The notes beneath the pieces were generated by a model, which was given only the letters and a program-made list of their open reading frames with translations, was not told where the DNA came from and ran no database searches. 43,294 nt of DNA from an uncultured Terriglobus sp. GTDB taxonomy: Bacteria > Acidobacteriota > Terriglobia > Terriglobales > Acidobacteriaceae. This document shows positions 1 to 43,294 of the stretch, piece by piece. The stretch lies in assembly GCA_937873305.1 (NCBI GenBank), contig CALMOM010000010.1, positions 11,824 to 55,117 of the forward strand, given 5' to 3'. Both the position numbers and the translations under genes were made by a program. Each line of letters begins with the position of its first letter. The stretch's first letter is position 1.

Positions 1-92
1 TGATGGGTCACGAGGAGATTTTCCTCCTGCTTCACGACCATTTGCCGCCTGAAATGATTTATGAGCGCGAATTGCTCATTTGCAGGCTTTAA
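1..92 (+). CDS. Possible 3' end of a gene cut by the window start
   Basis: From base 3 an open frame runs to TAA at 90-92 and gives about 29 residues containing E-E-I-F-L-L-L-H-D-H and ending I-C-R-L. It may be the C-terminal piece of a protein that begins before the window. The other two plus frames hit stops early. The codons are not clearly coding (third-position GC is only moderate) and no family is recognised, so this is a weak call. Confidence 0.25.
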   Translation, partial: MGHEEIFLLLHDHLPPEMIYERELLICRL

Positions 93-304
93 ACGTTGCG
101 CGGAGCGTACAAAAGCACGCATACAGCAGCGTAAAAGTGACGTGCTTGAACGCATTTAACCACTGAACTGCACGCTCTTACTGCACCTTTTGCGTGAAGC
201 AACGAGCTTTCTGCACATGCCAGAGGCATTTGGTGTGGGGTATTAGTAGAACGTGCCGTCGCGCAACGTGCGAAGCGGCAGAGTTCGCCACACCACGAGG
301 ATCC

Positions 305-1612
305 TTGGCCCAGGACACAGCTGCACCCCCACACGCGCCCGGCGTCGACCTCCACACGCCCGCGCTGCGCGCGCGCTGGGTTCGCATTGTGCCGCTGGTG
401 TTCGCCACCTACAGCCTGGCCTATGTGGATCGTACCAACTACGGCTTTGGCGCGGCGGCGGGTCTGGCAAAGACGCTCCACATCACGGAATCGCGCAACG
501 CATTGCTGGCAGCGCTGTTCTTTCTGGGCTACTTCCTGTTCCAGATTCCCGGCGCGGCCTATGCCCGCAGGCGCAGCGCACGCACGCTGATTTTCTTTGC
601 CGTGGTCAGCTGGGGCGTGCTGGCCATGCTCACCGGCATTGTCAAAAGCTTCTGGGGGCTGGCGCTGGTGCGGCTCACGCTGGGCATGAGCGAAAGCTTC
701 ATTCTGCCGGGCATGCTGCTGCTGTTATCGCAGTGGTTTACGCGGGCGGAGCGGTCGCGCGCCAACACGTTTCTCATCCTCGGCAACCCGGTCACGGTGC
801 TGTGGATGAGCGCCGCCACCGGCTACCTGATGCGGCAGTTTGGCTGGCAAACCACGTTCATCCTGGAGGGCATCCCGTCCATCCTGTGGGGATTTGTCTG
901 GTACACCCTCGTCCGCGACAAGCCCGCGCAGGCAGCCTGGCTGGACAGCGATAGCCGACTGCGGCTGGAGGCGGCGTTGCAGCAGGAGCAGGCGGCCATT
1001 CCCGCGGTCAGCTCGGTGGGGCAGGCCTTTTGCTCGCCGGTTGCGATTGCGCTGTCACTGCAGTATTTCCTATGGTGCATCGGCGTATACGGCTTTGTAC
1101 TGTGGCTGCCCAGCATTGTGCAGCGCGGCGCGGCGCGGGGCATTGCCGTCACCGGCCTGCTGAGTGCGATACCGTACGCGGCGGCGGTCGTGCTCATGCT
1201 GCTGACGTCGTACTTGTCGGACCGTAGCGGCGGCACGCGGCAGCCGTTTATCTGGCCTGCGCTGCTGGTGGCGGCCTTTGCCCTGCTGGGCTCGTTCCTT
1301 ACCGCAGGCACCAGCTTTCCGCTGGCGTTTGCCTTTCTGGTGCTGGCTGGCGGGCTCATGTACGCGCCCTATGGCCCGTTTTTTGCGCTCATTGCCGAGC
1401 GCTTTCCGCGCAACGTGAGCGGCGAAGTGACGGCGCTGGTCAACGGCTTCGGTGCGCTGGGCTCGTTTGTGGGCAGCTATGCCGTGGGCCTCCTGCAGGC
1501 GCGCACCGGCAGCCCACGCGCTGGTTTCCTGCTGATGTCGGTCTCCGTGCTGTGCGCCTCGCTCATCATTCTGCTGCTGCCAAAGCCGGCACGTGGTAGT
1601 TCGGCTGGTTAA
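305..1612 (+). CDS. MFS transporter, anion:cation symporter (ACS) type
   Basis: This is an inner-membrane secondary transporter with about 12 hydrophobic segments. The first segment ends in D-R-T-N (residues 42-45 from the start chosen here), the place of the conserved DRxN of the ACS family, which moves organic anions such as hexuronates, sugar acids and tartrate. Other ACS-like stretches are F-F-L-G-Y-F-L-F-Q-I-P and L-G-M-S-E-S-F-I-L-P-G-M. The open frame reaches up to 194, but that 37-residue extension is Cys/Arg-rich and unlike a transporter N-terminus. A TTG at 305 preceded by CGAGGA is the likelier start, although the spacing is short. The gene precedes a TonB receptor and a sugar-salvage group, so a role in carbohydrate or sugar-acid uptake is inferred. 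The substrate cannot be read from sequence. Confidence 0.85.
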   Translation: MAQDTAAPPHAPGVDLHTPALRARWVRIVPLVFATYSLAYVDRTNYGFGAAAGLAKTLHITESRNALLAALFFLGYFLFQIPGAAYARRRSARTLIFFAVVSWGVLAMLTGIVKSFWGLALVRLTLGMSESFILPGMLLLLSQWFTRAERSRANTFLILGNPVTVLWMSAATGYLMRQFGWQTTFILEGIPSILWGFVWYTLVRDKPAQAAWLDSDSRLRLEAALQQEQAAIPAVSSVGQAFCSPVAIALSLQYFLWCIGVYGFVLWLPSIVQRGAARGIAVTGLLSAIPYAAAVVLMLLTSYLSDRSGGTRQPFIWPALLVAAFALLGSFLTAGTSFPLAFAFLVLAGGLMYAPYGPFFALIAERFPRNVSGEVTALVNGFGALGSFVGSYAVGLLQARTGSPRAGFLLMSVSVLCASLIILLLPKPARGSSAG

Positions 1613-1857
1613 CCGTTACCACCCTGACGCAGAAAGACGCCTCTGCAGCGCATAGTTCTTGACCACGCATCGTCCGCACCCTACGATGGGACATTCACTA
1701 GGTTCTTGAACGTTGCGGACGTATCTGTCGCCAGATCGCGTGTGGGTGCGAAACCGCACGCCCCACGCGGCGGTGTATGACTTGCCGAGTGCGTGCCTGT
1801 ATGCGGGCGTACGAGCCGGGCCGCAAGTGCAAGACACCAGTGCAGGGAGGGCTGTCC

Positions 1858-4800
1858 ATGATGTCTCGCCGACCGAGCCGGAAGCATGCCGTTACGCCAC
1901 AAAAGTTTGCGCACCCCATGCTGAAGCGTCTTGCTGCTGCGAGTGTGCTGGCCGCCGCTACGGGTGCACCGCTGTTGGCGCAGAACACCACGGCCGACGT
2001 GGTGGGTACCGCCACGGACGTGACTGGTGCGGTGATTCCGAACGCCACGGTCGAGCTGACGGACGTCAACACACACGACAAGCGCACGGTGCAGTCCGGC
2101 TCAACCGGCGAGTACACCTTTACGCTGCTCAAGCCCAGCACCTACTCCCTCTCGGTCACGGCGTCGGGCTTTAAGTCCTTCCAGATTTCCGCGTTCAACA
2201 TTGCCGCCGGTGACCGCGCGCGCGAGGATGCGCACCTTGACGCGGGTGCTGCAAGCGAGACCGTAACGATTGAGGCCACCACGCCCGCCTTGCGCACCGA
2301 CTCGAGCGCCCTGATCACTACCGTAACCGAGAAGGCCACGCAGGAACTGCCGCTGAATGGCCGCAACTTCATCAACCTGGTGCAGGTAACGCCCGGCGCG
2401 ACCGAGGGCCTGAACAACGGCCTGGCCAGCGGCAACCGGCCTGACGATCGCCGTCAAACCTCGTCCGTGTCGGTCAACGGGCAGGCCGACATGATGAACA
2501 ACCAGACCATTGACGGCATCGACAACAATGAGCGCGTGATCGGGTCTATTGGCGTGCGGCCCTCTGTCGATGCCATCCAGGAAGTCAGCGTGCAGACCAA
2601 CGTCTTCACGGCTGAGGTGGGCCGTGCGGCGGGCGCAATCGTCAACGTCATCACCAAGAGCGGCACCAACAGCCTACACGGCACGGCCTACGAGTTCTTC
2701 CGCAACGACATCCTGAACGCCAACCCGTTCAAGTTCGGCGCAAACATCCCCAAGCCGAAATTTCGCCAGAACCAGTTCGGCGGCAGCCTCGGTGGCCCTA
2801 TCGTCAAGGACCACACCTTCTTCTTTGCGGACTACGAAGGCTTCAACCAGGTCCGAAACCAGAACCCGACCACGACCAGCGTGCCCACTGCGGCTGACCG
2901 TGCCGCAGTGACAGCCCTGCCCGCCGCCAGCGTCGACCGCGTCGGCCTGCAGTATTTCAACCTGTTCCCGCAGCCAACGAACAATCTTCCGACCAACAAC
3001 TACATCGCTGCCCGTCCAGATTCGATCTTTGCCAAGACGGGCGATGTGCGTGGCGATCACCGCTTCAGCAATGGCGATCTGTTCTACGTTCGCTACACGT
3101 ACAACCGCCAGGACACGAGCATCGGCAGCCTGTTTCCAGCGGTCAACTCGGCGGCGGGCACCATTCTGCCGGGCGGCAACCTGGGCAGCTACCCTGGCCC
3201 GGCGCTGACACGCGCGCACCAGGCGCACCTGAACTACATTCACAGCTTTACGCCGAACCTTCTGATGGAACTCAAGGCGGGCTACACGCTGCTGGACAAC
3301 GCGCAGTTTCCACTGAACTATGGCAACGCCATCAACTCCAAGTTCGGTCAGCTCAATGTGAACTCGGATGGCCGTTCGTCCGAACTGGGTGCCATCACCA
3401 TCAGCAGCACCAGCACCACACTGGGCAACCGGCCACCCATCATCTACCACGAGAACACCTGGCAGTATGAGGGCCTAGTGAACTACAACCATGGCCGCCA
3501 AATCATCAAGGTGGGTGGTGGTGTCATCCGTCGTCAGGACGCAACGACACAGACGGACACAGCCAACGGCAACTGGGTATTTCCGTCCTTCCAGGCGCTG
3601 GTCACGGGCGACTTCACCACGGTGGCACGCAACGAGATTCTATACACGCCGCGCAACCGCACCTGGGAACCGCATGTGTTTTTGCAGGACGACGTGCACC
3701 TGTCGCAGAACCTGACGATAAATCTGGGCGTGCGCTACGACCTGTTTACGCCGTATACCGAGATCAGCAACATCTTGTCGAACTTTGACATCAAGTACGC
3801 ACAGTTCCAGGTGGCAGGCGTCAACACCGGCGTGCATGGCGGCATCCAGACCGACTATAGCAACCTAGCCCCGCGCTTCGGCTTTGCGTACACCCCGCAG
3901 GACAAGTTCGTCATCCGTGGCGGCTTTGGCCTGACGTTTGCACCGGAAAACACCACCAGCGGCTCCGCGCTGGTGAACCAGCCATTTACTTCGACCTACG
4001 GGGCGTACACGCAGGACCAGGCTCAGGCGTACAACGGCAACAATCCGCTGTACAGGAAGTTTGCCGCCGGTCTGCCCAATCCTGTAGCAAACAGCTACAT
4101 CAATCCCACGGGCAGTGCTTCCGCCGCGCTGGATCCTAACTTCAAGTCCACTTACATCGAGCAGTTCAACTTGACGATGGAGCGCGAGTACGCGGGCTTT
4201 GTAGGCACACTGTCTTACGTGGGCGAATTGGGCCGGCGCGACGGGTACTACCTGTCGGACTTCAACACCATTCCATTGAACAAGGCGGCAGCATCGTTTA
4301 CGAATGCAGGCAGCACCACAGCGCCACCTGCGGTAACCACTAACTTCAACATGAATCGCCGCTTTGCCCAAACGCCGGGCAACGCCAACCTGCTGGGTGT
4401 GCCGCTGTATCGCAGCACGGGCAGCAGTAGCTACCACGCCATGCAGGCCGTGCTCAAGCGCCGCTTCAACAAGGGGCTCGATCTGCAGGTGGCGTACACG
4501 GTAGCGCGCCTGCTGGACAACACGGAGAGCATCAGCAACAACGGCGGCAACGGCTTCGGCTCCACGGCAGAGCTGCTCGGAACCATCGAGTACGGCAACG
4601 GCAACCTGGACGTGCGCAACCGCGTGACCGGCACCTTTAACTACGCGCTGCCAGTCGGTGAGAATCTGCACGGCATCGCGGGCGTCCTGGGCAAAGGCTG
4701 GCAGGCCAACGGCATTGTGGTGTGGAGCACGGGCATGCCCTTCTCAGTCACCAACAGCGTCAACCGCACTGGTACGCGACCTACGGCCACCAACAGTGAC

Positions 4801-5163
4801 CGCAGCGCTATGCTTGGCAGCGGCAAGGTGGGTCATCCCACGATTCAGCGGTGGTTCGACACGGGCGCGTTTACCTACCAGCCGCTAGGTACCACCAGCG
4901 CGCAGCGCCGCAACCAGCTGTATGGCCCCGGCCTGCAGCGCGTAGACCTGTCGTTGTTCAAGAACTTCGACCTTACTGAGCGGCTAAAGCTGGAGTTCCG
5001 TACGGAAGCCTTCAACGTGCTGAACACGGCGCAGTTCGTGAATCCAAGCGCCTCGTTCTCGCTTGTCAATGGTGCTCCCATCTCCAGCTTTGGTGTGATC
5101 AGTGCGACTAATTTCGCCTACAACCCGCGGCTGGTGCAGTTCGCGGCGCGGCTAAAGTTCTAA
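1858..5163 (+). CDS. TonB-dependent receptor, Oar-like, with carboxypeptidase-regulatory domain
   Basis: This is a 1101-residue outer-membrane beta-barrel receptor. Residues 1 to about 42 form a long signal peptide (basic stretch, then an Ala/Leu core ending L-L-A-Q). A carboxypeptidase-regulatory-like domain follows at about 45-135 (D-V-V-G-T-A-T-D-V-T-G-A-V-I-P-N-A). Next comes a plug with E-L-P-L-N-G-R-N-F and the stretch A-G-A-I-V-N-V-I-T-K-S-G-T-N, then Q-F-G-G-S-L-G-G-P-I-V-K and a barrel ending in a terminal Phe, as outer-membrane proteins do. The ATG at 1858 follows GGGAGGG at good spacing, and a further 27 codons of open frame upstream look non-coding. Acidobacteriota carry many such receptors for glycans and oligosaccharides. 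The sugar kinase and transporter downstream suggest a carbohydrate ligand, but that is inference. A terminator hairpin follows directly, so the gene is probably its own transcript. Confidence 0.95.
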   Translation: MMSRRPSRKHAVTPQKFAHPMLKRLAAASVLAAATGAPLLAQNTTADVVGTATDVTGAVIPNATVELTDVNTHDKRTVQSGSTGEYTFTLLKPSTYSLSVTASGFKSFQISAFNIAAGDRAREDAHLDAGAASETVTIEATTPALRTDSSALITTVTEKATQELPLNGRNFINLVQVTPGATEGLNNGLASGNRPDDRRQTSSVSVNGQADMMNNQTIDGIDNNERVIGSIGVRPSVDAIQEVSVQTNVFTAEVGRAAGAIVNVITKSGTNSLHGTAYEFFRNDILNANPFKFGANIPKPKFRQNQFGGSLGGPIVKDHTFFFADYEGFNQVRNQNPTTTSVPTAADRAAVTALPAASVDRVGLQYFNLFPQPTNNLPTNNYIAARPDSIFAKTGDVRGDHRFSNGDLFYVRYTYNRQDTSIGSLFPAVNSAAGTILPGGNLGSYPGPALTRAHQAHLNYIHSFTPNLLMELKAGYTLLDNAQFPLNYGNAINSKFGQLNVNSDGRSSELGAITISSTSTTLGNRPPIIYHENTWQYEGLVNYNHGRQIIKVGGGVIRRQDATTQTDTANGNWVFPSFQALVTGDFTTVARNEILYTPRNRTWEPHVFLQDDVHLSQNLTINLGVRYDLFTPYTEISNILSNFDIKYAQFQVAGVNTGVHGGIQTDYSNLAPRFGFAYTPQDKFVIRGGFGLTFAPENTTSGSALVNQPFTSTYGAYTQDQAQAYNGNNPLYRKFAAGLPNPVANSYINPTGSASAALDPNFKSTYIEQFNLTMEREYAGFVGTLSYVGELGRRDGYYLSDFNTIPLNKAAASFTNAGSTTAPPAVTTNFNMNRRFAQTPGNANLLGVPLYRSTGSSSYHAMQAVLKRRFNKGLDLQVAYTVARLLDNTESISNNGGNGFGSTAELLGTIEYGNGNLDVRNRVTGTFNYALPVGENLHGIAGVLGKGWQANGIVVWSTGMPFSVTNSVNRTGTRPTATNSDRSAMLGSGKVGHPTIQRWFDTGAFTYQPLGTTSAQRRNQLYGPGLQRVDLSLFKNFDLTERLKLEFRTEAFNVLNTAQFVNPSASFSLVNGAPISSFGVISATNFAYNPRLVQFAARLKF

Positions 5164-5189
5164 AAGGGCACAGCTGAAGCTGTGCCCTT
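5164..5189 (+). terminator. Terminator hairpin after the TonB receptor
   Basis: A perfect 11-bp stem (AAGGGCACAGC at 5164-5174 pairing with 5179-5189) closes a TGAA tetraloop immediately after the stop codon. The following tract is only CTATTCC, so the U-run is weak. A second dyad (TTCTATTCC at 5188-5196 with GGAATAGAA at 5210-5218) starts inside the 3' arm of the first. Confidence 0.7.
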
Positions 5190-5276
5190 CTATTCCTGCG
5201 TCTGGTCCTGGAATAGAAGCCGTGTGTCGAGCCTGTTCTCGTGAACGCGTTTCCCGACGCACAGCATAATGGAGCC

Positions 5277-6194
5277 ATGAATCCGAACGGGAACTCGAAC
5301 GGGAAACCGACGCTGGTGGTGCTGGCCGCGGGCATGGGCAGCCGCTACGGCGGGCTGAAGCAGATTGCGCCGGTGAACGATGCGGGCGAGGGTATCCTCG
5401 ACTACTCGGTGTTCGACGCGGTGCGTGCGGGGTTTGGCGGGGTCGTGTTCGTCATCCGGCACGACATTGATCAGGCCTTTCGCCAGGCCATTGGTGACCG
5501 CATCGCGCGGCATGTGCCGGTGCGGTACGCGTTTCAGGCGCTGGACGCGCTGCCGCAGGGCTTCACCGTGCCGGAGGGCCGCACCAAGCCGTGGGGCACG
5601 CTGCAGGCCACGCTGGTGGGCGCGGCGGAGGTCTCCGGTTCGTTCGCCGTCATCAACGCGGACGACTTTTACGGCAGGGAAAGCTACGCCGTGCTGGGGC
5701 GGCACCTGCTGGGTGGCAGTATGCAGGGCGCGATGGCGGGATTCCGGCTACGCAACACACTGTCGGATTTTGGGTCCGTGTCGCGCGGCATCTGCCAGGT
5801 GGATGCGGAGGGGCGGCTGACGAACATTGTGGAACGTACGAGCCTTGTGCGCGAGGGCGACGGTGCTTTGGACACGGCTGGCGGTGGGCGCGTTCCGCTG
5901 CCTGGTGACAGCGTGGTGTCGATGAACATGTGGGCGTTCACGCCTCCTGCTGTGCCGCTGCTGCAGGAGTCGTTCGTCACATTTTTGCGGGAACATGGCA
6001 TCGAGGCGAAGACAGAGGCGTACCTGCCGGAAGCAGTCAACGGGCTAGTAGCGCACGGCGCGTATGAGGTCGACGTGCTGCCGTCGGACAGCCCGTGGTG
6101 TGGTATGACCTATCCTGAGGATCGGCCGCTGGTGGTGGCGCAGATCGCGAAGCTGACCGCTGCGGGCGAATATCCGGCGGTGCTGTGGCCGTAA
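5277..6194 (+). CDS. NDP-sugar pyrophosphorylase-like nucleotidyltransferase
   Basis: This cytoplasmic sugar-1-phosphate nucleotidyltransferase is predicted to join a sugar 1-phosphate and an NTP into an NDP-sugar plus pyrophosphate. The N-terminus carries the Rossmann-type signature L-A-A-G-M-G-S-R-Y-G-G-L-K-Q. K-P-W-G-T-L-Q-A sits where the nucleotide base is bound, and N-A-D-D-F-Y-G supplies the metal-binding Asp. The length of about 305 residues suits a single-domain enzyme without a left-handed beta-helix. A GTG at 5241 would add 12 residues; ATG 5277 with a nearby GGAG was preferred, though spacing is tight. The last ten bases overlap the start of the NahK-like kinase gene, a sign of coupled translation. 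Kinase plus nucleotidyltransferase is the pairing of the N-acetylhexosamine 1-phosphate salvage route, so UDP-GlcNAc or UDP-GalNAc is a reasonable but unproven product. Confidence 0.87.
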   Translation: MNPNGNSNGKPTLVVLAAGMGSRYGGLKQIAPVNDAGEGILDYSVFDAVRAGFGGVVFVIRHDIDQAFRQAIGDRIARHVPVRYAFQALDALPQGFTVPEGRTKPWGTLQATLVGAAEVSGSFAVINADDFYGRESYAVLGRHLLGGSMQGAMAGFRLRNTLSDFGSVSRGICQVDAEGRLTNIVERTSLVREGDGALDTAGGGRVPLPGDSVVSMNMWAFTPPAVPLLQESFVTFLREHGIEAKTEAYLPEAVNGLVAHGAYEVDVLPSDSPWCGMTYPEDRPLVVAQIAKLTAAGEYPAVLWP

Positions 6195-7315
6195 CACCCG
6201 TCGCCGCGCTTGAACGGATCGCCAGCCGCTTCCAGCTGGATTGCGTCATGGTTGCCGTGGAGGCGCATGGCAGCGGGCACATCAACAGCTCGTACCGCGT
6301 GCGCTGCCGGTCCACTGGCGCGGAGAGTAGTTATCTGCTGCAGCGCATCAACACGGCGGTGTTTGCCGACCCCGCGGCGCTGATGGAGAACATTGGCCGC
6401 GTCAGCCAACACCTGCACGCAAAGGCCGCGGGAGAGCCGGATGCGGAGCGGCGTGTCCTCACGCCAGTGACTGCGCGCGAGGGCGGACTGTTGCACCGCG
6501 AAGCTGACGGCAGCTGCTGGCGCATGTACCGCTTTATCGAGCGCACAACGACCTACGACCGCGTGGAGTCGGCGGAGCAGGCGCGCACTGCCGCACATGC
6601 GTTCGGGCGATTTCAGCAGCAGCTGTCCGATCTGTCTGCGCCTTCGCTGCACGAGACCATCCCGCACTTCCACGACACGCTTCGCCGACTCCGCGCGTTC
6701 CAGCACGCTGTGGAGGCGGACGTGCTCAATCGAGCCGCCGGGTGTGCGCGCGAAATTGCCTTCCTGCTGAAGCGGGAGCCGCTGACCGGTGCGCTGCTGC
6801 GCGCAGGTCTGCCAGAGCGGGTGTGCCACAACGACACCAAGCTCAACAACGTCCTGTTCGACACAGCCAGCGGCGCACCGCTGTGCGTGGTGGATCTGGA
6901 CACCGTCATGCCAGGGCTAGCGCTCTACGATCTGGGCGATATGGTGCGCACCGCAACCTGCCCTGCAGCAGAGGACGAGGAAGACCTCTCGCTCGTCGCG
7001 ATGCAGTTGCCGTTGTACCGTGCGCTGCTGGAGGGCTACGCGGACGGCACGGGCGACTTCCTCACCCAGGCGGAGCGGGAGCACCTGCACCTGGCGGGCC
7101 CGGTCATAACGTACGAGCAGGCGCTGCGTTTTCTGGCCGACCATCTCCAAGGCGACGTGTATTACAAGACTGCGCGGTCCGGCCACAACCTGCACCGCTG
7201 CCGCACGCAGATTCGGCTGATCGAATCCATGGAGCGGCAGGGCGAGCAGATGCAGGCGCTGTCAGCACAGGTGTTTGCCGAGGCACACAGCCCGGAAGTC
7301 ACCGCACGGTGCTAA
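6185..7315 (+). CDS. Phosphotransferase resembling N-acetylhexosamine 1-kinase (NahK)
   Basis: This 376-residue protein has the aminoglycoside-phosphotransferase/choline-kinase fold. The glycine-rich N-lobe has G-S-G-H-I-N-S-S-Y-R-V. The catalytic loop is H-N-D-T-K-L-N-N-V-L-F (H215, D217, N222, matching HxDxxxxN), and the metal-binding loop is V-D-L-D-T-V-M-P-G (D237/D239). The H-N-D-T-K-L-N-N and D-L-D-T-V-M-P-G combination is characteristic of NahK-like anomeric kinases, which make GlcNAc/GalNAc 1-phosphate, more than of antibiotic-resistance enzymes. The GTG start lies inside the end of the preceding nucleotidyltransferase gene, which would use the sugar 1-phosphate. The sugar porter begins about 50 bases downstream. 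The specific sugar is an inference. Confidence 0.85.
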   Translation: MAVTPVAALERIASRFQLDCVMVAVEAHGSGHINSSYRVRCRSTGAESSYLLQRINTAVFADPAALMENIGRVSQHLHAKAAGEPDAERRVLTPVTAREGGLLHREADGSCWRMYRFIERTTTYDRVESAEQARTAAHAFGRFQQQLSDLSAPSLHETIPHFHDTLRRLRAFQHAVEADVLNRAAGCAREIAFLLKREPLTGALLRAGLPERVCHNDTKLNNVLFDTASGAPLCVVDLDTVMPGLALYDLGDMVRTATCPAAEDEEDLSLVAMQLPLYRALLEGYADGTGDFLTQAEREHLHLAGPVITYEQALRFLADHLQGDVYYKTARSGHNLHRCRTQIRLIESMERQGEQMQALSAQVFAEAHSPEVTARC

Positions 7316-7365
7316 GCCGCGCAGTGTAGAACAAAGGCACCGCACTTTTGAAAGGCTCTTCCACC

Positions 7366-9057
7366 ATGAGCGAACGCTCCACCCTGTTTTCTCCGGCTGG
7401 CTACCAGCGTTACCTCATTGCGATTGCCGGACTGGGCGGCCTACTGTACGGCATCGACATCGGCATCATTTCCGCGGCGCTTTCGTACCTGGAAAAGACC
7501 GTGAGCCTGAGCCTGCAGCAGGAGTCGGCCATTGTGGCGGCGGTGCTGGGCGGCAGCATGCTGTCTTCGCTGGTAGCGGGCTTTCTGGCAGACTGGCTTG
7601 GCCGCAAGACGATGGTCATCGTGAGCGGCGCGCTGTTTGTGATTAGCATTCTGCTCATCACGTCATCGCACGGGTTTGCGCCGCTGTTCCTGGGTAGGCT
7701 GTTGCAGGGCATCAGCGGCGGCGTTATCGCGGTGGTCATACCGCTGTTTCTTGCGGAGACGCTCAACGCTGCGTCGCGTGGCAAGGGCTCGGGTGTGTTC
7801 CAGTTGCTGCTGACGGTGGGCATCGTCATCGCGGCGCTGGCGGGCGTGTATTACACGCGCCACGCGGAGGCTGCCATCGCACTTGCCGGCGGCGATGCAG
7901 GCCTGATCCACGCAGCGCAGGAGCATGCCTGGCGCGGCATGTTCTTCTCCGTGATCTATCCCGGCATCCTGTTCCTGCTGGGCAGCTTTTTTCTGAGTGA
8001 AACGCCGCGCTGGCTCTTTCAGCACCGTGGGCCGGAGCGCGCCTTGCAAGCCTTGCGCCGCATCTCGCCAACAGAAGCCGAGGCACAGCAGCAGCTGCGC
8101 GACATGGAGCAGCTGCAGGCGGAAACACACACCCAACGCAGTGCGGGCGACAGTCTGCTGCAGCGGCGCTACATCCTGCCGTTCGTGCTGGCGTGCATCG
8201 TGCTGTTCTGCAACCAGGCCACGGGCATCAACTCCGTACTGGCGTACCTGAGCACCATTCTGCAGCAGGCGGGCATGGTGGCCAGCCACGCCGCGTCGGC
8301 CGACCTGTTGGTGAAGGTTCTTAACTGTGTGATGACGGTGGTGGCGCTGCCGCTGGTGGACCGGCGCGGCCGCAAGTTCCTGCTCACCATCGGCACTGGC
8401 GGCATCATTGTGGCGCTGGTGGGTGGCAGCCTGCTCTTTCGCTCGCTGGAAGCAAAGCGCGTCGACGTGACTGCGCAGACGCGGCGCGAGGTGCTGGGCA
8501 ACACCCTGCCGCTGCCCTCGGGCACGGTGCGCGGGCTGAGCGGATCCACGCCGGGCGCGACGGCGTTGACGGTGCTGTACACCTATGGCGAGGGCGACAA
8601 GCTCTTGACGGTGCTGAGCGAGGCATCGGGTGAACCCGCGCGCATCGCACCCGAAGCGGCCAAGCCGGATGCGCCGCTCACCATCAAGCGTGCCTTCTAC
8701 GCGCCCATCCCCGGCGAGGGCACAGGCTGGCTGATGACAGTGTGCATGGCGGTCTACATCGCGGCGTTTGCGGTGGGGCCGGGCGTAGTGGTCTGGCTGG
8801 CTCTCTCGGAGCTGATGCCCACGCGCATTCGCTCGGGCGGCATGGGCATCGCGCTGTTGCTCAACCAGGGCGCGTCCACCCTGATCGCGGGCCTGTTTCT
8901 ACCCACGGTGGGCAATCGCGGCTATAGCACCATGTTCCTGTTTTGGACGGCATGCACCGCGGTGTACTTCGTTACGGCCAAGTTCTTTCTGCCGGAAACA
9001 AAAGGCAAAACGCTGGAGGAGATTGAGCGGCTGTTCGAGCGGCCAACGGCCGCGTAG
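7366..9057 (+). CDS. Sugar-porter MFS transporter with a large extra loop
   Basis: This 563-residue member of the sugar porter family of MFS proton symporters lies in the inner membrane. Hallmarks in order are G-G-L-L-Y-G-I-D-I-G-I-I-S in helix 1, D-W-L-G-R-K after helix 2, R-L-L-Q-G-I-S-G-G, S-E-T-P-R-W-L-F at the end of helix 6, the Gln-rich Q-A-T-G-I-N-S-V region of helix 7, D-R-R-G-R-K after helix 8 and the C-terminal P-E-T-K-G-K-T-L-E-E-I-E. The ATG at 7366 follows GAAAGG; an in-frame TTG at 7348 is less likely. About 90 hydrophilic residues (roughly 362-453) are inserted between helices 9 and 10, on the periplasmic side, where most porters have a short turn. Position after the kinase and nucleotidyltransferase suggests that it imports the sugar they use. 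Confidence 0.9.
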   Translation: MSERSTLFSPAGYQRYLIAIAGLGGLLYGIDIGIISAALSYLEKTVSLSLQQESAIVAAVLGGSMLSSLVAGFLADWLGRKTMVIVSGALFVISILLITSSHGFAPLFLGRLLQGISGGVIAVVIPLFLAETLNAASRGKGSGVFQLLLTVGIVIAALAGVYYTRHAEAAIALAGGDAGLIHAAQEHAWRGMFFSVIYPGILFLLGSFFLSETPRWLFQHRGPERALQALRRISPTEAEAQQQLRDMEQLQAETHTQRSAGDSLLQRRYILPFVLACIVLFCNQATGINSVLAYLSTILQQAGMVASHAASADLLVKVLNCVMTVVALPLVDRRGRKFLLTIGTGGIIVALVGGSLLFRSLEAKRVDVTAQTRREVLGNTLPLPSGTVRGLSGSTPGATALTVLYTYGEGDKLLTVLSEASGEPARIAPEAAKPDAPLTIKRAFYAPIPGEGTGWLMTVCMAVYIAAFAVGPGVVVWLALSELMPTRIRSGGMGIALLLNQGASTLIAGLFLPTVGNRGYSTMFLFWTACTAVYFVTAKFFLPETKGKTLEEIERLFERPTAA

Positions 9058-9663
9058 GGGAACTGCTACACACAGGGACTGACATAGGTTGAGGCGTTAA
9101 GGAAGGGCACAACCTTAGTAACGCAGCGGCAATCCTTCGCTAATTCCAGCAGATGTAGATCGCTAGGTGACCGATAGCTGAACAGGTGCGGCGTAGAACG
9201 ATGAGGCTGAAAAGGAAGGGTTTCAGATTAGTACCTTATTTCCGCACCTGTCACCTGCCTACACTGCTGATAGCAACCTCCACCTGGATCGCCGGTCAGG
9301 AGCAACACCGCTGAAGGGGCAAAGTTCACCCTGAAACGGTGAACGTGGAGGTAGCCGTTATGAAGCGACGGCGGGAAGTTACCCTACCGACGTGCTGCGG
9401 GCTGTTACCGCAGCGATGCTGCTTCTGAAGACGCTCATAGAGCACCTTTAACAGTAGCTCAACCTCAGGCGGCTCTGTTATCCAGACAGGTCGCCTGCAA
9501 CTCTTCTAACGGCCTTGTCGCCTAACCCATTAGACTAGTCAATCTTAAGTCTGTTACAGGCCTTGTACAGCGTCAAGACTTGTATTCGGTCTGCATACAA
9601 ATATCTGTGCGAAGCCAGAAGTAACAGACCCGTGTACCCATAACGCAGAGTCAATCCTAGGCC
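9058..9663. other. Gene-free 606-base interval between convergent genes, with structured-RNA-like repeats
   Basis: No convincing long ORF, tRNA or IS is seen, and base composition is less GC-rich than the flanks. It holds a run of inverted repeats. ACAGGTGCGG (9182-9191) pairs with 9242-9251 and encloses CTGAAA/TTTCAG (9207-9212/9221-9226). ACCTCCAC (9276-9283) pairs with GTGGAGGT (9345-9352) and is extendable by GC past one A-A mismatch. Inside it GTTCACC (9324-9330) pairs with 9338-9344. GCTGCGG (9394-9400) pairs with 9408-9414. The second stem buries the GGAGG placed 8 bases before ATG 9360, which opens a 22-codon ORF ending at 9428. Both neighbours point into the interval, so a transcript here would be independent. 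No known RNA family is matched with confidence. Confidence 0.4.
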
Positions 9664-10101
9664 CTACTGCAGAATCTTCGCCTTCGACGTACTGGTCAGG
9701 CTGAACGTGGAGACGGGCACAAACGGCATGGTCACGGGCATGGAATAGTTGACCTGCACCTGGACGTAATTGCCGGGTGCCTGGCTCCCGTTGGGAAAGG
9801 TGGTACTCACCGACAGGGTGCCGCCCGACAGATTAGGCCAGCCCAGGGATGAGACATACGTGTTGATCTGCGTTGCCGAGGCCTGGCAGGTGGGATTGCT
9901 GCTGGTGGGGCAGGTGGAACCGTGGTACATGGCGTAGCGCGTACCTTCGCGGGCACACTCGGTAATCAGGTTCTTGGCGTAGGCGATGAGGCACATCTCC
10001 ATGAAGCAGAAGAACAGTGTGAACACGATCGGCAGGGTTAGCGCGGTATCCAGCAGCGCTCCGCCCCGTTCGCATCGTAAAGCACGGTACCACGGTTTCA
10101 T
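9664..10101 (-). CDS. TadE-like minor pseudopilin
   Basis: This 145-residue protein has a basic N-terminus followed by one long hydrophobic helix (about residues 15-37), as in TadE/TadF pseudopilins of Tad/Flp pili. The segment G-G-A-L-L-D-T-A-L-T-L-P-I-V-F, then C-A-R-E-G-T-R-Y-A near residues 50-58, is the pattern of this family; most members have Glu where this one has Asp. The rest is Ser/Thr-rich with a few Cys and would lie outside the membrane. Its ATG overlaps the stop of the preceding tadE-like gene by four bases (ATGA). It is the last gene of the left arm of the Tad locus. A longer frame up to 10596 exists but only this part looks like protein. Confidence 0.85.
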   Translation of the reverse strand: MKPWYRALRCERGGALLDTALTLPIVFTLFFCFMEMCLIAYAKNLITECAREGTRYAMYHGSTCPTSSNPTCQASATQINTYVSSLGWPNLSGGTLSVSTTFPNGSQAPGNYVQVQVNYSMPVTMPFVPVSTFSLTSTSKAKILQ

Positions 10102-10577
10102 TGCTGCACCTCCATGACCGACGTGCTGGAGAGCGTCCAGGTGGTGGGAACGCCAGGGCAGCGGATGACTGGCGTGACCTGCAGCGTGGCCAGTACCTGG
10201 ATGAATTGCAGCGCATGGTTGTTGGTGCCGGTGCAGGCAGAGGTGGCGTTGGAAAGGGAACTGTACTGCGTTCCGCCGACGCTCGTAGCGCAGGCGTAGT
10301 AGGTGACAGGTACCACATTCAGCGACGTGGTGAAGTCCGCTACATCGGTTTGCGCCGCGGTCGTGATGCCAATGATATCCACGGCGGTCGTGCTGCTTTG
10401 GCTGCCATACAGGGCACCGGTATGCGCTGCGTTCTCTACCTCGATGGAGGCATAGACCAGGGGCGCGAGTGCGCCCACACCCAGCAGCAACGGGACGCCC
10501 AGCAGGCCGACCATGAGCGCCAGTTCGACCAGGGCGGTGCCGTGATCGCTCTCTGACAACTCCCGCAGACGCTTCAT
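10098..10577 (-). CDS. TadE-like minor pseudopilin
   Basis: This 159-residue protein has an N-terminal G-T-A-L-V-E-L-A-L motif (about residues 13-21) leading into a single hydrophobic helix, typical of TadE pseudopilins, including the conserved Glu of the pilin-type segment. The helix is followed by E-N-A-A-H-T-G-A-L-Y-G, similar to the E-x-A-R-x-G-x-x-Y-G stretch of the family, then a Ser/Thr-rich outer domain with two or three Cys. It overlaps both neighbours by four bases, so the three genes tadG-tadE-tadE are very likely co-translated. It is expected to be processed by the prepilin peptidase CpaA encoded in the other arm. Confidence 0.87.
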   Translation of the reverse strand: MKRLRELSESDHGTALVELALMVGLLGVPLLLGVGALAPLVYASIEVENAAHTGALYGSQSSTTAVDIIGITTAAQTDVADFTTSLNVVPVTYYACATSVGGTQYSSLSNATSACTGTNNHALQFIQVLATLQVTPVIRCPGVPTTWTLSSTSVMEVQQ

Positions 10578-11902
10578 TGCACCATCTTGGCGGCACCGCT
10601 GGACAGGCTGCCTTCGTTGGTGGTGGCGGCCGCCGTCAGTGTTGCGCCGCCGGTCATGGTCAGAGACTTGGCCACAATGCCGGCGGTGACGTTTGCGCCG
10701 CTGCCATTGCCCACGGTCAGGGCTGCACCCGGCAGGTACAGCGAGCCGTTGATGTAGGTGGACGAGCCGCCCTGCAACGAGACGGCGTTGGTGTCGCTGC
10801 TGGGCTGATAGAAGACGAAGCCGTTGTAGCTGCCAACGGTGGGTGCTGTGCCGCCGCTGGAGGTGGTGCCGCCGCCTGCCACCAAATTCACGTTAGCGCC
10901 GTTGTCGATCGTCATCGAAGCGCCATTGGCGAGGTAAAAGAAGACGCCGTTGCCACCCTGGTTCGACTTGTTGTTTGCACCGTACATGAAGTGCAGCTGG
11001 CCGCCGTCGATGACGTAGGTGCCCGGGTTCAGCGTGACCGTGGCACCGTTTCCGCCGACCACCAGGCTGTTGTAGCAGACGACGCTGCTGGGGCTGGATG
11101 GGCCAAGGGTGTAGGTCCCATTGGATCCGTAGCTGCCGCCGTTGGTGGGATCGTTCACGCAGCTGGAGTACTTGGTTGCAGCCGGCATGGTGGGCGAACA
11201 GGCGTTGGCAATGCCGGTGACGATCTTGGTGGTTGGCGTGATGCTGCCGCCGTTGTTGATGTTGCTGCTGTTGTTCCAGTTGGTGCTCACCGTGCCGAGG
11301 GTGAGGGCGTTCAATGTCGAGCCACCCACCACGCTGACAGCATTGGAGCTGTTGGAGTTGTCGACGATGCCGCAGCCGTTGGCATTCAGGTATGTTCCGT
11401 TGCTCAGGTTCAACGTGTTGCCGCCATTGCCGGTCAGGCACACACAGGTGCTGCTGGTGCTGCTGCCGCCCGCCACCGCACTGGCTGCCACGACCGTGGT
11501 GGCCTGCTGGAGAAACGCCTGCATAAAAAACAGCGGGACCGGTTTCGACACCGTGGCCTGCACGTAGGCAGAGCCGGTAAAGTTGCCCGTGGTGGGGCTC
11601 GTGAGGCTTACCGTGGCCGGGTTGGTCGCGGCAGCAGGATCAAACCCGTTCAGCTTTGCGACGGCATTTGCAACCAGCTGCTCGTTTGCCGGGTAGCCGG
11701 AGGAGACCTCATACGCGGCAGCCAGCGCAGCGGCGTCCGCGGACGACTGCGCGCGCCGTCTCAGCTGTTGCAGGTAGCCCACGTCCGCCGCCAGGCCGAT
11801 AAAGCCGATGGCAACCAGTCCCATAAACACGGCGCACAGCACAAGTGTTTGACCATTGTCATTGCTGCGGAACTGTCGCAAGAGCTTTGCTCGTGCCTGC
11901 AT
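10574..11902 (-). CDS. tadG: TadG-like pilus assembly protein
   Basis: This protein has about 442 residues. A basic leader precedes a hydrophobic segment beginning D-N-G-Q-T-L-V-L-C-A-V-F, then A-A-D-V-G-Y-L-Q-Q-L-R-R-R-A-Q-S-S-A-D-A-A-A-L-A; this is the Flp/TadG N-terminal anchor. The remaining roughly 300 residues are rich in Asn, Gly, Ser and Thr and contain repeating L-x-N-G-T-Y / G-x-V-T-L-N-P-G-T-Y units that look like short beta-strand coils, possibly a beta-helix. No von Willebrand A MIDAS motif of classical TadG was seen. The start at 11902 (M-Q-A-R-A-K) was chosen over 11950 because the extra 16 residues lie upstream of a GAGGA. It overlaps the next gene by four bases. Confidence 0.85.
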   Translation of the reverse strand: MQARAKLLRQFRSNDNGQTLVLCAVFMGLVAIGFIGLAADVGYLQQLRRRAQSSADAAALAAAYEVSSGYPANEQLVANAVAKLNGFDPAAATNPATVSLTSPTTGNFTGSAYVQATVSKPVPLFFMQAFLQQATTVVAASAVAGGSSTSSTCVCLTGNGGNTLNLSNGTYLNANGCGIVDNSNSSNAVSVVGGSTLNALTLGTVSTNWNNSSNINNGGSITPTTKIVTGIANACSPTMPAATKYSSCVNDPTNGGSYGSNGTYTLGPSSPSSVVCYNSLVVGGNGATVTLNPGTYVIDGGQLHFMYGANNKSNQGGNGVFFYLANGASMTIDNGANVNLVAGGGTTSSGGTAPTVGSYNGFVFYQPSSDTNAVSLQGGSSTYINGSLYLPGAALTVGNGSGANVTAGIVAKSLTMTGGATLTAAATTNEGSLSSGAAKMVQ

Positions 11903-11962
11903 CCTGATACGGTCCTCGCTAGAGAACACATCGGCCCAACAATGACGCACCGCGAGCAGCTC

Positions 11963-13480
11963 TCAGCGCATGTTGATGCGGCGAAAAAGAACTGTGTGCT
12001 GATCCTGCCATGCAGCGTACCAACCGGGTGTTCGTGACAGCAGATAGGTCAGCGGTGTGTCTTGCTCGAACAGGACGGCGTCAATGCGGTACCGGTCCAG
12101 CACGCGGAGTGGATTCTTGATGCGGACCGTGTCAAGGTAGTCCTCAAAGACGCCGTTGTACTCGAAGATATCGACGCGTGAATCGATAAACACGGGGATG
12201 GCAGGCCGGTTCCACAGGAGGTAGCCTCCCCAGTTGTACTCGTGGAACAGCCTGCTGCTGGATGGCAGCGCATCCAGCGCGGGGAGAGCTGCGACGGGAA
12301 AGCTGTCGGAGAGCACTGGCTGCTTAGCCGCCTGCCTGCGCAGGTTGGTTGCCGCGGATAGCAGCACCAGCGCCATCAGCAGGCTGTTTACCATCAGCGA
12401 TCCGTTGGGTCGCTGGGCGGCTGCGGTGCTGCGCTCGAACGACCGCGCCGCGATTGGTGCTGCCAGCAGGGCAAAGAGGAACAGGAAGCGCTCGTGCAGG
12501 CAACCGGCCAGCAGGGAGCCGGTAAACAGCAGGACTTCGTCTACCGCCCATGCGCGTGGCCTCCAGAGTTGCCGAAGAATCATCAGGAGAACCACGCCCA
12601 CCACAATGGCACCGCGCATGGAGTGGAACTGCAGGCTGCGCCACTCCTCGATGCTGGCTACGTTCAGCGGCTGCCGAAACGCAAAGTTGAACGGGTACGC
12701 CGCCAGCCGCCAGCCCCACGGGTTGCAGAACAGCGCGGGCAGGATGCCAGACAGCGCCAGCAGGAGTGAACGATTTGTCGCGCGGGAGAAAGATTTCGCG
12801 TACAGCGACTCATGCTGGAAGTTGAGCTGGCCTGCCAGCAGCGTCAGCAGCAGCACACCCAGGCCGATGAGCCAGGAGCCATGGCAGTTGATCCAAAGCA
12901 GGTAGAGCGGCGGCAACAGCAATGCGGCTTGCGCTCTGCCCTGCCGCACCCGCTGCAGAAGAATGAGCTGCGCACAAAACAGCAGCCAGCCGAACAGCAG
13001 TGTGCGTGGGCCGAAGGACACGACGGACAGCAATGCAGCGACCGTTGTGGCCGCTATTGCAACCACCATGCTGCGCGAAGCCTCCCGGCACAGGGACAGT
13101 ACGCAGCCAAAGATTAGCAACACCAGCACGGCGCTCACAAGGTACACGCCCGTGAATCCAAGCAGCTGCCAGCCCACGTAGAACGGCAGTTCGGCCAGCC
13201 ACTCGTGGTCAATCCACGGCACGCCAGGCACCGTGAAGGAGAACACGTCGTGCCGCACAAACGCGCGGTGTTGCAGCATCAGTTGCGTGTTGCGCAGGTG
13301 CCACCAGATGTCCGGGTCTGCGGTGGGCCGCGGTATGGCCAGCAGGATGAGTGCGCCCAGCGCCAGGGCCAGCACGGCTTGAAGGTTCACCACGCGGTGC
13401 AGCAGCAGCTGTCGTCCCGGTACCGTCGCCAGTGGCATAGCCGCCGCGGGTGTGCCTACCAGGGTTTCGCTTACGAGCAT
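11963..13480 (-). CDS. Polytopic membrane protein, GT-C-like, first gene of the left Tad arm
   Basis: This 505-residue protein has about ten to twelve hydrophobic segments. The first helix is followed by D-P-D-I-W-W-H-L, an Asp-containing outer loop of the sort seen in GT-C glycosyltransferases, which use polyprenyl-linked sugars, and then P-W-I-D-H-E-W-L-A. A soluble C-terminal part (about 400-505) contains H-E-Y-N-W-G-G-Y-L-L-W and V-F-I-D-S-R-V-D-I. The ATG at 13480 has AAGGA upstream; the open frame continues 274 codons further, but that part is antisense to cpaA. The gene leads an apparent operon with tadG and the two tadE-like genes. Modification of pilins or surface glycans is possible; the function is not established. 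Confidence 0.8.
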   Translation of the reverse strand: MLVSETLVGTPAAAMPLATVPGRQLLLHRVVNLQAVLALALGALILLAIPRPTADPDIWWHLRNTQLMLQHRAFVRHDVFSFTVPGVPWIDHEWLAELPFYVGWQLLGFTGVYLVSAVLVLLIFGCVLSLCREASRSMVVAIAATTVAALLSVVSFGPRTLLFGWLLFCAQLILLQRVRQGRAQAALLLPPLYLLWINCHGSWLIGLGVLLLTLLAGQLNFQHESLYAKSFSRATNRSLLLALSGILPALFCNPWGWRLAAYPFNFAFRQPLNVASIEEWRSLQFHSMRGAIVVGVVLLMILRQLWRPRAWAVDEVLLFTGSLLAGCLHERFLFLFALLAAPIAARSFERSTAAAQRPNGSLMVNSLLMALVLLSAATNLRRQAAKQPVLSDSFPVAALPALDALPSSSRLFHEYNWGGYLLWNRPAIPVFIDSRVDIFEYNGVFEDYLDTVRIKNPLRVLDRYRIDAVLFEQDTPLTYLLSRTPGWYAAWQDQHTVLFRRINMR

Positions 13481-13622
13481 TTGGCATTGTCCTTTTGCGG
13501 CACAGGCGCGCCCCACTCTCCCATCGGCAGGCATCGCGATGGCTTCACGACGTTTCAAGCTGTCCCGTTCTGCGCCGATAGAGGCCAGTGTGCGGCGTCC
13601 GCCGTGCCCGTTGGAGCGCACC

Positions 13623-14171
13623 ATGCATGCAACCCCAAACCTGCTGTACCTCGTGTGTGCCTGCTGCTGTGCGGCGGTGGCCGCGGTCACCGATTGGCGC
13701 AGCCGGCGCATCCCGAACTGGCTGACCGGGCCCGCGTTCCTGTTTGCCCTCCTGCTGCATGGGGCCACCGGCGGCGTGCGCGATGCCGGTCTGGCGTTGC
13801 TGGCAGGCCTCATTGCGGGTGGTGTGTTCCTCGTGTTCTTTCTCGCGGGCGGCATGGGTGCCGGTGACGTCAAGCTGATGGCCGCAGTGGGCACGCTGGC
13901 CGGCCTGCACCCCTTGCGCCACCTGCTGATTGCCACAGCCCTGCTGGGTGCGGTGGCGGCCGTCGTCACGGCACTGCTCAAGGGCCGCTTGCGCGAAATG
14001 GTGGGCAACGCGGGCGCTCTGCTGGCGCACCACCAGGCCCACGGCCTTGTTGCACATCCGGAGTTCAACGTGGGCAACCAGTCCACGCTGCGCCTGCCGT
14101 ACGCCATCCCCATCGCGGGCGGCTGCCTTGCCGTGTTGTTCCTCACTTTCTTTGGAGTGTCCGGTTTATGA
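13623..14171 (+). CDS. cpaA: Prepilin peptidase CpaA/TadV
   Basis: This 182-residue inner-membrane aspartic peptidase cleaves the leader of Flp pilin and the TadE-like pseudopilins. The two catalytic Asp are visible: D24 in T-D-W-R-S-R-R-I-P-N after the first helix and D82 in G-M-G-A-G-D-V-K-L-M, the GxGD signature. The small size, lacking the N-methyltransferase domain of PilD, is as expected for CpaA/TadV. The ATG at 13623 follows GGAG at six bases; the open frame upstream to 13452 is not coding-like. It is the first gene of the right arm of the Tad locus, about 140 bases from the divergent start at 13480, and its stop overlaps the cpaB start (ATGA). Confidence 0.93.
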   Translation: MHATPNLLYLVCACCCAAVAAVTDWRSRRIPNWLTGPAFLFALLLHGATGGVRDAGLALLAGLIAGGVFLVFFLAGGMGAGDVKLMAAVGTLAGLHPLRHLLIATALLGAVAAVVTALLKGRLREMVGNAGALLAHHQAHGLVAHPEFNVGNQSTLRLPYAIPIAGGCLAVLFLTFFGVSGL

Positions 14172-15022
14172 ATGTCAAACGTCTGACACCGCCCCTGCTC
14201 ATGGCACTGGCAGTTTCCAGCGTCTGCACCCTGGCGCTGAGCCGGAAGATAGCCCACGGGGCCGCGCCCATTGCGACGGTTGGCTATGTGGTGCCGGTGC
14301 ACGCCTTTGCCGCCGGAGACGTGCTGAAAGCAGATGGTGTGCAGCTGGCGCAGTGGCCTGAAAACCGCCCCGTGCAGGGTGCTTTTCTGAAAACCACCGA
14401 TGTGGTGGGCCGGGCGCTGCTGTACCCCGTGGACGCCAACCAGCCGCTGACGGACAAGCTGCTGAGCGCACCCGGCGCCGGTCCTGGCCTGGCGGCGCGT
14501 ATTCCCGAGGGCATGCGCGCCATCGCGCTCAAAACAGACGAGGTAATGGGCGTGGCCGGGTTCTTAACACCCGGCTCGCACATTGACGTCCTGGTGACGT
14601 ACCGGACGGACAAGGTGCCCGATCCGCGCACGGTGACCGTTCTGCAGAACGCGGAGGTACTGGCCGCCGGGCAGCAGGTTCAGCCCGATCCGCAAGGCAA
14701 GCCCAGCACGGTCAGCGTCGTCACGCTGCTGCTAGCGCCCCAGGATGCGGAGCGCGCCGTGCTGGCCAGCAGCCAAGGCACCATCCACTTTGTCATGCGC
14801 AGCGGCGCAGACCACGGCCAGTCGCACGACCAGGGGGTGGGCCTGGCGCAGCTGGCTGACCCAAACGCGCCCATGCCGGTGGAGGCTCCGCCCACGCCGG
14901 TGGTTATTGCCGCCAAGCCTGCAGCGCCGCCCGCCGCGCCCAAGCTGCAGCGGCAGTCCACCGTGGAGATCTTTAGCGGTGACAAGCAGAGCACGGCAAC
15001 CTTTACGGACGGAGCCCGATGA
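14168..15022 (+). CDS. cpaB: Flp pilus assembly protein CpaB/RcpC
   Basis: This 284-residue periplasmic protein is anchored by an N-terminal helix. A SAF-type domain (about 38-110: V-P-V-H-A-F-A-A-G-D-V-L, then V-G-R-A-L-L-Y-P-V-D-A-N-Q-P-L) is followed by the RcpC-like region with A-I-A-L-K-T-D-E-V-M-G-V-A-G-F-L-T-P-G and H-I-D-V-L-V-T-Y (about 118-145). A Pro/Ala-rich tail follows. CpaB/RcpC accompanies the secretin and may contact peptidoglycan or the channel. Four-base overlaps with both cpaA and cpaC show a polycistronic unit. Confidence 0.93.
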   Translation: MNVKRLTPPLLMALAVSSVCTLALSRKIAHGAAPIATVGYVVPVHAFAAGDVLKADGVQLAQWPENRPVQGAFLKTTDVVGRALLYPVDANQPLTDKLLSAPGAGPGLAARIPEGMRAIALKTDEVMGVAGFLTPGSHIDVLVTYRTDKVPDPRTVTVLQNAEVLAAGQQVQPDPQGKPSTVSVVTLLLAPQDAERAVLASSQGTIHFVMRSGADHGQSHDQGVGLAQLADPNAPMPVEAPPTPVVIAAKPAAPPAAPKLQRQSTVEIFSGDKQSTATFTDGAR

Positions 15023-16485
15023 CCCGGCGACTACGCAAACACACACACAGCGCCTGGCCCTTGTTGCTGTTGTGCGGCATCGCCCATGGCCAGGCAAAGC
15101 TCGTGACCGATAGCTCGGCAATCCCTGCAACTGAGCCGACAAACATCATCAGCCAGATCCAGACCTCGCTGTTTGCGCCGCCCTCACGCGAGCCGCACCA
15201 GCATGCACCACAGCCCGCCACCGCGCAAAGTGACACCTATGCTGGCGGAACAAGTTCGCGGATGCGGATTCTGCAGCCCGGCCAGAGTGACGTGCTGCAC
15301 ATCCTGGCGGGTCACTCCCTGGTGCTGCACGGCACTGTGCCCATGAAGCGGGTGTATGTGGGTAATCCGCTCATTCTGTCGTCCTTCAACTCAAGCCCCA
15401 CTGACCTGCTGATTACCGCCAAGGACGCTGGCGTCACCAGTCTGGCCGTGTGGGACCAGGGCGGCGGCAGCCAGCTGTACACGGTCTCGGTCGACGTGGA
15501 CCCCACCGAAATGCAAACCGCCGTGGACGGGATGTACCCAGGCGCGGGCATCCAGGTGACAGGCGTGGCAGACCGGCTGCAGCTGAGCGGTGTCGTCCCC
15601 ACGCCTGAGATTGCCGAGGGTCTGGGCAAGCTCGGTGGTAGCTACGCCAAGCAGGTGGCAAACAGCCTGCGTGTCATGCCGGTGATGCCGAAGCAGGTAG
15701 AACTCAAGCTGCAGATTATTGAGGTGGACCGTACCAAGCTGGACCAGTTTGCCGTCAACTTCCTCCGAGGAGGCAGAACATTTGCACAGACAGGTACCGG
15801 TGCGTTTACCAATCCCCTGAACCTAACGATTGGCTGGCTCAAAGAGAGCATGCGTGTCGATATTCAGGCACTTGCGCAGCAGAATGTGCTGCAGATTCTG
15901 GCTGAACCAACGTTGACCACGCTCAGCGGCGGCACGGCCAAGTTTTTATCGGGTGGTGAGTTTCCGGTTCCTGTGGCGCAAAGTATTGCTACAGGCGGAT
16001 CCGCGCCCACGGTCACCATCCAGTTCCGGCCCTACGGCGTGAAGGTAGACTTCCTGCCGCAAATTCAACTGAACGGTACTATCCGGCTCAAGGTGGCGCC
16101 TGAGGTCAGCACGCTTGACTACGGCAATGCCGTAACCCTGTCCGGGTTCACCATCCCTGCTTTGTCCACGCGGCGTGCGGACACGGAGATCGAACTCAAG
16201 GATGGCCAGAGCTTTGTGCTCTCGGGCCTCCTGGACCATCGCACCATCGAGAACCTGGGCCGGGTTCCCGGCATCTCGCGTGTTCCCATTCTTGGCGACG
16301 TCTTCAAATCGAGGAACAACACCCATTCCGTCACAGAGTTGGTCTTCGTCGTGACCGCCAACATCATCGATCCGACGGCGGGTCAGAAGCCAATCGTCAA
16401 GCCTGAACTTGTGTCGCCCTTCATTACGCAACAGGAGTTCGACCAAGAGGTGCACCGCAAGCAGACGAGCAATCCCAACCGGTAG
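15019..16485 (+). CDS. cpaC: Type II/IV secretin CpaC/RcpA of the Tad pilus
   Basis: This 488-residue outer-membrane channel subunit has an N-terminal signal peptide ending near A-H-G-Q-A. An N-terminal pilus domain lies at about 78-160 (V-L-H-I-L-A-G-H-S-L-V-L, K-R-V-Y-V-G-N-P, A-V-W-D-Q). A BON-like segment at about 170-215 follows, and the secretin core carries V-L-Q-I-L-A-E-P-T-L-T-T-L-S-G-G and F-L-S-G-G-E-F-P-V-P. The C-terminal signature is V-P-G-I-S-R-V-P-I-L-G-D-V-F-K-S-R. The ring it forms lets the Flp fibre cross the outer membrane. It starts inside the cpaB stop codon and ends 12 bases before cpaE. Confidence 0.95.
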   Translation: MTRRLRKHTHSAWPLLLLCGIAHGQAKLVTDSSAIPATEPTNIISQIQTSLFAPPSREPHQHAPQPATAQSDTYAGGTSSRMRILQPGQSDVLHILAGHSLVLHGTVPMKRVYVGNPLILSSFNSSPTDLLITAKDAGVTSLAVWDQGGGSQLYTVSVDVDPTEMQTAVDGMYPGAGIQVTGVADRLQLSGVVPTPEIAEGLGKLGGSYAKQVANSLRVMPVMPKQVELKLQIIEVDRTKLDQFAVNFLRGGRTFAQTGTGAFTNPLNLTIGWLKESMRVDIQALAQQNVLQILAEPTLTTLSGGTAKFLSGGEFPVPVAQSIATGGSAPTVTIQFRPYGVKVDFLPQIQLNGTIRLKVAPEVSTLDYGNAVTLSGFTIPALSTRRADTEIELKDGQSFVLSGLLDHRTIENLGRVPGISRVPILGDVFKSRNNTHSVTELVFVVTANIIDPTAGQKPIVKPELVSPFITQQEFDQEVHRKQTSNPNR

Positions 16486-16497
16486 AGCAGGAGCGCT

Positions 16498-17730
16498 ATG
16501 GCAACGACTACAGAAGTACAGGCACCGGTTCTCCAGGCCATCTTTAGCGTGTGCGCCACGCCCGAGGTCAACGACGCCACGCTGGAGGCGACGGATGGCA
16601 TGCCCGGCGCAGAGTTTGCCGGTGAGTTTCAGGAGTACATCACGGCAGAGCGGCGGCCTCAGTTTTCCGCTTTGCTGCGCAATGCACCGTCGACCATCGC
16701 GGTGGTGGACTGCGACCGCAACCCGGAGATGGCGCTGCTGACCATCGAACGGCTGCAGCAGATTTTTAACGGACGCATTCACATGATCGCGGTTTCCGCG
16801 CGGGTGGAAGCGGACTACCTCCTGCGCGCCATGCGGGCGGGCTGCAACGAGTTTCTGCCCAAGCCGCTGACCGGCGTGGAGATGGGCGAGGCCATCCGCC
16901 GCTTCCAGGCCGGCCACATCGGCAGCAAAGGGCCGCAGAGCCTGGGCCGCATCATCTCGTTCTGTGGCGTCAAGGGCGGTGTCGGCGCCACCACCCTGGC
17001 CGTGCACCTGGCCATGCACCTGACCGTGACGCATGGCAAGCGCGTGCTGCTGGTGGACTACAAACACGAGCTTGGACACGTGGCGCTGCACCTGGGTATT
17101 CGCGACAACATTTACAGCATCAACGACCTGGTGCGCAATGTGGACCGACTGGACGCCGACCTGCTGGCAGGCTTTGTGACGCGGCACAAGAGCGGCATGG
17201 ACGTGTTGCCCTCGCCCGACACCTGCGCCAAGGCGCACGAGGACAGCCGCGAGGCGCTGGAGCGCGTAATGGACTACCTCAAGCGCCGCTACGACTTCAT
17301 CCTGCTGGATTCATCGATGCGCTATGGCGCGTCGCTGCAGACGCTGATGGCCGCATCGGAAGAGGTCGCCCTCATCAGCACGCCAGACCTCCCCGCCCTG
17401 CGTGACCTGGCCCGCCACGTGGAGCACATGAACGCCATGACGGACCTGACCAGCAAGCTGCGCGTGGTCATCAACCGCTCCACGTCAGAGGACGCAGTAA
17501 GCTCCGCACAGATCGAATCGTCTGTACGCTGCCCCATCTCGCTGGCCGTACCCAACAATTTCGGTCAGCTGCTGGAGGCGGTCAACGTCGGCGAGCCGAT
17601 CGCGCCCAGCGTGCGCAGCCCGTTTACACAGTCCATGGCACAGTGGGCGGCACGGCTGGCAACGGAAGCACCGCTGGAAGCCCCGGCAGGTGCGGCCAAG
17701 AAGTTCCGCTTCTTTTCCTTCTGGAATTAG
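16498..17730 (+). CDS. cpaE: Pilus assembly ATPase CpaE/TadZ
   Basis: This 410-residue MinD/ParA-type protein positions the Tad machinery, usually at the pole. The N-terminal third (about 55-145) resembles an atypical receiver domain (A-V-V-D-C-D-R-N-P-E and L-P-K-P-L-T-G). It is followed by a deviant Walker A, G-V-K-G-G-V-G-A-T-T (K159 to T166), and an ATPase domain with L-L-V-D-Y-K-H-E and F-I-L-L-D-S-S. The signature Lys and the second Lys of the deviant P-loop region should be checked, since A-T-T replaces the commoner K-T-T, as in many TadZ proteins. An AGGAG lies four bases before the ATG. Confidence 0.93.
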   Translation: MATTTEVQAPVLQAIFSVCATPEVNDATLEATDGMPGAEFAGEFQEYITAERRPQFSALLRNAPSTIAVVDCDRNPEMALLTIERLQQIFNGRIHMIAVSARVEADYLLRAMRAGCNEFLPKPLTGVEMGEAIRRFQAGHIGSKGPQSLGRIISFCGVKGGVGATTLAVHLAMHLTVTHGKRVLLVDYKHELGHVALHLGIRDNIYSINDLVRNVDRLDADLLAGFVTRHKSGMDVLPSPDTCAKAHEDSREALERVMDYLKRRYDFILLDSSMRYGASLQTLMAASEEVALISTPDLPALRDLARHVEHMNAMTDLTSKLRVVINRSTSEDAVSSAQIESSVRCPISLAVPNNFGQLLEAVNVGEPIAPSVRSPFTQSMAQWAARLATEAPLEAPAGAAKKFRFFSFWN

Positions 17731-17748
17731 CGCCGATAGGACCTCCTG

Positions 17749-19131
17749 ATGGCTGACATGCAATTGCACATGACCGCGCCCGTACGCACACCGCCGCCCC
17801 TGCCCGTGGAGGTGCGTCCGGCTGCACCGTCTGCGCCAGCGGCAACAGCCGCAGCGGAAAGCTCGCGCAACGCGCTCAAAACCGCCGTACACCACGAGCT
17901 CATCAAGCGTGTCGACCTGGACAAGCTGACCGACATGGGCGACGACCCCAGCGCGCGGCAGCGGCTGCTGCTGGTGGTCAGCCAACTGGTGGGCCAGCAG
18001 AGCACCCCACTGACCGCGTACGAGCGCGACGCGCTAGCGCAGGAGGTCATTGACGAAGTCTTTGGCTTGGGGCCGCTGGAGCCGCTGCTGCACGACGCCA
18101 CCGTCAGTGACATCCTGGTCAACACCTTCGACACTGTTTATGTCGAACGCAAGGGCCAGATCGAAAAGACCGCGGTGGTCTTTCGCGACAACGCGCACCT
18201 GATGCACATCATCGACAAGATTGTGTCTGCGGTGGGCCGGCGCATCGACGAGTCGTCGCCCATGGTGGACGCGCGGCTACTGGACGGCTCGCGTGTCAAC
18301 ATCGTTATTCCGCCGCTGGCCGTGGATGGCCCGCTCATCTCCATCCGGCGCTTCGGCTCGTCGCCACTGGGCGCGGAAGACCTGCTGCGGGTGCGTGCAC
18401 TGACGCCGCAGATGCTGGAGGTGCTGAACTGCGCGGTGCGTGCGCGGCTCAACATCATCGTGTCCGGCGGCACGGGCGCTGGTAAAACCACGCTGCTCAA
18501 CGTGCTCAGCGGCTTTATCTCGCCGGACGAGCGGGTGTGCACCATTGAGGATTCGGCCGAACTGCAGATCAAGCAGGAGCATGTGGTTCGGCTTGAGTGC
18601 CGGCCGCCCAACGTAGAGGGCAAGGGTGCCATTCGGCAGCGCGAGCTGGTCATCAACGCGCTCCGTATGCGGCCTGACCGCATCATCCTGGGCGAAATTC
18701 GTGGCGAAGAAGCGCTGGACATGCTGCAGGCCATGAACACGGGCCACGATGGCAGCATCACCACGGTGCACGCCAACACGCCGCGCGACGCCATCGCCCG
18801 CCTGGAAACCATGTCTATGATGGGCAGCGTGAGCCTGCCGGAAAAAGCGATTCGCGCGCAGATCTCAAGCGCTGTGCACCTGATCGTACAGGCTGCGCGT
18901 ATGAGCGACGTCAGCCGCCGCATCACGCACATCAGCGAGATCACCGGTGCGACCAACGAGGTGGTCAGCATGCAGGACATCTTTGTCTTTGAAAAGCAGG
19001 GCCTGGGACCGGGTGGCAAAGTCAAAGGCCGCTTTTACGCCACAGGCGTGGTGCCCAAGTTTGCGGAAAAGCTGAAGGCTGCAGGCATTCCCGTTCCACT
19101 CGACATCTTTACCCACTCCGCGGATGTGTGA
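17749..19131 (+). CDS. cpaF: Secretion ATPase CpaF/TadA
   Basis: This 460-residue cytoplasmic hexameric ATPase powers Flp pilus assembly and retraction. A Pro/Ala-rich N-terminus leads to the TadA N-domain ([12 protein letters not shown]) and the P-loop [10 protein letters not shown] (K246). The Asp box follows with [21 protein letters not shown] and the His box G-S-I-T-T-V-H-A-N. These are the standard blocks of the CpaF branch of the type II/IV secretion ATPases. TAGGA lies seven bases before ATG 17749. It is followed after three bases by tadB. Confidence 0.96.
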
Positions 19132-19134
19132 GCC

Positions 19135-20094
19135 ATGACGTTACAGGGTTCTGTTTTCGTTACGCTCTTTCTCGTGAGTTTTGCCGCGGCCTGGTACTCC
19201 ATTCGCCCGCGCAAGGCAAACAAAAAAGTGGTCAAGCGGCTGGGCGTCATTTACCGCGCACACAATCAAGCCGAAGTGGAGATGATCGAGCTGGGGCAGC
19301 GGGCCCGCAGGCTCTCAGACTCGATTGGCGATGCGTTCGCCAGGTTCAAGTTTTCCGAACACCTTGCGCAACTGATTTTGCACTCCGGCAGGCAGGACAC
19401 TGTCGGCTGGATTGTGCTGGTGAGCCTGGTGTGTGCAGCCGGCAGCTGCGCGATTGACTCGTACTTCCACCTGCCCGTCGCAATCATTGCGCTGGGCGTG
19501 GTGCAGGGCCTGTTTATGCCGTACCTGTGGCTGCGGCGCAAGAAGACAAAACGCCTGAAGCAATTTAACGAGGGCTTGCCCGATGCCACAGACCTAATGG
19601 CGCGCGCGCTGCGCGCCGGGCATTCCACCGGGTCGTGCATCGAGATCGTGGCAGAGCAAACGCGTGAGCCCATCGCGGGAGAGTTCGGCCGCTGCTTTCA
19701 GCGGCAGAAGTTTGGCATTCCGTTTCGCGATGCCCTGGTGGAGCTGGGGACCCGCATACCGTCCAAGGACTTGCAGTTCCTGATCACCGCCATCCTGGTG
19801 CAGAAAGAAACAGGTGGCGACCTGACCCAGATCCTGGATCGCACCACAAGCGTGATTCGCGAGCGCATCCGCATCGAGGGCGAAATCCGCAGCTATACCG
19901 CACAGGGCAGGCTCACAGGGTGGATTTTGTCAGGCTTTCCGCTGGCCATGATGTTGCTCATCAACTTGCTCTCACCCGGCTACACGCGTCCCCTCTTTGC
20001 CGAGCCGCTGGGGCAAAAGCTGCTGTACCTGGGAGTCGCCCTCATTGTGATTGGCGCGCTCATCATCCGCAAGATCGTCAACGTAAAAGTCTAG
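19135..20094 (+). CDS. tadB: Tad pilus inner-membrane platform protein TadB
   Basis: This 319-residue protein carries the type II secretion F-like domain. There is one N-terminal helix, two helices around 90-130 and C-terminal helices around 260-315. The cytoplasmic F domain includes F-N-E-G-L-P-D-A-T-D-L-M-A-R-A-L-R-A-G-H-S, then E-F-G-R-C-F-Q-R-Q-K-F-G and Q-K-E-T-G-G-D-L-T-Q-I-L. TadB and TadC together form the platform driven by CpaF. The gene begins three bases after the cpaF stop without its own clear ribosome-binding site, so coupled translation is likely. Confidence 0.95.
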   Translation: MTLQGSVFVTLFLVSFAAAWYSIRPRKANKKVVKRLGVIYRAHNQAEVEMIELGQRARRLSDSIGDAFARFKFSEHLAQLILHSGRQDTVGWIVLVSLVCAAGSCAIDSYFHLPVAIIALGVVQGLFMPYLWLRRKKTKRLKQFNEGLPDATDLMARALRAGHSTGSCIEIVAEQTREPIAGEFGRCFQRQKFGIPFRDALVELGTRIPSKDLQFLITAILVQKETGGDLTQILDRTTSVIRERIRIEGEIRSYTAQGRLTGWILSGFPLAMMLLINLLSPGYTRPLFAEPLGQKLLYLGVALIVIGALIIRKIVNVKV

Positions 20095-20116
20095 GAACAG
20101 GCGAGGAGTCCAGGCC

Positions 20117-21016
20117 TTGAACGCTCTGTTTTACCTCATGCTCGGCATGTCGATGTTTTGCCTGCTGGCAGTCGTCGGCATCGTCGTTGTCTCCCGGTCC
20201 ACCGCGATGTTGAACGCCCGTGCCTTTACCCAGATTGTGACGCCGCAGCGCACAGACCGCACAGCGGCTGCGAAAAAGACCGGCACACAGCTGCTGGACC
20301 TCGTCCGCAGGGGGCGTGCCAGCCTGCGTATGACGGAAGACCCGGTGCTGCTGCAGCAGTTTGAGGCGGCGGGCCTGCAGGGAACGGTGGGCCGCGATGT
20401 CTACTTCGCCGTGCGGCTCTGCGGTCCAGTAGTGCTGGGCGGAGTGGGTGCGTTGCTGGTACCGGCACACATCCTGGGCGGCGTCTGTGGTGCCGGCTTT
20501 GCCTACCTCCTGCCATCGTTCGTACTCGGGAGGTTGGTCAAGCGGCACCGGCAAAAGGTTCGCCTCGCCATCCCGGATGCCATCGACCTCCTGGTGATCT
20601 GCGTGGATGCCGGGCTCGGCATGGACCAGGCCATGGTGCGTGTGGGCGAAGAACTGCAAAACAGCCACCCCGCCATCGGCCATGAGTTCAACCTCATCAA
20701 CCGGGCGCAGCGGGCCGGTACCGTGCGGCTGGTGGCATGGCAGGACATGGCCAAACGCACGGGCATCCCGGAAACCGAAGCATTGGTGAACATGCTGTCG
20801 CAGACCGAGCGGTTCGGCACGCCCATCGCGCGCGCGTTGAGCAACTATGGCGATATTGTCCGCCAGAAGCGCAGGCAACGGGCAGAGGAGCTTGCTGCAA
20901 AAACCACCATTAAAATCATCTTTCCGCTGGTGTTCTTTATCTTTCCCTGCATCTTCATCGTGCTGCTGGGGCCGGCCGCGCTGGAGATTATGCAGGGCAT
21001 GGCGCACATGAAGTAG
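20117..21016 (+). CDS. tadC: Tad pilus inner-membrane platform protein TadC
   Basis: This 299-residue partner of TadB has the same F domain: A-I-P-D-A-I-D-L-L-V-I-C-V-D-A-G-L-G-M-D-Q-A (split at about residue 155-175), then F-N-L-I-N-R-A-Q-R-A-G and Q-T-E-R-F-G-T-P-I-A-R-A-L. Hydrophobic helices lie at the N-terminus, around 95-135 and at the C-terminus. Translation starts at TTG 20117, supported by GAGGAG nine bases upstream. The gene is 22 bases behind tadB; the pilin gene follows after a 136-base leader. Confidence 0.94.
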   Translation: MNALFYLMLGMSMFCLLAVVGIVVVSRSTAMLNARAFTQIVTPQRTDRTAAAKKTGTQLLDLVRRGRASLRMTEDPVLLQQFEAAGLQGTVGRDVYFAVRLCGPVVLGGVGALLVPAHILGGVCGAGFAYLLPSFVLGRLVKRHRQKVRLAIPDAIDLLVICVDAGLGMDQAMVRVGEELQNSHPAIGHEFNLINRAQRAGTVRLVAWQDMAKRTGIPETEALVNMLSQTERFGTPIARALSNYGDIVRQKRRQRAEELAAKTTIKIIFPLVFFIFPCIFIVLLGPAALEIMQGMAHMK

Positions 21017-21071
21017 CGTCTTCGGACACCTCGTCAAGCTTTGCAAGTGGGGGTCGATACAGGTGGTAACG

Positions 21072-21103
21072 GCAACGATCCACGCGGTTCAGTGATCGGT
21101 TGC
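21072..21103 (+). promoter_or_regulatory. Imperfect hairpin in the flp leader
   Basis: GCAACGATC (21072-21080) pairs with GATCGGTTGC (21094-21103) with one bulged G, and the loop is 13 bases. It sits 50 bases before the pilin start in the only sizeable gap of the right arm. It may act as an attenuator of read-through from tadC, or as the 5' stabiliser of an abundant pilin mRNA; neither is shown. Confidence 0.3.
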
Positions 21104-21152
21104 TTGCACGTAGACCGTCACGACTTCCACCCACACGTTCCAAGGAGAAACC

Positions 21153-21332
21153 ATGTCCCTCACCACTCTGCTTCGCTCTCTCGCCAACGACGAATCCGGC
21201 CAGAACCTGATTGAGTACGCCCTGGTCGCCGGCCTTGTCGGCCTGGCCGCCATCACCGCCATGACCAGCCTGGGCAGCGGCATCAGCACGGCGTTCACCA
21301 AGGTCGGCAATTCACTGTCGAGCGCAGTCTAG
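21153..21332 (+). CDS. flp: Flp-type (type IVb) pilin
   Basis: This 59-residue major pilin is missed by length cut-offs. The leader is L-L-R-S-L-A-N-D-E-S-G, followed by the processing site G-Q-N-L-I-E-Y-A-L (G16 with Glu21-Tyr22, the Flp signature). A hydrophobic helix runs V-A-G-L-V-G-L-A-A-I-T-A, and a short polar end closes the protein. An AAGGAG lies five bases before the ATG. CpaA should cleave after G16 and export uses CpaF/TadB/TadC. Unusually, flp comes last in the arm rather than first. A GC-rich hairpin follows the gene, consistent with a separately stabilised, highly expressed message. Confidence 0.95.
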   Translation: MSLTTLLRSLANDESGQNLIEYALVAGLVGLAAITAMTSLGSGISTAFTKVGNSLSSAV

Positions 21333-21344
21333 TCTCGCTCCACG

Positions 21345-21367
21345 GGGCGGGTCCCCAAGGCCCGCCC
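21345..21367 (+). terminator. GC-rich hairpin after flp, possible terminator or stabiliser
   Basis: GGGCGGG (21345-21351) pairs with CCCGCCC (21361-21367) around a nine-base loop, 12 bases after the flp stop. No U-run follows, so partial termination or protection of the pilin mRNA 3' end is more likely than complete termination. Confidence 0.4.
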
Positions 21368-21422
21368 GCTCCACCCCGGCACAGAGCAGTACCCTGCGAC
21401 ACAGAGGCAACAGGAGGCACAC

Positions 21423-21509
21423 ATGGCACACATCTTCGGTCTTGACGCGATCTGGCTTCTGGTCGTTCCCTGCGTGGTCACCATTGTCGGCCTTCATTGC
21501 CATCAATAG
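21423..21509 (+). CDS. 28-residue hydrophobic peptide gene behind flp
   Basis: This small ORF begins at ATG 21423 with an optimal AGGAGG five bases upstream, the strongest Shine-Dalgarno of the Tad locus. It encodes M-A-H-I-F-G-L-D, then a hydrophobic run A-I-W-L-L-V-V-P-C-V-V-T-I-V-G-L, and ends H-C-H-Q. The run is about 16 residues, enough for one membrane span. Two Cys and three His near the ends could bind a metal or haem, but this is only a guess. It lies between flp and the DUF192-GT87 gene, whose start is 28 bases beyond its stop. No family is recognised. It could be a pilus accessory peptide or a leader peptide coupling translation of the next gene. Confidence 0.6.
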   Translation: MAHIFGLDAIWLLVVPCVVTIVGLHCHQ

Positions 21510-21537
21510 CAGCGGCGATACCGACGCAGCACGCAAA

Positions 21538-23193
21538 ATGGCCATGAGCACACACCCTCCGTTCCTGCTGCGGAACGCAACGCAAGGAAACACGCTTTGC
21601 GGCACCCTGGAGCCTGCCACAACTTTTTGGCAGCGCACGCGCGGTCTGCTGGGCCATGCAGAGCAAGAGCGTGGCGACGGTCTTCTGCTCTTGCCGTCGA
21701 GCGGTATCCACACCTTTGGCATGGGCTACACGATCGATGTGGTTTTTCTCAACAAATCCTTGCAGGTGCTGCGCATCTGCAGCAGCGTGCCACCATGGAG
21801 GGTACGCCTGCCCGCCCGCACCACGCACTGCGTGCTGGAAATGCGCAAGGGCGAGGCAGAACGCACGGGACTGGCGGTAGGCGACCGGCTCCAATTGCAG
21901 GGGTCAGAGACATCGGCATCGCTGATTGCGGAGTCCCAGGCTTCGCTGACACCGTCGTCGCAGCCGCGTCAGATTCTGTGGGTGCTGCTCGCAGTGCTGT
22001 TGAGTGTGCAAGCCATGCTGTGCTGGACGGCGCGCAAGGCTTCAACGGAAGGCCGCGTAGACCTGCGGGCCTATTACGCAGCCGGGGCCGACGCCCGCTT
22101 CCACGGCTTTCACGGGCTCTACAACGATGCCGCGGAGCAGCATACGCAACAGGTGCTCTTTCACGACGGCTGGCGCACCCTGCACTTTCTATATCCGCCC
22201 TTTGCCGTAGTACCGTACGCAGTGCTTGCGCGCCTGCCGTACGGGTTGGCCTTTGTGCTGGTCGCGCTTGGCAGCGTGGCCTTTCTGGCAGCGTCTACCG
22301 TCTTGCTCTCGCGTACATGTCCGCCCGGAGAAGTTTCGCCAGTGGTACTGGGTCTGTGTGCCCTCTGTGCGTTTCCCAGCGTTATGGCTTTAATACAGGG
22401 ACAACTTTCCTTTGTTTTGCTGCTGGTGCTTACGGGCTTTTATTGCCTGGAGCGTCGCGGTATGCACGTGCTGGCGGGTGTGTGCCTGGCCATGTGCATG
22501 GTCAAGATTCAGGTGGCATTGCCCATTGCAGTGCTATACCTCGCGTGGCGCCGGTACCGTGTGGTCGCGGGGTTCGCTGCAGGGACTGCTGTGCTCGCCG
22601 CCGTCAGCTTGGCCCTGGTGGGGATAGCGGGTTTGCAAAACTATGCCGCGCGCCTGCAGGGCATGGGTGCCGTTACGATGCAAGACGGTGCCCTTGCACT
22701 TGCTCGCTACGGGGTACACACCGCCACCGAACCGAATCTGCACGGCATGGCCGTGTTTCTTCTGGGCGATGGCGCAGGCAGCGCGCTGCTGACGCTGCTG
22801 CTGTCCGCCGGGGTGCTGGTGTGGAGTGCGCGTCAGGCCGCCTCCATAGGCACGGCTGTGTGCGCTGCCCTGCTGCTCAGCTACCATCTGCTGCCATACG
22901 ACCTTGTACTGCTGCTGCTGCCCATGGCCCTTGGGGCGATGCAGCTGCTGCCCATGGACTCTGCCGGACGGCTGCCGATGCAGCGCTCCCCAGCGCTGTG
23001 GCTTCTGGCGGGCAGCATGCTGCTGCTGAACGCACCCGTTGCCGCGTTTCTGATGCTGCACAATGCCATGACCTGGTACGTGCTGGCCAGCGTAGCGATG
23101 CTCTTGGTTTCGGCTTACGCTGAGCGACCGGTAACGATCAAGTCCGCGCTCGCCGCACCTCACCCCGCGCCAACACTGGCCTTGGTGCCCTGA
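21538..23193 (+). CDS. DUF192 domain fused to a GT87-like membrane glycosyltransferase
   Basis: This 551-residue protein has two parts. Residues about 10-122 are a DUF192 domain: T-R-G-L-L-G-H, G-I-H-T-F-G-M-G-Y-T-I-D-V-V-F-L-N, and E-R-T-G-L-A-V-G-D-R-L-Q-L. From about 144 on there are ten or so hydrophobic helices with the GT87 (DUF2029) start pattern V-D-L-R-A-Y-Y-A-A-G-A and L-Y-P-P-F-A, typical of polyprenyl-phosphate-dependent mannosyl/arabinosyl-type transferases. The Asp after the first helix would be catalytic. ATG 21538 is chosen; the frame is open to TTG 21442 inside the small peptide gene. No strong ribosome-binding site precedes it, so coupling to that ORF is possible. The last 34 bases overlap the convergent DUF2147 gene. 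Confidence 0.85.
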   Translation: MAMSTHPPFLLRNATQGNTLCGTLEPATTFWQRTRGLLGHAEQERGDGLLLLPSSGIHTFGMGYTIDVVFLNKSLQVLRICSSVPPWRVRLPARTTHCVLEMRKGEAERTGLAVGDRLQLQGSETSASLIAESQASLTPSSQPRQILWVLLAVLLSVQAMLCWTARKASTEGRVDLRAYYAAGADARFHGFHGLYNDAAEQHTQQVLFHDGWRTLHFLYPPFAVVPYAVLARLPYGLAFVLVALGSVAFLAASTVLLSRTCPPGEVSPVVLGLCALCAFPSVMALIQGQLSFVLLLVLTGFYCLERRGMHVLAGVCLAMCMVKIQVALPIAVLYLAWRRYRVVAGFAAGTAVLAAVSLALVGIAGLQNYAARLQGMGAVTMQDGALALARYGVHTATEPNLHGMAVFLLGDGAGSALLTLLLSAGVLVWSARQAASIGTAVCAALLLSYHLLPYDLVLLLLPMALGAMQLLPMDSAGRLPMQRSPALWLLAGSMLLLNAPVAAFLMLHNAMTWYVLASVAMLLVSAYAERPVTIKSALAAPHPAPTLALVP

Positions 23194-23771
23194 GCCTTGC
23201 GCCTCTGTTTCGGCCTCCTATGCTTCCGTTGCCGATGCACGACAGTGGGTGCGGCATTCGAGGTGGCAGGTGCGGAGGGTGCAAGCTCGGTTGGCAAGGA
23301 TGGCGGCACCTGTGGTTTGGCGGGCGCGACACTTCCGCAGACCGCCACCGGTTCGCGGATGCGCTCCCAACGCGCGGTGCGGCCCAGCAGGCTGACGCCC
23401 AGGTAGCCACGCAGCAGCAGAACGTCGCCTTTGCTGGTCATGCTGCCCTTGTACGTCTTGCCCGACCGTGGGTCATACAGATGGCCACCTTCGGCCTTGT
23501 CGAAATTGGACCCGTGAAAGCCTTCCCCAATCTGCAGCCCGCAAAGAGCACGCATACGCAGCGCGGCATTGGGATTGTTGGTGTCCAGGCGCGCGGCAGT
23601 CTCATTGCCGGTACTCAGCACCTTCGCGCACAAGGAGCCGCCACACGGGGTAATGCTGATGACGGAGTTTTCTGGCCCGCGCCAGGTGCCAACCACGCCG
23701 CTATCCGCAGCATGCAGTACCGGTGCAGAAAGTCCACAGACAGCCATCACGAACCACGCGGCAAGTCTCAT
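23160..23771 (-). CDS. Secreted DUF2147 protein
   Basis: This 203-residue protein has an N-terminal signal peptide (A-A-W-F-V-M-A-V-C-G-L, cleavage near L-H-A-A-D). The DUF2147 domain covers about 25-135: V-G-T-W-R-G-P-E-N, I-S-I-T-P-C-G-G-S-L-C-A-K-V, G-K-T-Y-K-G-S-M and L-R-G-Y-L-G-V-S-L-L-G-R-T-A-R-W-E-R. This lipocalin-like family is periplasmic and of unknown function. The tail (150-203) is Pro/Ala-rich and then strongly basic, perhaps for cell-wall contact. A GGAGGAG precedes the ATG. Its 3' end overlaps the 3' end of the GT87 gene on the other strand. Confidence 0.88.
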   Translation of the reverse strand: MRLAAWFVMAVCGLSAPVLHAADSGVVGTWRGPENSVISITPCGGSLCAKVLSTGNETAARLDTNNPNAALRMRALCGLQIGEGFHGSNFDKAEGGHLYDPRSGKTYKGSMTSKGDVLLLRGYLGVSLLGRTARWERIREPVAVCGSVAPAKPQVPPSLPTELAPSAPATSNAAPTVVHRQRKHRRPKQRRKAQGTKASVGAG

Positions 23772-23905
23772 CCGGTCTCCTCCACTTCAGGATGTTAGGC
23801 AGCCATGGCGCAGGGCCAAAACCAACACAGATGCATTGCACGCTTAAGGAACGTCGTCGTGCCGTTTAAACGCTACTCTAATCGGATAAAAGCTCCGGCA
23901 TTTAT

Positions 23906-26038
23906 TTACAGACCGCTACTCCTCGTCTGCACTAACGTGCCTGTGCGTGAGACGAAGTCCTGCAGGTTGACGGAACCTTCGTCGCCCTTGCCGCGGGTGC
24001 GCACGCTGACCGCGCCCGCCTCGGCTTCCTTGTCGCCCATCACTAGGATGAACGGCACCTTTTGCAGGCCGAACTCGCGAATCTTCGCGTTCATCTTCTC
24101 GTTGCGGCTGTCCAGTTCCACGCGCAGACCCGCGGCTTCCAGGTCCGCCTTGACCTTGTTGGCGTAGGCGAGGTGCTTTTCGCTGATGGGCACAAGGCCG
24201 ATTTGCACCGGTGCCAGCCATAGCGGAAATGCACCCGCGTAGTGCTCGATGAGCACGCCGAAGAAGCGTTCGACAGAGCCGAACAGTGCGCGGTGCACCA
24301 TCACCGGCTGGTGCTTTTCGCCGTCTTCGCCGGTGTACTCCAGCTCGAAGCGCTTGGGCAGGTTGAAGTCGAACTGCACCGTGGAAAGCTGCCACAGGCG
24401 GCCCAGCACATCGACCAGCTTGACGTCGATTTTGGGGCCATAGAACGCGGCTTCGCCCGGGATTTCCTTGTACGCGATGCCCTTGCGCTCCAGCGCGGAC
24501 TTGAGGCCGTTGACGGCCAGCGCCCAGTCTTCCGGCGCGCCCACGTAGTGCGCCGCGTCGTTCGGGTCCCAGGTCGATAGCTCCACCTTGAACTCCTGAA
24601 AGCCGAAGGTGTGCAGGACAGATTCGGCAAACTCCACGCAGGCAACGACCTCGTCCTCAATCTGGTCGCGCGTGCAGAAGATGTGGGCATCGTCCTGCGT
24701 AAAGCCACGCACACGCAGCAGGCCGTGCATGGTGCCGCTGCGTTCGTAGCGGTACACGTTGCCCAGCTCGGCATAGCGCACGGGCAGGTCGCGGTAGCTC
24801 TTGGGGCTGTTCTTGTAGATCAGGATGTGGCCGGGGCAGTTCATCGGCTTCAGCCGGTACTCGGCGTCATCCAGTTCCATGGGCGCGTACATGTTGTCGC
24901 CGTAGAAGCCCTCGTGCCCGCTCACCTGCCATAGCTCGCGCTTCATCACATGCGGCGTGCTGACCAGTTCAAAGCCGCGGCGCAGGCACTCGTTGCGCAT
25001 CCAGTCTTCCATCGTTTTGCGGATGATGGCGCCGCGCGGATGCCAGAAGATGAGGCCGGAACCCGCAAGCTCCTGGATGGAGAACAGGTCGAGCTGCTTG
25101 CCCAGCACGCGGTGGTCGCGCGCCTTGACCTCTTCCAGGTGCTTGAAGTGTGCATCGAGTTCCTTCTTCTGGAAGAACGCCGTGCCGTAGATGCGCTGTA
25201 GCTGCGGATTCTTTTCGTCGCCCAGCCAGTACGCACCCGCAATGCTCATCACCTTGAAGGCGCGCACGCGGCCCGTGGTGGGCACATGCGGCCCACGGCA
25301 AAAGTCGAGGAACTCACCATTCCGGTAGAAGCTGACGTTCTCGCCCGGCACGGTGAACTTCGTGATGAAGTGCACCTTCATAAAGTCGCCCTGCTGCTCG
25401 TACCCGCGCAGTGCTTCCTCGTGCAAAATGTACTCGTGGCGGAAGGGCTCATTGCGCGCGACCACCTCGGCCATCTTCAGTTCGATGGCCGCCAGATCTT
25501 CCGGCGTAAAGGGCTTTTCGCGCAGAATGTCGTAAAAGAATCCGCTGTCCGTCGCGGGGCCGTGACCCAGCTTGACCTCGGGATACAGCTCGGTAATCGC
25601 GGTCGCCATCACGTGTGCGGCGCTGTGTCGAACGACGCGCAGCGACTCCGCGTCCTGCTCTTTTAAGAGCCACAGGTGCACGTCCTCATGCAGCGGTTCT
25701 GCAAGGTCCACCAGACGCTCTGCACTTGCGGCTGCGGCGTACATGCTCTCCTCGGTTGCTGCACCGCGGTGGCCTGCGTCCGTCTGTTCTTCCGCGCCAT
25801 CGGTCGTTGGCTCGCTGCCGGTGGTGCGGATTTTTGCAACGACAACGGCCTCCGCCAGCTTGGGCGAAATGCCATGCGCAATGGCAAAGGGTGTGGTGCC
25901 CGCGGGCACTTGGCGCACGCTGCCGTCGGGCAGGGTAATGTTGATGTTCGGTGAGGACTCGTTCACATGCAACAGGATACCGCCGCTGAGCGGCTGCCAC
26001 GTAGCTGATGCGATTCGGGTCTCAGGAAGCGCGGCCAT
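23906..26038 (-). CDS. thrS: Threonyl-tRNA synthetase
   Basis: This 710-residue class II synthetase charges tRNA-Thr. In order it has a TGS domain (from L-P-D-G-S-V-R-Q) and the editing domain with R-H-S-A-A-H (H128, H132) and C-R-G-P-H-V-P. The catalytic core follows with M-N-C-P-G-H, R-Y-E-R-S-G-T-M-H-G-L-L-R-V-R-G-F-T-Q-D-D (split across motif 2), and motif 3 near V-H-R-A-L-F-G-S-V-E-R. The anticodon-binding domain contains K-V-P-F-I-L-V-M-G-D-K-E. It is about 70 residues longer than usual: roughly 37 Thr/Ala/Glu-rich residues interrupt the TGS domain (coding bases 25721-25831) and about 20 extend the N-terminus. ATG 26038 is chosen; the frame also offers 26086 and GTG 25966. Its 5' region lies next to a divergent cupin gene at 26080. 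Confidence 0.95.
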   Translation of the reverse strand: MAALPETRIASATWQPLSGGILLHVNESSPNINITLPDGSVRQVPAGTTPFAIAHGISPKLAEAVVVAKIRTTGSEPTTDGAEEQTDAGHRGAATEESMYAAAASAERLVDLAEPLHEDVHLWLLKEQDAESLRVVRHSAAHVMATAITELYPEVKLGHGPATDSGFFYDILREKPFTPEDLAAIELKMAEVVARNEPFRHEYILHEEALRGYEQQGDFMKVHFITKFTVPGENVSFYRNGEFLDFCRGPHVPTTGRVRAFKVMSIAGAYWLGDEKNPQLQRIYGTAFFQKKELDAHFKHLEEVKARDHRVLGKQLDLFSIQELAGSGLIFWHPRGAIIRKTMEDWMRNECLRRGFELVSTPHVMKRELWQVSGHEGFYGDNMYAPMELDDAEYRLKPMNCPGHILIYKNSPKSYRDLPVRYAELGNVYRYERSGTMHGLLRVRGFTQDDAHIFCTRDQIEDEVVACVEFAESVLHTFGFQEFKVELSTWDPNDAAHYVGAPEDWALAVNGLKSALERKGIAYKEIPGEAAFYGPKIDVKLVDVLGRLWQLSTVQFDFNLPKRFELEYTGEDGEKHQPVMVHRALFGSVERFFGVLIEHYAGAFPLWLAPVQIGLVPISEKHLAYANKVKADLEAAGLRVELDSRNEKMNAKIREFGLQKVPFILVMGDKEAEAGAVSVRTRGKGDEGSVNLQDFVSRTGTLVQTRSSGL

Positions 26039-26079
26039 CCTGGGCAGACACGTCTCTGGCCTTGTATGCTGCTGACGCC

Positions 26080-26562
26080 ATGCCAACCCGTCGCCATGTC
26101 GTTTGCTCCCTGCCTGCGCTCCTGCTGCTCCGTGACGCTGCTACCCAAGCCCAGGCGACCGCCGCCGAATCGAAGCCAGACCCGGCAAGGATCGCCAGGG
26201 GAACGGACCTCTTCTCGCACAACGAGGTCTTTCGCTGGCAGGAAACACCAGTTCAGCCCGGTAAACCGACCGCCATCCAGAGTCTTGCGCAGGGCGCGCT
26301 GCCCACGGGCGAGGGTGTGGAGATGCACAACACCGTGCTTCAGCCGGGCATGGAGCCGCACCCACCGCACCGGCACGAGCACTCGGAGTGGCTCCTGATT
26401 CGGGAAGGCCAGTGCGAGTGGCTTCTGGAGGGCAAGCGAGCCGCGGCTGGGCCGGGCGACATCTGCTATGCCGCCAGCATGCAACTGCACGGCATTCGCA
26501 ATGTGGGTACCACTCCCGCGCGTTATTTTGTGATGGCGGTTGGGCCGAATTTGAAGGGCTGA
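26080..26562 (+). CDS. Exported cupin-domain protein
   Basis: This 160-residue protein has a basic, Arg-Arg-containing N-terminus and a short hydrophobic run (T-R-R-H-V-V-C-S-L-P-A-L-L-L-L), suggesting export by Sec or possibly Tat. A single cupin_2 beta-barrel at about 70-150 contains P-H-P-P-H-R-H-E-H-S-E-W (metal-binding His and Glu) and the second motif P-G-D-I-C-Y-A-A-S-M-Q-L-H-G-I-R-N-V-G. Function is unknown; such cupins are often dioxygenases or sugar-binding proteins. ATG 26080 is 42 bases from the divergent thrS start at 26038, so the two share a promoter region. Confidence 0.82.
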   Translation: MPTRRHVVCSLPALLLLRDAATQAQATAAESKPDPARIARGTDLFSHNEVFRWQETPVQPGKPTAIQSLAQGALPTGEGVEMHNTVLQPGMEPHPPHRHEHSEWLLIREGQCEWLLEGKRAAAGPGDICYAASMQLHGIRNVGTTPARYFVMAVGPNLKG

Positions 26563-26759
26563 TCCCGGGGCACAGGTCGATGCGCCACGGCGGTGCGTGC
26601 CAGGCACGCTGCTGGGTCAAATTACGCTCCGGCCATGCAGCACCCTGACGCTTAGCTATGGGACAGTCATACCTTGCTCCGGCTGTCCGATGTTACAGGT
26701 AGTAGCCCAGATCCATCGCCTCTGCCGAGGGCTGCTGTTTCACAGTCTCGGAGCGTGCC

Positions 26760-27230
26760 TTGGTCATCGCCTGTTTGCCCTCAGAAACCACCTACGACGT
26801 GCAGTGCCCCATTTGCGGACGCGGCTTTCTCTTTTTGACCGATGTGGCGGAGGCAGACCGCGCTGCACTGCGACGCAGTGCCACGGCGGCACTGGCAGCA
26901 CAGCACAACAAGCTGCAAGGGCGGTCAGACCGGCGGCGCAGTGCCGACCGCAGAAAAGGACACCCGGATGCCCGGGCCGTCCCCATGGAACGGCGGCACG
27001 CGCAGGCAGTAGTCAACCGGCGCGACCCGGAGTGCGACCGCCGCGGCACCATCCCGGAACAGCGTGGCAGCGAGCAGGAACGCCGTACGGCGGCACCAGC
27101 CTTTCGCCGGGGCAGTGGCGTCGCCCATCCCCGCGAGGTCTTCTATCTACAAGGCTGGGACGGGCAGACGGAGCGCGACTCCCGCTCCTGGGCGCGGCAC
27201 TCTCCCAACCAGTCAACCGCCGTCTGCTGA
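26760..27230 (+). CDS. Hypothetical protein with a CxxC motif and an Arg-rich tail
   Basis: This is 156 residues from TTG 26760, with GGAG six bases upstream. The N-terminal part has Y-D-V-Q-C-P-I-C-G-R-G-F, one half of a zinc-ribbon-like pair, then a charged/Ala helix. Residues about 55-125 are rich in Arg, Asp and Glu with repeating D-R-R/E-R-R groups. No second CxxC is seen, although two isolated Cys occur. No family is recognised. The reading frame after residue 60 looks low in complexity and may be less reliable. Confidence 0.5.
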   Translation: MVIACLPSETTYDVQCPICGRGFLFLTDVAEADRAALRRSATAALAAQHNKLQGRSDRRRSADRRKGHPDARAVPMERRHAQAVVNRRDPECDRRGTIPEQRGSEQERRTAAPAFRRGSGVAHPREVFYLQGWDGQTERDSRSWARHSPNQSTAVC

Positions 27231-27333
27231 CAGCACGACGAAAGAAGGCTCTGGCACCAGGAAATAGAATCCTTCGACGTGGAACCATCATCGGAAGGTC
27301 TGCACGACACTTCCACACCCGGAGCAACATTCC

Positions 27334-27960
27334 ATGGCATCACTTCTGAAAATCGATGTAAGCCCGCGCGGCGATGCGTCCTACTCGCGCCAGCTTGGCC
27401 AAACCTTTGCAGAGAGCTGGCAGGCTGCACACGCGGGCGGCACGGTGACCACGCGTGACTTGGCCAAGCAGCAGCCCACCTATGTTGACCTGCAGTGGAT
27501 TGCCGGAGCGTACTCAAAGCCCGAAGACCAGACCGCAGAAAACAAGTCTGCGCTGAAACTGTCGGACGACATCATTGCCGAGGTGAAGGCCGCCGACACC
27601 GTGCTGATTACCACGCCCATGTACAACTTCCAGGTGCCAGCCGTGCTCAAGGCGTGGATCGATCACCTGGTGCGTGCCGGCGTCACCTTCAGCATGGGCG
27701 CGGACGGCTACAAGGGCCTGATTTCCGGACCAAAGGCTGTACTCATTGTGACCGCGGCCGGCGACTATGGCGCGGGATCGCCCATTGAAAGCTATGACCT
27801 GCTGACGCCGTATGTGAAACACATTCTGGGCTTCGTAGGCATCACCGAGGTCGAGGTGCTCAAAGCGGGCAATACGGCTGGCATCCAGTACGGCAAAATT
27901 TCCGCGGAAGACTGGAAAAAGCCACTTGATGAGAAGGCGAAATCGCTGGCTACGGCATAG
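27334..27960 (+). CDS. azoR: FMN-dependent NADH:quinone/azo oxidoreductase
   Basis: This 208-residue flavodoxin-fold enzyme of the AzoR family reduces quinones and azo compounds with NAD(P)H in the cytoplasm. Visible family features are K-I-D-V-S-P-R-G-D-A-S-Y-S-R at the N-terminus (phosphate loop of FMN), T-P-M-Y-N-F-Q-V-P-A-V-L-K-A-W-I-D-H (FMN isoalloxazine contact and dimer helix) and T-A-A-G-D-Y-G. GGAG lies nine bases before ATG 27334. A strong terminator follows. The convergent neighbour is a short-chain dehydrogenase preceded by an ArsR-type regulator, a grouping often linked to redox or electrophile stress. Confidence 0.93.
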   Translation: MASLLKIDVSPRGDASYSRQLGQTFAESWQAAHAGGTVTTRDLAKQQPTYVDLQWIAGAYSKPEDQTAENKSALKLSDDIIAEVKAADTVLITTPMYNFQVPAVLKAWIDHLVRAGVTFSMGADGYKGLISGPKAVLIVTAAGDYGAGSPIESYDLLTPYVKHILGFVGITEVEVLKAGNTAGIQYGKISAEDWKKPLDEKAKSLATA

Positions 27961-27983
27961 GCGCTACGAATGCTCTCCACGCG

Positions 27984-28013
27984 AAAGGAGGAAGCCGTCG
28001 GGCTTCCTCCTTT
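27984..28013. terminator. Bidirectional terminator between azoR and the SDR gene
   Basis: A perfect 13-bp stem (AAAGGAGGAAGCC at 27984-27996 with 28001-28013) closes a GTCG loop. A-rich on one side and T-rich on the other, it can serve both convergent genes. Confidence 0.9.
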
Positions 28014-28037
28014 GTGTTTGCGACGGGGCTGCAGAGC

Positions 28038-28781
28038 TTAGGTGCGTGCTCCGCCACCCACGGCCACGGTTTCGCCCGTTATCCAGAACGAGTCGTCAGA
28101 GGCAAAGAACGTCACAACCTTGCTGATATCGTCCGGCTGGCCGACACGGCCCAGCGGCGTCATAGGAACCACCATCTTGCTGTACTCGTCCAGAAAGTTG
28201 GAGGTGCCCTCGGTTGCCACCAGGCCAGGGCTCACGCTGTTGACGCGAATCTTCTTTGCGCCCAGTTCGCGCGCGAGGCCCAGCGAAATGCCGTCGACTG
28301 CGCTCTTGGTCGCACCGTAGACAACACCGTTCGGCATGGGTGCGCGGCCCACCACGGAGCTGATGTTGATTACAGAACCGCCCTCGGCAGGAAAGTGCTT
28401 TACAGCCGCCTGCGTGGTCAGCAGCAACCCCATTACGTTCAGGTCGAAGATGCGATGGTAAAGCTCCGGCGTAATCGCTTCCAGCGGCGCAAACTCGTAC
28501 ACGCCCGCGTTGTTCACCAGCACGTCGATCTTGCCGTACGCCTTCACCGTCTCATCAACCAGCGTGGCAATCTCTTCCGGCTTGGAGACGTTGGCACCCA
28601 CGGCGATCGCCTTACCGCCTGCATCGTTAATGCGCTTGACCACGGCATCCGCGCCGGTCTTTGACGAGGCGTAGTTCACCACGACCGAGGCGCCCTCGCG
28701 TGCAAGATCCTCGGCGATGGCCGCTCCAATCCCCTTTGACGCGCCTGTCACCAACGCTACTTTTCCGTCCAGCTTGCCCAT
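28038..28781 (-). CDS. Short-chain dehydrogenase/reductase, FabG-like
   Basis: This is a 247-residue classical SDR. The cofactor motif T-G-A-S-K-G-I-G is at 13-20, N-N-A-G at about 90, the catalytic Ser in I-S-S-V-V-G, and Tyr/Lys in Y-G-A-T-K at about 155-160. V-S-P-G-L-V-A-T-E and W-I-T-G-E-T-V-A-V-G-G-G at the C-terminus are as in 3-oxoacyl-ACP reductase-like enzymes. The Asn after the nucleotide loop (V-V-N-Y-A-S-S) suggests NADPH use. It is likely an accessory oxidoreductase rather than the fatty-acid FabG, since no fab genes are near. GAGGA precedes the ATG; the ArsR-type gene is just upstream on the same strand. Confidence 0.92.
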   Translation of the reverse strand: MGKLDGKVALVTGASKGIGAAIAEDLAREGASVVVNYASSKTGADAVVKRINDAGGKAIAVGANVSKPEEIATLVDETVKAYGKIDVLVNNAGVYEFAPLEAITPELYHRIFDLNVMGLLLTTQAAVKHFPAEGGSVINISSVVGRAPMPNGVVYGATKSAVDGISLGLARELGAKKIRVNSVSPGLVATEGTSNFLDEYSKMVVPMTPLGRVGQPDDISKVVTFFASDDSFWITGETVAVGGGART

Positions 28782-28877
28782 AAGTCATCCTCTTTTCGTC
28801 AGACTTCAACAACCATCGAAATGATGAGCGCGCCGTGACAAAAGATGCAAAAACGTTTCGCTAGGTATCGAACTGTG

Positions 28878-29198
28878 TTACGCAGCAAGCTCTTTAAGGT
28901 ATGTCAGGTACGCTTTCCATACCTTTCGCCGCAGGTTTGCGCGGACCAATTTGCCATCGCGAACGGTTTCGATAAGCCCCGCATTTTCCAGCTGTTTGAC
29001 ATGGTGTGACAGCGTCGCAGGGCGCATTTGCAGGCTTTGGCGCACTTCCATGCAGCTGGTGGCACTGCAGTTGGCTATCATGCGCAGCACCTCCGTGCGC
29101 CTGGGGTCGGCCAGCGCGCGACTGATGGCCAGCATTGCGGAGGTTTCCGCGACGGATTCTTGTGACTGGGGCTCTGTCTTGTTTTTTCTCTTGGACAC
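28878..29198 (-). CDS. ArsR-family winged-helix repressor
   Basis: This 106-residue protein contains the ArsR-type winged helix: A-L-A-D-P-R-R-T-E-V-L-R-M-I, then S-C-M-E-V-R-Q-S-L-Q-M-R-P-A-T-L-S-H-H-V-K-Q-L-E-N-A-G (split at the recognition helix) and the wing I-E-T-V-R-D-G-K-L-V. No metal-binding CxC cluster of metal sensors is clear, although two Cys lie close together (N-C-S-A-T-S-C). GTG 29198 is preferred because GGAGG lies five bases upstream; GTG 29213 is also possible. It probably controls itself and the SDR gene 97 bases downstream. Confidence 0.87.
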   Translation of the reverse strand: MSKRKNKTEPQSQESVAETSAMLAISRALADPRRTEVLRMIANCSATSCMEVRQSLQMRPATLSHHVKQLENAGLIETVRDGKLVRANLRRKVWKAYLTYLKELAA

Positions 29199-29258
29199 GC
29201 CATCCTCCGCCACATGCAGGGTGCACTTGTGTCAGTATATCGACCCGTTCTATCCGGT

Positions 29259-29726
29259 TCAGGCCGTTGCTACGATGGCCTGGAGCAAACCGGCGATACT
29301 CTGATGCAGCACGGGGTGCATCCAGTCCGGTGCAATCGCTGCCAATGGCTGCAGCACAAAGGTGCGTCGATGCATCTCCGGGTGCGGCAGCACCAGTGCT
29401 TCTGTCTCGACAATAAGGTCGTCATACAGCAAGAGATCCAGGTCCAGCGTGCGGGGACCCTTGGGCACAGCACCTGTGCGGTCCCGTCCGTGGTGCCGCT
29501 CGATGGAGAGCAGTTCACGCAGCAGTGCGGAGGGTGCCAACGCCGTCCTGAGCACGGCCGCGCCGTTGAGGAAACGCGGCTGGTGCGTGTAGCCGACCGG
29601 CTCTGTATCAAAGAAGGTGGAGACCGCAACGACCTCGCCAAGCGTGCGCAGGGCATCGACCGCCAGTCGCAGCGTCTGTTCGCGCGCGCCGAGGTTCGCA
29701 CCGAGCGCAATGGCAGCTAGGGGCAA
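29259..29726 (-). CDS. folK: 6-hydroxymethyl-dihydropterin pyrophosphokinase (HPPK)
   Basis: This enzyme of about 155 residues transfers pyrophosphate from ATP to 6-hydroxymethyl-7,8-dihydropterin in folate synthesis. It shows A-I-A-L-G-A-N-L-G at the N-terminus, F-L-N-G-A-A-V-L-R-T, and the signature G-P-R-T-L-D-L-D-L-L-L-Y, followed by L-P-H-P-E-M-H-R-R-T-F-V-L-Q-P-L. The frame is open to GTG 29834 inside lpxC. TTG 29726, two bases after the lpxC stop, gives the normal length and was chosen. No Shine-Dalgarno is apparent, which fits translation coupled to lpxC. Confidence 0.9.
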   Translation of the reverse strand: MPLAAIALGANLGAREQTLRLAVDALRTLGEVVAVSTFFDTEPVGYTHQPRFLNGAAVLRTALAPSALLRELLSIERHHGRDRTGAVPKGPRTLDLDLLLYDDLIVETEALVLPHPEMHRRTFVLQPLAAIAPDWMHPVLHQSIAGLLQAIVATA

Positions 29727-29728
29727 GG

Positions 29729-30685
29729 CTACGGGTGCGCAGGTACAGGTGTGAGCAGCGTTGCGGCCAGGCCCTGAGCGCCCCTGCCGGGCGCCGTAGA
29801 GGCTTCCTCGTCTGAGACCGGAGCCAACTCCCACGCCGAGCGGTCTTTGAGCAGCTTGCTAACCAGCGCGGTGTGCATGGCGTGGCCCGCCCGCTCTGCC
29901 ACCACGCGGCCCTGCAGGCGGCGGCCCGCCAGTGCCAGGTCGCCAATCAGGTCCAGCACCTTGTGCCGCACAAACTCGTCGGAAAAGCGCAGCGGCCCAT
30001 TCTGCACGGCGCCCCCGCCAATAAGAATGGCGCACGCTTCCGTGGCACCGCGGATCAGGCCCATGTTGCGCAGCATGGGCTCGTCCTCGCGAAAGCCGAA
30101 GGTACGCGCGGGCGCGATCAGCCCAGCGTATGCACCGGTTTGCAGGTCGCCCAGAAAGCGCGACGAGCCGATGGGGGCAGGAAAGTCGATACGGTAGTCG
30201 ATGCTGTACCCCGTGCCGGGATAGACGCCGATGAACTTGACGCCGTCCTTCGAGCTCTCCGTGACCTCGACCGCCTTCAGGATGCGCAGGTACTCCCGGC
30301 GGCGGCGCTGGCGACGTGTGCCCACCTGCTCAAACGCTTCCACGTACGGCAGCGCCGAACCGTCCAAGATCGGCACCTCCAGGTTGTCGATCTCGACAAT
30401 GACGTTGTCGACGCCATAGCCGATCAATGCGCTCAAGAGGTGTTCCGTGGTGGAAATGAGCACCCCCTGCCGCATGAGTGACGTGGCGTACGACACCCGC
30501 GCCACGTTGCGGCCGTTCGCAGGAATCTCAAAGTTGTCCAGGTCTGTGCGGCGAAAGACGATGCCTGAACCCGCGGGTGCGGGCATCAACCGCATGCTGA
30601 CCGGTGCGCCGGAATGCAATCCAACGCCTGCAAAGCTGACCGGCTCGGCCAGCGTGCATTCTGTGTGTGCTCCACTCAACGGCAA
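29729..30685 (-). CDS. lpxC: UDP-3-O-acyl-N-acetylglucosamine deacetylase
   Basis: This 318-residue zinc amidase carries out the committed step of lipid A synthesis. Zinc ligands are visible: H82 in S-T-T-E-H-L-L-S-A-L, and H241 and D245 in R-H-K-V-L-D-L-I-G-D-L. The catalytic His is H268 in A-G-H-A-M. The substrate region E-V-P-I-L-D-G-S-A and G-A-Y-A-G-L-I-A-P-A-R-T-F-G-F are intact. The TTG start at 30685 has GGAG seven bases upstream. It shows that the organism makes lipopolysaccharide. folK follows immediately. Confidence 0.95.
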   Translation of the reverse strand: MPLSGAHTECTLAEPVSFAGVGLHSGAPVSMRLMPAPAGSGIVFRRTDLDNFEIPANGRNVARVSYATSLMRQGVLISTTEHLLSALIGYGVDNVIVEIDNLEVPILDGSALPYVEAFEQVGTRRQRRRREYLRILKAVEVTESSKDGVKFIGVYPGTGYSIDYRIDFPAPIGSSRFLGDLQTGAYAGLIAPARTFGFREDEPMLRNMGLIRGATEACAILIGGGAVQNGPLRFSDEFVRHKVLDLIGDLALAGRRLQGRVVAERAGHAMHTALVSKLLKDRSAWELAPVSDEEASTAPGRGAQGLAATLLTPVPAHP

Positions 30686-30871
30686 CCGCCCGCTCCGTGC
30701 CAGGCGTCCGCGTGGGGTGCGTCAACGTCTGACATCGAGCAGAGTAACCCCTCTGCAACATAGCCGACTGTGGCAATTCCGCCACACAAATCGGTTTACA
30801 GCGATGTCACCAGAAAGTTAATGGGGAGACGCGGTGCCGGGTTTGAGGCAGGCCTTGAATAGAATCGGCGC

Positions 30872-32056
30872 ATGACCACCCAGCTGCCTGAACTGCGGCA
30901 ACTCCTCACCGGCCAGGCGGAAGCCTGGCACCTGCGCCTGCGTGCGTTGGTGCTGTGCGAGTCGCCGACCGAGGACGCCGCTGCAGTAAACCGTGCCATG
31001 GACATGGTGCAGGGCTGGGCAGTAGAACTCGGCGCCAGGGCCGTGCGGCACCCGCAAGAGGCGCATGGAGACGTGCTGGAGCTGTGGTTTGGCCCCGCCG
31101 AGAGCGACGGAAAGCCGCTGATGCTGCTGGGCCACCTGGACACGGTGTGGCCGCAGGGCATACTCGCTACCATGCCGTGGCGCGAGGCACCGGACAGCAC
31201 GGGCCAGCAGCGATTGTGGGGTCCAGGCGTCCTCGACATGAAGGCGGGAGTGGTGATGGCGCTGGCTGCCATCGAAACCGTGCAGAAGACCGGCAGCCTG
31301 ACGCGCCCGGTTGTGCTGCTGCTGAACCCGGATGAGGAGACCGGCAGCGCCATCTCCCGCGCGCACACGGAGCGCCTCGCACGCGGTGCAGAGGCCGTTT
31401 TCGTACTGGAACCCGCGCAGGGGCTGCCCGGATCCCGGGACAACGCCGCGTACAAAACGGCGCGCAAGGGTGTCGGCCAGTACCGGCTTGACGTAACCGG
31501 CGTGGCCTCGCACGCGGGGGTGGACTTCGAGCGCGGCCACTCCGCCGTGCTGGAACTCGCCACGCTCCTGCAGCAGGTGGCGCGCTTCACCGATCTCTCA
31601 AGCGGCCTGACGGTGAACCCCGGCGTCATCGGCGGAGGCACCCGCAGCAACGTGATCGCGGCAGAGGCCTGGGCCGAAGTGGATGTGCGCATCGCACGCC
31701 TGATCGACGAAGGACGCGTCGACACACTGTTCCATGAACTGTGCGTCAGCAATCCATTCTGCCGATTGCGCGTGACCGGCGGCATCAATCGTCCACCCAT
31801 GGAGCGCGGCCCTGGCACAGTGCGCCTGTACGAGCAGGCACGAACCATGGCAGCCGAGCTCGGCTTCGACTTGCCCGAGGCCAGCACCGGCGGCGGTTCC
31901 GACGGCAATTTCACCGCCGGTCTTGGCATCCCGACGCTGGACGGCATGGGAGCCGTAGGTGAGGGCGCACACGCCGCGCATGAGTCCATCCTGCTGGACC
32001 ACCTCTTGCCTCGCACGGCGCTGCTCGCGGGCATGATCGCGTCGCTATTGCACTAG
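30872..32056 (+). CDS. M20-family metallopeptidase, carboxypeptidase G2-like
   Basis: This 394-residue di-zinc amidohydrolase has L-G-H-L-D-T-V-W-P (H88, D90), the bridging Asp in W-G-P-G-V-L-D-M-K-A-G (D122), and the catalytic pair E155/E156 in N-P-D-E-E-T-G-S. The dimerisation domain contains G-V-A-S-H-A-G-V, and the C-terminal zinc His lies in G-A-H-A-A-H-E-S. The nearest type is glutamate carboxypeptidase (CPG2), which cuts C-terminal Glu from folates or peptides; the natural substrate cannot be told. No signal peptide is seen. Its stop is one base from the convergent higA stop. Confidence 0.92.
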   Translation: MTTQLPELRQLLTGQAEAWHLRLRALVLCESPTEDAAAVNRAMDMVQGWAVELGARAVRHPQEAHGDVLELWFGPAESDGKPLMLLGHLDTVWPQGILATMPWREAPDSTGQQRLWGPGVLDMKAGVVMALAAIETVQKTGSLTRPVVLLLNPDEETGSAISRAHTERLARGAEAVFVLEPAQGLPGSRDNAAYKTARKGVGQYRLDVTGVASHAGVDFERGHSAVLELATLLQQVARFTDLSSGLTVNPGVIGGGTRSNVIAAEAWAEVDVRIARLIDEGRVDTLFHELCVSNPFCRLRVTGGINRPPMERGPGTVRLYEQARTMAAELGFDLPEASTGGGSDGNFTAGLGIPTLDGMGAVGEGAHAAHESILLDHLLPRTALLAGMIASLLH

Positions 32057-32057
32057 C

Positions 32058-32354
32058 TCAGGCTGCGGTTTGCACCTGGAACGGTCGCACCTTGATGGAC
32101 TTTTCGCGTTTACGCGCCGCCGCTATGTTGTACGAGGCCTGCATGCGCATCAGCAGCTCCATGCTAACGCCAAATGCCTTTTCCAGGCGAAGTGCCATGT
32201 CACCGGAAAGGTCGGATTTGGCATTCAGCAGATTCGATAAAGCTGGCCGAGACACGCCAAGCACCTTCGCCGCCGCCGTCACCGTCAGGCCCGTCGGGTC
32301 TATGATTTCGGCTTTGACAAAAGTACCGGTATGCGGCGGACTTTTCATAGGCAT
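32058..32354 (-). CDS. higA: HigA-type antitoxin, XRE helix-turn-helix
   Basis: This is a 98-residue antitoxin and repressor. The helix-turn-helix is L-T-V-T-A-A-A-K-V-L-G-V-S-R-P-A-L-S-N-L-L-N (about 23-44), followed by the VapI/HigA pattern D-M-A-L-R-L-E-K-A-F-G-V. HigA binds HigB and the operon operator. An AGGAG overlapping the higB stop region lies nine bases before the ATG. The gene appears intact, whereas the toxin gene 13 bases upstream carries a nonsense codon. Confidence 0.9.
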   Translation of the reverse strand: MPMKSPPHTGTFVKAEIIDPTGLTVTAAAKVLGVSRPALSNLLNAKSDLSGDMALRLEKAFGVSMELLMRMQASYNIAAARKREKSIKVRPFQVQTAA

Positions 32355-32367
32355 CGCTTCATCGCTC

Positions 32368-32658
32368 CTAGTGGTAGTCCTCTAAATCAACATTGCAGAT
32401 GGCTTGCGCTTCCTCGTCAAGGTAGAAGGTAAGCCGCCAATTACGGGTGACAAAGAGGTTCCAGGTTCCCCTGCGGTCACCTAGTAGCTAGTGCGCCTTC
32501 CACATTCGAAAGCTTTGCAGTTCTCGTACATCTTCTAAGTCATCCAGTACTGCCAGCATGTTGCGCAGCTTGCCCGCGGCTGTTGCTGGAATGGCTTGAG
32601 CACTATCGTCCTCGTACAAGTGGCGCAAACCTTTGTGCAGAATGTTTCGGATCTGCAT
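32368..32658 (-). pseudogene. higB: HigB toxin gene interrupted by an in-frame TAG
   Basis: Reading the minus strand from ATG 32658 gives M-Q-I-R-N-I-L-H-K-G-L-R-H-L-Y, later A-A-G-K-L-R-N-M-L-A-V-L-D and F-R-M-W-K-A-H, then TAG at 32490-32488. The same frame continues L-L-G-D-R-R-G-T-W-N-L-F-V-T-R-N-W-R-L-T-F and ends D-L-E-D-Y-H at 32368. That is the conserved C-terminal half of RelE/HigB mRNA interferases (G-D-R-x-G-x-W, N-W-R, E-D-Y-H). One codon is therefore the only visible lesion; without it the gene would encode 96 residues. A truncated 56-residue product would lack the active site. Order toxin-antitoxin and the operator upstream are those of normal higBA. Confidence 0.8.
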
Positions 32659-32669
32659 TGCTCCACGAC

Positions 32670-32688
32670 TGTAGCGTGTAACGCTACA
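32670..32688. promoter_or_regulatory. Operator palindrome of the higBA operon
   Basis: TGTAGCGTGTAACGCTACA is a palindrome with 8-base arms (TGTAGCGT/ACGCTACA) and a three-base centre, 11 bases upstream of the higB start. Sites of this shape are bound by HigA-type repressors. It looks unaltered. Confidence 0.7.
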
Positions 32689-32728
32689 CCGGTCGATTTC
32701 TTGTGGACTGGTAAGTGGTCAAATCGCT

Positions 32729-33304
32729 TCATGCAGGCTGCTGCAGTAGCATGGCCAGCCGTGCTAGCGGCAGGCCCACCACGTTGCTGTAGTCACCCTC
32801 AATGCGCGGAATCCACTGCGCGGCGCGGCCCTGGATGGCATAGGCGCCGGCCTTGTCCGTGGGCTCGCCGGTAGCCACGTAGGCGGCGATTTCGTATTCG
32901 CGCATGGTGCTGAAGTATACGTCGGTGGTCTCGGTGGCAGTCAGCGTCAGGTCGCACGAGAGCACTGCCACCGCAGTGGTCACCTGGTGGGCGCGGCCGC
33001 TCAGCCGGCGCAGCATGCGTGCCGCGTCGGCTGCGTTCTGCGGCTTGCCCAGTAGCTCCGAATCAACGGCGACGGTGGTGTCCGCACCAATCACAACCGC
33101 GTCCGGGTGCAGCGCGAGGATGGCACGCGCCTTCTCCTCGGCCAGGCGCAACGTATACACGGTGTGCACCTCGCTGGGCAGCGGCGTCTCGTCAATGTCT
33201 GCGACGACCACGGTGAACTGCAAGCCGAGCTGTGCAAGCAGTTCGCGTCTGCGTGGCGAGGCAGACGCAAGAATCAGCGGTCGTGCCGGTTGCAGCGGGT
33301 TCAC
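32729..33304 (-). CDS. maf: Maf-like nucleoside triphosphate pyrophosphatase
   Basis: This 191-residue house-cleaning enzyme hydrolyses non-canonical or excess NTPs (dTTP/UTP type). Family motifs are S-A-S-P-R-R-R-E-L-L at the N-terminus, the catalytic Asp in V-I-G-A-D-T-T-V, G-K-P-Q-N-A-A-D-A, G-A-Y-A-I-Q-G-R-A and I-E-G-D-Y-S-N-V-V-G-L-P. Four-base overlap with the end of rpiA upstream shows an operon mutarotase-rpiA-maf. Confidence 0.93.
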   Translation of the reverse strand: MNPLQPARPLILASASPRRRELLAQLGLQFTVVVADIDETPLPSEVHTVYTLRLAEEKARAILALHPDAVVIGADTTVAVDSELLGKPQNAADAARMLRRLSGRAHQVTTAVAVLSCDLTLTATETTDVYFSTMREYEIAAYVATGEPTDKAGAYAIQGRAAQWIPRIEGDYSNVVGLPLARLAMLLQQPA

Positions 33305-34005
33305 CAGCGCTCGTCCGCCGTAATCTCGCGCACGCCGTCCGCACCCGCCAGCAGCACACGCTCCGCCATGCCGAGGAACAGCCCATGCTCCACCACGCCC
33401 ACGATGGCGCGGATGTCTGCGGCGGTCTTCGCCGGGTCGGCGATGCCGTCGGAGTGGCAGTCGAGCAGCAGGTTGCCCTCATCCGTGATGTAGGGGCCGC
33501 TACCGTCCTTGGCCTGCCGGATCACAGGCGTAAAGCCCAGCACGCGCAGACGTTCCGTCACCAGTGGCTCTGCCATGCGAATGACCTCCACCGGTAGAGG
33601 AAACCGGCCCAGCTGCCGTACCAGCTTGGTGTCGTCGGCCACAATGATGAAGCGCTTCGACGCACTTGCCACGATCTTCTCGCGCAGCAGTTTGCCGCCG
33701 CCGCCTTTAATCAACGCCAAGCCCGGTGCAACTTCGTCGGCACCATCCACGGCCACGTCGATGGTGCGGTGCTTCTCGAAATTTGTGATCGAGATGCTCA
33801 GCGACCGCGACAGTTGCTCGCTGCTGTCGGATGAGGCGATGCCCTGGACCTGCAGCCCCTGCTGCACCCGTTCGCCCAGCAACTGGATGAACAGCGTCGC
33901 CGTGGTGCCAGAGCCAAGGCCCACGACCATACCCGGTTGCACAAAGTGTAGGGCGGCCTGTGCGGCGGCCAGCTTGGCGGCGTGCTGCTGGGGGGACTCA
34001 GGCAT
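33301..34005 (-). CDS. rpiA: Ribose-5-phosphate isomerase A
   Basis: This 234-residue enzyme interconverts ribose 5-phosphate and ribulose 5-phosphate in the pentose phosphate pathway. The phosphate-binding G-L-G-S-G-T-T-A, the D-G-A-D-E motif, and K-G-G-G-G-K-L-L-R-E-K-I with the catalytic Glu and Lys are all present, as is N-L-L-L-D-C towards the C-terminus. It overlaps the mutarotase gene by eight bases and maf by four. Confidence 0.96.
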   Translation of the reverse strand: MPESPQQHAAKLAAAQAALHFVQPGMVVGLGSGTTATLFIQLLGERVQQGLQVQGIASSDSSEQLSRSLSISITNFEKHRTIDVAVDGADEVAPGLALIKGGGGKLLREKIVASASKRFIIVADDTKLVRQLGRFPLPVEVIRMAEPLVTERLRVLGFTPVIRQAKDGSGPYITDEGNLLLDCHSDGIADPAKTAADIRAIVGVVEHGLFLGMAERVLLAGADGVREITADERW

Positions 34006-34939
34006 GGTCTGCCTCCACGCGCACCGTCACGGCCATGCCATGCGTTGCGCCCGGGGCCAGGGTGATGCGGTCGTCCATGGCGTTCACCGTTTCCACGCAG
34101 ACGAAGTGCTGCCAACTGTCCTCCTGGAGGTCCGCAAAGGTGGGCGTCAGCACGCTCCACGGATTCCAGACGACCGTGGTCTGTGAGCCTTCCTTGGTGA
34201 TGTGGATGCGACGCTTGCCCGCCGGATCGTGCAGCACAAGCGGCTCCGCCGTATGCACGTGCACCTGGTCCACGTCGCGCGTCCAGGCAAACTCGGTCTC
34301 GCGTTGCACCTTGCGCACCATGTTGTCGCGCTTGTCCAGGTAGGTGCTGCCGCGCAGGCCGAGCAGCCGTGCCGCGGGCACGTCTGCAACGGCGTAGTAG
34401 CTGTGCAGCCCCTCCTCAAACACCATAGGCTCAGTGCCGCGGTTGGTCACGGTCAGCGCCTGCTGCAGGTCCCGCCCGAAGCGGAACTCCACTGTGGCGT
34501 GGAAGTGGCCGTACCCCAGGCTGCGCGCCTGTTCGCTCGGATCAAGCGACAACGTCACATGGATGTCCCCGTCGGGATTCAGGTGGACGCGGTCTAGAGT
34601 CCAAACCTCGGTGCGGGCAAAGCCGTGCATGGGGCTGGTGGTACCGTGTACCGCGTCGAACTCGTCCGCATTCCAACGCGGCCCAAACCATGGAAACAGC
34701 ACCGGCACGCCGCCACGAATGGGCTTGCCCGGGGCCAGGGCTGACTTTGGCGAAAGGTATAGAACGGGGTTACCGCCATGCGGCGTCCAGCGTGTCAGAT
34801 GGGCGCCCTGCAGGTACACGGTCGCTTCTGACGTATCGGCCACCACCCGCATCTGCACCATGCCCGGCCCGTCCTCATGAAACGAGACGTGATCGCGCAC
34901 GGCGAAACGCTGCTGAAGTTCAGCGAGGGATTGCGGCAT
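33998..34939 (-). CDS. D-hexose-6-phosphate mutarotase (YeaD-like aldose epimerase)
   Basis: This 313-residue protein of the galactose-mutarotase fold equilibrates the anomers of glucose 6-phosphate or a related sugar phosphate. Typical stretches are G-A-H-L-T-R-W-T-P, P-I-R-G-G-V-P-V-L-F-P-W-F-G-P, H-G-F-A-R, E-E-G-L-H-S-Y-Y-A-V-A-D, and V-V-W-N-P-W followed by C-V-E-T. The His in H-G-F-A-R and the later His/Glu are the likely catalytic groups. It heads the operon with rpiA and maf, linking hexose- and pentose-phosphate metabolism. Confidence 0.92.
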   Translation of the reverse strand: MPQSLAELQQRFAVRDHVSFHEDGPGMVQMRVVADTSEATVYLQGAHLTRWTPHGGNPVLYLSPKSALAPGKPIRGGVPVLFPWFGPRWNADEFDAVHGTTSPMHGFARTEVWTLDRVHLNPDGDIHVTLSLDPSEQARSLGYGHFHATVEFRFGRDLQQALTVTNRGTEPMVFEEGLHSYYAVADVPAARLLGLRGSTYLDKRDNMVRKVQRETEFAWTRDVDQVHVHTAEPLVLHDPAGKRRIHITKEGSQTTVVWNPWSVLTPTFADLQEDSWQHFVCVETVNAMDDRITLAPGATHGMAVTVRVEADHA

Positions 34940-35020
34940 CGGGCCAACGCCTCCAGGCTTCCAGTCTATCGCTGGACTGGGGAGTCGGCCTCTGCCGCCG
35001 TGTGGAATGAGGCGCCGCGC

Positions 35021-35236
35021 TCAGAGCCGCTTGACGGAGACCAGCCACTTGGCGTCGCCTGCGACAGTCTCTCGCGAGAAGTCACAGGCACCCAGGTCGC
35101 TGACGCTCTCAGCCAACTGCAGGCAGAGCTCGTCGCGCGCATCGTCCTCATAGGTGTGTTGTACAGACAAGGGAGAAGAAAGGGTTTCGAGCAGTTCCAT
35201 CGTAGACAAATCCTGAAGAGCGGTAAGTCCTTGCAT
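35021..35236 (-). CDS. Small hypothetical protein
   Basis: This is 71 residues from ATG 35236 (M-Q-G-L-T-A-L-Q-D), acidic in the middle (Y-E-D-D-A-R-D-E) with a Cys at two sites and a basic end. No family is recognised and no transmembrane segment is seen. A second start at 35200 (M-E-L-L-E-T-L) with AGGA upstream is possible; the upstream open part to 35317 is unlikely. The gene faces away from the operator-like cluster at 35324-35436. Confidence 0.5.
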   Translation of the reverse strand: MQGLTALQDLSTMELLETLSSPLSVQHTYEDDARDELCLQLAESVSDLGACDFSRETVAGDAKWLVSVKRL

Positions 35237-35323
35237 TGATATTCGCTGACTTTCCGGGCAAAACGCCGTTTTCGGCGAACAAAATCTTAGCCACGTTCTG
35301 TTTTGGAAGTGACACAACGACGC

Positions 35324-35342
35324 GTAACCAGGAACTGGTTAC
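35324..35342. promoter_or_regulatory. Operator-like dyad between divergent small genes
   Basis: GTAACCAGGAACTGGTTAC is a perfect 8-bp dyad around GAA. A near copy of one arm, GTTACCAG, follows at 35372-35379, overlapping a palindrome GTCACAGTGAC (35379-35389), and CTGGTAG occurs at 35430. The spacing is consistent with repressor sites for the genes starting at 35236 (minus) and 35449 (plus). No matching regulator is identified. Confidence 0.4.
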
Positions 35343-35448
35343 CATGGGACGGAACTGCGCCTGCTGCGTACGTTACCAGTCACAGTGACGCTGGCTAAGG
35401 GCCTGAAAAGAGCCCAGAGCAACCCTGTTCTGGTAGGCTCAGCGCAAC

Positions 35449-35835
35449 ATGAGGCGCAGTGTTTTCTCATCCGTTGCGATTAGTACCAGCTTGTTCGCAG
35501 GCCTGGCTGCGGCCGCGCAAGCGCCCGCCACGCTGCGGTATGCAGGCACCATCGGCGAGCAAAGCGTGACGTTTCAGTTCGAGGTAGCGGACGACACCCT
35601 GCGCAACGGCCACTATGGCTATCGCGGCCAGCGGAGCCAGATCCGCATTGTGGACAGCCGCCGCTTTGGCACCACGCTGGTGCTGCAGGACGAGGACGGC
35701 AACATCCTGCACCTGCACTTCGAAACCGCTGCGGGAGAGAAGACAGGCGGGTTTTCGGCGGCCGCCATGCTAGAAGGCACCCTGGACCGGGGCGAGCTGG
35801 ATCTGCCCGTAAAACTCATCCGCAAGGAGCAATAA
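35449..35835 (+). CDS. Small secreted hypothetical protein
   Basis: This is 128 residues with a clear signal peptide (basic start, then A-I-S-T-S-L-F-A-G-L and A-A-A-A-Q-A before cleavage). The mature part has about six predicted beta strands (L-R-Y-A-G-T-I-G, V-T-F-Q-F-E-V, G-H-Y-G-Y-R-G, T-T-L-V-L-Q-D-E-D-G-N) and looks like a small lipocalin-like barrel similar in style to DUF-type stress proteins. Function unknown. Upstream lies the operator-like cluster. Confidence 0.8.
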   Translation: MRRSVFSSVAISTSLFAGLAAAAQAPATLRYAGTIGEQSVTFQFEVADDTLRNGHYGYRGQRSQIRIVDSRRFGTTLVLQDEDGNILHLHFETAAGEKTGGFSAAAMLEGTLDRGELDLPVKLIRKEQ

Positions 35836-35991
35836 AACACCGATTCGGGAGCGTACCTTGCGCCAGCAACTGTGTAGGGCGCGAAGCTAGCGAAACACGG
35901 TGCAATTAGCACGCAAATACAACGCCTTGAGCGTGCAGAACGCGACAAATCAGGCGCACAACGTGCAGTTTTGTACGTCAGTAATGCGTGA

Positions 35992-36636
35992 TTACACGGC
36001 TGTGCGCAGCTTTTGCCGCTCTGTTTGCACGTAGGTATACCGGATCCGGTGAATGACCGTGACCGTGCTCAAAAAGGCCAGCACCCACAGCGCCGGAGCC
36101 ATGACGCCCCACGTGTCAAACAGCGCCCCCAGGATGACCAGCACGATGCGCTCGGGCCGCTCCATGAAGCCGACCTTGCAACTGCCGATCAGCGCCTCGG
36201 CACGCGCCCGGGTGTAGCTCACCATCAGCGAGGCGGTCATCACAAAAGCGACCAGCACCACGTACACGAATCGATTGCCGCGAGCGTAGTAGACCAGGAG
36301 GCCAAAGAAGATGGCCACATCGCTGTAGCGGTCGATCACCGAGTCGAAAAACGCGCCAAACACCGACACCCGGTCCGTGGCCCGCGCCACGCGTCCGTCC
36401 ACCATGTCAAACAGCCCCGCCCCAATCAGGATGAGGCCGGCATACAGAAACATGCGGTGCGCGTTGGACCCGCGCGCGTACCCAAAGAAAAACGCTGCCG
36501 CAATATTGATAACTAGCCCGACAAAGGTCAGCGTATTGGGCGAAATGCGCGACAGCGCCAGCCCCCGCACAATGCGGTGCAGCAGCCATCCACTGCCCTT
36601 GCCAAAGGCGCTTGTCCAGGTAAATCGCGTGCTCAT
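35992..36636 (-). CDS. CDP-alcohol phosphatidyltransferase
   Basis: This 214-residue inner-membrane enzyme joins a CDP-linked lipid to an alcohol. The full catalytic motif is visible: D77-x2-D80-G81-x2-A84-R85-x8-G94-x3-D98-x3-D102, lying at the cytoplasmic end of a helix. About six hydrophobic segments surround it. The acceptor (glycerol phosphate, inositol phosphate or other) cannot be assigned; the length is nearer to phosphatidylinositol-phosphate-synthase-like proteins than to PgsA. It is transcribed away from the large lipoprotein gene. Confidence 0.92.
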   Translation of the reverse strand: MSTRFTWTSAFGKGSGWLLHRIVRGLALSRISPNTLTFVGLVINIAAAFFFGYARGSNAHRMFLYAGLILIGAGLFDMVDGRVARATDRVSVFGAFFDSVIDRYSDVAIFFGLLVYYARGNRFVYVVLVAFVMTASLMVSYTRARAEALIGSCKVGFMERPERIVLVILGALFDTWGVMAPALWVLAFLSTVTVIHRIRYTYVQTERQKLRTAV

Positions 36637-36772
36637 ACGTCGTGCGTGCCGAAGGCTATGCGGCTAGCGCGGCCCCTATTCAGTGTACCTGTGTGTCAGC
36701 TTTCGCCGTATTCGGAACAAACCAACGGTGCAGATAAGCCAGAAGTTGCCAAATTCGATTACAGAACGTGCT

Positions 36773-36786
36773 GCGCAATATTGCGC
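36773..36786. promoter_or_regulatory. Perfect 14-base palindrome before the IPT lipoprotein gene
   Basis: GCGCAATATTGCGC has no central loop and ends 22 bases before ATG 36809, close to where a promoter or ribosome-binding site would be. It may be a regulator site; as RNA it would form only a poor hairpin. Confidence 0.35.
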
Positions 36787-36808
36787 CATGCATTAAGCTG
36801 GACACCTT

Positions 36809-39800
36809 ATGAGATCTTGGTTGTCCTCTGCCCCCATTGCGGTACGCCTTGTTGTGTCTTGTGTCATCTTGACCACCGGTTTGAGTGGTTGTTCCAACGG
36901 CTCTGGTGCTTCTGGCAGCTCGTCGTCCGGGTCTTCCAGCGGCACCGGCACGACGACCGGAACCGGTACGACAGTGGCTGCGTCGCCCACCGTAACGGCC
37001 GTGTCGCCGGCCACGGTCGTTGCGGGCGCGACTGCCACCACGCTGACGATTACGGGAACCAACTTCGGCTCGACCTCTACCGTGCAGGTGGGTAGTGCAG
37101 TCGTTCCCACCACACTTGTGAGCGCCACACAGTTGACCGCGGCTGTACCCCCGGCGCAGCTTGCGTCGGGCGCGCTGTTGCCCGTGATCGTGCTGAACGC
37201 TTCCGCCACCAGCGTGGGCGGCGCGGTGGTGAACCTGGAGGTGGACAATCCGTCACCCACGCTGACGCAGTTTACGCCGGTGACGCTGCTTGCGAGCACC
37301 GCCGGTACCATCCTGGCGGTCACGGGGACGGGCTTTGTGCCCACCACCACCATCCAGGTGAATGGCGCGGCGCGCAGCACCGCCTTTGTGAGTGGGACGC
37401 AGGTCAATGTCCTGCTGACAACGGCCGATCTTGCGGCCTCTGGCACCCTGCAGCTAACCGCCGTCAACGGGCTGCCGGGCGGCGGTACGTCCGCGGCGGC
37501 ATCGCTGCCGGTGAACAACCCGGTACCCATGGCGGCTTCGCTTTCGCCTTCCACCGTGACGACAGGCACCACCACACCCACGACCATCACGGTAACCGGC
37601 ACTGGCTTTGTGCCGGGCGCAGCCGCGCTGGTGGGTACTTCCGCACGCGCCAGCACCGTGGTCAGCAGCACGCAGCTGACGTTTGCCCTGACTGCCGCAG
37701 ACATGGCTGCCTCGGTGCGACTGCCGATCTATGTGCAGAACCCGGCACCGGGCGGCGGCACCTCCACGCCTGCGCTGGCGCTTACGGTGGCTGCTGTTAC
37801 GCCAACGCCGGTCATCACGTCGGTGACGCCAACGGCGTTCGTTGCGGGCAGCGCGGCGAGCAGCATTACCGTAGTGGGCACAAACCTGGTCGCTGGTTGC
37901 ATTGTGCAGTGGAACGGCAGCGCGCTGAGCACAACGTCCTACACTTCCAACTTGAATCCAACATACCTGTCTGGTGCCGTGCCTGCCAACCTGATTGCCA
38001 CCACGGGTTCCGCCAGCGTCACAGCGAACTGCCCCACGGCGACGCCTTCGCTGTCGAATGCGATTAGGGTCGCCATCAATAATCCGCCCGTGCCCACGCT
38101 AACGGCGATATCGCCAGGTTCCGGCCCCATCAACACGGCCACCAAGTTGACGTTCGCGGGTACCGGCTTCAACTCGGGTAGCACGGTTAGTTTGAATGGC
38201 GTGGTGCTAAGCGGTGCCACGGTCAGCGGCAGCACCAGCATCAGTGTCACGGTGCCTGCCTCGTCGTTGCTGCTGCCCGGCAACAGCACCTTTACCGTCA
38301 CCACGCCCGCACCCGGTGGCGGCACCAGCAATGGCCTCACATACACGGCATACATCCCGCTGGTCAGCAACAGCATGGTCTATAACCCGGTGGACGGGCT
38401 GTTGTACGCGTCCATCCCGGGCTCCGTGGGTACGCCGCTGGGCAACTCCGTGGTCAGCGTGGATCCGGCGACCGGTGCCATGGGTGCGCCCATTTTTGTG
38501 GGCAGCGAACCCAACAAGCTGGCCGTGAGTAGCGATGGCAAGACACTGTGGGTGGGGTTGGACGGCTCCTCGGCCGTGCGCCGCGTTGACCTGTCAAGCA
38601 AGACGGCGGGGCTGCAGTTCTCGCTGCCTACCACCAACAACGGTATTTACAACAACCCGTCTACGACGCTTGCGTTGGCAGCACTTCCGGGGTCGTCTAC
38701 TTCGGTGTTTGTTTCCACCTCCACGTCCGGTGCTCCCATGTTGTATGACAATGGCGTGCTTCGCGGCACAACACCCACGTCCTCGTCGTATTCCTACCCG
38801 TATGCGTTGCAGGTGGATGGCACCCGCAGCGAAGTATATGCGGCGGGTAGCGGCTACAGCACATATACGTACAGTTCCACTGGGCTGACCAGCAAGGCGA
38901 ACAATACCAGCATCTCGCCAGCCAGCAGTACCTACGACGAAGTGCAGTTGTTGGGTGGCAAGCTGTACACAGACACTGGCAAGGTGTACGACGCGGAATC
39001 CGGCTCGCTGCTGGGTACGCTGTACCTCACCGGTACCACCATTACCTCTGGCACCACATTGGCCGATAGCACGCTGAACAAAATCTTTGTGCTCAACAAC
39101 TCGACGCAGTACAGCTTGTCGTACAACCAGATTCAGGTGTTCAGTCTGGCGGACTACACCTCAAATGGCACAACCATCCCGGTCAATGTGTCCTACGACA
39201 GCACCTACTTGAATGGCACGCCCAAGCGGCTGACGCGTTGGGGAGCCAACGGGCTCGCCTTCCAGGTGCCCTACGGCATCTACAGTCTGCGGTCTAACAC
39301 TGTGGCGGACCTGAGCGGCAGCAGTGCAGACCTGGGTGTGGCGGTGACTACCGGCGGCTCAACCCTGACCGGCGCCAGCACCACGTTTACCGCCAAGGTG
39401 ACAAACAACGGTCCGGCCACCGCGACGGATACCGTGTTGACACTTACGCCGCCCGCCATCGGTTCCGGGGTATCGGCGGTGCCGTCCTCCGGGGTGTGCA
39501 GCGCGGCACTTTCCTGTTCCCTGGGCAGCCTGGCCAATGGAGGCAGCGCCTCCGTGGTGCTGACGGTGCTGCAAACAACGGCAGGCAGTTCCGCGGTTAC
39601 AGCAGCGGTCTCCGGCTCCACGCCGGACGGCACAAGCAGCAACAACACCGCGACCGGCACCGTGACGGTGACCGGCAATGACTTTAGTCTGCCGCCCGCC
39701 ATCGCGTCGCTGAGCCCTGCCGCCATTCAGAGTGGCGCCGCGGACACGGTGTTGACGGTGAACGGCAGCGGCTTCAACAGTGCTTCCACCGTAAAGCTGG

Positions 39801-41236
39801 GCACGGCGTCGCTGAACACCAGCTACGTGAGCGGCACAAAGCTTACGGCGATTGTGCCGGCGGCCAACCTGGCTTCGCTTGGCTGGGGTGCGGTCTCGGT
39901 CAGCACGCCCGCGCCGGGCGGCGGCAACTCCAACTCGCTGCCCCTGACGGTGTACAAGGTACTAACCGCTGGTATCAATCACATCCTGTACGATCCATAC
40001 TCGCGGCAGATCATGGCCAGCGTGGGCTCCGGGTCGTCGACACTCACGGGCAACTCCATCGCGGCCATTACGCCGGAGACGGGTACCTTCTCGACGCCGG
40101 TGTCCATCGGCAGCCAGCCGACAAACCTTGGGCTCAGCTCGGACGGGCAAATCCTGTACACCACGCTGAGCGGCGCGCAGAGCGTGGCGCGGTTCAACAT
40201 GCTTACACGGCAGGCGGACTTCACCGTGAAGATCCCTGCGCCAAATACCTATGACACCGTTGCCCTGCGTGGTGTCACCGTGCAGCCGGGTACGGAGGAC
40301 ACGGTGGTGCTGGACTTGGCGGCGTTCACCGGCAATGGCATTTACGACTTCAATCCAACCGCTCAAACGGTCACGATGCGCGGCATGGCGTCCGGGCCGT
40401 ACACGGGTTCATGCACACAATTTCTTGACGCGACCAATGTGTTTGCCTTCGATACGGACACCTCGGGTGCAAGCCTGTACCACTACACCCTTGGTAGTGC
40501 AGGCTTTGCAACTACATCCAACGGCAGCCGTTATGCCAATTCCACGCTGAACCGGTTCGGCTGCTTCAAGCTGAGTGGCGGCCTGGCCTATGCCATCAAT
40601 GGCGGCATTGCCAATCCGCTGCCCAATCCGGCGTTGCAAGTGGCCACGCTGCCGCTCAACACCACCTATAACAGCAGCTTCAACTCACTCTTCGGTTTCG
40701 TGCCGGATGCGTCGCTGCAGCGTGCGTTTTACCCCGCAGCTATCTCCTCACCCACCAGCAGCACGTACGACGGCATCGCGGCGTACAACCTGTCCAACTA
40801 TCAACTCGCAGCCACACTGCCCCTGAACATGAACACTACCGAGGGCAGCACGTCGTACGCGCAAGTGGACATGGTGCGCTGGGGGCAGGACGGCTTGGCG
40901 GTGCTCACCTCCGGCGGGCACATCTACCTCTTGCGCGGACCGGTAGTGGTGCCGCAATTGCTGGGTAGCAATACAGCCGCGGCGCTGTCGAGCCTGTCCA
41001 GTTCTTCGGTGACGCACGGCACCGGCAATACGGTGCTGACGCTGACCGGCTCCAACTTCGTGCCGGGCGTGGCGGTGTTGCTGAACGGCGCCTATCGCAC
41101 CACTACCATCCTGGACAGCACACACCTGTCGGTGGCGATTCCGGCCAGCGATCTGTCGGTTGCGGGTTCCGCAACGCTCACTGCGGTCAATCCGGGTGCC
41201 TCGGCCTCCGGTGCATTAACGCTGACCATTAATTAA
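36809..41236 (+). CDS. Large IPT/TIG-repeat and beta-propeller lipoprotein
   Basis: This is a 1475-residue surface or periplasmic lipoprotein. The signal peptide ends in the lipobox L-S-G-C (Cys28), followed by a Ser/Gly/Thr linker. IPT/TIG immunoglobulin-like domains 1-5 lie at about 61-510. A first seven-bladed-propeller-like region follows (about 512-830, V-V-S-V-D-P-A-T-G and L-A-V-S-S-D-G-K-T-L-W-V-G). Next are a DUF11 domain (about 834-957, K-V-T-N-N-G-P-A-T-A-T-D-T-V), a sixth IPT, a second propeller (about 1048-1380) and a final IPT. The repeated tags A-P-G-G-G-T-S/N-S and Y-x-S-x-G-S-x-S suggest an ancient duplication of an IPT-propeller module. It probably binds a ligand or another cell; nothing indicates catalysis. 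Confidence 0.92.
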   Translation: MRSWLSSAPIAVRLVVSCVILTTGLSGCSNGSGASGSSSSGSSSGTGTTTGTGTTVAASPTVTAVSPATVVAGATATTLTITGTNFGSTSTVQVGSAVVPTTLVSATQLTAAVPPAQLASGALLPVIVLNASATSVGGAVVNLEVDNPSPTLTQFTPVTLLASTAGTILAVTGTGFVPTTTIQVNGAARSTAFVSGTQVNVLLTTADLAASGTLQLTAVNGLPGGGTSAAASLPVNNPVPMAASLSPSTVTTGTTTPTTITVTGTGFVPGAAALVGTSARASTVVSSTQLTFALTAADMAASVRLPIYVQNPAPGGGTSTPALALTVAAVTPTPVITSVTPTAFVAGSAASSITVVGTNLVAGCIVQWNGSALSTTSYTSNLNPTYLSGAVPANLIATTGSASVTANCPTATPSLSNAIRVAINNPPVPTLTAISPGSGPINTATKLTFAGTGFNSGSTVSLNGVVLSGATVSGSTSISVTVPASSLLLPGNSTFTVTTPAPGGGTSNGLTYTAYIPLVSNSMVYNPVDGLLYASIPGSVGTPLGNSVVSVDPATGAMGAPIFVGSEPNKLAVSSDGKTLWVGLDGSSAVRRVDLSSKTAGLQFSLPTTNNGIYNNPSTTLALAALPGSSTSVFVSTSTSGAPMLYDNGVLRGTTPTSSSYSYPYALQVDGTRSEVYAAGSGYSTYTYSSTGLTSKANNTSISPASSTYDEVQLLGGKLYTDTGKVYDAESGSLLGTLYLTGTTITSGTTLADSTLNKIFVLNNSTQYSLSYNQIQVFSLADYTSNGTTIPVNVSYDSTYLNGTPKRLTRWGANGLAFQVPYGIYSLRSNTVADLSGSSADLGVAVTTGGSTLTGASTTFTAKVTNNGPATATDTVLTLTPPAIGSGVSAVPSSGVCSAALSCSLGSLANGGSASVVLTVLQTTAGSSAVTAAVSGSTPDGTSSNNTATGTVTVTGNDFSLPPAIASLSPAAIQSGAADTVLTVNGSGFNSASTVKLGTASLNTSYVSGTKLTAIVPAANLASLGWGAVSVSTPAPGGGNSNSLPLTVYKVLTAGINHILYDPYSRQIMASVGSGSSTLTGNSIAAITPETGTFSTPVSIGSQPTNLGLSSDGQILYTTLSGAQSVARFNMLTRQADFTVKIPAPNTYDTVALRGVTVQPGTEDTVVLDLAAFTGNGIYDFNPTAQTVTMRGMASGPYTGSCTQFLDATNVFAFDTDTSGASLYHYTLGSAGFATTSNGSRYANSTLNRFGCFKLSGGLAYAINGGIANPLPNPALQVATLPLNTTYNSSFNSLFGFVPDASLQRAFYPAAISSPTSSTYDGIAAYNLSNYQLAATLPLNMNTTEGSTSYAQVDMVRWGQDGLAVLTSGGHIYLLRGPVVVPQLLGSNTAAALSSLSSSSVTHGTGNTVLTLTGSNFVPGVAVLLNGAYRTTTILDSTHLSVAIPASDLSVAGSATLTAVNPGASASGALTLTIN

Positions 41237-41369
41237 ATCCAGCGCCTGCCCTTTCGTCACACGGAGGAGCAGGCACCGTCATTTTGCATCGCACACCAGC
41301 CCCTTCTTCAAAGGGCGAACTCCCTCTCCTCATACTTTGCATCTGACGTTATGAAAGGCACAGAGGATC

Positions 41370-41906
41370 ATGGCAAAGGACATTCAAGTAAAGGACGGCG
41401 CGAAGCTTTCCAAGCGCATGTATAAGAATCGGGTTGCGCTGTCGGACGATGTAAAAAAGCAGGTCGTCGACGAGATGAGCAAGACGCTGGCGGCATCGTT
41501 CGATGTGTATTCCCAGGCGAAGTTTGCGCATTGGAACGTCAAGGGGCTGAACTTCTACCAGTTGCACCTGGTGTTCGACACGGTAGCGAAGACCGTGTTC
41601 AAGCAGGTGGATCCGATTGCGGAGCGCATTACGCAGTTGGGCGGCGTGGCCAACGGCACGGTACGGCAGGCAGCGGCTACGAGCGAAATTCCCGCGTACA
41701 ACGTGGAAGCACTGAATGGACCGGAGCACCTGACGGCCCTGGCGGATTCACTCGGCAAGTATTGCGGCCTGATGCGCGAGGTGTCAGAGAAGATTGACGA
41801 CCTGGGCGATAAGCCCTCGGCGGACTTCTTCAACCAGTTGATCGTGGACGCGGAAGAGGAGCTTTACTTCCTCGAGAGCCACATGGAAGCTGGCAACGTC
41901 CAGTAA
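41370..41906 (+). CDS. dps: Dps-family ferritin-like DNA-protection protein
   Basis: This 178-residue miniferritin stores iron, consumes hydrogen peroxide and may bind DNA. The ferroxidase region F-A-H-W-N-V-K-G-L-N-F-Y-Q-L-H and D-P-I-A-E-R-I-T-Q-L-G-G-V-A are visible (His, His, Asp and Glu ligands at the dimer interface). The basic N-terminus (K-D-G-A-K-L-S-K-R-M-Y-K-N-R) could contact DNA. AGAGGA precedes ATG 41370. A terminator follows. Stress or stationary-phase control is usual for dps but no binding site was recognised. Confidence 0.95.
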   Translation: MAKDIQVKDGAKLSKRMYKNRVALSDDVKKQVVDEMSKTLAASFDVYSQAKFAHWNVKGLNFYQLHLVFDTVAKTVFKQVDPIAERITQLGGVANGTVRQAAATSEIPAYNVEALNGPEHLTALADSLGKYCGLMREVSEKIDDLGDKPSADFFNQLIVDAEEELYFLESHMEAGNVQ

Positions 41907-41925
41907 CCTTGTTTCAGCACGTAAG

Positions 41926-41951
41926 AGGGGCTCGCCTAGGTGCGAGCCCCT
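41926..41951. terminator. Terminator hairpin between dps and greA
   Basis: AGGGGCTCGC (41926-41935) pairs perfectly with 41942-41951 around a six-base loop, followed by TGTGTTT. It lies between two convergent genes and can serve both. Confidence 0.85.
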
Positions 41952-41976
41952 TGTGTTTCAGCAATCAGAAGCTGGC

Positions 41977-42444
41977 TTACGCTTCGTCGTGAATGGTCGT
42001 CACTTTCAGGATTTCCAACGCGCGCTTGCCGTTCGGCGTGACGACAGTGGTCTCGTCGCCCACCTGTTTGCCCACCAGGGCGCGGCCAATCGGGCTGGTG
42101 GTGCTGATCAGGCCCTGGGTCACGTCACTTTCTTCGCTGGTGACCAGCTTGTAGGTCAACTCCTCACCCTTGCCCTGATCGAAGACAAGGATCGTGGACC
42201 CAAAGCCCACGCGGTCATGGGGGATGTTGGCCAGGTTGACCAGCGACAGCTCAGCCATGCGCCGCTTTAGCTGACCCAGATGAGCATTGACGAATTCCTG
42301 GCGCTGCTTGGCGCTGTGGTATTCGGCGTTTTCGCTCAAGTCGCCCAGGGCCACGGCGCGCTTGATTTCCGCAGGCAGTTCATTCGTCAGCTCATATTCC
42401 AGCGCACGAATCTGTTCTTCCAGCTTTTTTGTGATGTCCAGCAT
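41977..42444 (-). CDS. greA: Transcription elongation factor GreA
   Basis: This 155-residue protein rescues stalled RNA polymerase by stimulating cleavage of the nascent transcript. The N-terminal coiled coil contains R-A-V-A-L-G-D-L-S-E-N-A-E-Y-H-S-A-K (split; the acidic tip D-L-S-E-N carries the catalytic acids). The C-terminal FKBP-like domain has I-S-T-T-S-P-I-G-R-A-L-V-G-K and G-D. Length is as in other GreA proteins. Transcribed towards the terminator shared with dps. Confidence 0.96.
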   Translation of the reverse strand: MLDITKKLEEQIRALEYELTNELPAEIKRAVALGDLSENAEYHSAKQRQEFVNAHLGQLKRRMAELSLVNLANIPHDRVGFGSTILVFDQGKGEELTYKLVTSEESDVTQGLISTTSPIGRALVGKQVGDETTVVTPNGKRALEILKVTTIHDEA

Positions 42445-42511
42445 GTGGTGAAGTCCGTTCTGGGAGGATGACGATGCGCTTGGGAGCTGGGAGGGCGACC
42501 CGCGACATCCG

Positions 42512-42979
42512 TTAGTATAGCGGCCCGGGTTCCAGGGGTGCGAGGCTGGCCAATGCAGCCTGCCGCTCCTGTGCGTCGAGCCAGTCCTGCAGGATGATGA
42601 CGGCGGCGTACTGGTCTAGCCGGGCCTTGCGCTCTGGCCCGCGTGGCAGGTCAAGGCGGTCCATCAACTCCTCGGCAGCGGCACTGGACAGCCGCTCGTC
42701 CTGCAGGTAGACGGGCAGGGGGAACGCCTCTCGCAGGGTGGCGACAAAGGCGGCTACCCTGGCGGTCTGCGGGGATGGCTCGCCAGACATGTGCAGCGGA
42801 TTGCCTGCAACGAGGGCTGTGATGCCGTGCTTGCGGACCAGCCGGCCCAGGTCTTTCAGGGTTTGCCGGGGATTGCTGTTGCCAAGGGTCAGCAGTGGCT
42901 GCGCGGGCATGCCGAGCAGGCCGCTGAGGGCGACGCCAATGCGGCGGGTTCCAACGTCAAGCCCCAGCACGCGCTGCAT
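42512..42979 (-). CDS. ruvX: Putative Holliday junction resolvase / 16S rRNA processing nuclease RuvX
   Basis: This 155-residue RNase H-fold protein of the YqgF family has R-V-L-G-L-D-V-G-T-R-R-I-G-V-A-L-S at the N-terminus (first catalytic Asp), V-A-G-N-P-L-H-M-S-G-E, and D-E-R-L-S-S near the middle. A C-terminal Asp lies in A-R-L-D-Q-Y-A-A-V-I-I-L-Q. ATG 42979 has GGAAAGG at good spacing; ATG 43015, 12 residues earlier, is the alternative. The RlpA-like gene just upstream ends six bases before that earlier ATG, so they may be co-transcribed. Confidence 0.93.
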   Translation of the reverse strand: MQRVLGLDVGTRRIGVALSGLLGMPAQPLLTLGNSNPRQTLKDLGRLVRKHGITALVAGNPLHMSGEPSPQTARVAAFVATLREAFPLPVYLQDERLSSAAAEELMDRLDLPRGPERKARLDQYAAVIILQDWLDAQERQAALASLAPLEPGPLY

Positions 42980-43021
42980 GGCGGCAGCCTTTCCGGGTTG
43001 TGCCTGCGGTTCCATCCCCGG

Positions 43022-43294
43022 CTACCGATTGTGCAGCACTTCCAGCTTGACCTGGGCCAAGCCCTGCTCCAGCATGCCAAGCTCCTGGGCGGCGGCGGAC
43101 GATAGATCGATGATGCGGCCAGGCGCAAGGGCACCACGGTCGTTGATACGGACGATGACGGAGTGCATGGAGCGAAGATTGGTGACGCGGACCAGCGTTC
43201 CCAATGGCAGCGAGCGATGGGCGGCGGTCAGCTGCGAGCTGTCGTAGACTTCGCCAGATGCAGTCGTGCGGCCATTCCACATGTCGCCGTACCA
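43022..43294 (-). CDS. rlpA: RlpA-like septal ring lytic transglycosylase, C-terminal part
   Basis: The frame enters from the window edge (W-Y-G-D-M-W-N-G-R-T-T-A-S-G-E-V-Y-D) and continues to the stop at 43022, so only the double-psi beta-barrel is seen. Y-G..G-R-T-T-A-S-G-E, L-P-L-G-T-L-V-R-V-T-N, V-I-V-R-I-N-D-R-G and I-D-L-S-S-A-A-A-Q-E-L are the RlpA signature, including the catalytic Asp in I-N-D-R-G. RlpA cleaves denuded peptidoglycan at the division site. The start is outside the window; an internal ATG at 43282 is not the true start. Confidence 0.9.
   Translation of the reverse strand, partial: WYGDMWNGRTTASGEVYDSSQLTAAHRSLPLGTLVRVTNLRSMHSVIVRINDRGALAPGRIIDLSSAAAQELGMLEQGLAQVKLEVLHNR

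What the first reader, a model, noticed from the sequence alone, without database searches (positions are those of the whole stretch)
32368..32658. HigB toxin inactivated by one nonsense codon beside an intact antitoxin
The frame is continuous through recognisable HigB motifs on both sides of a TAG at 32488-32490 (minus strand). HigA, its ribosome-binding site and the operator are preserved, so this looks like a recently disarmed toxin-antitoxin module or a lone repressor in the making.
Basis: seen in the sequence. Interest (0 to 1): 0.55.

Follow-up and report, generated by a model that had tools for sequence, protein, structure and literature searches.

The report
Disarmed HigB toxin beside intact HigA
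A bacterium carries a toxin-antitoxin gene pair whose toxin gene is cut short by one stop codon while the antitoxin gene stays intact; a related species lacks the toxin gene at the same spot but keeps the antitoxin, so this looks like a real but familiar kind of gene decay.

Summary
On the minus strand a 96-residue HigB frame (32658-32371) is broken by one TAG (32490-32488). Both halves match a HigB profile made without the window (51.6 and 50.4 bits; 114 read across), and it is the only PF05015 place found in this draft genome. HigA (32354-32058) is intact. In 10 of 17 other genus genomes maf adjoins the M20 peptidase gene with no higBA match between them, which points to an insertion. The only other genus genome with a close HigA (G017, 81%) has it at the same site, intact and constrained (pairwise dN/dS 0.09), with no detectable HigB. 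Among 58 HigA places from 200 genomes of the family, upstream HigB is uninterrupted in 36, has stops in 3 (window included), is split or deleted in 4, partial in 2, undetected in 13. RF1 is present and none of 42 tRNAs found reads UAG. The palindrome is there, but the -35 box is 4 of 6, against TTGACA in 17 of 20 relatives. Most likely a recently disarmed module whose HigA remains as autorepressor or idle antidote. Ordinary in kind.

The parts
32491..32658 (-). HigB, first 56 codons (open; would give a truncated product)
32488..32490 (-). in-frame TAG at codon 57 of higB, a column that varies among relatives
32371..32487 (-). HigB codons 58-96, not translated as it stands; no in-frame ATG, GTG or TTG; ends in DYH like the relatives
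32368..32370 (-). native higB stop (TAG), at the family's usual end
32058..32354 (-). HigA antitoxin, 98 aa, intact
32365..32369 (-). AGGAG, possible ribosome-binding site of higA, 10 nt before its ATG
   Evidence: read directly; function inferred
32670..32688 (-). operator-like palindrome TGTAGCGT-3-ACGCTACA
32691..32696 (-). -35 position (TCGACC, 4 of 6; relatives TTGACA)
32668..32673 (-). -10 position (TACAGT, as in many relatives)
32729..33304 (-). maf, upstream flank of the insertion
30872..32056 (+). M20 peptidase gene, convergent flank of the insertion

Best explanation
A complete chromosomal higBA (type II toxin-antitoxin) module entered between maf and the M20 peptidase gene in the ancestor of this genome and of G017 (inferred from synteny). 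In this genome one nonsense codon now ends HigB after 56 of 96 residues, before the C-terminal part that holds the family's active-site histidine, and no usual start codon lies in frame downstream, so no working mRNA-cutting toxin should be made (the break is shown; loss of activity is inferred). HigA is still encoded and most likely still binds the palindrome in its promoter. As GraA-type HigA represses without its toxin and the toxin lifts repression, loss of HigB should leave the operon steadily repressed by HigA (inferred from GraTA, passages of PMC6393540). Once silent, the toxin is free to decay; the antitoxin outlasts it because it costs little, or because it keeps some use as repressor or antidote. 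G017 shows a further state: no HigB, HigA still intact.
For: Both halves are recognisable; only PF05015 place found in the draft genome; HigA intact. Site without higBA in 10 of 17 other genus genomes; in the other 7 no M20 match lies within the flank of about 1.5 kb held around maf. HigA window/L013: pN 0.10, pS 0.62, dN/dS 0.086, against 0.142 (M20), 0.058 (lpxC), 0.076 (39 codons of maf); Fisher p about 1e-17 on rounded counts. RF1 529 bits; 42 of 42 tRNAs found were typed, none with anticodon CTA; 8 of 34 long mechanical ORFs of the window end in TAG. HigB with stops, split, deleted or partial beside HigA in 8 other family places, one of which has N bases there.
Against: The HigA constraint covers all the time since the two genomes parted, including time with HigB, so it does not prove use as a lone gene; HigA pS is high (dS 1.29). 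Repression by HigA is untested. The weak -35 hexamer may mean low expression. The window's HigB has a somewhat deeper protein-tree path relative to HigA than most relatives (2.13; 29 relatives 0.92-2.87). The genome is a 223-contig draft, 94% complete, and no reads were available.
Confidence: 0.8

Rival explanations
1. The TAG is a consensus or assembly error and higBA is intact.
For: Draft genome of 223 contigs; only one disabling change; HigB otherwise nearly normal. Fragmentary ParE-type places elsewhere in this genome could also reflect a poor assembly.
Against: A substitution, not an indel; HigB is also missing at the same locus in G017; the -35 hexamer is off consensus too.
Confidence: 0.1
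2. The TAG is read through at low level (leaky stop or suppressor), giving a throttled toxin, which would explain why both genes look kept.
For: Frame and end are intact past the stop; HigB shows little extra change.
Against: No CTA anticodon among 42 tRNAs found, RF1 present; none of 29 aligned relatives has a stop at that column; the two other in-frame-stop cases of the family survey have stops at other positions and other codons. The tRNA set of the draft is incomplete.
Confidence: 0.04
3. HigA is kept because it neutralises incoming related HigB toxins from plasmids or other elements (anti-addiction).
For: Related HigA genes occur in 613 plasmid records, at best 66% identical; the idea is stated for orphan antitoxins in PMC7354431 (passages read).
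Against: No incoming module was seen in this genome; no cross-neutralisation tested.
Confidence: 0.12
4. HigA has become a regulator of other genes.
For: Reported for P. aeruginosa HigA (passages of PMC6987408); HigA is kept without detectable HigB in G017.
Against: The palindrome occurs once exactly in G000; sites at up to 3 mismatches number 9 there against 14 for the reversed-pattern control, and 7 against 23 in G017. The one 2-mismatch site in G000 lies inside a 592-codon ORF.
Confidence: 0.07

Closest known systems
HigBA of Proteus vulgaris (HigB chains 4mct, 4mcx, 4px8; species from recall)
   Same: HigB frame aligns end to end with X at the stop, E 2.8e-14
   Different: HigB is interrupted here after 56 residues; its HigA is only a weak match (4mcx_A, E 6e-4)
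GraTA of Pseudomonas putida (6f8s, 6f8h) and HigA of P. aeruginosa (6jpi, 7csv); organism names partly from recall
   Same: best solved relatives of the window HigA (E 7e-9 to 4e-8); in those systems the antitoxin alone binds a palindromic operator (passages)
   Different: toxin broken here; operator sequence differs; binding untested
Orphan antitoxins left by decayed type II modules: parE pseudogene beside ParD in Caulobacter and a frameshifted YacB in Shigella (passages of PMC7354431); HigA-1 as a frequent orphan in marine MAGs (passages of PMC12654330)
   Same: intact antitoxin, broken or missing toxin
   Different: here a site without the module, the module with a broken toxin, and HigA without HigB can be compared at one locus within a genus

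Membership tests
HigB-like toxin (PF05015) | profile match over the curated cut-off | tested here: met
   39.1 bits against 27, only when read across the stop as X; 21.2 for the first half alone
HigB-like toxin (PF05015) | an open frame giving the whole domain with its C-terminal active-site region | tested here: not met
   stop after 56 of 96 codons; so it is a HigB pseudogene, not a HigB toxin gene
HigA antitoxin (TIGR02607) | profile match over the curated cut-off, with an HTH domain | tested here: met
   84.9 bits against 47.7; HTH_3 41.9 bits against 23
type II higBA module | toxin gene directly upstream of antitoxin gene with a shared promoter and operator | tested here: met
   13 bases between the frames; palindrome between -35 and -10 positions; -35 weak; promoter activity not tested
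type II higBA module | toxin arrests growth and antitoxin neutralises it | not testable with these tools
   needs expression tests
GraA-like autorepressor | antitoxin alone binds its palindrome | not testable with these tools
   sequence similarity only

The most novel reading that the evidence does not exclude
The 56-residue HigB stub is still made and still binds HigA. In GraT the listed residues that contact GraA are 34-49 (passage of PMC6393540), which by the alignment range corresponds to about residues 30-45 here, inside the stub. The stub would then be a harmless modulator of HigA repression: a toxin-antitoxin pair turned into a plain regulator pair, with G017 having gone on to a lone HigA.
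Probability: 0.05. Interest if true: 0.5.

Novelty: new member of a known kind. Interest (0 to 1): 0.25.

Why it matters
It gives one locus at which three states can be compared within a genus: a site without the module, higBA with a freshly broken toxin, and HigA without HigB. That makes the question of what keeps orphan antitoxins testable, but broken toxins beside intact antitoxins are already described (passages of PMC7354431).

Tried and rejected
Considered and rejected: a reassigned or suppressed TAG; a HigA regulon by operator search (fewer sites than the control; the 2-mismatch site is inside an ORF); a HigB relic in the G017 spacer (blastn best E 0.12 over 16 bases, tblastn best E 1.1, no profile hit); a known RNA in that spacer (Rfam, L013 and L001, none at E up to 0.5); phage origin (23 phage records, each under 60% identity).

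Limits. In 'uninterrupted' means a near-full-length profile match without stops; start codons were not checked. Of the four 'split' places, three lie in two frames (L062, L198, L201) and one is an in-frame internal deletion (L079). Of the two 'partial', L084 has N bases there. 'None' (13 of 58) is not the same as lost HigB: in L191 and L194, and in L033 of the other set, the upstream ORF looks to me, from recall, like a PIN-type toxin, so those HigA relatives may have another partner; and two of the 13 (L080, L081) have a HigA that is itself incomplete at its start. Only HigA hits at E up to 1e-15 were classed; G017 is not among those 200 genomes. Of the 46 loci (L013 included): 30 uninterrupted, 2 split, 2 partial, 11 none, 1 contig edge; they were found by peptide patterns and are not a random sample. 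HigA dS (1.29) is near saturation. Promoter count: 20 relatives with the spaced promoter out of 23 with a HigB start and HigA at least 60% identical; L017, L018 and L019 were left out because they do not share the layout. The pN ratio used the 109 pairs with HigA pN over 0.1. The HigB profile holds one locus twice and one deleted copy.

Full report
What is there. On the minus strand, upstream to downstream: maf (Maf, PF02545), a promoter region with a perfect 8+8 palindrome at 32670-32688, the HigB frame 32658-32371 with a TAG at 32490-32488 and its native stop at 32370-32368, and HigA 32354-32058. A convergent M20 peptidase gene ends at 32056. The frame is HigB: PF05015 39.1 bits with X at the stop. 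A profile from 52 relative matches without the window (51 loci, one with a deletion) gives 51.6 bits to the first half and 50.4 to the second, and the other window frames listed score below 0 bits. It aligns end to end with solved HigB chains (E 2.8e-14). The 39 codons after the stop contain no ATG, GTG or TTG (read). The active site of this family lies around a C-terminal histidine (His92 of GraT, passages of PMC6393540), which the stub lacks.

Is TAG a stop in this genome? RF1 is present (529 bits against a cut-off of 423). The 42 tRNAs found in the draft were typed and none has anticodon CTA; some ordinary tRNAs are missing from the set, so it is not complete. Of 34 largely non-overlapping long ORFs in the window 8 end in TAG; these are mechanical ORFs, but LpxC (PF03331) is one of the 8. 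TAG therefore most likely acts as an ordinary stop.

History of the locus. The window lies in a 3.64 Mb draft of 223 contigs. I infer the genus Terriglobus, because the same-genus genome G017 has a contig of the same length (10,563) and the same HigA as CALMRM010000052.1, titled as an uncultured Terriglobus MAG. In 10 of the 17 genus genomes other than G000 and G017, maf and the convergent M20 gene are neighbours with no HigA or HigB match between them; in the other 7 no M20 match lies within the flank held around maf. A HigA close to the window's occurs in one other genus genome, G017, at the same site; the other genus matches are at most 38% identical. There HigA is 81% identical and intact, but the roughly 500 bases between maf and HigA hold no HigB that blastn, tblastn or the profile can see. 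Simplest history: one insertion, then loss of HigB on both branches by different events, HigA kept on both.

Constraint. Window and G017 HigA: 98 codons, differences by codon position 14, 11, 44, pS 0.62, pN 0.10, dN/dS 0.086; M20 0.142, lpxC 0.058, 39 codons of maf 0.076. A Fisher test on rounded counts gives about 1e-17. This includes the time when HigB was still present. A closer view of the lone state comes from two genomes of another genus of the family, where HigA sits directly behind the same gene with no HigB found in either (L184, L080). HigA dN/dS is 0.119 and that of the gene in front 0.112, so HigA without HigB seems constrained there; but in L080 HigA is itself broken near its start, so such HigA genes do decay in the end.

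How far has HigB gone? It departs at 1 of 20 columns conserved in at least 90% of 29 relatives; those relatives depart at 0 to 3. The ratio of amino-acid change in HigB to that in HigA is 1.43 (median of 21 pairs with relatives), against 1.23 for 109 intact pairs, inside their deciles of 1.03-1.60. On protein trees its HigB-to-HigA depth ratio is 2.13, higher than most of the 29 relatives but inside their range of 0.92-2.87. So little has changed beyond the stop, and the break looks recent on this scale, with room for some relaxation before it. Against full preservation: the -35 hexamer is TCGACC (4 of 6), while 17 of 20 relatives with the same promoter layout have TTGACA, and the spacer differs from theirs. 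A weak -35 is not tied to loss: L015 (split HigB) and L077 (uninterrupted HigB) both have 4 of 6, and L062 (split HigB) has 6 of 6.

How common is it? In 200 genomes of the GTDB family (G017 not among them), 58 HigA places were found in 41 genomes. Upstream HigB is uninterrupted in 36, carries in-frame stops in 3 (window, L199 with two, L208 with one), is split between frames in 3 and internally deleted in 1, is partial in 2 (one of them, L084, with N bases), and is not detected in 13. Some of the 13 may have other toxins. Among the 26 places with HigA at least 60% identical: 16 uninterrupted, 1 stop, 1 split, 1 partial, 7 none. The window's case is thus one of several.

How it most likely works. 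GraA, a solved relative of this HigA, represses its promoter alone, and the toxin lifts repression (passages of PMC6393540); P. aeruginosa HigA also binds its palindromic promoter without toxin (passages of PMC6987408). By analogy HigA here should hold its own promoter down with no HigB to release it. Shown: intact HigA, a palindrome in the promoter region, a broken HigB. Inferred: binding, repression, absence of toxin activity. The palindrome is found once in G000 without mismatch and not in G017 at up to 2 mismatches, so a wider regulon through this site is not supported.

Known or new. Broken toxins beside intact antitoxins and orphan HigA are in print (passages of PMC7354431 and PMC12654330; paper searches). 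I did not search for this locus in print. The finding is a real, new example of a known kind.

Noticed in passing
G000:C88 (L221 400-640), G000:C177 (L219 510-756), G000:C87 (L220 415-564): Three of the five ParE-type (PF05016) places found in this genome are fragmentary: C88 is partial, with an in-frame TAG 60 bases before the matched part (whether that TAG lies inside the gene is not shown); C177 is split between two frames; C87 is a partial match. An open reading frame lies beside each, but Pfam names none of these as an antitoxin. C103 and C50 match nearly full length. With HigB, 4 of 6 RelE/ParE-type places look broken; no control count was made.
   Followed up: partly
L013 130-625 (G017:C52): The spacer in the place of HigB has two perfect 11-bp hairpins and a 77% similar stretch at G017:C55:144-280. 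No Rfam match; no match in the 18 other genus genomes at E up to 0.001.
   Followed up: partly
L063 (G171:C94): HigA without detectable HigB is continuous in frame with an upstream ORF, giving a 254-residue reading frame.
   Followed up: no
L184 (G171:C289) and L080 (G154:C45): HigA without detectable HigB sits directly behind the same gene in two genomes; in L080 HigA is itself broken near its start.
   Followed up: partly
L199 (G156:C16), L208 (G098:C258): Two other HigB frames beside HigA with in-frame stops at other positions: two stops in L199, one in L208.
   Followed up: partly
window 32670-32688 and HigA 32354-32058: The operator is a perfect palindrome here but looks imperfect in the relatives, and HigA of the window and G017 share NLLNAK where several relatives have SLLNGK near the HTH; operator and antitoxin may have changed together.
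   Followed up: no
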